Assembly: GCA_026874595.1 (NCBI GenBank)
Contig: CM049313.1
Coordinates: 56,995,159 to 57,059,158 of the forward strand
DNA length: 64,000 bases
Source: Sipunculus nudus
Lineage: Eukaryota; Annelida; Sipuncula; Golfingiida; Sipunculidae
Direction of reading: 5' to 3'
Of the stretch, positions 1 to 64,000 are shown piece by piece. The notes beneath the pieces were generated by a model, which was not told where the DNA came from, did no database searches, and worked only from the letters and a program-made list of their open reading frames with translations. A program made the translations under genes and the position numbers. Numbering within the stretch: position 1 is the first letter of the stretch; each line of letters opens with the position of its first letter.

Positions 1-83
1 ATAACCACTGGACCTAGAATCTTCTCACTTGACACTCAGGGAGATCCATGAAAAGTGTCATTGGAAACCTAAAATTAGTTCTT
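1..83 (+). mobile_element. Family B element, 5' part (host of the pearl-like insertion)
   Basis: The opening bases resemble the stretch that follows the TCCG microsatellite in other family B copies (for example near 16900 and 52735: 'accnttggacctagnaatc'). The copy is interrupted at about 84 by a pearl-like element and resumes at 1526. The match is by eye and degenerate. Confidence 0.45.
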
Positions 84-1525
84 TGTTACCCATAAGTTTT
101 GTGGATACTATGTTTTTGCCAGGGTTCCACTGCCACTGCCGCCACCCGCCACGTTCGTTTCTGGAGAACTTCTCTGAGACTACTGGATGCATTTTTCTGA
201 AACTTACACCACATGTGAACTGGTGCCTAACCAATTTGCGTTGACCTTTGACCTTTCCTCTCTGCCCAGCATCCATTTGTGCGTCTGTTTCCATATATAA
301 ACCCACATCTCTGGAACCGTTTGACCGATCAGGAAAAAATTTTGGACAAATGTAGCCCTTGGATAGCATTATAACATACACAAAATATGGTGGCACCACT
401 TGCAACCATGTTTGCACAGTGTCCATCTGTACATCTGCCTTGGGTTAAAATCACTCATATCTCTGCAGTGGTTTGACTAATTCACCTGAAATTCGGCATG
501 TGTATACATCTTGGATAGCTTTCTTGATTTTATGACAGATGGCACCAACTACATTCTAGTTTACGCTGCAGACGCCCAAGCTCATATCTCGGGAACCGTT
601 TGACTGATTGGGCCAAAATTTTGTATGTGTATAGATCTCACATAGCTCTTTATCATACACAAAACTGTAAGGGCCACCTGCAACCATTTTTGCACAGCAT
701 CCGTCTGTTTGTCTGCCTTGGGCTCAAATCACTCATATCTCTGTAGTGGTTTGACATAACTGCCTAAAATTTTGCAGGTTTATACATCCTGGACAGCTTT
801 CTTGATTTTATGACAGGTGGCACCAACTTCATTCTAATTAAAGCTGCAGACATCCAAGCTCATATCTCGAGAACAGTTTGAGCGATTGGGCCAAAATTTT
901 GTGTGTGTTTAGATCTCACATAGCTCTTTATCATACACAAAACTGGAGGGGCCACCTGCAATCATTTTTGCACATAGTTTGTCTGTTTATCTGCCGTGGG
1001 CTAAAATAACTCATACCTCTGTAATGGTTTGATTTATCTGCCTAAAAATTTTGCATGTTTATAGATCTTGGACAGCTTTATCTATTTTTTTGGCAGGTGG
1101 CACCACCTACATTCATGTTAATGCTGCAGACATTCAGGCTTATATCTCAGGACTGGTTGGACATATGCCCCTGAAATTTTGCATGTGTATAGATCTCACA
1201 TAGCTCTAAATCATACACAAATTTGGTGGCACGACCTTCCACCATTTTTGCACAAATCCTACTGTTTTGGGATAAAATCACTCATTTACATGTAGTGGTT
1301 TGACTTTACTGCCTAAAATTTTACATATGCATACAACTTGGACAGCTTTCTGGATTTGTGGTAGGTGGCGCAACCTACATACACATTTCAGCTGCAGACA
1401 TCCATGCTAATATGCAACACACCTCACTCTATTACCCCTTGCTACTCAATTCATGCCTCACTTCACCTGTTCCACTCTGATTTTGGCGGATACATGTAGT
1501 CGCTTGTTGACTACCTGTATTCTAG
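84..1525 (+). mobile_element. Pearl-like HINE (family P), copy 1
   Basis: This is a non-coding Helitron-like element. The 5' end has a degenerate GTATCC..GGATAC palindrome (about 84-108), followed by a GC-rich 'ccgccac' stretch. The body is a tandem array of a roughly 138-base monomer, arranged as dimers of about 278 bases; the two monomer types carry 'catatctcgggaaccgtttgac' or 'catatctctgcagtggtttgac' and each ends near a 'ggtggcacc' box. The 3' end is a GTAGTC / GACTAC hairpin (1496-1501, 1509-1514) followed by CTAG at 1522-1525 and then T, as known for Helitron 3' ends. It splits a family B element, whose sequence resumes at 1526. Confidence 0.7.
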
Positions 1526-2956
1526 TTTAAAAAAGTTATGGGCCCAAACATATTGCACTTTGTAAAAATTCAGGAAAAATATTTGGTCGCTTAACACAAA
1601 AAAATGTTAAAGCTAGGGACCTTTTTTCACTAGTATAACTTTAATTAATCATAATTTAATCGTATACCCAAAATTAGATCAAAATCTTTTAAATTTTTCA
1701 AAATATTAGCAAAAATATAAAATGGGTACCTTAAATTTTGCCCAAATTTGAATATCGCACATTTTTTTCTTGTAAGTATATTTAATTTATTTTTCACAGC
1801 TGGCATTCATGTGGATTTAATTAGTTGAATTCTGAAATTTGAAAGTATAAGCTTAAAAATTATGCTGATTATTGAAGTTTTTCAGATGCTCTAATGTATT
1901 TGCATTTTGTATCCAAAACCACACTCTTGCTCACTACAGCCTTGCCTAGGTAATCGTATTAGTGATACAACACTGGCAGAACACAACTGCTGTAATTAAC
2001 ATGCACTTATTCTCATAGGCCCTACCCTAACCCCCCCACCCCCCCCCCCCCAGGTGCCCCCCTCCCCACCACCACGACCACCAACACCACCAATTATATT
2101 GCAATACATGGTTTGTTATTGTCAAATGTATTTCTTTAAATGTAAAGCTGTTTTTGATCCAATGTGCAACTTTTCTTGAAATATTAATTCAAGAAGTAAT
2201 CTAGGAGATGCCACGTTGTTCTTATGTAGCATTTTTAAGAAATTATTTCCTTTTAAATAATTAAACAAAATATAATTTAACCCATCAGTAGGCATAATTT
2301 GATAATATATGAAACAAATCATGGATTAATAAAGGTGCAATTAAAACTGTGAATTCTGGGGTGTTATTTTCATATATTTATTGCTTTGCAAATTTAAAAA
2401 ATATATCTTATAAAAAAAAATATATCTGTAAGCATAATGTGATGTTACCTGACTAAACTAAGTATAAATGTTGCTGCAATTTAGATTTGTGAATCAATTT
2501 CAATATTCAGATATATATAATAAACTGTAAATATATAGTAAAATTTATAAACTTACTAAAAATGACTTAACAAAAGAAAAAATAGGATCTCATGCAAATA
2601 TTTGTTCATTATTTTCCTGTCTCAGTAGAATGGAAATTAAAGTTATTTGCTTTGTTTTCCATCTCTCTGCCTGTTTTTAAATATTTAAAAATAATTTCAT
2701 TTAAATTAAATTTTATCCTTTACATATATGCAGAGTTGCTGTAACTCCCACCTGTCCCTGTAAGCACCATTGAATTAAAATCTGTTATCTGTATTTATAG
2801 CCAAAGGTGTTGTAACTCCTCCCCCCCCCCCCAAAGTCATTGAGCCCTAGTTCCTGAGCACTGAGGATAGTATTTTTATTGCAACTTCAAAAAATCTATG
2901 GTGATGCAGTTATAACTGTCACAATCAGCTGATCGCCATGACCAATGAGTCCCTTG
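1526..2956 (+). mobile_element. Family B HINE, 3' part, ending at the kinase exon acceptor
   Basis: Sequence from 'tttaaaaaagttatgggccc' onward matches the inner part of other B copies (17150, 57842). The end at about 2930-2956 ('cagctgatcgccatgacc..tcccttg') is a degenerate form of the family B 3' terminus seen at 33222-33248, 48370-48400 and 60646-60673. It ends in CTTG with T following. The polypyrimidine tract and AG of the next exon begin directly after it. No coding capacity is visible. Confidence 0.6.
2031..2052. repeat. Poly-C tract
   Basis: A run of C with one A lies inside the family B element. Equivalent C runs occur at the matching position in other B copies (18297, 47377, 53488), so it is part of the family rather than a chance tract. 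Confidence 0.8.
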
Positions 2957-2965
2957 TTTTTACAG

Positions 2966-3057
2966 GAGATCTAGAAGGAAGAGCTCTCCCACCTGTCCCC
3001 AGAGACAAGATTCTTATTCGACGGGACAGGTTGAGGAAAGGAAAAGAATTAGGAAAG
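2966..3057 (+). CDS. Tyrosine kinase, linker and glycine-loop start exon (partial gene)
   Basis: This exon of 92 bases encodes about 30 residues: an acidic start, a proline motif (LPPVP), a basic stretch (LIRRDRLRKGKEL) and the first residues of the ATP-binding glycine loop (LGK). It is preceded by a pyrimidine-rich acceptor (cccttgtttttacag) and followed by a consensus donor (gtaagt at 3058). It enters in phase 1 and leaves in phase 0, which joins in frame to the exon at 12108 and gives LGKGFYGHV. A Pro-rich linker ahead of the catalytic domain is known in Syk/ZAP-70-type and other cytoplasmic kinases. The upstream exons (SH2, ankyrin or other) are not in the window, so the N-terminal domains are unknown. 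An ATG at 2938 opens the same frame but lies in the repeat upstream of the acceptor; I do not take it as the start. Confidence 0.8.
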
Positions 3058-3129
3058 GTAAGTGATCATAATAGCCAGTTGCCCACATTTCACAGGTGGT
3101 CATTCAGACAGGTTGGACTGTATATATAT

Positions 3130-3540
3130 GTCGAGGCCCAGATTAGAATCTGGCCCAATTTAAAACTGGGCCAGCCCAGATCAAAATTTTGATTTGGACC
3201 GGTCAAGATCAAAATTCTAATCTGGGCCAGACCAGTTTTAAACTGGGCCAGCCCAGATTAAAATTTTGACTTGGGCCAGTTCAGATTAAAATCCTGTGGT
3301 GAAGACTTCAGGATTTAAATCTGGTCTGGACTGATTTTAAACTGGGCTGGCCCAGATTAGAATTTTGATCTGGGCTGGTTAAGTTTATTATCCTGTGGTG
3401 GACTGATTTTAAACTGGGCTGGCCCAGATCAAAATTTTAATCTGGGCTAGTCAAGATTACAATTCTGTGGTGGACTGATTTTAAACTGGGCCTAACCAGA
3501 TCAGAATCCTAATCTAATCTTAGGCTAGCTTGATTTTTAT
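3130..3540 (+). repeat. Left arm of the foldback element
   Basis: Degenerate units of about 20-25 bases are built on 'gggccag' and 'cagatcaaaattt', including several local palindromes. It pairs with 4840-5165 in inverted orientation. Confidence 0.75.
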
Positions 3541-4400
3541 CATCTTAAATCAGATAATACAGTAAACATTTATTCCAGATACACCATTTTGAAGGGCACA
3601 AAACACATAATGAACAAGATCATTTAAAATATTTTAGTAAGGAAAAAGCTAATGAACAAATGTGATGTGCTACTTTGGTTTCATCTATTCTTCAAGCATA
3701 CAAGTTTACATTTAAACTTTACCTAAACCAACTACCATAATTAATCACAGTTTAGAATATGTGTCAGTTCTGAGACATCTACTTGACTTAATATCAAAAT
3801 TATCAACTTAACTGAGATAATTTTCTGTTCTGAATATCAAAATTTCATGTGTAATATTAAATATATACATGCATAATTAAATACCAGCTTTACCCATTTA
3901 TAAGTGAACAAAAGTAATTTATCAGTCTTGATGCTCATTTGAGTGAGCAGCATGACATTGTGCCATAACATGGGGCTAGGGAGAGGTTTGTGATACCATT
4001 TCTGTAATTTTCAATAGCAGAAAATCAACAGCTGAGAAAATCATATGATTGTTGTCATTTGTCAGCCTCAAAAATAGAGGTAAACATGAGTGAAAATTGG
4101 ATTTAGAATTTTTATTCAGAGGGTGACAAACATGGTGGAGTTTTCACTTTGGAGTTAATAACTTAAAAAAGCTAATCTATTAACTGATAACTAATGTAAA
4201 TTGAATATAGTTAAAAGCTGCAATACAAATATTCTCTACCTTCAATAGTTAAAATTGCTGAGTTGGTGAATATTGTTCCCACTGTTCTATCTGTATAGAT
4301 GTTTCAGGGCCTTCTTTCCTTAATATGTAGTACGTTATAAGTTCTAGGTCCAATGTTACAATAAGTGCAAATTTTTTAATGGGTGACTGGAAGGTGGGGT

Positions 4401-4423
4401 GGGGGGGGGGGGGGGGGGGGGGG
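4401..4423. repeat. Poly-G tract
   Basis: An uninterrupted run of 23 G lies in the centre of the foldback element. Its length could be an assembly estimate, because such runs are error-prone. Confidence 0.9.
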
Positions 4424-4839
4424 AGATCACAGACAAAAAACCCTAACTAATGATAAATGATAAATAACATAACAAATAAAATTTAGAATGTACAGGTCTT
4501 GGATCACAAGCTTAACAATGAGTAACATATATATTAATTATTATTGATTAAATTTTGTTTTAGTTTGTTGAATTAATGCATATGTTCTGCAAGCTATATT
4601 TGTAGTTTTTAGCTGTAAAATACCAATGTTTAACATGATTATCTTATTATTATATATTTGACATTTCACATAAGAGGTGAAATTAAAAAATAAATATGAC
4701 AGGATCCAACAAATGATATTTTCATAGAATATAAAATAAATTCATTAAATATTAATATTTATTGACTTACAGTCTCACAATGTTTTACAAATTCTTTGAA
4801 TTGATGAAAGGCCAGCTGGTTAAATATAGTGTAATTGAA

Positions 4840-5165
4840 GCCAGCCTAGGAGTAGATTAGGATTCTGATCTGGGCCAGTCCAGTTTAAAATCAGTCCACC
4901 ATAGGATTGTTAACTTGACCGGCCCAGATCAAAATTCTAATCTGGGCTGGCCCAGTTAAATCAGTCCAGACCAGATTTAAATCCTGAAGGCTTCGCCACA
5001 GGATATTAATCTGGACCAGCCCAGATCAAAATTTTAATCTGTGCTGGCCCAGTTTAAAACTGGTCTGGCCCAGATTAGAATTTTGATCTGGTCCGGTCCG
5101 AATCAAAATTTTGATCTGGGCTGGCCCAGTTTTAAATTGGGCCAGATTCTAATCTGGTCCTCGAC
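4840..5165 (-). repeat. Right arm of the foldback element
   Basis: It is the inverted partner of 3130-3540, with the same gggccag / cagatcaaaatt units. The outermost 70 or so bases are almost identical to the left arm. Confidence 0.75.
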
Positions 5166-5183
5166 AAAAATATTATTTAATTA

Positions 5184-5845
5184 GTGAACCTGAGGGCTTA
5201 TGCGATGGTATGGCTTCATCCGGCGTCTGGCGTCTGTCATCCAGCGTCTGGCGTCTGTACGTTAACCCATACTATCTTGAAAACAGCAAGAGTTAGCGTC
5301 ACGAAATTTTATGCAAAAAATTAGTCATCTTGAAAATTCTATCGGATTTTGCTTGTTTTTTGGCTAACTGCATTTTCTAAGATTTTATAGGGAAAAAGGT
5401 AAAAAAGCTTAAAAAATCTTCTCCTCTGATACTGTACAGCCAAATTGTCCAATATTTCACAGATATGAATCCTGGAACAATCACTCTCAAGTTCGTTCGA
5501 ATGGTTTAAGTTCAGTGATTTTCGGCCAAGTTACAGGAAGTTGAACTTAGTCTGTCCAAAAAAGCATACTAAAATTACAGTCTCAGAAATGGCTGGAGCC
5601 ACATCACCAAATTTTATACTAATGTTGGTCACATGAGTCATATCTTAAATTGAGGTATTGGTGGCGCCACCTGCATCAGCCTTTTTTGTACGGCAGTCAT
5701 CAGTGCCCGTATCATACTGACGGCTTCAAAAAACTTTTTCTCTGAAACCATATGGCCAAATTGTTTAATATAGAAATGATCCTAGGGTAGTGCTTTCTGA
5801 AGTTTGTTCAAATGGTCTCAGTTCAGTTACTTTTGGCTGAGTTAT
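5184..5845 (+). mobile_element. Family C repeat, copy 1, 5' part
   Basis: It begins with the family signature 'gggcttatgcgatgg', then GGCGTCTG repeats and 'acgttaacccatact'. The body has 'atggctggagccacatcacc' and 'ggtggcgccacctgcat'. It is broken at 5845 ('gagttat') by a family D HINE and resumes at 7918 ('tggaagctgaatttag'), which matches the uninterrupted family C text at 8090-8110. Confidence 0.6.
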
Positions 5846-7917
5846 TGTATGGCCAGACATGGTCTGGAGATACTATGGTTTAGGCACGGTTGCACCGCCG
5901 CCGCCACCCGCAGAGATTTCTTTTGGACACAATAACTCAAAAAATATTTCAAGGATCTTTTTCAAACTTGACACATTCATAGATATAGGTGAGAGGACGA
6001 AGCCTTTTTAAAATGGGGTCATGACCTTAACTAGGAGAGTGACCTTGACCTTGAATAGATCCATTTTTGGGGAAAATCACACAAATTCTTAAATATCTCA
6101 AGAAATCTTTCATGGATTTATCCAAAAATCAAGTTGGACAAAGTTCTTGGATAGTGATGTCATGTACCGGAAACTGGTGGTGCCACCTAGTATCCTTTTC
6201 TTGTTTTTGTGCCGTTTAATACCCCCATCATTGCCACTTGACAGTACTTTTAGCATCACAAGTCAAAAACTGATTGACAGATTTTTTTAATATTATGCAT
6301 GTACATAGGTATGGGTTATGGGATGATGTATATTAAAACTGGGGTCATGACCTTTCCTTTGAGAGTGGCTTTGACCTTGAATATTACCATATATGGTGAA
6401 AATCACACAAAATCATGAATATCTTAAAAAGGGATGCATGGATTGGTCCAAAAATCAAGTTGACGGAAGATCTTGGATAGTTTTGTCTTTTGCAGAAGAT
6501 AGGTGGCGCCACCTGTTGTCCTTTTCTTGTTTTTTGCGCCTTTGAATACCCCATCATTGCCACTTGACAGTATATACTGTGAGCATTATAAGTCAAACAG
6601 TAATGGACAGATTTCTTTCATGTTTTGCATGTATATAGATATGGTTTATGGAATGAGGTATATTTAATTTTAAATTTAATTTTAAAATTTAATATAATAT
6701 AAATAATTTTTTTTTTTTAATTTAATTTTTTTTTTCAAATGTTGGATATTTTGGAATGCAGTTTATTGATTTTGGGTCATGACCGTGACTATGAGAGTGA
6801 CCTTGACCTTGAATATTCCCATATTTGGTGAAAAACATAAAATCATGAATATCTTAAAAAGGGCAACTTGACAGCACTGTGAGCATTATAAGTCAAAAAC
6901 TAATGGACAGATTTCTTTTATATTATGCATATACATAGATTTGGATTATGGGATGAGATATATTTAAATTTGGGTCCTGACCTTGCGTATGAGAGTGGAC
7001 TTGACTTTAAATATTGCCATATATGGTAAAAATCACCAACAATCATGAAAATCTCCAGTGAACCTGGGGGATTGCTTCAGCTAGTGGTCTGCACATGGTG
7101 TTGCATCATGTTTTGCCCAAACATCAGCAGTTCTGGGCCATGGTCAGATTCTATAAATAGATATGATGGTCAGTGATAAATGAATTAGTGCACTGGGTGT
7201 ACCACAGAGTCACAACTGGATCATTTTCCTTTGAGAGTGGTCTTGACCTTTGGACAAAGACTACTTAAAATTGCTCATGAATGTTGCCTATATGGGACTT
7301 GACAGTATTGTCAGCATTATAAAATAAAAATTAAAAAGTTGTTCGATAGTGTTGTCATGTGCTGAAAACTAATTGGCAGATATCTTTCATATTATGCATA
7401 TAGATAGATATGGGTAATGTGATGAGTCATTTGCTGGGAACTGCATGGTGGCACCCCCTACTCTATTTTCTTGTTTTTCCACAATCTATGCTATTAATAA
7501 GGAGCAAATGACAATTTTTATGACAATATAACAATTTATTACAAAGAACAAAATATGATGTGAAACAAAATATAACAGATATTATTATTTCATTCTCATT
7601 ATCATATCTCTCCATCTCTCTGAAATCCTGTCTATCCATCTCTTTCTCTTTCTTTCTGCTTTACTCTATATTATTCTCAAACAAGTTACTCCAAACATAC
7701 ATATACAACTCAATACATCATTAAATATATACTTCTATTTATACATAACCTTTAACATAACAATTGCCTTCACTTTAAATATTATTCCTATATTTTGTAC
7801 AAATGTTTCTCACATTCATTGCTAAAATACAAATACATCACATTATATCAACAAAATACCACAAAACCTCATTTGTCTGGCGATACTATGGCACCAGCGG
7901 TGCCAAGAAATGTCTAG
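5846..7917 (+). mobile_element. Family D HINE, copy 1 (Helitron-like)
   Basis: The 5' end folds as GTAT..CCAGAC-at-GGTCTGG..ATAC (5847-5872), then an imperfect GC-rich stretch (ccgccgccgccac). The body repeats 'gtcatgaccttgac..gagagtgaccttgaccttgaat', 'ggtggcgccacct' and 'cacttgacagtactg..agcattataagtcaaaaact' in degenerate tandem order. The 3' end has a perfect hairpin GGCACC-AGC-GGTGCC (7890-7904), a 9-base spacer and CTAG at 7914-7917, followed by T. The host family C sequence is continuous across the insertion, which places it between T and T. No protein is encoded. Confidence 0.75.
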
Positions 7918-8450
7918 TTGGAAGCTGAATTTAGTCATATGCCATAACAGCCCATTTTAGCTCAGTAGCTACAAAGATGTTCTCCTCAAAAACCACTGGG
8001 CCAAATTCTTAAATCTGACACATTAATTATCCTTAGATGTTGATAATTCAAGTTTGTTCAAATGGTTTTGGTTCAGTAACTTTTGGCTGAGTTATGGGAA
8101 GCTTAACTTAGCCATTTTGCTGTATTTTCCTATATGAGTTATAAACCTGCAAAACAATTTTTTGCCTGACACCACTGACGCCAATTTGTTTAATATTTTA
8201 CAAGAATAATCCCCTGAATAATTCTTATAATAATTGTCTTTGATGGTTCTAAAGAATGGATTTTGGCTGAATTATAAAGATTGAATTGAGTCATTTTACC
8301 ATATATGTTAGCTGTTGGTATATAAAGACGGATGTACATGGATTATAAATAATTGGTATCCATATTCAACTTTATTCAAGGTTTTGCCATCAGTGAGATG
8401 TATCTGTATTATAATTTTGCATTCAATATGCATCTGTAGTAATTTTTAGC
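7918..8450 (+). mobile_element. Family C repeat, copy 1, continuation
   Basis: It resumes the host of the family D insertion with 'gaagctgaatttagtcatat'. It contains the usual 'caagtttgttcaaatggtt' and 'tttggctgagttatgggaag' phrases. No gene is visible. Confidence 0.5.
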
Positions 8451-9740
8451 AAACCTTGGAGCTAAAGCGATGGTGTGATGTCGTCTGTTGTCTGTACGTT
8501 AACCCATACTTTTTCGAAAACAGTTGGAGTTAGTATCATGAAATTTAATGCAAAAAAGTAGCCATCTGAAAAACTCTGCATTTTCTTGGATTTAAAGAGA
8601 AAAAGCTAAAAAGACCTTTAAAAATCAACTCCTCCTAAACAGTCAGGCCAAATTGTTCAATTGTTATTTCACAGAAATAATCTTTAATACCATCTCTCTC
8701 AAATTTGTTTGAATGGTTCAAGATCTGTGAATTTTGGCCGAGTTACAGGAAGTTGAACTTCACTAACTGTCCAAAAAAGCATACTAAAATGACAATCTCA
8801 GAAACGACCGGAACTATCATCACCAAATTTTATGCCAGTGTTGGTCACATGAGTCATATATGAAATTCAGGTGTTGGCGGCGCCACCTGCATTGACCTTT
8901 TTTTTGTACGTGGGTCATTGGTCATCTGTACATTAACCCATAATTTCTCAGGAATAGCAGGAGCTACCATCCCCAGATTTTATGCAATTATCTGTCACAT
9001 ATCAAATTTTGTAGGATTCAGCTTATTTTTTTTCTATCTGCATTTACTTAGATTTTATAGGGAAAAAGCTGAAAAACCTTTAAAAGTCTTCTTCTTGTGA
9101 AAGGTCCAGCCAAATTGTTCAGTATTTTACAGAAATGATCCCAGGCCCTTCAAGTTTGTTCAAATGGTTTGCATTTGATGAATTTAGTGGTATTACAAGA
9201 ATTTGAACAGTCATTTGGCCAATTAAGCATACTGACATAGTAATCTCAGAAATGACAGAAGCTAGCATTACCAAGTATTGTGCAAATGTTGGTCACATGA
9301 CTCATATTTGAAGTTGCAGATTTTGTGGTGCCACCTACATTGACCTGTTTTTTATGGGCAAAAACCTCATAATTTTAGCCTCTTTCAGCTTAAAATGTTT
9401 ATGATGAAACAGTCAAGTTGAACTGTCAATTTTTCAAAAGAATTATCCTAGGACATGGTTCTTTCAATCATATCAGAAAAGTTTACGTTGGTCTTATTGC
9501 CATTATTATGTCTATTTCAAACTGAGGACTGCAAAACTGTTCTTCTACAAAATTATTGTTTCAATTATAACTTCTGTAACATTGCACAAAAATTATTTTT
9601 TTGTGGCCTTTGTTCAACTTTTCTTGAATGATTTTTGGCAGAATTATTGGACCTTTAACAATGAAAGAACTGCATCTTTTATTATTCTAGATAGATTGAT
9701 AAAAAGTTTATGAATATGTCAGCTTGAAAAAAAGCATCTC
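8451..9740 (+). mobile_element. Family C repeat, copy 2
   Basis: A fresh copy starts with 'gctaaagcgatggtgtgatg' and continues with 'acgttaacccatact', 'gttggcggcgccacctgcattgacc' and 'ctgcatttacttagattttatag'. The same text, inverted, forms the right end of the window (62951-64000). No coding frame stands out. Confidence 0.6.
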
Positions 9741-10734
9741 AGCCAGTCTTTCAGTATGTGTAAACAGATTTACCAACAGGCCAAGATTGTGTTTGTATCT
9801 TTTAATGGGTTGAGAAACTGCAAACTGTTTCAGATTTGGCAACAGATCAAGAGTTCATTCAGTGCAGCCAGATATAGGTCAAGAGTTCAGTCAGTGCAGG
9901 CAAGCACAAGGCATGTGATCACCTCATGGGTGACGTGAACACCTCATGGGCACCATGTGATCACCTCATGGGTGTCATGCCCCTCAGGGCTGCATGTGGA
10001 GCTAATCTGTGAGCTTATGCAATGGCGTGGCTACTATTTCAGATTTGGCAACAGACCAGAGGATCTATTTTATAGCTTTAGCAGACTGCTTACTATATCA
10101 GATTAGGCAACAGGTCAAGAGTTCACTCAGTGCAGTAGCTGCATTCTTTTATAGTGTAGGCCACTGCATCAGATTTGACACCAAAGTTTAGCCTGGATCT
10201 ATTTATAGCTTTGGCAGACTGCTAACTATGTCAGATCATGCAACAAGTCAAGAGTTCACTCAGTGCAGCCAGGTACAGGTCAAAAGTTCACTCAGTCTAG
10301 CCAGGTGCAGGTCATGAGTTCACTCACTGCAGTAGCCTGAGCCAGCAAATTTGTCACAGTTCACTCGAGGCAACTGCCTTTCTCACCTAAGCCTGGTCAG
10401 CCCCATGCATCAGACTCAAGGTTAGTTTGATGTATTGGCCTGATATTTTGATGGCTTTCTCGTTCACAAGACAGGTGTTGCCACCTACAGTGACTTTTGC
10501 ACAGTGTATGTGCCAGCTTATATCTACACAGGAATTTGACATATCAGCCTGAAATTGGGCATATGTATATATCTCTGATAGCTTTGTTGTATAAAAGACT
10601 GATGGTGCCAGCTACAATCATTTTTGTGTTGTGTGCATCCATGCCAGAATTTTAGCAGTGATGTTTGTGTAATAGAATGCAGCTACTGCACTGAGTGAAC
10701 TCTTGACCTATACCTGGCTGCACTTCTTCCAATC
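9741..10734 (+). repeat. Family E repeat region, copy 1
   Basis: The phrase 'gtcaagagttcactcagtgcagccaggtacag' recurs with variation, alternating with 'cagatttggcaacagg' and 'tttggcagactgc'. Later parts match 'gtgttgtgtgcatccatgcc', found again at 11478, 38633 and 61820. The element is interrupted near 10735 by a pearl-like copy and continues at 11471. Confidence 0.55.
9911..9990 (+). repeat. Short minisatellite built on 'tgatcacctcatggg'
   Basis: About three units of roughly 25 bases each carry 'gtgatcacctcatgggt'. The inverted relative at 62640-62780 holds about five units of the same motif. Confidence 0.7.
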
Positions 10735-11470
10735 CTGGCACTATTTTATGAAAGATGGCGCCACCTATATTCACATTTATGCTGCAGATATCCAAGCTCA
10801 TATCTCAGGAACCATTTGACAGATTAGGCAAAAATTTTGCGTGTTTATAAATCTCGCATAGCTCTTTATCATAGGCATAACTGGTGGTGCCACCTGCAAC
10901 CATTTTTGCACAGCATCCGTCATTTTGTTTGCCCTCAGATAAAATCACTTATATCTCTGCAGTGGTTTGGCATATCTGCCTAAAATTTTGCAGGTTTATA
11001 TATCTTGGATAGCTTTCTGGATATTGTACCAGATGGCGCCACCTACATTCTAGTTTATGCTGCAAACATTCAGGCTTATATCTCAGGACTGGTTTCACAT
11101 ATCCCCCTGAAATTTTGCATGTGTATAGATCTCACATAGCTCTTAATCATACACAAAATTTGTGGCACAACCTTCCACCATTTTTGCACAGCTTCCTTCT
11201 GTTTGTCTGCTGTGGGATAAAATCACTCATATACAAGTAGTGGTTTGAATTATCTGCCTAAGATTTTGCATATGTATACAACTTGGACAGCTTTCTGGAT
11301 TTTGTGGTAGATGGCGCAACCTACTTTCACATTTCAGCTGGAGACATCCAGGCTATTATGCAACACACCTCACTCTATTTCCCCTTGCCAATCAATCCAT
11401 GCCTCACTTCACCTGTCCCACTCTGATTTGGCGGATACATGTAGTCGCTTGTTGACTACTCGTATTCTAG
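10735..11470 (+). mobile_element. Pearl-like HINE (family P), copy 3, 5'-truncated
   Basis: It lacks the 5' palindrome and starts inside the tandem core ('gatggcgccacctatattcac'). About five monomers follow. The 3' end is intact: GTAGTC (11441-11446), GACTAC (11454-11459), CTAG (11467-11470), then T. It lies inside family E sequence, which resumes with 'ttttgtgttgtgtgcaccc'. Confidence 0.7.
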
Positions 11471-11800
11471 TTTTTGTGTTGTGTGCACCCATGCCAGAAT
11501 TTCAGCAGTGATGTTTGTTTAATTGTTTCCTGTTCTAAGTGTTTAGTACTTGCATTGTTCATATACATGTTACACATGTTCTTGAAAAATAATGTTCCAG
11601 CATTGAAGCATTATACCTGGTGTAATCTTATTGCACAGGTTCGCATTAGGCTTGTAGGCCCTGTTTCTTATTCAGAATGTTTAGTACTTGCATTGTTCAT
11701 ATACATGAGAAGTAATGGTCCAGCATTGAAGCATTATACCTGGTGTATTTCCCGATGCACAGGTTCACACTAGGCCTGTAGGCCTTGTTGTAGGTCTGTT
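11471..11800 (+). repeat. Family E repeat, continuation
   Basis: Two degenerate copies of 'tgtttagtacttgcattgttcatatacatg' with 'ccagcattgaagcattatacctggtgta' are present. The same sequence occurs inverted at 61395-61545 and 61620-61830, and directly at 38700-38810. Short reading frames here are shared only among repeat copies and are not genes. Confidence 0.6.
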
Positions 11801-12107
11801 GTGGATCATATTAGGTATCCTGAATGAATTTATTGATTTGTTTATACAATAAGATTGTTAACTAATTCATGAATTGAATGTATGATTTTAAAGGGACATC
11901 TATATTGTGTCTGAAGTAATAAGTTGCTGTGTTAAATGTTTAATCTGGATACCCTGAATAGTTGGTTTGCTTTATATATACATGTATTGCAAGATCATAC
12001 AATATTTCATGATTTAGCTTTACACTCATTTAGGACAGTTAAATCTTGGTATCCTGAATTAATTTATTGTTTGGCAAATGTCATTAAACATAATTATTTG
12101 ACTGTAG

Positions 12108-12266
12108 GGCTTTTATGGACACGTCTATCTGGGCATCCTGGAAGATGGCTTAACTCAGAGGAAAGTCGCCATCAAGAGTCTGAAGAAAGACTTTGCTGAA
12201 CAGTGCGATGAGCTGAAGGCCGAGATGGCCATCATGACCAAACTGAAGCATGACAACATTGTCCAG
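12108..12266 (+). CDS. Tyrosine kinase N-lobe exon
   Basis: This exon of 159 bases encodes exactly 53 residues, with phase 0 at both ends. It opens with the rest of the glycine loop (GFYGHVYLG), then the VAIK motif (VAIKSLK; the Lys binds ATP phosphates), then helix C (CDELKAEMAIM, with Glu in the expected place for the Lys-Glu salt bridge) and ends at HDNIVQ before the beta-4 strand. The acceptor is tttgactgtag and the donor gtatga at 12267. Order, spacing and motifs agree with the N-lobe of cytoplasmic tyrosine kinases; helix C resembles the DELxAE pattern of Syk/ZAP-70. A longer frame that overlaps it (11936-12199) is a shadow in the wrong phase. Confidence 0.92.
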
Positions 12267-12329
12267 GTATGAGCTACACATCATACGCTCCCTACTCAGG
12301 TGTCTTGTTACTTAACGTTTTTTCCCCGC

Positions 12330-12645
12330 AGTCAACGTGAATCAAAGTCAGGAGATAGTGAGTTCAGATCTGAGCCTAGGAGTGGTGAGACTTTTCAGGG
12401 TCCATCGTCAGCACTCTGCAGGCTTATTTGGGAGACTGTATCTCATAATTGTGTTTTGTTTACAAATGATGCGTGCTAAGGGGGTCCCCCAGTGTTACAA
12501 AGTTAGGACCTGCAGAGCCTGGTTCACGCCAGCTGATCATGTATATCAACCCTTTCATGAAGTCAAAACTGGAATGGAATTCTGCAGATGCAAATATTAC
12601 CTTGTTAAGTCAGCATTAAAAATGGAGACGGTTACCTCCACAAAA
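12330..12645 (+). mobile_element. tRNA-derived SINE, degenerate 5'-truncated copy
   Basis: The segment shares 'gcgtgctaa', 'gcaggctta..ggagactgt' and, most clearly, 12560-12645 ('actggaatggaattctgca', 'aaaaatggagacggttacc') with the reverse complement of the full-length SINE at 50365-50771. The tRNA-like head is not recognisable. It sits in the intron just after the N-lobe exon. Confidence 0.55.
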
Positions 12646-12707
12646 AAATATTATACTCCATTCCACCACCCCTGTCTACCTGATTTTTTCATAATTTTTA
12701 GCTATCC

Positions 12708-12984
12708 TGTGAGCTTATGCCTAGGTGTGGCAGTGTCTGGCGTCAGTAACTTAACCCATACTTTCTCAAAACAGCAGAAACATCACCAAATATCATGCAA
12801 AAATCAGTGATCTAAGATGTTTTAAGATTTTGCCTTTGCTATCTGCATTTACTCGGATTTTATAGGTAAAAGCTAAAAACCTTTAAACATTCTCTACTCT
12901 GAACCTGTTCAGCCATATTGTCCAATATTTCACAGAAATAATCCTCAGAACAATCTTTCTCAAGTTTGATCAATTGGTTCATAT
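12708..12984 (+). mobile_element. Family C repeat, copy 3, 5' part
   Basis: It starts 'gtgagcttatgcctaggtgtgg' and runs through 'acttaacccatactttctc' to 'tcaattggttcatat'. It is broken by the hAT-like element at 12985 and resumes after 15339. Confidence 0.6.
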
Positions 12985-15339
12985 TAGTGTTGGGAGTCGG
13001 TTCCTTTATCATAATCAATCATTGGTTTGAACAAACCGACTGATGATCAATTATTAATCGGTTCAGACAAATATATGCAATTATCAAAGATTATACAATT
13101 ATCTGTGAAACTGTACCTGCGTTTTCCCAGCAGGTATTCTCCTCTTGCGCACGAGTGTAACAATGCTTCCACGTATAAAGACACAGTCTAATTTTAAGGA
13201 TCAAATTTGACGATCTGCAGCGTCTTGTAATATCTTTCATAATGCAATTTAAGAGCATCTAAGAATGTTAGGCCTATAAAGGGGCTGTTTTTCTAGCACA
13301 TGAAGGCAGATTTTACGGGCCCAGGTGCACTTGGGGGCAGATCATACCAAAAAAAAATTGCAGACTAGTCCAAAAAAAATTTCAGGTGAAATCCAAATAC
13401 TCGACTGGCCAGGTCAGCCCTAACAACGAATTTTTAAAGGACGGCCAAAAACAGGGGCACCTGGTATCACTTAAATAGATTATTTCTAAGAGAATTTCGC
13501 AAAATTGGCATAGACCGGGAGAATTAAGGAGTATTTTAACGCCTTTCCACCCATATTTTGCAATGTACATTTCATTAGAAAATTCTCCGCTAATTATGCA
13601 GCTGCCTGCGAGTTTACAGATAACTAGAATACGGGTAGTCGACAAGCGACTACGTGTATCCGCCTAAATCAGAGTGGAACGGGTGAAGTGAGGCATGGAT
13701 TGAGTGGCAAGGGGGAATAGAGTGTTGCATATTAGCATGGATGTCTGCAGCCAAATTGTGTATGTAGGTTGCCCCCCCTACCACAAAATCCAGAAAGCCG
13801 TCCAAGTTGTATACATATGCAAAATTTAAGGCAGATAAGTCAAACCACTACATGTATATGAGTGATTTTAGCCCGTGGCAGACAAACAGATGGACGCTGA
13901 GCAAAAATGGTTGCAGGTGAGGCCACCAGTTTTGCATATGATAAAGAGCTATGTGAGAACTATACACATGCAAAACTTTGGCCCAATCGGTCAAACGGTT
14001 CCCAAGATATGAGCTTGGATGTCTGCTGCATAAACTAGAATGCAGGTGGCGCCACCTGTCATAAAATCAAGAGAACTGTCGGGGATGTATAAACCTGCAA
14101 AATTTTAGGCAGATATGTCAAACCACTGCCGAGATATGAGTGATTTGATCCCATGGCAGACAAACAGACAGGAGCTGTGCAAAAATGGCTGCAGGTGGGG
14201 CCACCAGTTTTGCGTATGATGAAGAGCTATGTGAGATCTATACACATGCAAAATTTTGGCCCAATCAGTTTAACGGTTCCCGAGATATGAGCTTGGATGT
14301 CTGCAGCGTAAACGTGAATGTAGGTGGCACCACCTGTCATAAAATTAGAAAAGCTATCCAGGATGTATACGCATGCCGAATTTCAGGTGAATGAGTCAAG
14401 TCACTGCAGAGATATGAGTGATTTTAACCCAAGGCAGACGAACAGATGGACACTGTGCAAACATGGTTGCAGGTGGCGCCACCATTTTTTGTGTATGTTA
14501 TAAAGCTCTCCAAGGGCTACATTTGTGCAAAAAAATTTTCCTGATCGGTCAAACGGTTCCCGAGATATGAGCTTGGATGTCTGCAGCGTAAACGTGAATG
14601 TAGGTGGCGCCACCTGTCATAAAATCAGAAAAGCTATCCAGGATGTTTACGCATGCCGAATTTCAGGTGAATTAGTCTAGTCACTGCAGAGATATGAGTG
14701 ATTTTAACCCAAGGCAGACGAACAGATGGACACTGTGCAAACATGGTTGCAGGTGGCGCCACCATTTTTTGTGTATATTATGAAGCTCTCCAAGGGCTAC
14801 ATTTGTGCAAAAAAATTTTCCTGATCGGTCAAACGGTTCCCGAGATATGTGGGTTTATGTGTGTAAACAGACGCACAAACGGACGCAGAGCACAGAGGAA
14901 AGGTCAGAGGTCAAAACAAAATCGGGGCGCAGCAGTTCACATGTGACCCGAACATAATCCCGGGTTTCGTAAAATTCCGCCCAGCTGTTATGGAGGAGTT
15001 CTCCGGACACCTACGCCGCTGCCGCCGCGGCGGCGTGCAGCTGAAAACATAGTATCCGCAAAACTCTGTTTTGGCGGATACAATAAGTCCTCCATTCTCG
15101 CATCTACTGTGTCATACTCAGTTACATACAGAAGTCATTTTGGAACACAGACTCATTATATGAAGTGCGCAATGTGGTAAAAAATGGAAGAATCATTTTT
15201 GCTTATAACATAAAGGCATTCTGGAAAGAAAACAATCATTATTATGATGAAATCGATAGTTGACTTTGGTGATTGAGCGCTTGAAAGTGACAGCAAACCG
15301 ACTGACTTTTGATAAAACTCAATGATCGGCCCATCACTA
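12985..15339. mobile_element. hAT-like MITE carrying a pearl-like HINE
   Basis: The termini are TAGTGTTGGGAGTCGG on the left and the inverse of TAGTGATGGGCCGAT on the right. They are flanked by the 8-base duplications GTTCATAT (12977-12984) and GTTCATTT (15340-15347), one mismatch. An 8-base duplication and TAGNG ends are the known hallmarks of hAT elements. Removing the nested pearl-like element leaves about 0.9 kb. No transposase frame is visible. The host family C sequence reads on through the duplication. Confidence 0.7.
13624..15082 (-). mobile_element. Pearl-like HINE (family P), copy 2, near complete
   Basis: On the minus strand the 5' end is the palindrome GTATCCGCCAAAAC-aga-GTTTTGCGGATAC (15052-15081), then a GC-rich 'cgccgccgcggcggcg' segment. 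The tandem core of about 138-base monomers spans roughly 13740-14870 and has 'ggtggcgccacctgtcat' boxes. The 3' hairpin GTAGTC / GACTAC lies at 13635-13653 and CTAG at 13624-13627, followed on the minus strand by T. This is the best template for the family in the window. Confidence 0.78.
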
Positions 15340-16421
15340 GTTCATTTTTGGTGATTTTTGGCCGAGTCAAACAAAGCTGAACTTAGTCATTTTGCCAAAG
15401 AAGCATACTAAAATAACAACCTCAGAAACAGCTGGAGCTATCAGTTCACTCAGTGCAAAAAAAATCATTCATTTAAAAAGCCAGCAGATTTTGCTTATTT
15501 TTTTGCTATCTGCATTTACTAAGATTTTATAGGGAAAAGCTAAAAAAACCTTCAAATATCTTTTTCTCCCAAACCTGTTCAGCCAAATTGTCCAATGTTT
15601 CACAGAAATAATCCCTGGAACAGTCTCTCTCAAGTTGGTTCAAATGGTTCATGTTTGGTGATTTTTGGTCCAGTTACAGGAAGCTGAATTTAGTCATATT
15701 GCTAAAAAAAAGGATGGTCCAGTTACAGGAAGCTGAATTTAGTCATATTGCTAAAAAAAAAAGGATGCTAAAATTACAATCTCAGAAATGACTGGAACTA
15801 TCATCACCACATTTTATGCAAATGTTGGTCACATGAGTTATATTTGAAATTAAAGTATTGGTGGCTCAACCTACTAATTAACCTTTCTTGTACAGGGGTC
15901 TTTGGTCATCAGAACATTAACGCATTAGTTCTATGAAAAACAGGAGTTAGGATTCCTAAATTTTTATACAAAAATCAGTCCCATATCAAATGTTGTTTGA
16001 TTGAGCTCTATGTGGAGTCATCTGCATCGACTTACATTTATGTAGAAAAAGCTAAAAAAGCTTAAAAAAATTTTCTTCTCCAAAATCATTGAGCCAAATT
16101 GTTCAGTATTTCACAGAAATGATCCCAGAAATGAGCTCTCTCAGGTTTGTTCAAATGGTTTTGGGTTCGATGAATTTTGGTCAAGTTACAGGAATTTGAA
16201 CTTTGTCATTTGGCCAAGTAAGCTTACTAACATAACAATCACATAAACAACAGAGCTAGCAATGTTTTGTGCAAATATTTGTCACATGACTCATATTTTA
16301 AATTGTGCTTTTGTGGTGCCACCTACAAGGACCTTTTTTTACGGACATAAACTCATAATTCAAGGCCGTTTCAGCAAAACAAATGTTTTATGATGAGACT
16401 GTCAAGCTGAATGGTTTTATT
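15340..16421 (+). mobile_element. Family C repeat, copy 3, continuation
   Basis: After the 8-base duplication the sequence returns to family C text ('ggtgatttttggccgagt'). It includes a local duplication of about 50 bases at 15667-15770 ('gtccagttacaggaagctga' twice). It ends where a family B element begins. Confidence 0.55.
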
Positions 16422-16766
16422 AGCTCAGCTGACTATAAGTCATCTTAGCTATAGTCGTGGTCCATTGTCCATCGTCCGTCCGTCCGTAGATGTGGCACGT
16501 TTTGAAACCATAAGACATAGTAATCTAAAATTTGGCATAATGTTAGATGTCACCAAGATCTCCTACCAAGCCGAAAACTGGGTCTTTGCGACTTCGTTCC
16601 TTTGAGAAATTAAAGAAAAACCTCAATTTTTTATGAAAAACCTATTTTCAAACTTCAGGACTGCCTTATATCAAAACCACTCATCTGTTTTTCCTCATAT
16701 TTACCATAATATTCCCCTATATAGTTTCTATGCACATGCCAGAAATTATGTCTGTATTATATAATT
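16422..16766 (+). mobile_element. Family B HINE, 5' fragment
   Basis: It begins with the 5' stem AGCTCAG..(C)TTAGCT, then 'atagtcgtggtccattgtcc' and a CCGTCCGT run. It stops at 'tattatataatt', the point where the next B copy starts. Either the next copy inserted into it or the two were joined by partial duplication. Confidence 0.65.
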
Positions 16767-19204
16767 AGCTCAGCTGACTATAAGTCATCTGAGCTATAGT
16801 CATGGTCCATTGTCTGTCGTCCGTCCGTCTGTCTGTCCGTCCGTCCGTCTGTCCGTCTGGATGTCCCTCCGTAAGACTGGCACGTTTCGACACCGTTGGA
16901 CCTACGAATCTGAATTTCGGCATACTGTTAGATGTCCCCATAATCTCCTACTATGCCAAAAATTGGGTCAATAGGACTTCGTTCCCCTGAGAGATTAAGG
17001 AAAAACCTCAATTTTTTATTAAAAATCTATTTTCACACTTCAGGACTGCCTAAAATCAAAACCACTCATCTGGTTTTCTTCATATTTACCATAAATATTC
17101 CTCTATATAGTTCCTATGTACATGCCAGATATTAAGTCAGTCTTATATAATTTAAAAAAGTTATGGGCCCAAACATAATGGACTTTGTAAAAAAATCAGG
17201 AAGATATTTGGTCACTTAAGACCAAAAGTGTTAAAGGTAGGGACATTTTTCCAGTAATACAACTTATATTAATCAAAATTTAATTGTATACCAAAAATTA
17301 GATCAAAATTTGTTAAATTTTTTTAAATATTGGCAAAAATATAAAATTGGTACCTTAAATTTTGCCCAACTTTGGCCATGGCACGTTTTTTTCCTGTAAG
17401 TAATGTGGATTTAATTTTCACACCATGTATACATAAGGATTTAATCTGTTAAAATCTGAAATTTAAAAATAAAAGCTGCAAAATTAGGCTAGTTATTTTT
17501 TTGGAGCTTCTTGTTGTATTCCCATACATTGTCAAGCAGTCCACTTTGATGACTGTAGGTCATTCAGTGCACATGGCTATGCTCCCCAGGCTGTTGGCAT
17601 AATTTTAGATGTCCCTAAAATCTCCTACCATACCGAAAATTGGGTCATTAGGACTTCGTTCCTTCGAGATATAAAGGAAAAAAACTCTGTTTTCCATAAA
17701 AAAAGCCATTGTTCCACTTCAGGGCTGCCTAATATCAGAACCACTGATCTGTTTTTGATCGTATTTAGTATTCACATTCTTTCATACATTTTCTATGAAC
17801 ATACAAAAAATTAGGTCAGTATTGGGTATTATTTTGAAGTTATGGGCAAAACATAATGCAATTTGTTAAAAAATCAGGAAATATATTTACTCACCTAACA
17901 TGAGAATTGCTGAACCTAGAGACTTTTTTTTCAGGAATATAACTATTTAATCTAGATTCAATTGTTTACCCAAAATTAGATCTGAATTTTGCTAATTTTT
18001 CTAGTTATTAGCATAAATAAAAAATCAATACCTTAAATTTTGTCCAACTTTGGCACTGTTGATTTAATTTTCACAGCATATATACATAATGATTTAATCT
18101 TTTAAAATCTGAAATTTCAAAGAAATTGATTGGAAAGAATAGCTTTTATTCATGTTTTCATACAACATGTCAAGTGTTGTTTACATCTAATCCACCTAGT
18201 AGTACAGCCTTCACTTGCATTATGTAACCCACCCCAGGCAGCTTGCCTTGGCCCAGCTTGGCCACTACTAGCAGGCTTCCCCTCTGCCCTGCACTCCCCC
18301 CCCCCCCAGCTGGTGCATAAACTAGATGAATGTTATTATTTTCTGTATGTGATTCATTCTTATTCTAGGCTATGCTACATTTTAGATTTTGTATTGTACC
18401 ACCAGGGTTACAATGATTAAAGTGTACATTTAATTGTGTCCACAAAGTGGTGTATTGCTATGAAAGTGTGGATGTTCATGAGATTAGTAATTCCTTACTT
18501 CAGAGGAGTAAAAACTTCACCAGGTGTGAAATTGACTATTAATTTCAGTAATTAATTAAAACTGGGATAGTAATTAGCACAATGATATTGTTTGTTTCTC
18601 ATTCAACCAACAGTGTGTATACTTTATTTGAAAAGATGTTTTATTTTATCAAATTTACTGAATCTTTTATTTTATTTTGGTGAATAAAATTAAGCAGGTA
18701 CTGAAAACTCCAATGTGCAAAACTTTTTAATAGTGATTCAAGGAATATTCTTGTAGATGCCATGTTGTGGCATTATTTTCTTTTAAATTCAGTTTAAACA
18801 TTTATGATTTAAAAATAATTAAATATATGTGTATGCATAATATGACCCAATATGAGCTACACTCTGGATATATGATGATTGCAACTTTTGCAACAATTCT
18901 AATATTTTAACTTATAGTTTCAGTTTTTTACTCTGTATATATAATGATTGCAACTTTTGCAACAATTCTAATATTTTAACTTATATTTTCAGGTTTTTTT
19001 ATTTAAAATTTATAAAACCTGTAAATAAAAAAATGATTCAGATAAAAACTTCTTAATGGAAAAAGTGGATATGCTTAAAAAAATAGGCTTATATATAAAC
19101 TTAAATGCATTATTCCCTTGAAAGTGAAATAAAGGTATTAGTCCATTCTGTCCACTTGCCTGTCCATCTGTAAATTTTAAAATTAATAAATTTTTATTGG
19201 TTTT
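16767..19204 (+). mobile_element. Family B HINE, long copy (left part)
   Basis: The 5' stem-loop AGCTCAG...CTGAGCT (16767-16795) is followed by 'atagtcatggtccattgtc' and a run of CCGT/CTGT. Core units beginning 'ggcatantgttagatgtccc' and ending near 'ttcacagcatgtatacata' repeat about every 0.6-0.7 kb. The part at 18120-18570 matches 53300-53735 closely. The copy is interrupted at 19204/19206 ('attggttttt') and appears to resume at 33249 ('taataacaaattaaagac'), by comparison with the unbroken junction at 59085. Confidence 0.6.
16820..16862. repeat. TCCG/TCTG microsatellite
   Basis: A degenerate (CCGT)n/(CTGT)n run follows the 5' stem-loop of family B. Equivalent runs sit at 19266-19313, 36415-36462, 46540-46590, 52680-52713 and 57524-57562, always just inside a 5' terminal palindrome. 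Confidence 0.85.
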
Positions 19205-21524
19205 TAGCTTAGCTGACTTTCAGTCATGCTGGGCTATAGTGATGGGTCTTTGTCCGGCTTCCTTCCGTCTGTCCGTCCGTCCGGCTGGCCATCCGGCCAG
19301 CCGTCCGTCCGTTAGCAGGGCACAAATCGTAACCGTAGGGGCTAGGGCCATGAACCCTATGCAGTCTTAGAGGTTCTAAAAAGATCTCCTTGCAAACCTG
19401 AAATTAGGTCACTGCGACCTATATTCTCGAAGTTATGGGGTGTGTTTGCACCCCCCAGAAATACATCTTTTAGCCAAAATTTTCATCCAAAACCTTCCAT
19501 CTTTCACATACAGCTCACCTACCAACAGGGGAAGAACCATAATTATTTTGAGGTCACAAGGTCAAAGGTCAAGGTCCAGAACCAAATTCTTTGAAAAGCC
19601 TCAGGATGCATTTTAAGCCAAACCTTTCATCCCAATTCTTTGATCTTTCACATATAGCTCACCTACTAAGTGGGAGAAGAATCCTATAGATGTTGAGGTC
19701 ACAAGGTCAAAGGTCAGGGTCACAGGATCCACTTCTTTGAAAAGGTTGTGGACACATTTCAAGCTAGACCTTTCATTTCAAACCTTTCAGCACTGATATC
19801 GCTTCTCTGCCAACAGGGGAAAAGACCTGTTGATTTTGAGGTCAAAGGTCAAGTTCACAGCACCCTCTTCTTGGGTGGAGTCATTTTAAGGCAAACTTTT
19901 CAATCTATACTTTCCATCTGTCATATATGGCTTGCCTACCAATAGGAGAAGAAGCCTATTGATGTTGAGTTCAAAAGGTCAAAGGTCAAGGTCACAATAT
20001 TGTTCTAAATGCTTGTGAACATATTTCAAGTGAAACTGTTCAACCCAAACCTTCAGTCTTTCACATATGCCACATCTATGCATCACTGAATTTGATTCAA
20101 ACTTCATATTTATGGGTCTTTTTGCATGAAGAAATAACTATTTGATTTTGAGGTCAGCTGGTCAGGAGGTTAAAGGTTGCAGGTCTAAGTTATTCACTCA
20201 TTGGTTGCCAAGTAATTACACCCGGCCAGATGTAAGTGGTAAGTAGTTACCCATCATTTAGAAAGAATCCAGTTGATATGTGGGCAAAAGGCCAAGGTCA
20301 TAGGCCAGGGATGTTCACAATAACTTATTTTGTAGACCATCTCTATTTTTCATGTTTTCTTGTATATATAACCATGGCACTCACAACTGGTACAACTCAC
20401 TATGTGCCCATAATTGTCAGTGACACTTGTGATATATGACTCCCTTTTGTATCAGCTCATGGAGTGATAAGGATATATCATTAGTGCATAACAAAAACAC
20501 TGTTGCCGGAATGCTATAGCCAGGCATTAAGACTATGAGAGTTAAGTGTTAAGGTTTAGCTACTGATTTATAAAATGATGGGAACTTTTTGCAGTTTATA
20601 TCATGGAATCATAGCAATAAACTTAGTTTTCTAGATATCTGAATATTATTATACAAATCATCAGATATTCCAGCAAGTGTTTCTTCTGATAATATGTGGG
20701 TCTTTACTAGGATTTAGGATGGCTTTATTTGATTACAAGATTCTTAGTGATGCTTTCTGCATTTCTTTTCTTTTAGGTTTTGCAGTTTACCTACCCTGCT
20801 GACCCCATTGAATAGCAAGCTGATAATTAAAACAAATTGGACTTGCACTTTTTACATTTGCATGTTCATAAATCTGATATGAGAGCTCTCCAACCTGATC
20901 ATGCCTTTTGAATTGTTTTGGACATTCATAACTGTTACATTCTTTGAAGCAATTGCTACAAGTTTAGTGTCTTATTGGAGGATGTGTGATATCAAATGTC
21001 AGACTTGTCAGAAAACCATTATGTCTGCCAGGTAGCCATTTTAGAAATCCTTTTGCCAGGGCAGTTTCTGTGATTTTTTTATGATGTTTGGTCCCTTTTA
21101 GAGGATGTTTGTTGTTCAATTTCCAACCTGTCAGAAATCCAATATGGCCACCAGGAAGCCATCTTTAAATTCCTTTAGAACATATTATCTCAAGAACTAT
21201 TAAAGTGAATGCAGTGGGATGTATATTAATGTTATCTTGCATTGGGTCAAAGATTTCTTAATAAATATAACCATCATTTATGAAAGCTCAGTACAGTTGA
21301 CTTGTATTGAATAAAAATTAATATGGAAGCACCAGTTTCACAATAATTCTTGCATGGATTTCCTTGATCTTTTGCTATATTTTGATCTTAAATGTGGCCT
21401 GTGTGGTATTCCTTTTGAGACTGACAGGTATCGAGCAAGCTGTGGGATTAGTTCCTGATAGCTCAACAACCATACATTTTGCCTCAGACCATCATTGTAT
21501 CCCCAGACAAAGTCAGGGTACTAT

Positions 21525-21880
21525 CACTATGAGAACTGGGCTATCACAAAGGGAAGGTCTGTGACCGTTTTCATCACTCCTGGTCACTGCCACGCAACAG
21601 GTAATTAGCAGTGATGGGGAGTGACTAAACTGTTCACAGACTATCACTGTGTGACCAGCAGTGATAGTTGAGCAGCCCTGGGGATCAGTTGAAGGGGTGC
21701 AACTAATTGATAATTTGCTGAGTGACCAGAGTGACTGGCAGTGATGCTGAGTGAACATGGTTACTCCACCAGACACTAGCTTGATGAGAGGTGATAATGA
21801 CTGTGACCACCAGTGATCCTTGTTGGTGGGTGATTGACAGGTAGTGACCAAGAGTGACCAGGAGTGACTCTGAGTGATGA
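21525..21880 (+). repeat. Left terminal inverted repeat of the CACTA-type element
   Basis: It is nearly the exact reverse complement of 30876-31229. It contains repeated 'gtgaccag(g/c)agtga' motifs. Reading frames predicted in it appear on both arms for that reason only. Confidence 0.85.
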
Positions 21881-22659
21881 AGCTCCCTACTAAGTTAACC
21901 TTTGCACTCACTGCTTATGGATGCACAAATTAACTTAATAAAACTGTGAATTTTCGGCAAATGTCAACTTAATACATGTACAACAAATATAACTGACATT
22001 TCCTTAATGCACACCTTTGTTCATGGGGCTGTTTTCAGGATTTCTGAATGACCAACTGATCCAACTAAGGACAAGTATCTATGTTATGTTTTTTCTAGCA
22101 TAAATGGTCTGATTATCAAATAAAAAAAAAACAGGAAGCATTGTACTGAAAAAAAATCTCCTCAGTAAAATTACCTTCAGAGAGTAATATACATTAATGT
22201 AAGGCACTTTGTAGAATTTTATTCTCTTCAACTCAATGGTACAAGCATGTAATGTGATCATTGTATTCAGGAAGCTTGGTTAGCCTATTTTTGTTAATTA
22301 TAACAATTCTTAAACATTTACAAAAAAATCAGGTGACCAATTGATACAAATGTGAAGACATTTTATTCAGAGAGATAAACTGAATTTATAATTATCTCAT
22401 CCTGATACTAGTATTTTGAAGGTTATGAAATGTTACATGTTACCTATAACACATCATAGGAATAACTGGGATAAATTCAATAACTAAAGAAAGTTTTATA
22501 TCTTTGTTATTTAAGAAAATTTAAAAATTCTTTTACAGCTATGGAAATGGTAATTATTATAAATGTAACTTTCTGGTATGGGAAGCACTTGTATTGTCTA
22601 GTTACACATGCATGCACACTCATTTGATATAATGTTGTGTGTCATTTACATCTAATACT

Positions 22660-23560
22660 TATAAAAGGAATTCAGTTCACGTTTGTTCGCAATGTTCTCT
22701 AAAACCGCGCTGTGTACAATATTGTGCCATACATCATTTTAAAGGTTATTATCCCCGCAGTGACATAGGCGATATGAAAATAAATAATTTTTAATATACA
22801 TATAATTTTGAGTGATTTTTCCGTTTTTTTACCGAGCACAGCCCAACTACCTTTGGCAATCCCAGGGATGCGTGCATCGTGGTCACTTGACCTCTAACAC
22901 TAAGGACCATTGTTCATATGAATAACGCTTGCTTTCAATAAGGGATTTGACCCACGTGCGTGGTCAATAAAAGAGAAAAACATGTGTTTCTCGCTTTATG
23001 AAATGGAGAGTTCAACCCAGGAGGATTAATGACAAAACCTAATTCAAGGTCCCAATTTCAGGAACAGGCGTGGGGTTGGGTGGGGTGGAGTGGTGTCTGG
23101 TGTTTCAGGCTTCAAAATTTGTCTGATACGATGAAAAAAAAACATTGCGGCGGCTGAAAATGGGATACGGAACCTCTGCATGGAGTCCCATTTGGTCCGC
23201 TTCTGCTACTTGGGAGTTCTGCACATTTCTGTTTCTTTCTTCAGGAACACTTCCTTGTGACGTACATTTAATAAATCATTCATGTGTTCCTCACATCAAC
23301 CTAATCTTTATGCATCCAACGATAGAATCCAGTCAAATATCATCAAAAACCTGAATGTCCCCACGTCTCATTCTGGTTCGCCATGTCAACAACATCACTG
23401 GCCAGGTCATCAAGGTAAACATACCAGGGTATAAATTTCTTGCCACAAGGACAGAACCACAAAATAAATGTTAAAAATATCAGAGCGACTGCAGGATCAC
23501 TCACGCACTGTCTCCACCAGATTATGAGTTTATACGGACGGACGGTATGATGTTAAGAAT
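22660..23560. other. Less AT-rich unassigned stretch inside the CACTA-type element
   Basis: This part differs from its AT-rich surroundings and has more CpG ('aaaaccgcgctgtg', 'gatgcgtgcatcgtgg'). It may be captured host DNA or a worn remnant of element coding sequence. A possible short exon-like segment at 23355-23403 ends in 'atcaaggtaaac', a donor-like site, but encodes nothing I recognise. Confidence 0.25.
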
Positions 23561-24825
23561 TCATGTAATTTAAAAGTAAGTGGCAAAATTAAGATACAAG
23601 CAGCTGTACATAGAAACGTTTTCTGTTCACAGAAGTGTTGTGCCTCAGAGAGGTGCGTGAGTTATTCTGCAGTCATGCCAAAATGTTTATACATATCTTA
23701 TGGAGACAGTTTCCCACTGAAAACCTATATTTTCTGTTAACTTTTAGAATAAAAAAAATGAGCCAACATTTCACATCTCAGTTAATAAATCTCCCCAACC
23801 CCGGTAATAAGCCCGGTATACCGGGTCTATCAGCTAGTTACTGATATTTCAGAATTCTGGCAACATCACTATTTAATCCTGATTGACAATATATTCATAA
23901 CACCATTTTTTTAAGATTTATTGAGCAAATGACAAAACTGTTTCAAGTTTAGTTTACAAGACACTGAACAGTGTTTATCAAGACCCCGTTGATTTAAATT
24001 GCAAGAAAACACCATCAGGCAGGTAACCTGTTAAAGAGAGTTTATAATGTTCCCTCTTCCTCACAAAACTTTTCATTCAAAGTTCAATCAGAGTGATGTT
24101 TTGAAAAAAAATTGAGAAATTTTGTACAATTAAAAATGTTTGATATCTGAAAAAAAATATATAATTTGTTGGCTTTAATATGACTAAAAAAATTCCCGTG
24201 GGTGTTTAATGGATACCAATCCAACCATCATTACTTGTAAGCACTCACTCAGATTCTCAGCCAAGGATATGTGATGCAAAATTCCACTTTCAGTCACACC
24301 TCATTTATATCATATCAGTTGATCAGGGCTGCAGTATCACTGGTGTCCAGTGCTGGCAGGCCTGAACTCTGGACCTAGTCAGCCTGAAGTTTGTGCATGC
24401 ACAGCTAAGCCAGTTTCCAGCCCTTACAGACACATGCATCTTGTGTTTGGACTGGGGCAGAATATTTTCTGGCTTGGTTCAGACTTGCGAGCAATATTTT
24501 CTTGTCTGTCTGTCTTTCAGATAAATATTCATGAAAGTTTATTGGAAACAGTTTATCACACTACATATTCCACAATTAAGGGAATTTTACAGATTTTTAG
24601 CAGTCATTTCATTCCATGACATAGTGTATCATAGTGATGGGCTGATTATCAATTATAATTGATTGCAAATTTTTGCTCATAGCTTTGTGTAGGAGAAATT
24701 AATGTGTACAACCTGAACTAGAGAAAAGTCTGCATTTACCAAAAAACTTAATTGTTAAGTTACTTTATAGAAATGTAGGTTATAGAATTATGACATTATT
24801 AGCCTGAATGTAGGGTAGTACCAGA

Positions 24826-25010
24826 TGTTTTGGACACAGACGTTTTGGACTAGGACATTTCAGACTAGGATGTTTGGGACTAGGACATTAAGGACAGGCC
24901 TTTTTGCAAGAGAGGATGTTTTGGACAGATGAAAATTATTACCATGAAGTTACCTTTTAATTATGAGTTTTAGTGTATCAGTGTACCCATATGTTTATTG
25001 GTATAATATT
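24826..25010 (+). repeat. Left inner arm with 'ggactaggac' units
   Basis: Units of about 18 bases ('gttttggactaggacattt') are repeated four to five times, then continue into AT-rich sequence. It pairs in inverted orientation with 25390-25572. Confidence 0.7.
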
Positions 25011-25389
25011 TATTTGGCTCCAACAATGGGGATTAATTGGGGATTCATTTTGTGGTATTTGTAAGCAAAAAAATACAGATTTATCCGGGCAGCTTTTGCG
25101 AGAAAGCAAACTGTAAAAACTGAGAAAAGAGTGAACCAGTGACAAGAGAATATTTTTGATGTTTAACAAAACTGTAAAAATAAAAAAAAAAACATAGAAA
25201 TGATGCCCCTATATAAATGCTTATTCTATAAAAAATCTCCATAAAAAGGTTATAAATTTTATGATGGTGTTTTTACGGATACTTATTTGATCAATATCAC
25301 ATAGGCATTATCCATTGTCCACACCTTACTAATATATGTTAATATAATGAATAAAAAATATAATGATGCACAAGTATTATTGCTCATTC

Positions 25390-25572
25390 TCTGAAAAATC
25401 TCAGTAAACATATGGGTACATTTATACGCTTAAATTTATAATTAAAAAGGTTACTTTATGGTAATTATTAACATTCATTAGTCTGAAATGTCCTCCCTTT
25501 CAAAAAGGCCTGTCCAAAACATCCTAGTTTGAAATGTCCTAGTCCAAAATGTCCTAGTCTGAAACATCAAAC
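25390..25572 (-). repeat. Right inner arm with 'gtcctagtcc' units
   Basis: It is the inverted partner of 24826-25010: 'aaaatgtcctagtctgaaac', 'ggcctgtccaaaacatccta' and 'acatatgggtaca'. Confidence 0.7.
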
Positions 25573-26034
25573 ATTCAACATTCATGTAGGCCTACATATC
25601 AGTTGAGATGATGTTCTGATCTATATATGGCCAAGAAATTTATACCTCTAAACAACTGACAATTTCTCATCAGTAGAGATAATCCAATTTTTACTGATGA
25701 TCTATCATGAAATTGAAACCGATTCCTAACAATAGTGTACCATGATACATCATATGACACACATATAAGTATCTGTCAACAATTCCCAGATCTGTGCCAA
25801 TCAGCAACTGGTCGAGACAGAATCCTGATTAGGTTTTAGGCCAGCCTGAATTCCAAGCCTAGTCTAATACCTGTTTGCCCAGAGTGAGACCAATTCCTTA
25901 TTGTGACTCTGTCCAGTCCAAATCCTGTACTGGATCTGGTCCACTCAATATCCTGATTCACATTGTGCATGATTAGATGAAATACAGAATTACGCCTTCG
26001 GCACATAATTTCTAGTAAATTAATTAAAGGAGTC

Positions 26035-26160
26035 TTAACAATTACTGAAAAATACCAAAAGTACTTAAGTATGGGTAAGGGTCTTTATAATTACTGAAAA
26101 GTATGGAAAAGTTACCAAAAGTACCAACAATTTATCAAAAGTACTGAAAAGCACTATAAT
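26035..26160 (-). repeat. Degenerate 'accaaaagtac' repeats
   Basis: Short irregular units such as 'actgaaaagtaccaaaagtac' are present. This is the inverted counterpart of the longer tract at 27905-28660. Confidence 0.6.
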
Positions 26161-27904
26161 TTAGCTCCATTCGTGATCCTTTAGGATTATCTCATGATTT
26201 CATTGCATATATCGGGGCTTTCAGGCAGGTGCATGAGAAAAGGGTCTCTGAAGTTCAAAATTGTTTACAAACGCTCAGTTCTGAGGGTCCAGGCGTGGAA
26301 TGGGATGCACAAATTTCTGGATTAAGGACCTTGAAGCACTCAATGACCATTAGCAGTTGCCTAAATGAACCCATCAGTGGTGTAAATATCACACTGATAA
26401 CCGAGGCTTAAATTTAACTATAAGCAAGTAATCATATTAGGACACATTTTCTAATCATATAATGATTAGATTTTTACATAAAATACGAAAAAGATGCCCC
26501 CATAGAGAGGTGCACTTAGTAAGAGTTCATGAATTTCATGACCTACATACTTGCAATCAAAGACCTTACACTGGATTGTTGTTTATTTGTTTATTTATGA
26601 ACCCATCAATAAATTTACAGATCCAAGCAAAGGATCTGCTTGAAACGACACATCAGCTTCAGATGAGCAAATCAACATCAGTTGAGCCATCAGGCAGACT
26701 ATCAGCCCTGTTATAGGAATGCAGGGAAACTAATAAATAAATGAAAATAAACAGGAAATTCCGAAAAAAATCCCCGTTAAGGACTGTGAATATACCCTCA
26801 GTACAGAAGTGCCTGTAAGGAGAGGTTCAATTGTATATATCTGATCCATTTCACTTTTCAGTAATAGTCCAGAAAATACATGTGTGCCTTGAATACTTCA
26901 GTTGGTGATAGAAGCATCAAATTTTGCATACTTGTACTTAAAAAAATTCTTTACACTAAACCATGTTAGCCAGTAAGAATCCAAATGACCGCTAATTTTT
27001 TTTAAAGATGGCCATCAAACCCCTTCTCATATGAATGTGCATGTAACATCTGCAAGAGTGGTCAGATTTCAATGATCTTTATTTGGATATTCCAGTTATA
27101 TATACCATGTTCAAGGGTGTGTGATGCTTATTATAGTCTTTATGGGGTATTTCAAATGTGTTACCTGCTAATGGATCAGGAACATAGGTTCTCAATGTGA
27201 CATTTCTCTTCTTTTGTGATATATGAGTATTATATCATTATCATACTTACGGCTCTAAAGAGACAGTTTCATGAGTGATACAGGACCTTGATTTTTGTCT
27301 GTCTGTTTGTTGCCCTGTCATTTGATCTATTTGTAAACATAACCAATATTATACCATTTACCAAAAGTATGTTATTTTTACTGATTTTCTCTATACAAAT
27401 TTCATTATGTCACAATCTACATGAGTGTATAAGTGTTTCTTTTTAATGTACTGTTAGAATTTAAAAAGCAGACATAACAACAAACTTAAAATAATGCATT
27501 TAAAGATGACAGTTTAAATTTACATTACTAAGACATACTGGAGAGGACATCATTTTTAGTCAATAGAATGGAGTGTCAGATATCCTGCAGTATATGCCTA
27601 CCTGGACAAAGCCAACTGGACAAAATCGTGGTGCAGACTAGGGCAAAAGCCCACCCTTTTAATGGATTAAAATACAAAATTTATTATGGTTTTCTGTTGT
27701 ATTTATATATACTACTGTATCCACTTCAAAATGTATATAACATTCCATTATCCTAACAGTGTGTACTCAGTATACAGGTATGTTTATATGTTCATGGGCA
27801 TGTCCAGGAGGGCTTTAAGTTTTGTAGGGCTTAAAGCATTTTGTCCTTCACCTATTTACCAGGGTCACATGTTAAGAATTTTTTCTCTAAGGGAAACTAA
27901 GTGA

Positions 27905-28660
27905 CAGGCAAATTTTTACAGTCTTTTCAGTAATTTTTTGGCTATTTTTTAGTTTTATTTATGTTTCAGCTACATTTTGGTACTTTTAGTCTTTTTCAGT
28001 ATCTTCTTTTATTACTTTTCAGTTACTTTTCATCATCAGTAATGTAGGATTAAGAGTGTATACAATTTGCTTAGTTAACTGACAGTCTAAAACAACTTTT
28101 TGGTAATTTCTGTGTATTTATTAATTTACAATTTAATACTTTTAAATAACTGTTTGGTTCCTTTTCAGTCATTTTTTTGGTACTTTTTAGTAACTTTTGG
28201 TACTTTTCAATGTTCAGCAAGACCCATTCTGGACTAACATTTTGGTACTCTTCAGTATTTCTGTGATTACTTTTACATATTTTTAAAATGCTCTCTTTAT
28301 GAATATTCAGTCCTGAGTCCAATAATATTTTATTCATTGGAGTAACATTACAGTATTTTGTATTTTTCAGTGCCTTTTTGATAACTTTTGGTACTTTTCT
28401 TTTTCCTATTTATACATTCTGGTACAGCAACACTAGTACATTTCAGTAATGTTTCAGTAATCTTTTGGTCCATTAAACGTGACTGCCTTCTATATCTATT
28501 CTTTATCTTGTGTGCAGCAATATACTGGTACTTTTTGCAACTTTACGGTACTTTTCTGACTTTTTGTAACTTTACAATACTTCTGAAATATCCGTCAGCT
28601 GTATATATTCAGGGTCATGAGTGCAGCAAGACTTCAATATTTTCACTAACTTTTCAGTAA
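27905..28660 (+). repeat. Degenerate 'gtacttttcagtaacttttg' tract
   Basis: Some 25 or more irregular units of about 10-13 bases ('ttttggtactttt', 'ttttcagtaa') extend over 750 bases. The spacing is too irregular for a clean satellite. The tract lies inside the CACTA-type element. Confidence 0.65.
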
Positions 28661-29489
28661 TTTTTCAGATAGACAGGCTGAAGGCATTGCTAGCAGGTCA
28701 GAGCAAGCCAGATGTTTGGGTCTGGTTGGCCTGTAACTGCCTAAAAAGCTTTACACATGGGCAGACACCAGGCTGTCCAGGCCCAGATTCATGCAGGTCA
28801 ACATTGTACACCAGTGATACAGCAAGCTGATGAGAAAATAATGAGGTCTGGCTAATTGCCAGATGTGAATGCCCTGGTCTAGGAAGTAACTTTTCACTCA
28901 CTTTAAATTTGACCTGCTATTTGCTTTCAGTTTCAGGCAAATTGTTGGGAACAGTTTAAATGAATTTATCCATCTCTTGTAATTTAATTTGTAAACAGAA
29001 AGTTTTTGATCACTGCTCTTTCCAATCTCTTCTAAAATTGAACAACATTCACAGATTCGATCCACATGGATCATGAAGAACACATGTTATATAAACATGT
29101 ATATTGGCTATCCCAGCCCTGACCACCAGCAGACTCATGGTATGAAGATAAGCAATGCAGCCAGTGCCACAGCCCTGGCCCCTCATAAGCCAAATTTACT
29201 TTGAACTTGACACCCTAACATTTTGTCTCTTGTGTTTAGTCTTATGTAATAAGCCAGTCCAGCCTCCACATGAATCTGAGGGCCTCACTTGCCATGCTGG
29301 ATTCTTAAGCCCCATGAGAGAACATTTTTTTGATACATGGTGAGGCAGATTGAGTTCTTGAAACTAGCAAGCTTTTTGCTTAGATCTGGATCAACTACAT
29401 ACGTACACCAGAATTATTCTATAATGGAGCCTAGGAAAACATAGCATCTTCAAAACCATTATTATTAGAGGTGCAGTCAGGTTCTTGTC

Positions 29490-30780
29490 TTTAGTCTAAC
29501 AGCAGAAAGCAGCGTAGCAAAGGGAGAGAGCACAGGAGATGTAGGCTCTCCTGTTCTAAGATCAAGAATCTACCAAGGCAGAATGAGAATTTCTGCTCTT
29601 CCTGGGAAAAATGAGTTCCCATTCTTCTCAGGAAAAAAAAGAAAATCAATTCATAATATCTTTTGATTCTCATTTTTCCAAAGAGAAAGGAGAATTCTGT
29701 TTTCCCAGGAACAATTAAAAGGAATTCTCATTTTCCCTAGAACTAAATTAATATGGGATATCGCTAATACCCATACTTTTGTGTTTGGAGGCAGAATATG
29801 CCTGTTTGCTTGAAAAATTGCAGGCAAACAACTAGCACCCCTGGCATACACAGCCTGTTCAGCCCATTCATTCAATGCAGCTGCTTGTGCACTGGGCATG
29901 GCGCTTTTTATTACTAATTATTATGAAATTTAATATGGTCTGTTTTCATATTCTATTGAGTTGAAATTAAACTGGTTGCATGAACGTGAAAAAGCTTAGA
30001 AATGACATATTGCACTAGAACTTAATCTTGTATCATGGGACTGCCATAATAATTCAGGGCAAAGCTACACATGTATGGCCTTTCATTTAGGCCTATGGAT
30101 AAATGTCAGGTTTTTCATTTAACCTTCCTTGAAGCATACTAACAATTAATTACAGCCTCAATAGTGTATATAAGCTGGTATAGTGGGGATGGTCAGATAA
30201 GACAGTGCTAATGATTGTCTGGCTGAATCACACTTGCCTGCATTAATGGACTTGAAGCTGTGATAGCCAGTGGTATTTCTCCTACATTTACATGAGAGAT
30301 TACATTATTGTACATGATATCCTTTGATAGGATGGGAAGGTTTATATAATAAAAACAAACACCTAAATAGCATTACACTCTTTATAACATCCAATAAAAC
30401 CATTACTGGCCTTTAAAGTAGAATGTGATTTTATTTTTATTCTGTGGCAAGAACCTGTATTTACCATTTAAAATTTAAATAATGGCACAAAATAAAAATT
30501 CAGAATGATAAAAATTGATAGTTTCATACTTATTCCAACTTGCAATAGTATGCATCTTATCTTATAAAGAGAATTTGATTTTTTTGTGTAGCTTCATTTT
30601 CTTTAAGTTTCAAAACTTAGATGTGAGAAGAAATTTTTCAAAGGTAGAGATAAAGAGTTCAAATCTGGCATGGAATGGCTCCTGTTCCTTCCAGGATTAA
30701 TGAGAATTCTCATTTTTCCCCAGGTTTGAATTTCAAAATTGTATTCCAGCCTCTCCCAGGAAAAATTAAAATTCTAAAGT
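29490..30780. repeat. AT-rich stretch with 'gaattctcatttttcc' motifs
   Basis: The motif 'agaattctcattttcccagg' or its inverse recurs at about 29585-29745 and 30690-30770. The rest of the stretch shows no gene or clear element boundary. Confidence 0.4.
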
Positions 30781-30875
30781 TGTACAAATAAATTTCTGTT
30801 AACCTGAAACTGGGTCCAGAGTTGATTAATAAACCATGATTTACATCTGTACCTTTGGCTTAATAGCAGTACTTA

Positions 30876-31229
30876 TCACTAAGATTCACTCCTGGTCACT
30901 CTTGGTCACTACCTGTCAATCACCCACCAACAAGGATCACTGGTGGTCACAGTCATTATCACCTCTCATCAAGCTAGTGTCTGGTGGAGTAACCATGTTC
31001 ACTCAGCATCACTGCCAGTCACTCCTGGTCACTCAGCAAATTATCAATTAGTTGCACCCCTTCAACTGATCCCCAGGGCTGCTCAACTATCACTGCTGGT
31101 CACACAGTGATAGTCTGTGAACAGTTTAGTCACTCCCCATCACTGCTAATTACCTGTTGCGTGGCAGTGACCAGGAGTGATGAAAACGGTCACAGACCTT
31201 CCCTTTGTGATAGCCCAGTTCTCATAGTG
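30876..31229 (-). repeat. Right terminal inverted repeat of the CACTA-type element
   Basis: It is the inverted partner of 21525-21880 and ends ..GTTCTCATAGTG at 31229, followed by the TAT duplication. Confidence 0.85.
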
Positions 31230-31889
31230 TATGGTTTCACGACGGTCCCGCCGCCGCCGAAATAAAACCTTGTGAGTGGGATAACTAAAAAAATATTTCA
31301 CTGATTTTTTTCAAACTTTACATTTGTATAGATAAAGGTAAGGGGACGAAGCCTATTTAAAATGGGGTCATGATCCATGCTAGGAGAATGACCTTGACCT
31401 TGAATAGGTCCATTATTGCTGAAAATAACACAAATTCTTAAATATCTCAAGTAAGCTTGCATGGACTGGTCTGAAAATTAAGGTGACCGAAGATCTTGGA
31501 TAGCCTTGTGATATACCGGAAACTGGTGGCGCCACCTATTATCCTTTTCTTGTTTTTACACCTTTTAATACCCCCATAATTGCCACTTGACAGTACTGTA
31601 AGCATTATAAGTCAAAAACTAATGGACAGATTTCTTTCATATTATGCACATGTAGAGAGATGGGCTATGGGATGAGGTCTGTTTACATTTGGGTCATGAC
31701 CTTTACCATGAGAGTGGCCTTGACCTTTAATGTGTCCATATTTGGTGAAATCACACACCTCTTATGATATCTCCAGTGTTGATAGCCATATGGATTTCAA
31801 ACGTGATTTATGTATGGCCCACTACTAAAGTAAGAACCCTATAGGTTCCTGGGTTCATGAGGTCTATGGTCAAGGTCACTGGACTTGCA

Positions 31890-32940
31890 TCTTAAAAGAT
31901 ACTGTTGATGCATTTTAAGCCAAACTTTCAAGGTCTTCCATCTTGAATATATAGTTCACTTGCCAATAGTGGATGATCCATATCAATTTTGGGGTCACAA
32001 GAACAAAGGTCAAGGCCACAGGAGCTATATGTCAAAAAATTAGTTTCTGGATGATAATTCCTGCTTTTATTGATGTATTGATTTTAAACTTGACTTATAT
32101 ATGTCCCATTGAAAAAGCAAGACTCCAATTGATTTTTGGGTCCAAAGGTCAAGGTCACAGGACACATCTTTAAAAAGATTGTGGATGCATTTTCAGCCAA
32201 ACATTTCATCTCAGACCTTTCATCTTGCACATATAGTTCATCTGCCAATAGAGGAAGACCCCTATCAATTTTGAGGTCACAAGGTCAAAGGTGAAGGTCA
32301 CAGGAGCCATCTGTCCAAAAATTAGTTTCTGGATGATAATGCCTGCTTTAATTGATGTATGGATTTCAAACTTGACTTGTATATGTCCCATTGGAAAAGC
32401 AAGACCCGAATTGATTTTGGGATCATTAGGTCAAAGGTCAAGGTCACAGGACACATCTTCAAAAAGATGTGGATGCATTTTCAGCCAAACATTTCATCTC
32501 AGACATTTCATCTTGCACATACAGTTCCCCTGCCAATAGAGGAAGATGCCTGTCAATTGTGAGGTCACAAGGTCAAAGGTGAAAGTCACAGGAGCCATTT
32601 GTCCAAAAATTAGTTCCTGAGATGATAATGCAAGCTTGGATTAATATATGGATTTCAAACCTGACTTATATATATCCCATCAATAAATCTAGACCTCTAT
32701 TGATTTATATATAAAAGTGGATGATCAATATCAATTTTGGGGTCACAAGGTCAAAGGTCAAGGCCACAGGAGCCATCTGTCCAAAAATTAGTTTCTGGAT
32801 GATAATTCCTGCCTTTATTGATGTATAGATTTCAAACTTGACTTATATATGTCCCATTGAAAAAGCAAGACCCCAATTGATTTTTGGGTCATGAGGTCAA
32901 AGGTCAAGGTCACAGGACCAACATCTTCAAAAAGATTGTG
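31890..32940 (+). repeat. AGGTCA-rich tandem units (about 190-290 bases)
   Basis: Four units each carry 'ccaaaaattagtttctggat', 'gatttcaaacttgacttata' and 'aggtcaaaggtcaaggtcac'. The 'gatgataat' landmark recurs near 32050, 32332, 32621 and 32803. The units form the core of the family D copy 2 HINE. Short reading frames shared between units are by-products of repetition. Confidence 0.75.
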
Positions 32941-33248
32941 GATTGATAGATGGAAGAAACAATAATTGCTTGCAAGGTGTCAGTATATGCTGCTAAAAAT
33001 GGGGGCCTATTCTTAAAGGGGGAGGGGGGCCCTACTATGTCTGGGGATACTCTGACACCTGTGGTGCCATGAAATATCTAGTTCACTATGTTTTAACCAG
33101 ACATAAATGATAAGAATTTATGGCAACGTAGAAAGTTTAAACATAATTGGCATATAGGTTCTGCAACAATTTTACTAGTTGTGAATCGCAGCCCATGATG
33201 TCGCAGGTCATGCTTGGCAGCTGAGCGTCATGACCCATTGGTCACTTG

Positions 33249-33973
33249 TTAATAACAAATTAAAGACAAATGGAAAAGGAATTTGTTAGTTGATAATAAC
33301 AGGAAATTAACTTGCAGTTACTGATGATATAAGAATCTTGTATCGATTGATAGAATGTCACATATTCCAAATAACACCATGCAGTCACCTATGGTATTTT
33401 TCAGTTCAATTTTAGTATAAAAAAATAAATCATATTATTCATTACTAATCACTAGGGATCATATGAAGGAAATTGATGATAGACAAAGATGCAGTTGATA
33501 ATATTAATCTAGATTCCTGCTGTCTCTAGTGTGTACATTGATGTGAAATTAGTCCAAAATGAATATATTACATTTATTTTTTTTAATATGAATAAAAGCC
33601 ATAAAACCAGGTACTTATGATCATTATTTAAATGTGTGAAATTTGTATATTCTGGATTCTCAACATCATTGTTTGGTGAAAACTGAATAAATACCAGACA
33701 TGGTGCGAATACTTTGCATATGTATTTGAATATGAATATAAATATGTACTCCATTATAAAAATTCTTGCATAAGAATGGGAATTCAGGTAAAAATGAAAG
33801 TATATGAATACCAGTGCAAATACTTTCAAAATGTATTCATGAATGCATTCATGAATATATTCTTTGATATTATTTTAATAATCATTTCAGTTGTATTTTA
33901 TTTTAAAAAATCATACGAGACTCTTATTATTTTTAATAAAAATTATGTTTGGGAATAAAATATATATATATAT
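33249..33973 (+). mobile_element. Family B long copy, continuation; duplicated at 59085-59800
   Basis: From 'taataacaaattaaagacaa' onward this stretch is about 90 percent or more identical by eye to 59085-59800. In the second locus the preceding sequence is the uninterrupted family B text, which shows that 19206-33248 is an insertion here. Reading frames on the minus strand (33509-33829, 59388-59591) are alike only because the DNA is duplicated. Confidence 0.65.
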
Positions 33974-34189
33974 TGTTACGGAACCTAATATAAACAGATC
34001 ACGTATGCGTGATGAACACAAATTTTGTAATGGAGATAAAAAAAAAATCAGATTCTGTAACACTATGCAGCAGGAAATGACTAGGGGAATGAATAAAGAA
34101 GTCAGTGTTTTTTATGCCCCCGCCACAAAGTGGCCGGGGCATATAGTTTTACCCATGTCCATCATTCCGTCATTCCGTCATTCCGAAAT

Positions 34190-36369
34190 CAAACAGTTGT
34201 ACAGACTTTTTTGGCAATGCCTGCAGATATTGGCCTGATTTTTGGTGTGTGGGCAGATAATGACCAGTTACAGATCGAGTTCGCGTTTCCTCCCGGTTGA
34301 CCTTTTTTTGACCGTTTTACGGCTCCTAAACTTAGAAAATTTCATGAAAAATAGAAATTTTCATGACAAATACACATGTACAGACTTTTTTTCGCAATGC
34401 CTGCAGATATTGGCCTGATTTTTGGTGTGTGGGCAGATAATGACCAGTTACAGATCTAGTTCGCGTTTCATCCCGGTTGACCTACTTTTGACCTTTTTAC
34501 GGCTCCTAAACTTAGAAAATTTCATGAAAAATAGAAATTTTCATGACAAATACACATGTACGCACTTTTTTTAGCAATGCCTGCAGATATTGGCCTGATT
34601 TTTGGTGTGTGGGCAGATAATGACCAGTTACAGATCGAGTTCGCGTTTCCTCCCAGTTGACCTACTTTGACTGTTTTACGGCTCCTAAACTTAGAAAATT
34701 TCATGAAAAATAGAAATTTTCATGACAAATACACATGTACGCACTTTTTTTCGCAATGCCTGCAGATATTGGCCTGATTTTTGGTTTGTGGGCAGATAAT
34801 GACCAGTTACAGATCGAGTTCGCGTTTCGTCCCAGTTGACCTACTTTTGACTGTTTTACGGCTCCTAAACTTAGAAAATTTCATGAAAAATAGAAATTTT
34901 CATGACTTATACACATGTACGGACTTTTTTTCGCAGTGCCTGCAGATATTGGCCTGATTTTTGTTGTGTGGGCAGATAATGACCAGTTACAGATCGAGTT
35001 CGCGTTTCACCCCGGTTGACCTACTTTTGACCTTTTTACGGCTCCTAAACTTAGAAAATTTCATGAAAAATAGAAATTTTCATGACAAATACACATGTAC
35101 GGACTTTTTTTGCAATGCCTGCAGATATTGGCCTGATTTTTGGTGTGTGTGCAGATAATGACCAGTTACAGATATAGTTCGCGTTTCATCCCAGTTGACC
35201 TACTTTTGACCGTTTTACGGCTCCTGAACATAGAAAATTTCATGAAAAATCGAAATTTTCATGACAAATACACATGTACAGACTTTTTTTCGCAATGCCT
35301 GCAGATATTGGCCTGATTTTTGGTGTGTGGGCAGATAATGACCAGTTACAGATTGAGTTCGCGTTTCGTCCCAGTTGACCTACTTTTGACTTTTTTACTG
35401 CTCCTAAACTTAGAAAATTTCATGAAAAATAGAAATTTTCATGACAAATACACATGTACGCACTTTTTTTCGCAATGCCTGCAGATATTGGCCTGATTTT
35501 TGGTGTGTGGGCAGATAATGACCAGTTACAGATTGAGTTCGCGTTTCGTCCCAGTTGACCTACTTTTGACTTTTTTACTGCTCCTAAACTTAGAAAATTT
35601 CATGAAAAATAGAAATTTTCATGACAAATACACATGTACGCACTTTTTTTCGCAATGCCTGCAGATATTGGCCTGATTTTTGGTGTGTGGGCAGATAATG
35701 ACCAGTTACAGATTGAGTTCGCGTTTCGTCCCAGTTGACCTACTTTTGACTGTTTTACGGCTCCTAAACTTAGAAAATTTCATGAAAAATAGAAATTTTC
35801 ATGACAAATACACATGTACGGACTTTTTTTCGCAGTGCCTGCAGATATTGGCCTGATTTTTGGTGTGTGTGCAGATAATGACCAGTTACAGATCAAGTTC
35901 GTTTTTCGTCCCGGTTGACCTACTTTTGACCGTTTTACGGCTCTTAAACTTAGAAAAATTCATGAAAAATAGAAATTTTCATGACAAATACACATGTACG
36001 GACATTTTTTCGCAATGCCTGCAGATATTGGCCTTATTTTTGGTGTGTGGGCAGATGATGACCAGTTACAGATGAAGTTCCCGTTTTGTCCCGGTTGACC
36101 TACTTTTGACTGTTTTACGGCTCCTAAACTTAGAAAATTTCATGAAAAATAGAAATTTTCATGACAAATACTCATGTACGGACTTTTTTACGCAATGCCT
36201 GCAGATATTGGCCTGATTTTTGGTGTGTGGGCAGATAATGACCAGTTACAGATTGAGTTTGTGTTTCGTCCCGGTTGACCTGCTTTTGACCGTTTTACGG
36301 CTCCTAAACTTAGAAAAATTCATGAAAAATAGAAATTTTCATGACAAATACACATGTACAGCCGTTTTT
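34190..36369 (+). repeat. Tandem array, 12 units of 179-180 bp
   Basis: The landmark 'gcaatgcctgcagatattgg' recurs at about 34214, 34394, 34574, 34753, 34933, 35112, 35292, 35472, 35652, 35832, 36012 and 36192. Two neighbouring units (about 35291-35470 and 35471-35650) look identical, which suggests recent unequal exchange. Each unit has an inverted motif GAAAATTTC..GAAATTTTC. Confidence 0.92.
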
Positions 36370-37044
36370 AGCCCTCAGCTTATAGGCTGATGGGCTATTG
36401 TCGTCACCCAAGCTGTCTGTCTGTCCATCTGTCTGTCCGGTGTCTGTCCGTCCGTCCGTCAGTTCCGCATCTGTTAACTTTTACCTTGTGAGCGGGATAT
36501 CTCTAAAAGGATTCACCATTGGAATTTTATTTCATCAGTGAAGATGTATATCGATAAAATCTCAGTCAAGTTCGAAGATGGGTGACCTTGACCCATTTTT
36601 CTACATTTTAGAGCTGATTATAGAAAAACACTCAGAAGTTTATATCTCAGGAGCCATTGTGTGGATTTTCACAAAACTTACTATGATCATTGGGACTGAT
36701 GGTCTGTATGTGCTGCACAATTTTGTTGGCGCCACCTGCAATTTCTGATTTTTTAATGAAATTTTATCGGATTTTTTCAATTTTGGCCTTTTGTGCAGGA
36801 TATCTCCAAAGGTATTCAACACAGGAACTTCTTTTCTTCAGTGCTATTGCATTATATTTACAAAATCTTGGTCAAGTTCAAAGATGGGTGATCTTGACCT
36901 ACTTTTCAAGGTCACAGAGCTTAGTATAGAAAAAAACTTAGGAGCTTATTTCTCAGGAAGCATTTGGTGGATTGTTATGAAACATGGTATATTCCTCTCC
37001 AATTTAAATTTATAAATGATTATCAACTTCTGCTAATATTCTAG
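36370..37044 (+). mobile_element. Small HINE (family H) inside the 180-bp array
   Basis: The 5' palindrome AGCCC-t-CAGC..GCTG-at-GGGCT (36370-36395) is followed by a TCTG/TCCG run, two related core units ('gagcgggatatctctaaaag' and 'gtgcaggatatctccaaagg') and CTAG at 37041-37044, then T. The array resumes directly after it. No strong 3' hairpin is seen. Confidence 0.65.
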
Positions 37045-37390
37045 TTTCGCAATACAATGCTTACAGATACTGGCCTAATGTTTGGTCTGTGGGCGCATAA
37101 TGACCACTTACAGATCGAGTTCGCGTTTCGTCCCAGTTAACCTATTTTTCACCATATGACAATTCCTGAACATAGAAAATTTCATGAAAGACAGAAATTT
37201 TCATGAAAAATGCATATATATGGACTTTTTTTCACAATGCCTGCAGACACCGGCCTGATTTTTGGTGTGTTGCTTGATAATGACCCTTTACAGATCGAGT
37301 TTGCATTTTGCCCTTGTTGACCTACTTTTGACCATACAACACTTCCTGAACTTAAAAAATTTTACAATATTTAACAAATGTTTCTAATTT
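37045..37390 (+). repeat. Two diverged 180-bp units
   Basis: Units at about 37047 and 37229 share 'cagatactggcctaatgttt' and 'gttgacctacttttgacc' with the main array but are clearly more diverged. Edge units older than the centre fit growth of an array from its middle. Confidence 0.8.
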
Positions 37391-37451
37391 GCCCCAGGCG
37401 GGGGCATTCGTGTCGTACCGACACATCTAGTTTGTTAATGAATAACTATAA

Positions 37452-37457
37452 TTTATT
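37452..37457 (-). terminator. AATAAA poly(A) signal of the LTR
   Basis: AATAAA on the minus strand lies about 350 bases downstream of the TATA box within the LTR. The spacing fits the R region of an LTR. Confidence 0.5.
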
Positions 37458-37806
37458 CCTAAAACAACCCTAACAATACAATACACTAAATCAATACAAT
37501 TATACAGTGAAACAGCAGTATAGCAACAAGTCAATACAATCACACAGAAAGATAATGGTACAATACCTGAATACCAACAGTGTCACCAAAATAAGTCCTT
37601 TGAAGTAAGCTCTCGGAGAATGACAGTCCAGTAAAATGTTCTTGCAACAACACAGACAGTAAACTGAAGTCCAATGTATAAAATCCAGGAAAGTTCTTGA
37701 AATATCTATAATTGCTGCATTCATAGGATAAGATCTTAGAATCTGACACGCTTCTGCATCCGCATGTATCTGCTCTGCTGTCTGCCCCCTGGTTCTAAAA
37801 ACAGCC

Positions 37807-37815
37807 CTTTATATA
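37807..37815 (-). promoter_or_regulatory. TATA box of the LTR
   Basis: TATATAAAG on the minus strand, about 245 bases from the LTR start at 38058 and followed by a GC-richer stretch, is the expected place for an LTR promoter. Confidence 0.5.
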
Positions 37816-38063
37816 CCTTCACACCCTAAGCCGGGAACCTTCTACTTCTCGAACAGTCTATAAGGTCTGACCAAACACATGTTTCAGGAATTCTCTAGAA
37901 AGAACAGCGCTGTGTATCCCCACACATACCATGCTAATCATGTGACCCACGACCAAGCGTGAAAACTCAAGGCCCACATGACAACAAGAGTTCAACCAGT
38001 ACAGAATGTAACAACAACACGAGTTACGCCTGTGTCACATAATAGAGCACCTGTAACAATATT

Positions 38064-38830
38064 CTGATTTTGCTTTCAGTAGGTATCTGTTATTATTCTA
38101 AACATTTGATAACAAAATCTTAGCCAATGTCTTTTAATATGTATAAACAGATTTGGCAACATGCAACAATTTTGTCTGTATTTATAAATAGCTTGGCAGA
38201 CTGCCAACTGTATCAGATTTTGCTAAAGGTCAAAAGTTCACTCATTGTAGCCAGGCACAGCTTAAGAGTTCACTCAGTGCAGTAGCCCCAGCTGGCAATA
38301 TGTTTTGCTTGTTTTTTTTAGGGAAAATGCTGGCTTTCTCGTACGCAAGACTGATATCAACCCCTTACAGTGCCTTTTACACAGTGTATATACATACATA
38401 TTTCTCAGGAGGGATCTGATATTTCAGCGTAAAATTGTGCATATTTATAAATATCAGATAGCTTCAATGTATACAAGACTGGTGGTATCACCTGCAATAA
38501 TTTTTTGCACAGTTTGTCCCTGCTTATTCATTATGAGGGATTTGAGGTATCAACCTGAAATTGGGCATATGTATACATCTCAGATAGCTTAGTTGTATAC
38601 AAGTCTGGAGTAGCCACATACAATCATTTTGTTTAGTGTACATCCATGCCAGTATTTCAGGAGTGAAATTGCATAATTGGTGCTTATACTTGGGTTCAAA
38701 ATGTTTAGTACTTGCATTGAACATATACATGTTATACATGTACTTGAAAAGTAAAGGTCCAGCATGGAAGCATTTTACATGATGTATATCCCATTGCACA
38801 GGTTTGCATTAGGGCTGTAGACCTTGTTAT
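38064..38830 (+). repeat. Family E repeat, copy 2
   Basis: It shares 'aaggtcaaaagttcactca', 'gcaggtttgcattagg' and 'cttgcattgaacatatacatg' with copy 1 (9741-11800). No gene is visible. The next 480 bases to the SINE show nothing I can assign. Confidence 0.55.
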
Positions 38831-39309
38831 AGAATGCACTAAAACTAACCCTTATATACCCAAAAATCAAATAAGACAAATATGGCAATTATTTGTCAGC
38901 AAAATAACACTCTGCTTTGCATGGATTCCATATGATAAAGTAAGAAAGATATACGACTGAACAGATGAACAGTCTAGGGACATATCATTGACAAACCTAA
39001 TCTTATGGTCTTTAAGCTACATACATTCGACCATTGATAGTGATGACATCACAGTGGTATTTATCCATCACATGGTTGCTATATCACACATACATCCCAC
39101 CTGCATCTTATTGATACACAGATACAGCCACTTGAAATGATGTCGTCCTTTTGCAACTCTTTCTATATTGGTGTCACGAAGTAAATGTATTTATTTATTT
39201 CATGCTTATTAAATCACCATAAATAGCTACATTGCTTTCTTTGTTAAAGAGCTATTTTTTAGTGGGAAACAAAATAAATTTGAAAGAAATATCGCGAAAA
39301 GTATATAAA

Positions 39310-39608
39310 AAGTCTTGTCTCTGGCTTTTACAACCGAGCCTAATGGCTCATCAGGCCCGAGCTTATCCCAGTTTCTGTAGCGTGAAGCGACTTAGGAGTT
39401 AGACTCCTCCTGGATGGGACGCTAGTCCGTCACAGGTTACCTTCCCAGTATCTACAGGTACCCATTTCTACAGCTGGGTGGACAGAGGCACACTTGCGGT
39501 TGGGACCTTGCCTAAGGGTCTTGGCACAGTGGGGATCTGACCGAGATTCGAACTTACGACCTCTCGATCATGAGCCCGGCACCTTAACCATTACACCATC
39601 GCGCCGCA
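39310..39608 (-). mobile_element. tRNA-derived SINE, full length, with target duplication
   Basis: On the minus strand the element starts at 39606 with a tRNA-like head: an A box TGGTGTAATGG and a B box near AGTTCGAATC, as needed for RNA polymerase III. A conserved central part follows ('actagcgtcccatccagg'). The flanking duplication AAAAGTATATAAA is found at 39297-39309 and 39609-39621. The tRNA-like part has mismatched arms and an element body behind it, so it is not a tRNA gene. Confidence 0.85.
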
Positions 39609-40589
39609 AAAAGTATATAAAGAGTATATAAAAAAATGGTGGAAAATTTGTTCTATGATTTCTTCTACTTGACTCCAACATGTAATACAGTTTGCTAAGT
39701 ATTGCCACCAGGGAGGTGGCACAAGGCCAAGTATATTCTGACCAGTGAGGATTGCAGATTTGCAAACTTTGTCAGACTTGCGAAACCAAGCCCTTATTGG
39801 TCAGAATATTCTTGGCTTTGTGGAAAAAGCTGGTGGTGATAATTATCATATTCTGCTGTTAAAAGCAGTGGTAATGTGGAAAAAATTAATAAACAAATGT
39901 AGCATAGCCACATCATACAGACTGCACACACAAGCAGGTGTCACACTTGACTACTCTGGATCTGGACATAGAAGAGTATGTCATGCACTTTGTCTAACTT
40001 TTATTATAAACAACACAAGAGTCCTCATTTTAAATGGTTTTGCAGTTTGGTACAGCCTTTTTTTCTGGTGTTGACAATTTCTACACATGGGTGAACACTA
40101 GACATGCTTTTAACAAAGTACAGCATGAAACAGAATTGTGTAATATGAGTGAACAAAATCACAATGTGCGTGTGTGTCCCTAATCATTTACAGCATTACT
40201 GTACTATGGACACAGACAGTGTGAGAGATTCCACCATGTCTCATCAAGTTGCCACTGTTAGAAAATAAATGTCACTTTGAAACCTACTGCATCAATTATT
40301 TACAGTCATATTATTCTGTCATTTTCAGCCACTAGGAAACAAAATCCACCATGCCATTTTATTTTATCTACATACAGAGTGTTTGCCATATTTCCACAAT
40401 CACAAGCCTGGGGTTATTTTTTTCAAACTCACCTTAGACCTGACATATTAATAAAGCAGGCTTCTATTTAAGGCTGCAGTGTATTAAAAGTGATATCCAT
40501 TTTTACAGTCAAAATAAATTGGCTAACATTTACTAGAACATTGATACTGGTCTGTTAACTCTGCTTTCATTTTGCATGTTAGACATTAA

Positions 40590-41120
40590 TTCTGCAGGAA
40601 TTGTGATCCTGTACATTTTATGTAGCCTTAATTCTGGAGGGTTTGTGATCCCGTGCATTAAATGAAACCTTATTTCTAGAAGAATTGTGATTCTGTACAT
40701 TTTATGTAGCCTTAATTTCAGAGGATTTGTTATCCTGTACATTTTATGGAGCCTTTAATTTCAGAGGATTTGTTATTCTGTACATTTTATGTAGCCTTTA
40801 GTTTTAGAGGATTTGTGATCCTGCACATTTTCTGTAGCCTTGAATTTTAGTGGTTTTATGATCCTATATATTTTATGTAGCCTTTAATTTTAGCAGTTTT
40901 GTGATCCTGTACATTTTATGGAGCCTTTAATTTTAGCGGTTTTGTGATCCTGTATATTTTATGTAGCTTTAAATTTCAGAAGCTTAATGTTCCTGTACAT
41001 TTTATGTTACCTTAATTCTAGAGGTTTTGTGATTCTGCACATTTTATGTATCCTCAATTTAGAGGTTATTTGACCCTGTAAATCTTATTTAGCCTTAATT
41101 ATAGAGGTTCTGTGATCCCA
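40590..41120 (+). repeat. Degenerate tandem repeat of about 43-45 bp
   Basis: Eleven or so units read like 'gtgatcctgtacattttatgtagccttaatttnagagg'. The array lies about 270 bases upstream of the exon at 41388. Confidence 0.8.
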
Positions 41121-41387
41121 TTTATTTTTTAGATTATTCTTTCTTACTTTTCCAGTGTTTGGGCAAACTTCTAACAACTCCATACAAACATAAACATATC
41201 AAATTTGCAGCCTTAGGTAGCCCCATTATTGAAGGCTGCAAAGTTTCTCAAAGTCACACTCTAGAATTGTTTGCTGAGAAGTGGCTGGGCTCTAAAAATA
41301 ACCAACAAACATAAAGACATGGGTGCAAAAACATAACCTTCCTGGTTTAGATAATGAAAACCTATTATTATTTCTTGTGTATTAAAG

Positions 41388-41710
41388 GTTGTTGGTGAGT
41401 GTCCAGGTGATGGAGAAAACCCAATGTACATTGTCATGGAGTTTGTGGGAAAAGGAAGTATGAAAGACCTGTTGCTGCGTGAACAGGACACCATCAGTCC
41501 AGACACCCTGCTGTCATTCTCATTGGACATCGCCTGCGGGATGGCCTACTTGTCAGGAGAAGGCATCATACATAATGATCTTGCTGCTCGGAACGTGCTC
41601 ATATCTGATGACTACAGGGCCAAAATTGGAGACTTTGGTCTGTCCAAAGTCTTGGATCCATGTAAAGACTACTACAGAAGAACACCTGATAAACCCATGC
41701 CTGCATTCTG
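41388..41710 (+). CDS. Tyrosine kinase core catalytic exon (hinge to activation segment)
   Basis: The exon has 323 bases, enters in phase 0 and leaves in phase 2. In order it encodes beta-4/5 and the hinge (YIVMEFVGKGSM), helix D/E (DIACGMAYLSG), the catalytic loop HNDLAARN, the metal-binding DFGLSKV, a paired tyrosine site in the activation loop (DYYRR) and the start of the P+1 loop (MPAFW, the Trp codon being split). The proton-acceptor Asp, the Asn and the DFG Asp are present. The Arg of HRD is replaced by Asn, which is rare. DFGLSK followed by a YY pair is typical of Syk/ZAP-70. The acceptor is tattaaag; the donor is gtatgt at 41711. It would splice to either last exon. Confidence 0.95.
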
Positions 41711-44442
41711 GTATGTTGCAAAGATTGGTTTTCCTTCTCTCTGTTCAAATCGAGTGACCTAAGATTTTTGTCTGATTTGCCTGAAATTATATGATTTAGT
41801 TGGTTACAGTTTTGAAGTAAATATGTTTAATCTCTTGAATGGCCATATGATGATATCACCATTCAACAAGAGTGTCTCAATTTTCACATAGTTTATTACT
41901 AAAAGATAACATTGAATGCTTAGGCTATCAGAGTGGGACATGTTCAGTTAACATGTTTGATATGCACCTAAACATAGTGGCATGACTTTTGACCTCATGG
42001 ACAACAATTCCTACCTTTGCATTTTGATATGTGTAGAAAGGATATCACCTCCACACCACAAAGTAGATCACTGTGAACCAGTTAATTGTCATACAAAACT
42101 TTAAAAAGAGCTCATTGATACTTAAGTTGCCGTTTAACAATGCTTCATTCAAATGTTGCACTTAATGACAAAGCCTTGTTTAAATTGTAATCAAATATTA
42201 ACCTCTGAATCAATTGGAATCATTATTTTTATTTTGCATGTGTCACCCAAATGCCCTCTATGTTTTATTCAAGTTTAACTTGGCATACCATGATGTTTCA
42301 ACAATATTTAAAATTCCTTCTTCACATCCAACAAAGAGTAAAATATAAGTGCACACAGCCACTTGGATGAAATGATATTTCCTATAAATTACATCAGTGT
42401 CCGACTCAAATATTTTTAAATAGCCTGATATCAAGCATATGCTGTAGAAGTCTGACCAGTCAGTTTGGGCTTTTAGCCAACTTTCCTTGTTTAAACAGGA
42501 TTGTCAGAACCGAATATATGATGTTATGCTTTAAGGTCTTGTTATTGTTTTTGAATTTTCTTGAAAAGTCCTTGAAATGAAATTTTTATCCTCTGTAAGT
42601 GTAAAGACACTAATGTGTATACTCTTACTGTGCTTTTAGGTTTTGTGGATATTATCGATCATCCCCATAATCATCATCACCATCATTAGACATCAGCACC
42701 ATTCATTTCCTATGTCTGGATAACATAGGCATGCATGTTCAGTCATTTTCCTTTTCATTCACTCTATGAACTTATGCAGTTTCTCAGTGCCCACCATCAA
42801 CCTTCCATTATCTTGACCACCGTCTGTTACCAAATTTCTCAACAACTGCTCCAACTGTCATCATGAAACTTTGTAGTCCTTTAAATCATGTGATGAATAT
42901 ACAACACTAAGCTTTTTGCATTGACCTATTTTCTGCAGACTGAAATGGTCTTTTATGCTTTTTCAAAGATAAGTCAAAAGGTATTTATATTTTACTTTTC
43001 ATGTCATGGTCAAAAATTTCTAAGAGAAAGGGGAATAAAATAGGTATGAATCCAGTCAAATTTTTTTTCAAGATTGTGTCTTTATCAGTTTATGGAACTT
43101 CAGATTTTGTTTATCACAAAATTTGACAATTGGATTTGTTTGCATGCGTGATGTATTATCTGTTACCAAATAACTAAAAAATGGCTGCATCCTTCAGCAC
43201 AAGATTTCACACAAAAATTGATCATATATCTGTTATGTGATTTTGAGATGCAGATGGCACCCCATATGTAAACCTGTTTCCTGTTGGATGAAATTGTCTT
43301 TTCTGCTTTTTACAAGATAAATTTAATTAGTATCTCTGCTTTCTTATCATGATAAATAATTCTGTAGAGCAAATTAAGTTGGATGCAGTGTAAAAATTGA
43401 ATTCAATCATTTTCAAAATTCTGTCTTTTTGGAAATATAATTTTTATTATAATTTTTGATAAGTTCAATAATATAATTTTCATGGAATATATCAGGAATT
43501 GCTGCAACTATTGTTTATGTGACTGGAAAGCAGATTAAACCATAGATGAAGCCACCTATGTGGGGCTACTGCTTGAATGGTATTTTCACTTTCACTGTTT
43601 TATTTCTTGATCACCAATTATCACGCACAGTAGCACCCAGAGTGAACATTAAGACCTCCAGGTCTCTTGTTTGGCCTGCATGAAAGTCAGTAGCTGGTCA
43701 GATTCTTTTCAGTTAGCCATTTATTTTGGTAAATATTTGTATTTACCTCAATCAGGATTTACCATAAACACAACCATGGGTCCTGTATTCAACTCATCAG
43801 TACTTTTCCCATTACAGAAAAAAAACTGATATGGCAGTTAAGCTGTTAAAGTTGCTTTGACTATTTGAAACACAATTCTAATTATCTGATCTATTGATAT
43901 CTAATGGTAAACGTTGAGCTACACAATACGTGGACATCCAAGTGAAATTCAAAGAAATTTCAAATGTGCATCATTTGAGCACCATGCTGAGAACTCCTTA
44001 GTTTGAACATCACTTGCACACATTTTTTGCATGTGCATGTTCCTGTTACACTCCTTACTCAGCTGTTATACACTACCATCACTCAAAATCTTCTTTGAAT
44101 TGACTGTCGCTTTGTATAGCAATTTATTCAGGGTCTCAACCAGGACTGGCTTATTGCCAAGTATCAGACCAACAAGAGCAGTGTGTCATGGGTTTAAATT
44201 TTGGAGTTGGATGCACAGTGCAATACCACGCTCTCATTGGTCTGAATAAAATTCTGTGTCCTGTGCCAGCCCTGGTGGTGAAATCCGGAGAATCTTGCTA
44301 TATAATGCAGCAGTTAAAGCGAAGGAGATATAGAATGACTGCAGTGTATAATCACTGCAAGAGAAGTGTAGTTCCTGGTTGTTTTATATTAGTATTTACC
44401 ATTTTGTGACCAGCCCCTTACATGTCTGTCTTATTATTTAAG
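41711..44442. other. Intron before the alternative last exons
   Basis: AT-rich, with no ORF of note. About 42760-43560 has worn family C traits ('ctatgaacttatgcag', 'gacctattttctgcag'). About 44100-44400 shares phrases ('aataccacgctctcattggt', 'ccaagtat..gacca') with 39690-39860, hinting at an undefined small repeat. No strong element ends were found. Confidence 0.4.
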
Positions 44443-44743
44443 GTATTCACCTGAAGCTCTCTGCTATTATCATTTCTCTGAGAAGAGCGATGTGTGGAGC
44501 TATGGCATTGTGTTGTGGGAGATTTACTCTAGAGGAAAAGCTCCTTATTTGTGTGATGAACACAGAAACCTTGTAAGCCTTCTACAAGCTGGGGAGAGAC
44601 TCCCCACACATAACTATATCCTGCCTGATTGCCCAAATTACATACGCCAGTTGATGTACCAGTGCTGGGAATTCAGAATCAAGGATCGACCTACTTTTGC
44701 TATGATCAAGGATCTGTTTAGAGACCCATCTTTGTTCTGTTAA
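44443..44743 (+). CDS. Tyrosine kinase alternative last exon A
   Basis: The first base completes the split Trp codon of exon 3 (tg+g). The next 99 codons encode the end of the activation segment (YSPEA, an SPE form of the APE motif), helix F (SDVWSYGIVLWEI), helix G, helix H (CPNYIRQLMYQCWE) and the RPTF motif before helix I, then stop at 44741. The acceptor is ttatttaag. It is about 64 percent identical by eye (59 of 92 residues) to exon B. In the identical 21-residue helix F block there are eight synonymous and no replacement differences, which points to selection on both copies. It ends in a short tail (RDPSLFC). I see no AATAAA or ATTAAA before exon B. Confidence 0.88.
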
Positions 44744-45083
44744 TTAACATTGCTTCATTCACATCATCATCATCATGCAGGCATGTTTTATGGTGCTGTT
44801 TTGTGAATTAGAAGATGCTCACACAAGAATATATTAATGTCTGATCTGTCATCTCTTACAGCTTGATGAAAGTCAAATTGAAGCACACTAAATTCTGGAT
44901 CATATGCTTTCTCTTGGACCAGTTATGTAGTGTGTGAGCTGGGACAAGTTGTCAAATACTCAGTCAAGACTTAAAATAAGGTCATGATGCCAAGATGGTT
45001 GTGATACAGGGGTGGTAGTGAGAGCGGTTCCACTGTCTTGTACTTCCCAATCTGTTGATGTTATTTTATATCTTATCATTTAG

Positions 45084-45417
45084 GTATGCACCGGAGGCTA
45101 TCTGCTATTACCGTCTGTCAGAGAAAAGTGATGTCTGGAGCTATGGGATTGTGTTATGGGAAATTTACTCGAGAGGAAAATCACCGCACTTATGTGATGA
45201 CCACAAATACTTTATCTCACGGCTTCACAAAGGTGAAAGACTGCCGATCAATGCTAATATCCTGCCTGATTGCCCAACTTATATGCAACAGATGATGAGG
45301 AGATGCTGGGAGGCCCACCGCAAAGAGCGACCCACATTCGCTCAGATTGAGGCCGATATTAGACAGGAAGTAAAAAAATACAATGAAAAAAAATGGGATG
45401 GAACAAATAAACATTGA
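45084..45417 (+). CDS. Tyrosine kinase alternative last exon B
   Basis: It has the same phase and start as exon A: the first base completes the split Trp codon. The 110 codons encode YAPEA (canonical APE), helix F (SDVWSYGIVLWEI), helix G, helix H (CPTYMQQMMRRCWE), RPTF and helix I, then a Lys-rich tail (about 15 residues, EVKKYNEKKW..) and TGA at 45415. The acceptor is ttatcatttag. Differences from exon A cluster in helix G and between helices G and I, surfaces known in kinases to bind substrates and regulators. The exon can replace exon A only by skipping it, because A carries its own stop. Confidence 0.92.
45406..45411 (+). terminator. AATAAA overlapping the last codons of exon B
   Basis: AATAAA lies inside the coding sequence, four bases before the stop codon. 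If used, the 3' UTR would be only a few bases to about 25 bases long. No other AATAAA was seen by eye in the next several hundred bases. Confidence 0.35.
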
Positions 45418-46349
45418 TAGAAATTTTATGGATTTTACCATGTTATTCAAAAAAATGAAAATCTGAATATTACCTAGGCAAGCAATTAGAAGAAATGTAA
45501 GTGAATATCTTCAAGTAATTATTTGGATAATTGTGATTTTAAGTTGACAAGACAGCCCAAAATGTTTAGTAGTGCCATTAAGAGATAATTGTTTTCAGAA
45601 TTGTTACAATAATTTTATGATAATTGTTCAAAGGATTTTTAAAGGGGTGCAATGAAAGAAATGGATTGGACATTTTGATGTTAAGTTTTTCCATGAAAGG
45701 AGAATCGATAATCAGGATATCAAATGGATCATGGAACCGCAATCTTGGTGTTAATAAGTAAGCAAAAAATGTGATAAGTTAGTAATATGTAAAGGTAAGT
45801 TTTCTTGTGTCTGGGCAGGCCAGGGTAAGGTGCAGAAACAGTAATCAGTCTCTTCAAACTGTCCTCATTTTTCCTATTATCTGTTTACCAAATCTTGTAT
45901 TACAGTAAACCTTAACGTGACTGTATTTGGATTAATTTAGAATATAATTCCATTATTTTTTTATATCAAAGATCAAGGGGCGTCAGGTGGTTGTGTAAGT
46001 CTTGTTTATTAATGTTGCAAAATAGTTCACTCTTTTCAAGGAGACCCACTATTCTGATATACATAACAATGTGAAAATGGCTTTTGTGTAATTAACTGCA
46101 GGAAACTGAGACAGGTTCAGTCAAATGGTTTATAAAGCTGTAACGGTGTGTTCTTAGGGGCTGTGTAGCTTAGACCCTCTATTGCTACCTGTGAGCTTTA
46201 TAACAGTGTATCATGTATAGTGGTTATTGCGTTAGAAAAAAACTGTGACAAATATTGTCTTTTAGCAACAACCACTAAACTTATATACAACATGAACTCG
46301 AATGTAGAGTCAGCTGAGTTTGTGCAGGAAAACCAGTCAGTGGTAAAAC

Positions 46350-46383
<34 letters not shown>

Positions 46384-46493
46384 GTTATTATTAAGCATGT
46401 GGATAGTGCCTTTAGACTTTCATTTCTTTCAAATATTGTTTTGAGCATTGCTTATCCTTGTGACAGCTACAAAGTTGAACATTTTGTGTTTTT
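45418..46493. other. 3' flank of the kinase gene
   Basis: AT-rich sequence with no gene or element boundary that I can support. It may hold a 3' UTR. A TTA microsatellite (about 46351-46393) lies near its end. Confidence 0.4.
46351..46393. repeat. (TTA)n microsatellite
   Basis: About 14 units, with one interruption near the end. Confidence 0.9.
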
Positions 46494-48400
46494 AGCTCAG
46501 CTGACAATAAGTCATCTGAGCTATAGTCGTGGTCCATTGTCCGTCGTCCGTCCGTCTGTCCATCCGTCCGTCCGTCCGTCCGTCCGTCCGTAGATGTGGC
46601 ACGTTTTGAAACCATAAGACCTAGGAATCCAAAATTCAGCATAATGTTAGATGTCCCCAAGATCTCCTACCAAGCCGAAAACTGGGTCTTTCGACTTTGT
46701 TCCTTTGAAAAATTAAGGAAAACCTCAATTTTTTATTAAAATCCTATTTTCACACTTCAGGATTGCCTAATATCAAAACCACTCATCTGTTTTTCCTCAT
46801 ATTTACCATAAATATTCCTCTATATTGTTCCTATGTACATGCCAGAAATAAGGTCTGTAAAGTATAAATTCTTTAAGTTATGGGCCCAAACATAATGGAC
46901 TTTGTAAAAAATCAGGAAAAATAATAACTCACTTAACATGAAAAATTTTGAAACTAGAGTTTATTTTCTCAAGTATATAACTATGTTTAATTAAGATTCA
47001 ATTGTTTACCCAAAATTAGATCTGAATTTTGTAAATTTTTAAAGTTATTAGCATAAAAAAAAATCAGTACCTTAAATTTTGCCAAACTTTGACCATGGCA
47101 CGTTTTTTTCCTGTAAGCACCATTAATTTAATTTTCACAGCATGTAAACATAAATATTTAGTTTGTCTAAATCTGAAATTTGAAAATAAAAGCTTGAAAA
47201 TTAAGCTAGTTATTGATTTTTTTTCTGTAGTCACTTGCTTTGATTACAGATGCAGGGTCCCACTCCAGGTCACTGGAAGTCAGCTATGCCAGGGTTTCTG
47301 ATTTGTTACAGTCACTGGGGGAGATCCCCTGCTGTGACAGGTGTACAGTTATTCTCATATCACCTCCCCAATCATCCCCCCCCCCCCCCCCCCCCCCCCC
47401 CCCGCAAACCTAACCCACCAAGTGTTATGCAGTAATTGTTATTGTTTTCACTGTATCTCCTTAATTGTAATGCTGTTTCCACTTCGATATGCAAAAACTT
47501 TCCTTTAAAAAATAATTCAAGGTGTAATCCAGAAGATGCAATGTTGTGTAATGTAGCATTTTTAAAGAAATCAATTTTCTTTTAAATGATTTTAACAAAT
47601 ATAAATGAACCAATCAGTATGCTTAAATTATTATAAAATATGAAGCATATTATGGATAAATAAAGACACAATTAAAAATTGTGAAATCTAAATCAAGTAT
47701 TATTTTTAGATATTTATTGTTTTGCAGATTTAAAAGATATATTTTTGTGATAAAAAATAAATAAACATTTGTATGCATGATATGGTGTTATCTGACAAGA
47801 TTGAGATTTATGATGATGCAATTGAGAATTATGAATCAACTTTTATGTTCAGATATATATGTTAAATTGGAAATGTATAGAAATATAAACTTAAATTAGA
47901 AAATAATTGATGTGATAAAAAAATCAGGATTTAATACAAACATTTGTTCATTATTTTCCTGCCTCAGCAGAATTTGAGATCAGGCTTTGTTTGCCCTGTT
48001 TTATGTTGTTAATTAGCTATATTTCAACTGTATACATTTCATCAAAAAATACATATATATTTAATAATATATATTATACAAAAAATAGATGCAATTGAAC
48101 AAATGTGTAAACTACTGAAATGTCAACAGTTAATCGAAAAACCAACTAATGATCATGGTAATAGTACAGATTATTTGTTCACAAACTGCTCACATGCTTT
48201 AGTTTCAACATTAGGAAACACATGGTCAGGTCACTAAATTTTTTGCAACAATTTCTTGCTCATCAATAGAAACCAATCATATAAACCAACCATGGCCTTT
48301 ATTACCTCTTCCTCTTACACTTTATCTCCATTAGATATTATTTTAGATTTTTACCTTCAAGGTTAACGTCAGCTGAGCACAATGACCCATAGGTCCCTTG
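46494..48400 (+). mobile_element. Family B HINE, complete copy
   Basis: The 5' stem-loop AGCTCAG..CTGAGCT (46494-46522), a CCGT run, core text, the family poly-C tract, and a 3' end 'gtcagctgagcacaatgacc' with TGACC-cata-GGTCC and CTTG at 48397-48400, followed by T. The flanks 'gtgttttt' and 'tttttggc' fit insertion in a T run. It is the shortest uninterrupted copy in the window. Confidence 0.72.
47377..47403. repeat. Poly-C tract in family B
   Basis: A 27-base C run at the position where other B copies have shorter C runs. Confidence 0.9.
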
Positions 48401-48859
48401 TTTTTTGGCTGCAAATATTTGTAAAACTTGCATTAAACCTTTCACTTAGTAATTTTGTTATATCTGATTTTTAAGGCCAGGGTAACTGGTATGTATGTTT
48501 TCTTATGTTTTTATAATCATTGAGTGAAAAAATCATAAGTATATTTAAGTGCCATAAAAAGTTCTGTGTCAACAGTATATTTTGGTTAAGATGGAACTGA
48601 TCATCAGTATTCTTATATAGCTGCATTTTCTGTACCAGTCCATGTGTGAGACTTGGTTTAAGCCACTATGGTGCAGTTTTGCCTCCAAAATTTAGAATTT
48701 AACAGCAATTTACAATGTTTGTGACTTCTATATGTGAATTAATTTTTTTGTTGAGTAGTTTATGTCAGTTTTTTTAGATATTTGATTTTATGAAATGTGA
48801 AGATGTAAACTCTGTTGTAGTCAAGTCTCATGTAATATTACTAATTTTGACAATTGAGA

Positions 48860-48860
<1 letters not shown>

Positions 48861-48903
<43 letters not shown>
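48861..48903. repeat. (AT)n microsatellite
   Basis: About 21 AT units, continuing into an AC-containing variant. Confidence 0.9.
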
Positions 48904-48914
<11 letters not shown>

Positions 48915-49370
48915 TATCATTATTTCATAATACTTTTTTGGCAGCTACCCATGAAAATGAAATTTCCAAGTAATATTTTCCTTTTTTGGGAGCATATTTT
49001 CTGTTAAACACCCCTCCCATGTATTTTGTGGGATCCAGGCAGGCAGGTGGAAAACAATATGGAGAGCTTACAGCACCATGCACAGTGAATAAGTCATGCA
49101 CAGAAATGCAAGAATAAATACAACACACCTGAGCCTTGTATATTTAGCACTGGGAATCCACCTTTGACAAGGGACCATGACCCTGTAAATGTCATGATTT
49201 CAAGGCAAAGCCAAAGTCACTTTTTTCCCCAGAGGTGTCCATGTTGGAAAATTATTGGTTAAAATTGTTAAGAAAGGGTGGCTTATACATATATACATAC
49301 ACTCCTAGTCTGTGAGACACAAATGGAAAAACACCTGGCAAGTTGGTTAAAATGTCTGATAATAAAATTA

Positions 49371-50175
49371 CCAGGCCTTGATGTCCGGTGACATCACTAC
49401 CAGCAGTTGATGTCCAGTTACATCACTACCAGTCCTTGATGTCCAGTGACAATCACTACCAGGCCTTGATGCAAATGACATCACTACCAGCAGTTGATGT
49501 CCGGTGACATCACTACTAGGCCTTGATGTCTGGTGACAACATAAGCAGGCCTCGATGTCAGGTGACATCACTACCAGGTCTTGATGTCCAGTGACAGTCA
49601 CTACCAGGCCTTGATGTCAGGTGATATTACTACCAAGCCTTGATGTCAGGTGATTTCACTACCAAGCCTTGATGTCTAGTGACATCACTACCAAGCCTTG
49701 ATGTCTGGTGACATCACTACCAGGCCTTGATGTCAGGTGACATCATTACCAGGCCTTGATGACAGGTGAAATAATTACCAGGCCTAGATGTCCTGTGACA
49801 CTTCTACAAAGTCTTGATGTCCGGTGACATCCCTACCAGGCTTTGATGTCAGGTAACATGACTACCAGGCCTTGATGTATGGTGGCATTACTACTAGGCC
49901 TTGATGTCAGGTCACATTCACTGTCATGTGACATTACTTTCAGGTGTTGATGTTAGGTGAAATAATTACCAGGCCTTGATGTCAGGTGACATGAATACCA
50001 AGCCCTGATGGCAGGTAAAATAATTACCAGGTTCTGATGTCAGGTGACATCACTTCCAGGCCTTGATGTCAGGTGATACACTACCTGGCCTTGAAGTGTG
50101 GTGACATTACTTCCAGGCCTTAGTGTTAGATGATATAACTATCAGGCCTTAATTTCAGATCACATAACTGCCAGA
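49371..50175 (+). repeat. Minisatellite of about 29-30 bp
   Basis: Some 27 degenerate units are built on 'ccttgatgtcaggtgacat' plus 'cactaccagg'. Unit length varies from about 27 to 31. Short open frames across it exist only because several units keep a near-multiple-of-three length. Confidence 0.9.
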
Positions 50176-50364
50176 ATTACTGTTGAAAAAATTTCTGCTT
50201 TGCTTGTTGTTCGGAGCGCAAAAAACATTTTCACAATATTTATTTCACATAAAACAGGATAAGTGTATGTACTTTACAATAATACATTTTAATGACATAG
50301 ATTACTACAAAATTTGCTGTTAATTTGCTTATCTGGGTATTTACATTGGGTGAGTTCTAAATTT

Positions 50365-50771
50365 TTTTTATTTTGTTTAAAGACTTTTGATGGAGGTAAC
50401 CGCCTCCATTTTTTAATGCTTTGCTTAACTAAGTATATGTACATATGCAGAGTTCCATTCCAGTTTCAGACTACGTGACAGGGGCTTACATCCGATTTTA
50501 TTCTGGCATCAACCAGGTTCGGTATACCACTCCTGTGGGCCCTGGGTGTGTCATCCCCATGACTGGGTCATAGCACCGAAGAACCCCCGAAAGGCACACT
50601 CGTTTGTGAGTGAAACACGACTGATGGGCACAGTCTCCCCATTAAGCCTGCAGAGCGCTCACCCTGGGCGGGGGGCGACTGTGAAAAATCTCACTGCCTC
50701 GGCAGAGATTTGAACTCGCAATCACCTGGCTTCGAGTCGTATGCTCTACCCCTGAGCCACAGAAGCCGGTC
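50365..50771 (-). mobile_element. tRNA-derived SINE, full length, second family
   Basis: On the minus strand it starts near 50770 with a tRNA-like head (A box TGGCTCAGGGG, B box GAGTTCAAATC), then a GC-rich middle, the stem GGAGG..CCTCC and an A-rich tail. It is flanked by GAGTTCTAAATTT (50352-50364) and GAGTTCTGAATTT (50772-50784), a 13-base duplication with one mismatch. It differs from the SINE at 39310. A degenerate copy lies at 12330. Confidence 0.88.
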
Positions 50772-50784
50772 GAGTTCTGAATTT

Positions 50785-51596
50785 AAGTGCATGTATAGAA
50801 GACATAAATTAACATAGATTCCACGTGAGGCAGCTGTCTGGGCCATTTTATGGAGCAGCCAGTGAGACAGGTAAATATGGCATTTTTTTATGTTTTACGG
50901 GTGCCTCTGATTCATTCATTATGTCATGCTGCATGCTAATCTTGACTCAGTGCATGAATTTAGTATTTGTAGCTATGCAGTGCAAGTTATATACAATATT
51001 TAAGTGTTTTGTTTTTTAATTATCAGTGAACTCAGTGTTACAATAATGAGCAGGTAATTGTACCTGTTAAATACTGTGATTGGTTGATTTGTTACAGAAT
51101 ATTTAAAAGTTATATATCAATTTTATGTAAAGTCGTAATTTGTTGTGTATTTATAGTAACCAATACCCGTTTTAAGATAATACAGCCAACCAGCATATTG
51201 ATATTTGTGTGGTTTATCCTTCTAAGAGTAATCAATACACGTTGTGAACATGTCAGAGTGACATTTTACGTTTCCTCTGTTGTTGTTGAGATACATGTAT
51301 CATAATATTGTGCTCCAAAGATTAAATTAAGGCTGTACTGTGTGCATATATATTGTACCTGTTATGCCTTGCTGATGTTATGCATCTTTTGCTTATATTG
51401 CTCATATATTGTAACATGATTAATCCAAGGATTTATACAAGATATACTGTTTATCAGGTTTTGACTTGCCCAGCTTTGTTAGCAGGTCAAACATCATGTT
51501 TAAGCTTTATCTACATTTTATGGATTATAAATGTACCATGTTTCGGATGTGCTTTTACAATATGGTGCTTACAGAGGTGCCCGTAGCAGATAAGGG
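50785..51596. other. AT-rich unassigned stretch
   Basis: Short frames only; none resembles a known protein. No element ends were recognised. Confidence 0.3.

Positions 51597-51670
<74 letters not shown>
51597..51670. repeat. (TA)n microsatellite
   Basis: About 36 uninterrupted TA units. Confidence 0.95.
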
Positions 51671-51673
<3 letters not shown>

Positions 51674-51959
51674 TTTTATTTTGTTACATCTTGGATTATT
51701 ATGTGATTATCACACACTGTTCATTGTACACCTCTGTAATTGATTAAGCCATAACAGTAAGGCAGTGAAACATACAAAGTACTATTTCAACACTTTACTG
51801 TATTAGTATTGCTACTGATGTGACAAAACACTCTATATTTGCAGTGTTGAATTGTGTAAATTGATAATATAAATTGGAATAAATGAGTGCCTTCTGTGCC
51901 GGACTTAAATTTACTGCAACACATTTTATGTGAAAAGAAGTGCATATATTGCCTTTTCT

Positions 51960-52490
51960 AAAGCAACTGGCTCTATTTACTATAAGTCACCTGAGCTGTA
52001 GTGATGGTCCTCTGTCCGGCTGTCCATTTACAGAGCACGTTTTGAAACAGTCCCAAAGTTCTCCTTCTAAACCAAAAAAATGGGTCACTGTGACTTTGTT
52101 CCTTCGAGAAATTAAGAATAAACCTTTGTCTTTCAGTAAAAACCTATTGTTACACTTCAAAACTTTCCATCTTGAAAACCACTGGTGTGATTGTATTTAT
52201 GTTTTATTAAACCTTTCCTGCATATATTTTTTTCTATATACATACCATAAAGTAGGTCAATATTGCATAAATTATTGGCTCAAACATAATGCACTTTGTC
52301 AAAATTCAGGAAATATATTTACTCACCTAATGAGATAATTGCTGAAGCTAGAGACTTTTTTCTCAAGGATATCACTTTATTTAATTGAGAATCAATTATT
52401 TACCAGAAATCAGATCAGATTTTTACGATATTAGCATAATTATAAAATCAGTTCCTTTCATTTTACCTAACTTTGGCCATGGCACGTTTT
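51960..52490 (+). mobile_element. Family B element, worn copy
   Basis: It resembles family B from 'actataagtcacctgagctg' onward, with the microsatellite reduced to 'gtccggctgtcc' and the core shortened. It ends at 'ggccatggcacgttttta', where a family C fragment begins. Confidence 0.5.
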
Positions 52491-52493
52491 TAG

Positions 52494-52636
52494 CGAACCT
52501 GTGGGTCATGCGATGGTGCGCTGGCATCCGTAATCGTTAACCAATACTATCTCAAAAACGGCAGGAGCTAGCGTCACCTAACTTTATGCAAAAAAAACAG
52601 TGATCTATAAAACACTATCGGATTTTGCATTTTTTT
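52494..52636 (+). mobile_element. Family C repeat, 5' fragment
   Basis: It starts 'gcgaacctgtgggtcatgcg' and continues 'aatcgttaaccaatactatc' to 'ggattttgcatttttt', where a family B element begins at AGCTCAG. Confidence 0.6.
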
Positions 52637-53737
52637 AGCTCAGCTGACTATAAGTCATCTGAGCTATAGTCGTGGTCCTTTGTCCGTCGTCCGGCCGTCC
52701 GGCCGGCCGTCCGTTAACAGGGCACGTTTTGAAACTATTGGACCTTCGAATCCAAAATTCTGCATACCATTAGATATCCCCAAAATCTCTTACCATACCA
52801 AAAATCGGGTCATTAGAACTTTGTTCCTTCGAGATATTAAGGAAAAACCTCCGTTTTCCATAAAAAAGCCATTGTTACACTTCAAGGCTGCCTAATATCA
52901 AAACCACTGATCTGTTTTTGATCAGATTTAGTATTCATATTCTTCCATACATTTTCTGTGCACATACCAAAAATTAGGTCAGTATTGGGTATTATTTTGA
53001 AGTTATAGGCCCAAATATAATGCAATTTTTAAAAAACCAGGAAATATATTTGCTCACTTAACATGAGAATTGCTGAAGCTGGAGACTTTTTTTCAGGGAT
53101 ATAACTTTATTTAATCAAGATTCAGTTGTTTACCCAAAATTAGATCTGAATTTTGCAAATTTTTCAAGTTATTAGCATAAATAAAAAATCAATACCTTAA
53201 ATTTTGTCCAAATTTGGCAGTGGCACGTTTTTTCCCTGTAAGTACTGTTGATTTTATTTTCACAGCATATATACATAAGGATTTATTCTTTTAAAATCTG
53301 AAATTTCAAAGAAATTGTTTGAAAAGAGTAGCTTTTATTCAAGTTTTCATACACCATGTCAAGTGTTGTTTACATCTGGCCCACCTAGTAGTACAGCCTT
53401 CACTTGCATTATGTAACCCACACCAGGCAGCTTGCCTTTGCCCAGCTTGGCCACTTCTAGCAGGCTTCCCCTCTGCCCTGCACTCACCCCCCCCCCAAGC
53501 TGTTGCATAAACTAGATGAATGTTATAATTTTCTGTATTTTATTTTATTCTTGGACATGCTACATTTTAGATTTTGTATTGTACCACCAGGGTTACAATG
53601 ATTAAAGTGCACATTTAATTGTGTCCACAAAGTGATGTATTGCTATGAAAGTGTGGATGTTCATCAGATAAGTAATGCTTTACTTCAGAAGAGTAAAACT
53701 TCACCAGGTGTGAAATTGACTATTAATTCCAGTATCA
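52637..53737 (+). mobile_element. Family B HINE, 5' two thirds
   Basis: An intact 5' stem-loop AGCTCAG..CTGAGCT, a CCGG/CCGT run, one core unit and the segment that matches 18120-18570 ('caccatgtcaagtgttgttt', poly-C at 53488). It stops in 'attaattccag' where a pearl-like element begins. Confidence 0.65.
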
Positions 53738-55159
53738 GACTGGAACGGGTGAAGTGAGGCATGGATTGAGTGGCAAGGGGAAATAGAGTGAAGTGTTGCA
53801 TATTAGCATGGATGTCTGCAGCCAAATTGTGTATGTAGGTTGCCCCCCCCCCCACTACAAAATCCAGAAAGCTGTCCAAGTTGTATACATATGCAAAATT
53901 TAAGGCAGATAAGTCAAACCACTACATGTATATGAGTGATTTTAGCCCGTGGCAGACAAACAGATGGACGCTGAGCAAAAATGGTTACAGGTGACGCCAC
54001 CAGTTTTGTGTATGATAAAGAGCTATGTGAGAACTATTCACATGCAAAACTTTGGCCCAATCGGTCAAATGGTTCCCAAGATAAGAGCTTGGATGTCTGC
54101 TGCATAAACTAGAATGCAGGTGGCGCCACCTGTCATAAAATCAAGAGAGCTGTCGGGGATGTATAAACCTGCATAATTTTAGGCAGATATGTCAAACCAC
54201 TGCCGAGATATGAGTGATTTTATCCAATGGCAGACAAACAGACAGGAGCTGTGCAAAAATGGCTGCAGGTGGCGCCACCAGTTTTGCGTATGATAAAGAG
54301 CTATGTGAGATCTATACACATGCAAAATTTTGGCCCAATCGGTCAAACAGTTCCCAAGATATGAGCTTGGATGTCTGCAGCGTAAATGTGAATGTAGGTG
54401 GCGCCACCTGTCATAAAATCAGAAAAGCTATCCAGGATGTATACGCATGCCGAATTTCAGGTGAATTAGTCAAGTCACTGCAGAGATATGAGTGATTTTA
54501 ACCCAAGGCAGACGAACAGATGGACACTGTGCAAACATGGTTGCAGGTGGCGCTCCCATTTTTTGTGAATGTTATAAAGCTCTCCAAGGGCTACATTTGT
54601 GCAAAAAAAAATTTTCCTGATCGGTCAAACGGTTCCCGAGATATGAGCTTGGATGTCTGCAGCGTAAACGTGAATGTAGGTGGCGCCACTTGTCATAAAA
54701 TCAGAAAAGCTATCCAGGATGTATATGCATGCCGAATTTCAGGTGAATTAGTCAAGTAACTGCAGAGATATGAGTGATTTTAACCCAAGGCAGACGAACA
54801 GATGGACACTGTGCAAACATGGTTGCAGGTGGCACAACCATTTTTTGTGTATGTTATAAAGCTCTCCAAGGGCTACATTTGTGCAAAAAAATTTTCCTGA
54901 TCGGTCAAACGTTCCCGAGATATGTGGGTTTATGTGTGGAAACAGACGCACTAATGGACGCAGAGCGCAGAGGAAAGGTCAGAGGTCAAAACAAAATCGG
55001 GGCGCAGCAGTTCACATGTGACCTGAACATAATCCGGGGTTTTGTAAAATTCCGCCCAGCGGTTACGGAGGAGTTCTCCGGACACCTATGCCGCCGCTGC
55101 GGCGGCTGCCAGCTGAAAACTGGTATCCGCAAAACTCTGTTTTGGCGGATACAATTACA
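53738..55159 (-). mobile_element. Pearl-like HINE (family P), copy 4, 3'-truncated
   Basis: On the minus strand the 5' palindrome (GTATCCGCC..GCGGATAC, about 55122-55152) and GC-rich region are followed by about ten core monomers. The 3' hairpin and CTAG are missing; the left edge starts within 'cagactggaacgggtgaagt'. It is very similar to copy 2. Confidence 0.72.
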
Positions 55160-55306
55160 GCTGAGATTGTAATTGTATCCGCCAAAACAGAGTTTTGCGG
55201 ATACTATGTTTTCAGCTGCACGCCGCTGCCACTGCCGCCGCCGCTGCCGCGTAGGTGTCCGGAGAACTCCTCCGTAACTGCTGGGCGGAATTTTACGAAA
55301 CCCGGG
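55033..55306. repeat. Head-to-head family P 5' ends forming a long palindrome
   Basis: The arms 55033-55159 and 55168-55306 are inverted copies. The inner 36 or more bases of each arm match perfectly, starting with GGCGGATACAATTACA (55144-55159) and its inverse (55168-55183) around an 8-base loop. Further out the arms stay alike through the GC-rich part to 'ccggagaactcctccg'. Confidence 0.88.
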
Positions 55307-55307
55307 C
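55168..55307 (+). mobile_element. Pearl-like HINE (family P), copy 5, 5' end only
   Basis: It carries the 5' palindrome, the GC-rich ccgctgccgc stretch and 'ggcggaattttacgaaaccc', then stops abruptly. Confidence 0.75.
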
Positions 55308-55735
55308 TGAACCCCATTGCTTTAGCTCTTTCATATTGCTCTCGTTAAACTGATCCTGTAATTTGTCAAGCTGGTATATGCACAAAAATTGATGAGATCT
55401 GTAAGAATAAAAAAAAGTTGCAAAAGTGTGTTCACAGATCATGCCAGGAGTCGACAAATGAACAGCATTCCGAGACCAGTCCCTCTTAGCCTTATTTAGT
55501 GCGGTATTATCAAGCAATATCCTTGGACAGTTAAGTACACGAGACCAACGACGTTAAAATATAATAAAAGAACCGGTGGTTTACATTTGTTCATATTTAA
55601 TTATTTGATTCAAAAGTGCCATGGTGAAGCATCCGTCTCCTGATATAGACATCGCAAAATGTGACTTGAATCATTGACAAAGGCTGTTGCCCACTCATTG
55701 TTCCTGTATGGGATGCTGTTTTCCCTGTATTTTTT
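55308..55735. other. Unassigned stretch
   Basis: Not clearly related to the families above. A minus-strand frame (55293-55517) exists, but I recognise no domain and it starts inside a repeat. Confidence 0.3.
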
Positions 55736-57472
55736 TAGCTCCTTTAACAAGGCACAAATCGAAACCGTAAGGGCTAGGATCATGATCCCTATGCCGTTTT
55801 AGAGGTTCTAAAAAGGTCTTGCAAACCTGAAATTTGGTTACTGCGACCTATTTTCTCTGAGTTACGGGGTGTGTGTTCGCACACACCAGAATGAATTCTT
55901 ATAGCATAAAATTTTCATTCCAAACCTTCCATCTTTAACATACGACTCACCTACCAACAGGGGAAGAACCATAATTATTGTGAGGTCAAAGGGCAAGGTC
56001 ACAGGACCCACTTCTTTGAAAAGCGTGTGGTTTTTTAAGCCAAACCTTTCATCCCAAAACTTTTTATCTTTCACATAAGGCTCACCTACCAATTGGGATA
56101 AGAATTCATTAGATTTTGAAGTGACACGGTCAAAGGTCAAGGTCACGGGATCCACTTCTTTAAAAATGTTGTGGATACATTTCCTTGCTAGACTTTTCAT
56201 TCCAAACATTCCAGCATTGACATATCGCTCCTTTGCCAACAGGGGAAAAGACCTGTTGATTTTGAGGTCAAAGGTCAAGTTCACAGCACCCACTTCTTGC
56301 GTGGAGTCATTTTAAGGCAAACTTTTTAACCTGTACCTTCCATTTATCATATATGGCTTACCTACTAATAAGGGAAGAACCCTATTGATGTTGAGTTCAA
56401 AAGGGAATGGTCTCAATACTAAATTGTTCCAAATGCTTGTAAACATATTTCAAGCTAAACTGTTCATCCCAAACCTTGAGTCATATACATATACGCCTTA
56501 TCTATGCATCATTCAATTTGATTTTAACTTTATATTTATGGGTCTTTTTGCTTGAAGAAATAACTTAATGATTTTGGGGTCGGCTGGTCAGGAGGTTAAA
56601 GGTTGCAGGTCAAAGTTATTCACACATTGGTTGCCAAGTGGTTTCTCCAGTGTTAAGTGGTTAGTAGTTACCAATTAGTCCAATTGATATGTGGGCAAAA
56701 GGCCAAGGTCATACGTCAGGGATGTTCACGATAAAAACTTACTTTGTAGACCATCTCTATTTTTCTTGTATATATAACCATTGCACTCCAACTGATACAT
56801 CTCACTGTGTGGCCATAATTGTGAGTGACACTTGTGATATATGACTCCTTTTTGTATCAGCCCATTGAATGATATGAACATCATTAGTACGTAACAAAAA
56901 CACTCTGTTGCTGGAGGAATTTCTAAATTCTTCGGCTAGGCATTAAGACTTTGGGAGTATTGTATTAGGGGTTACCCACTGATTTATAAGGTGATGGGAA
57001 CACTTTGCAGTTTATTTTATGGAATAATAGCAAGAAACTTAGTTTCCTAGATATCTAACTATCAGATAAACCAGCAAGTGTTTGTTCTGATAATATGTGG
57101 GTCTCTACCTGGATTAAGGATGGCTTTATTTTACAAGACTCTTATTGATGCTTTCTGCATTTCTTTTCTTTCAGGGTTTGCAGTTTACCTACCCTGCTGG
57201 CCACACTAAAAAGCAGGGAGATAATTAGAAAATATAGGCCTTACACTGTTTACATTTGCATATCCATAAATCTGATATGAGAGCTCTCCAACCTTATCAC
57301 TCCTTTTGAATTGATTTGGAGCATCCTGTAACATTCTTTGGAGCAAATGCCACAAGTTTTGTCTCTTATTGGATGATGTGTGATATCAAATGTAAGACTT
57401 GTCAGAAATCCATTATGTCTGCTAGGTAGCCACCTAAGAAATCCGTTTGTCAGTGCAGTTTCTGTGATTTTT
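55736..57472 (+). mobile_element. Long B-type HINE, second copy (left part)
   Basis: It matches 19310-21067 through the AGGTCA-rich body, but the 5' stem-loop and microsatellite are missing. It is interrupted at 57472 by a family B insertion and resumes at 60088. It is the reference that shows where 19206-33248 was interrupted. Confidence 0.7.
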
Positions 57473-60087
57473 AGCTCAGCTGACTATAAGTCATCTGAGC
57501 TATAGTCGTGGTCCATTGTCCGTCGTCCGTCCGTCTGTCCGTCCGTCCGTCCGTCCGTCCGTAGATGTGGCACGTTTTGAAACCGTAAGACCTAGGAATC
57601 CAAAATTCAGCATAATGTTAGATGTCCCCAAGATCTCCTACCAAGCCAAAAACTGGGTCTTTGCGACTTCATTCCTTTGAGAAATCAAGGAAAAACCTCA
57701 ATTTTTTATTAAAAACCTATTTTCACACTTTAGGACTGCCTAATATCAAAACCACTCATCTGTTTTTCCTCATATTTCCTATAAATAATCCTCTATATAA
57801 TTCCTATGTACATGCCAGAAATTAGGTCTGTATTATTTAATTTAAAAAAGTTATGGGCCCAAACATAATGCATTTTTTAAATAATCAGGAAAGAAATTTT
57901 ATCACTTAACACAAAACTTGTTAAAGCTAAGCACTTTTTTTCCAGTAATATTACTTTTATTAATCAAAATTAAATTGTATACCCAAAATTAGATCAAAAT
58001 CTTTTAAATTTTTAAAAATATTAGCAAAAATAAAAAATTGGTACCTTAAATTTTGCCCAACTTTGACCATGGCACTTTTTTTGCTGTAACTGCTGTGGAT
58101 TTAATTTTCACAGCATGTTTTTGTTAGCATTTCAACTGTTAACACCAAAAATTTGAAACCAGTTGATCAAAAACTGTAGATTTTATTCAAGTTTTCAAGC
58201 ACCATGTCACATATTGCTAGTGTTATGCAGTTTGCTAGAGCTCAGCCCCCGAGCTTCAGCTCTAAGTTCCTTAAATTTGGCATACAGTTAGATTTCTCCA
58301 AAATCCCCTACCATGCCAAGAATTTGGTCACTAGGACTTAATTCCTTCGAGATATCAATGAAAAACTTAATTTTTCCATTAAAAACCCAATGTTACACTT
58401 TAAGACTGCCTAATATCAAAACCACTGATCTGACTTTGATCATATATATTATACATATTTTTCTATACATTCAATATGCACATGCCAGAAATGATGTCAG
58501 TATTGTGTATTTTTTTTAAGTTATGGGCCCAAACATAATGCACTTTGTAAAAAATCAAGAAATATATTTACTCCCTTAACAAGGGCATTGCTGAAGCTAG
58601 AGATCTTTTTTGTCAGGGATGTAACATTATTTAATCAAGATTCAATTGAATACCCAAAATTAGTTCTGAATTTTTCAAATTTTATAAGTTATTAGTATAA
58701 ATATAAAATTAGTACCTTAAATTTTGCCCAACTGTGACCATGGCACGTTTGTTTCCCGTGAGCACTGTTGATATAATTTTCATATCATGCACACATAAGG
58801 ATTTCAGCTTTTTAGTTTAGAAAGCTGAAAGAAATTTGCCAAATATTGTAGCTTTTATTAATGTTTTTTATGAGACCCTGTCAGACTTGGCTCTCTCCAG
58901 CCCCTCTTGAGTCACCTGTTTGTTGACCTTGTTGACCTTTCATCAAATTATGCACGCTTGAGGGGAGAATCCAGGCAGCTTATGGCCAGCCACAGTTGAT
59001 CCAGGTGTCCTTGCAACCCAACTCATCTAGTAGTTTTAACCAACAACATAACAATAAACAATAAATTAATAAATTTTTATTGGTTTTTAATAACAAATTA
59101 AAGACAAATAAAAAAGGAATTTGTTAGTTTATAATAACAGGAAATTAACTTGCAGTTACTGATGATATAAGAATCTTGTATCGATGGGTAGAATGTCACG
59201 TATTCCAAATAACACCATGCAGTCACCTATGGCATTTTTCAGTTCATTTTTAATGATAAAGAAGTAAATCATATTATTCATTACTAATCATTAAGGATTA
59301 TATGAAGGAAATTAATGATAGACAAAGATGCAGTTGATAATATTTATCTAGATTCCTACTGTGTCTAGTGTGTACATTGATGTGAAATTAGTCCAAAATG
59401 AATTTTTTACAGTTATTTTTTAATATAAATAAAAGCCATAAAACCAGGTACTTATGATCATTATTTAAATGTGTGAATTTTGTATATTCTGGATTCTCAA
59501 CATCATTGTTTGGTGAAAACTGAATAAATACCAGACATGGTGCGAATACTTTGTAATTGTATTTAAATACGAATATGATTATGTACTCCATTATAAAATT
59601 TCTTGCATAAAGAATGGGAATTCAGGTAAAACTGAAAGTATATGAATACTCGTGCAAATACTTTCAAAATGTATTCATGAATGCATTCATGAATATATTC
59701 TTTAATATTATTTTAATAATCATATCAATTATATTTCATTTTAAAAAATCATATGATTCTCTTATTATTTTTAATAAAAATTATATTTGGGACAATATTT
59801 GTAATTTTTTTAATAAATAGTTAAACTCTTATATTATATGTTCTGCTTATAAGTTATATGGCCAAGTCAAAATCTGTGTGACAGTAGTACTCCATTTGTT
59901 AATAAAATCAATGAAATCAATCCTCTTCCCTGTCTCCAAAGGTACTATCAAAATCATACATAAGCTAAACAACAACTCATAATACAGCTTATATTTATTA
60001 CCACACAAAACCAGCATGTGCCTCATTTCTAAATAATATTTTTTTATCATATATAACAGCTGAGCGTCGTGACCCATAGGTCCCTTG
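57473..60087 (+). mobile_element. Family B HINE, long complete copy
   Basis: The 5' stem-loop is at 57473-57501, followed by a CCGT run and two core units (about 57590-58200 and 58270-58860). The segment at 59085-59800 is the match to 33249-33960. The 3' end 'cagctgagcgtcgtgaccca' finishes in CTTG at 60087. The flanks ('gattttt' and 'tttaatgtttgg') join to restore the host B-type element. Confidence 0.72.
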
Positions 60088-60673
60088 TTTTAATGTTTGG
60101 TCCTTTTTAGAGAATGTTTTTTGTCGGATTTCAGACCTGTCGGAAATCCAATATGGCCACCAGGTAGCCATCATTAAATTCCTTTTGAACATATTATTTC
60201 AAGAACTGTAAAAGTGGATGCAGTGGGACGTATATTAACGTAATCTTGCAAAGGATTGGGTCAAAGAATGTTTTCAAAATATGACCATCATTTATGAAAG
60301 TTAAGTAGTTGGTTTGTATTGAAAAAAAAATTCATACAGAAGCACCCGTTTCTCAATAATTCTTGCATGAATTTCCTTGATTTTTGCTAAATATGTTGAT
60401 CTTATATTTGGCCTGTTTGGTCTATTCTTTTTGAAACTGACAGGTATCAAGCGATCTATGGGATTAGTTCCTGATAGCTCAACAACCATACATTTTGCCA
60501 GACCATCAAGTCACTGTGTTTTAACCAGACGTGATATATATTTATGTCATCATAGGAAGTTTCAACAAAATGGCAAATAGATTTATAAAAAATTGACTGG
60601 AAATTGTGAATCTCAGCCAATGTTGTTGTAGGTCATGCTTGGCAGCTGAGCGTCATGACCCATGGGTCACTTG
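60088..60673 (+). mobile_element. Long B-type HINE, second copy (right part)
   Basis: It matches 21070-21495 and then 33083-33248 without a break at 'cagaccatcaagtcactg', so it lacks the 11.6-kb insertion of the first copy. The 3' end has the perfect palindrome TGACCCATGGGTCA (60656-60669) and CTTG, followed by T. Confidence 0.75.
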
Positions 60674-61365
60674 TGTAAAGGTTAAAATAAAATATCTCAA
60701 TAGGTGTGCAGTTGTTTGTCAGTCATGTGCACCAGCTCACCTCAACACAACTCCCTCCAGGAAAACTAATACTATTTGTGAAAATATAATGCAGAATAAG
60801 GAGCTGTGAAACCTTTACAAACATACGATTCAATACGAGTTTGATAAGAATGGAGGACAGCATGTATTTGGAGATTACAGCAGGTGATGCATTTCAAAGT
60901 TAATACGTTCTTAATGGATTACACGTTTATTTTATTAATGTGAACTGAATTTACGCTGAAATTTGAAAAAAAAATATGCTTTCAACCATAGTAGATTATT
61001 TATGAATATCCGAATACCCATGATGATCAAAAACAAGTCTTATCTGGCTCCTCCATTCCAAAAAACAAGACAAAACAAGAAACTGCAAAGCGGAGCATCC
61101 CCGAGCATGGTGGCATAATTAGACTGAATGCATTAAACGTAGCATGGTCACTGTGAAAATCAAGGTGATGGTCCTGTGAACTTGACCTCTGACCTTCTTT
61201 CCTCAAAATCAAGAGGTATCTTCCCCTATTGCCAGGTGTCCCATATATGAAACTTTTTATAATTGGGTCCTGTGACCTTTGACCCCGTGACCTCAAAATT
61301 GGCAGGTTTTTTTTCCTGTATCGATAGGTGAGCAGTGAGACAGAAACCATTTTCATCTAAACAAG
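60674..61365. other. Mixed sequence with an inverted AGGTCA-type fragment
   Basis: 60674-61020 shows nothing I can assign. About 61130-61365 has 'tgaccttttgaccccgtgac'-like text, inverted relative to the AGGTCA-rich elements. Confidence 0.35.
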
Positions 61366-62950
61366 GCCTACATGTTACATGTGGCTAATCTGATACAATA
61401 AGCAGTCTGCCACCTACAGGCCTTGTGCATACCTGTGCAATCGGATATGCACCAGGTATAATTGTTCAATGCTGGACCATTAATTTTCAAGTACACGTGT
61501 AACATGTATATGAACAATGCAAGTACTAAACATATTGAATAAGAAACTAGAATGAAGCTACTACACTGAGTGAACTCTTGACATATAACTGGCTTCACTG
61601 AGTGAACTCTTGACCTGTGGCCTAATCTGATAAAATTAGCAGTCTGCCACCTACAGGCCTTATGCGAGCCTGTGCAATGGAATATGCACCAGGTATAATT
61701 GTTCAATGCTGGACCATTAATTTTCAAGTACACGTGTAACATGGATATGAACAATGCCAGTACTGAACATTTTGAATAAGTAACAATTACACAAAAATCA
61801 CTGCTGAAATTCTGGCATGGGTGCACACAACACAAAAATGTTTGTAGCTGGAACCACCAGTCTTGTGTCCAACGTAGCTATCAGAGATATACACATATGC
61901 CCAATCTTGACCTAGATTTCATACTGTTATATCAAACCCCTCCTGAGAAATAAGCAGGGTCATAACTGTAGATGGCACCACCAGTCTTGTAAACGACAAA
62001 GCTATCCGATATGTATAAATATGCCCAATTTCAGGTTGATATATCAAATTCCTCTGTCGACATAAGCAGGCACATACACTGTGAAAAATCATTGTAGGTT
62101 ACGACACCTGTCTTGTGAACGAGAAAGCAATCAAAGACGCATGGACAAGTCGAAATATCAGGCCAATCAAACTTACCTTATGTCTGATGCACAGGGCTGA
62201 CCAGGCTAAGATGAGAAAGCAGTTGCCCCGAATGAACTGTGACAAATTGCTGACTCAAGCTACTGCACTGAGTGAACTCTTGAGCCTGCACCTGGCTAGA
62301 CTGAGTGAACTTTTGACTTGTAATTGGCTACACTGAGTAAACTCTTTACCTGTTGCATAATATGACTCGTTTGGCAGTCTCCGAAAGCTATAAATAGATC
62401 CAGACTGAACTTTGGTGCCAAATCTGATGCAGTGGGCAGTTTGCCAAAGTTATCAATAGAATGAAGCTACTGCACTGAGTGAACTCTTGACCATACCGGG
62501 CTTCACTGAGAGAACTCTTGACCTGTGGCCTAATCTGATACAGTTAGCAGTCTGCCAAAACAATAAACAGATTCAGACTGATCTTTGGCCTGTTGCCAAA
62601 TCTGAAATAGTTGCCACATTATTGCTCACAAATTGGCTTCACATGAAGCCCTGAGGGGCATGACATCTATGAGGTGATCACGTGATACTCATGAGGTGAT
62701 CACATGCTACCCACGAGGTAATCACATGGTACCCATGAGGTGTTCACATGACACCCATGAGGTGATCACATACTTTGTGCCTGTCTGCACTGATGGAACT
62801 CTTGACCTTTATCTGGCTGCACTGAATAAACTCTTGACCTGTTGCCAAATCTGAATCAGTTGGCAGTTTCTCAACCTATTTAAAGATACAGACACAATCT
62901 TGGCCAATTGGTAAATCTGTTAACACATACTGAAAAACTTTGGCTAAAAT
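61366..62950 (-). repeat. Family E repeat region, copy 3, inverted
   Basis: It is the inverse of 9741-11800 in content: two copies of 'gcaccaggtataattgttca', then 'cactgagtgaactcttgacc' units, and the minisatellite at 62640-62780. Frames such as 61368-61835 are shared with 11474-11773 only through the repeat. Confidence 0.65.
62640..62780 (-). repeat. Minisatellite built on 'catgaggtgatcacatg'
   Basis: Five units of about 25 bases, the inverted relative of 9911-9990, which has fewer units. Confidence 0.8.
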
Positions 62951-64000
62951 GCTTTTTTTTTTTTGCAAGCTGACCGTATATTCATTAGACTTTTTATCAA
63001 AATATCTAGAATAATAAAAGACGCAGTCCTTTCATTGAAAAAGGTCCAATAGTTCTGCCGAAAATCATTCAAGTAAACTTTAACAAAGGCCACCTAAGAA
63101 TAATTTTTGTGCAATGTTACAGAAGTTATAATTGAAACAAAATTTTGTAGAAGAACACTGTTGCAGTCCTCAGTTTTAAATAGACTTAATAATGGCCATA
63201 AGACCAAATTAAGCTTTTAACGACTCAACCAAAAATCAACCAACCCAATCTTTTCTAAAATGATTGAAAAAAACATGTCCTAGGATAATTCTTGGGAAAA
63301 ATTGAACGATTCAACTTGACATTTTCATCATAAAATTTTTTTAGCTAAATTGGCTGAAATTATGAGGTTTTTGCCCATAAAAAATAGGTCAATGTAGGTG
63401 GCACCACAAAATCTGCAAATTCAAATATGAGTCATATGACCAAGATTTGCACAATACTTGTTGATGCTAGCTTCAGTCATTTCTGAGATTTCTATGTAAG
63501 TATGCTTACCTGGCCAAATGACTAAGTTCAAATTTGCGTAACTCCGCCAAAATTCATTAAACACAAACCATTTGAACAGACCTGAGAGGGCTCACCTCTA
63601 GGAACATTTCTGTAAAATATTGAACAATTTGGGTGGACCGTTTTCAAGAAGAAGACTTTTAAAGGTTTTTCAGCTTTTCCCCTATAAAATCTAAGTAAAT
63701 ACAGATAGCAAAAACACTAAGCTGAATCCTACAACATTTGATATGTGACAGATTAGTGCATAACATCTGATGATGTAAGCTCCTGCTATTCCTGAGACAT
63801 AATGGGTTAATGTGCAGATTACCGATGACCCCCGTACAAAAAAGGTCAATGCAAGTCGCGCCACCAATACCTGAATTTCATATATGACTCGTGTGACCAA
63901 AGCTGGCATAAAATTTGGTAATCATAGCTCAAGCCGTTTCTGAGATTGTCATTTTAGTATGCTTTTTTAGACAGATAACTAAGTTCAGCTTCCTGTAACT
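62951..64000 (-). mobile_element. Family C repeat, copy 5, inverted
   Basis: It is the inverse of about 8750-9720 ('taatgggttaatgtgcag', 'aaggtcaatgtaggtggcac', 'caatacctgaatttcatata'). It continues beyond the window edge. Confidence 0.65.

Follow-up and report, generated by a model that had tools for sequence, protein, structure and literature searches.

We propose that a single JAK gene of Sipunculus nudus likely carries two mutually exclusive terminal exons, A and B, which would both be spliced, which would derive from an old tandem duplication, and which would endow the encoded kinases with different docking properties. The window, i.e. the whole stretch of DNA that was analysed, comprises 64,000 nucleotides of contig CM049313.1. 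It contains the following features, given in window coordinates:

2966..3057, + strand: exon 1 in the window, coding for the JH2-JH1 linker and the start of the glycine loop (...LPPVPRDKILIRRDRLRKGKELGK), with borders ACAG/GA... and AAAG/GTAAGT and a phase 1 start.
12108..12266, + strand: exon 2, JH1 N-lobe (GFYGHVYLG...VAIK...NIVQ), placed by a kinase profile match of 29 bits, its sequence and its splice sites.
41388..41710, + strand: exon 3, common to both isoforms, with the hinge, the catalytic loop (HND), DFG and a JAK-type activation loop (DYY...FW).
44443..44743, + strand: exon A, first alternative last exon, JH1 C-lobe with helices F to I, tail FRDPSLFC and stop TAA.
44744..45083, + strand: spacer between A and B, containing the B acceptor and no AATAAA or ATTAAA, with the weak variants AATATA (44828) and ACTAAA (44887).
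45084..45417, + strand: exon B, second alternative last exon, JH1 C-lobe with a 19-residue tail and stop TGA; an AATAAA (45406-45411) lies within its last codons.

Exon 3 ends at a donor whose GT occupies positions 41711-41712 (CTG/GTATGT), so that the donor position of 41711 given in an earlier note on this DNA is retained, while the final base of the exon is corrected to 41710. Acceptors precede both A (TTATTTAAG/GTATTC at 44443) and B (TCATTTAG/GTATGC at 45084). The last two bases of exon 3 form a split Trp codon with the first base of either A or B, as had been claimed before and as the AG acceptors and the shared phase bear out. Exon 3+A and exon 3+B each constitute a single open frame up to their own stop, TAA in A and TGA in B, again as reported; the APE-type motif said to be present in both is APE in B, but SPE in A. 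The Pfam profile PK_Tyr_Ser-Thr scores 200.4 bits for exon 3+A and 200.5 bits for exon 3+B, and 89.6 and 89.3 bits for A and B alone, respectively. Splicing of A onto B via the GTAAG at 44573 inside A was considered and rejected, as its phase is wrong for in-frame entry into B. Because this one donor-like site seen inside A enters B out of frame and each exon has a stop, A and B are mutually exclusive, and the statement that one transcript codes with either A or B only holds. The 29-kb intron between exons 2 and 3 contains nine ORFs of at least 100 residues in six frames, and an open frame alone is therefore no proof of an exon; homology and constraint are. The same intron harbours a tandem array at 34198-36359 (12 copies of a 180-base unit, 94% matches), and fragments that translate similarly to this unit are also present upstream of the window. 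The Arg of the HRD motif in kinase catalytic loops usually touches the phosphorylated activation loop; in exon 3, and hence in both isoforms, the motif is HND (41571-41579, IIHNDLAARN), with Asn at this position.

To what extent have the two exons been kept by selection? A and B align without gaps over 92 codons, a range that leaves out the poorly aligning ends, i.e. the last eight codons in A and the longer tail in B. Identity amounts to 60 of 92 residues and 193 of 276 bases, in keeping with the figure of about 64 percent given previously, and the 21-codon block SEKSDVWSYGIVLWEIYSRGK likewise has the eight silent and zero replacement differences described for it. Silent differences are present in 26 of the 92 codons and replacements in 32, and differences at codon positions 1, 2 and 3 number 22, 17 and 44 (p = 6e-4). 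Estimates of dN and dS over this range are 0.243 and 1.745 (NG86), 0.252 and 1.632 (YN00) and 0.228 and 1.358 (ML), corresponding to a dN/dS ratio of 0.14-0.17 (dN 0.23-0.25, dS 1.36-1.75) that is imprecise because dS is near saturation. The NG86 bootstrap interval (2.5-97.5%) is 0.06-0.31, from the 409 of 500 resamples that yielded a value; the remaining 91 gave no usable ratio and were dropped. Across four ranges, LWL85 returned no value on any and YN00 none on three. By NG86, dN and dS are 0.135 and 1.708 for codons 2-46 and 0.379 and 1.781 for codons 47-92, and the second half of the exon is therefore less constrained.

Had one copy been free since the duplication, a dN/dS of at least 0.5 would be expected. 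In neutral simulations, which modelled substitutions only and left one copy free while the other was fixed, four rates were run 500 times each and no run had 32 or fewer replaced codons; the minimum was 34, at the lowest rate of 0.3 substitutions per site, and the open frame was kept in 0.4-1.6% of runs. With dS near saturation and dN far lower, free drift of either copy since the duplication is unlikely. The ratio below 0.5, the simulations and the equal Pfam scores all agree with the earlier suggestion that both copies are maintained, and indicate long-term purifying selection on both A and B. We thus regard it as quite improbable that exon A is a relic, formerly used but now rarely or never spliced, with B as the sole working C-lobe. 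The shorter, Pro-containing C-terminal tail of A and the lack of AATAAA or ATTAAA past A and ahead of B would fit such a history, but A has an open frame, an AG acceptor with a pyrimidine-rich tract and an equal Pfam score, and given the constraint on both copies any decay would necessarily be recent.

The replacements are concentrated in the second part of the exon, with 4 of 33 residues replaced from the Trp through helix F compared to 28 of 59 after helix F (Fisher p = 6e-4). By rough helix the counts are 0/15 for F, 7/11 for G and 9/16 for H, with limits taken from a low-confidence structure (mean pLDDT 47.7) predicted for exon B with A alone as partner. Given such a model, and with hydrophobic replacements (I/L, L/F, F/L, M/I and M/L) among the differences, the proposal that the choice of exon alters the C-lobe surface only is not borne out. 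On JAK1, the SOCS1 contacts are mainly made by the activation loop and by helix G with its GQM motif, according to PMC5908791. Because these two elements form most of the SOCS1 face, the likeliest consequence of the exchange, by analogy with JAK1, would be that the A and B isoforms differ in docking of SOCS proteins or substrates; a role for SOCS is conjecture, since the vertebrate GQM epitope is in neither exon. Alternatively, A could specify a JAK with a regulatory role, low activity or a dominant-negative effect instead of a second active enzyme. The precedent is human JAK3-B, which according to PMC10167241 has an alternative C-terminus without subdomain XI, lacks kinase activity and dampens downstream responses. 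We consider this unlikely for A, which retains PE, DVW and the CW...RP block and covers almost all of the Pfam C-lobe (profile positions 170-256 of 258), so that the JAK3-B lesion is absent from it.

As to how one exon is chosen over the other, no AATAAA or ATTAAA is present in the scanned interval 44700-45090, and B carries an AATAAA within its final codons. This weakly favours competition between the two 3' splice sites, which probably governs the choice. If the hexamer at 45406-45411 is used, the usual spacing between AATAAA and cleavage would leave B with a 3' UTR of only some 4-24 bases. It is also plausible, though not the course we favour, that A has its own poly(A) site and is a true alternative last exon, in which case the choice would be made by cleavage and polyadenylation and not by competing acceptors. 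The weak signals AATATA at 44828 and ACTAAA at 44887, the latter followed by GTAGTGTGTGAG, could serve such a site. The lack of canonical hexamers from 44700-45090 argues against it, but canonical hexamers have a background of 2.0 per kb, so that a stretch of 340 bases lacking them is unsurprising and hence weak evidence.

Judged from its predicted domains, the gene with A and B is a JAK and not the Syk-like kinase that the earlier note had suggested. Members of the Syk family combine tandem SH2 domains with one kinase domain; here, a FERM match and a pseudokinase are located upstream instead, and Syk family membership was rejected on these grounds. The FERM_F2 match (33 bits, cut-off 26) lies within the 40 kb upstream of the window, on the same strand (C8:56957143-56957469), and a PDB search with this FERM segment at E up to 1 retrieved three sequences, all of them JAK2 (E about 9e-5). 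A second kinase domain upstream, also on the same strand, has HGN in place of HRD and DPG in place of DFG, and when its exon pieces were joined into one query the best PDB matches were TYK2 and JAK1 chains, followed by the JAK2 pseudokinase. The last pseudokinase exon ends with AACG/GTAATA (L009:449) in phase 1, and exon 1 begins with GA/GAT after the ACAG at 2965, which restores the frame from the pseudokinase exon, a match expected by chance for one phase in three. JH1 itself has tandem activation-loop tyrosines and, with B, a JAK-like FWYAPE (KDYYRRTPDKPMPAFWYAPE aligned to JAK1), the corresponding motif with A being FWYSPE. A candidate segment near -29210..-28917 for the SH2-like domain that JAKs carry between FERM and JH2 has no Pfam match, no significant PDB match and no match to PF00017. 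PF00017 is matched nowhere in the window or in the preceding 40 kb, a weak negative given that a JAK SH2 would escape this search too. The helix G insertion with GQM of vertebrate JAK1, JAK2 and TYK2 is absent, and GQM is in neither exon; since vertebrate JAK3 is likewise without GQM (PMC5908791), the motif is not JAK-defining. Both exons have a common four-residue insert ahead of LPDCP relative to aligned kinases.

The kinase domain taken alone is ambiguous, and it is the predicted surroundings that decide gene identity. With the whole kinase domain as query against the PDB, the highest ranks go to a two-domain EGFR chain, JAK1 and TYK2, closely followed by a Src-Abl ancestor, CSK, FGFR and ABL; the top 60 of 2669 include JAK1 and TYK2 but not SYK. 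Exon A alone is led by EGFR, Eph receptors and SYK, with no JAK among the top 60 of 946 PDB sequences. Exon 3+B scores 132-133 bits with SYK vs. 133-134 bits with isolated JAK1 kinase domains. Eleven NCBIfam families were all under their cut-offs. Such near-equality of SYK and isolated JAK1 domains on exon 3+B, the ranking obtained with exon A alone, and the roughly 22.5 kb between the last pseudokinase exon and exon 1 could point to the JH1 exons being a separate Syk-like gene, apart from the upstream FERM-pseudokinase gene. The common strand, the JAK domain order, the matching phase 1 junction and the whole-domain search, with JAK1 and TYK2 but not SYK among the best matches, make this very improbable, and we retain one JAK gene as the identity of the locus.

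DNA similarity between A and B starts about 14 bases ahead of the exons, and their flanks have no significant similarity on either side (best E 0.29), which marks the duplication as old. A search of the window plus the preceding 40 kb for a third copy of the exon found none, its weak extra matches with E < 0.01 being pseudokinase exons. In the whole 1.43-Gb genome, exon B matches at the DNA level only itself and A (75% over 228 bases), and no relatives of exon A were found in viral contigs. In a protein search (68 matches; 150 of 180 candidates scored), the next best by score is 38% identical over 161 residues and located on C4. Four related kinases, receptor-like by reading and with their kinase domains in single open frames, lie at C4:58.2-58.6 Mb (L001, L002, L004 and L005). 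HKD replaces HRD in L002, L004 and L005, and DFD or NFD replaces DFG in L004 and L005; going by these motifs, some of the four may be pseudokinases.

FERM_F2 has one match in the 1.43-Gb genome, so this is the only JAK found here, with the caveat that absence from a search is no proof of absence; fly and sea squirt have one JAK each, as stated in PMC3296744. PF02864 (STAT_bind) gives two matches 0.6 kb apart (C12:15276158-15277050), which we read as one STAT locus. SOCS-box matches number 61, at least two of which each share an open frame with an SH2 match (C3:1300542-1300946 and C11:28261583-28262014). The sequence of events that we favour is as follows. An ancient tandem duplication would have copied the JH1 C-lobe exon along with its 3' splice site and its stop, and each transcript would join exon 3, with the catalytic and activation loops, to either A or B. 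Both exons would be spliced in RNA, with the choice made mainly by competition of the two 3' splice sites, and the A form would perhaps read through to the poly(A) site of B, with the spacer and B serving as its 3' UTR. Two full-length JAKs would result that share the receptor-binding part, the pseudokinase, the ATP site and the activation loop and are distinguished by helices G, H and I and by the tail. Substrates or SOCS inhibitors would dock differently at the helix G face, which would make the two forms an analogue of two JAK paralogues. In vertebrates, JAK signalling has diversified through gene duplication. Tentatively, and with somewhat more doubt than confidence, we suggest that in an animal that has just one JAK and one STAT, splicing might provide the equivalent of two paralogues, with both C-lobes active, differing in SOCS sensitivity or substrate preference, and chosen according to tissue or immune state. 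A genome in which one JAK locus and one STAT locus are detected, and in which the JAK has two maintained, exchangeable C-lobes, would be a natural swap experiment, with one core and two docking faces, and would allow a direct test of what share of JAK specificity and feedback inhibition resides in helices G to I.

How does this arrangement compare to known systems? The JNK1 exons 6a and 6b represent a short segment of a Ser/Thr kinase. These exons (7 and 8 in zebrafish) resemble A and B in that they code for part of the kinase C-lobe, where effects on substrate specificity have been suggested in PMC7259801; they are internal exons, whereas here the last exon, with the whole C-lobe past the activation loop, is exchanged. 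Closer in gene family are the alternative C-termini of human JAK3-S, -M and -B (Lai 1995), in which splicing also changes the C-terminal end of a JAK kinase domain. They arise through use or non-use of a 5' splice site and are not described as homologous duplicated exons in PMC10167241; JAK3-B is inactive and has lost subdomain XI, a block that both A and B retain. A 45-kDa JAK2 without the pseudokinase domain (PMC10850816) differs from the A/B arrangement. FYN is likewise a tyrosine kinase with tandem duplicated, mutually exclusive exons in part of its catalytic domain, but FynB and FynT differ in the SH2-kinase linker and the kinase start including the ATP site, i.e. at the opposite end from the C-lobe and terminus exchanged here (PMC9741552). 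The same source counts 77 C-terminal cases among 236 human tandem duplicated exon substitutions, with many swapped terminal regions being signal or transmembrane segments, coiled coils or disordered tails; these are homologous alternative C-termini as well, but here half a catalytic domain is involved. A and B show the sequence features of such substitutions, being adjacent, homologous, of the same phase and, by sequence, mutually exclusive. Among the open-access literature matches listed, none describes a JAK or other kinase with a complete C-lobe as two maintained last exons. The principle is thus known from the JAK3 C-termini, JNK1 6a/6b, FYN and the human C-terminal duplicated exons, and what appears new, among those matches, is the presence of two homologous complete C-lobes in one JAK.
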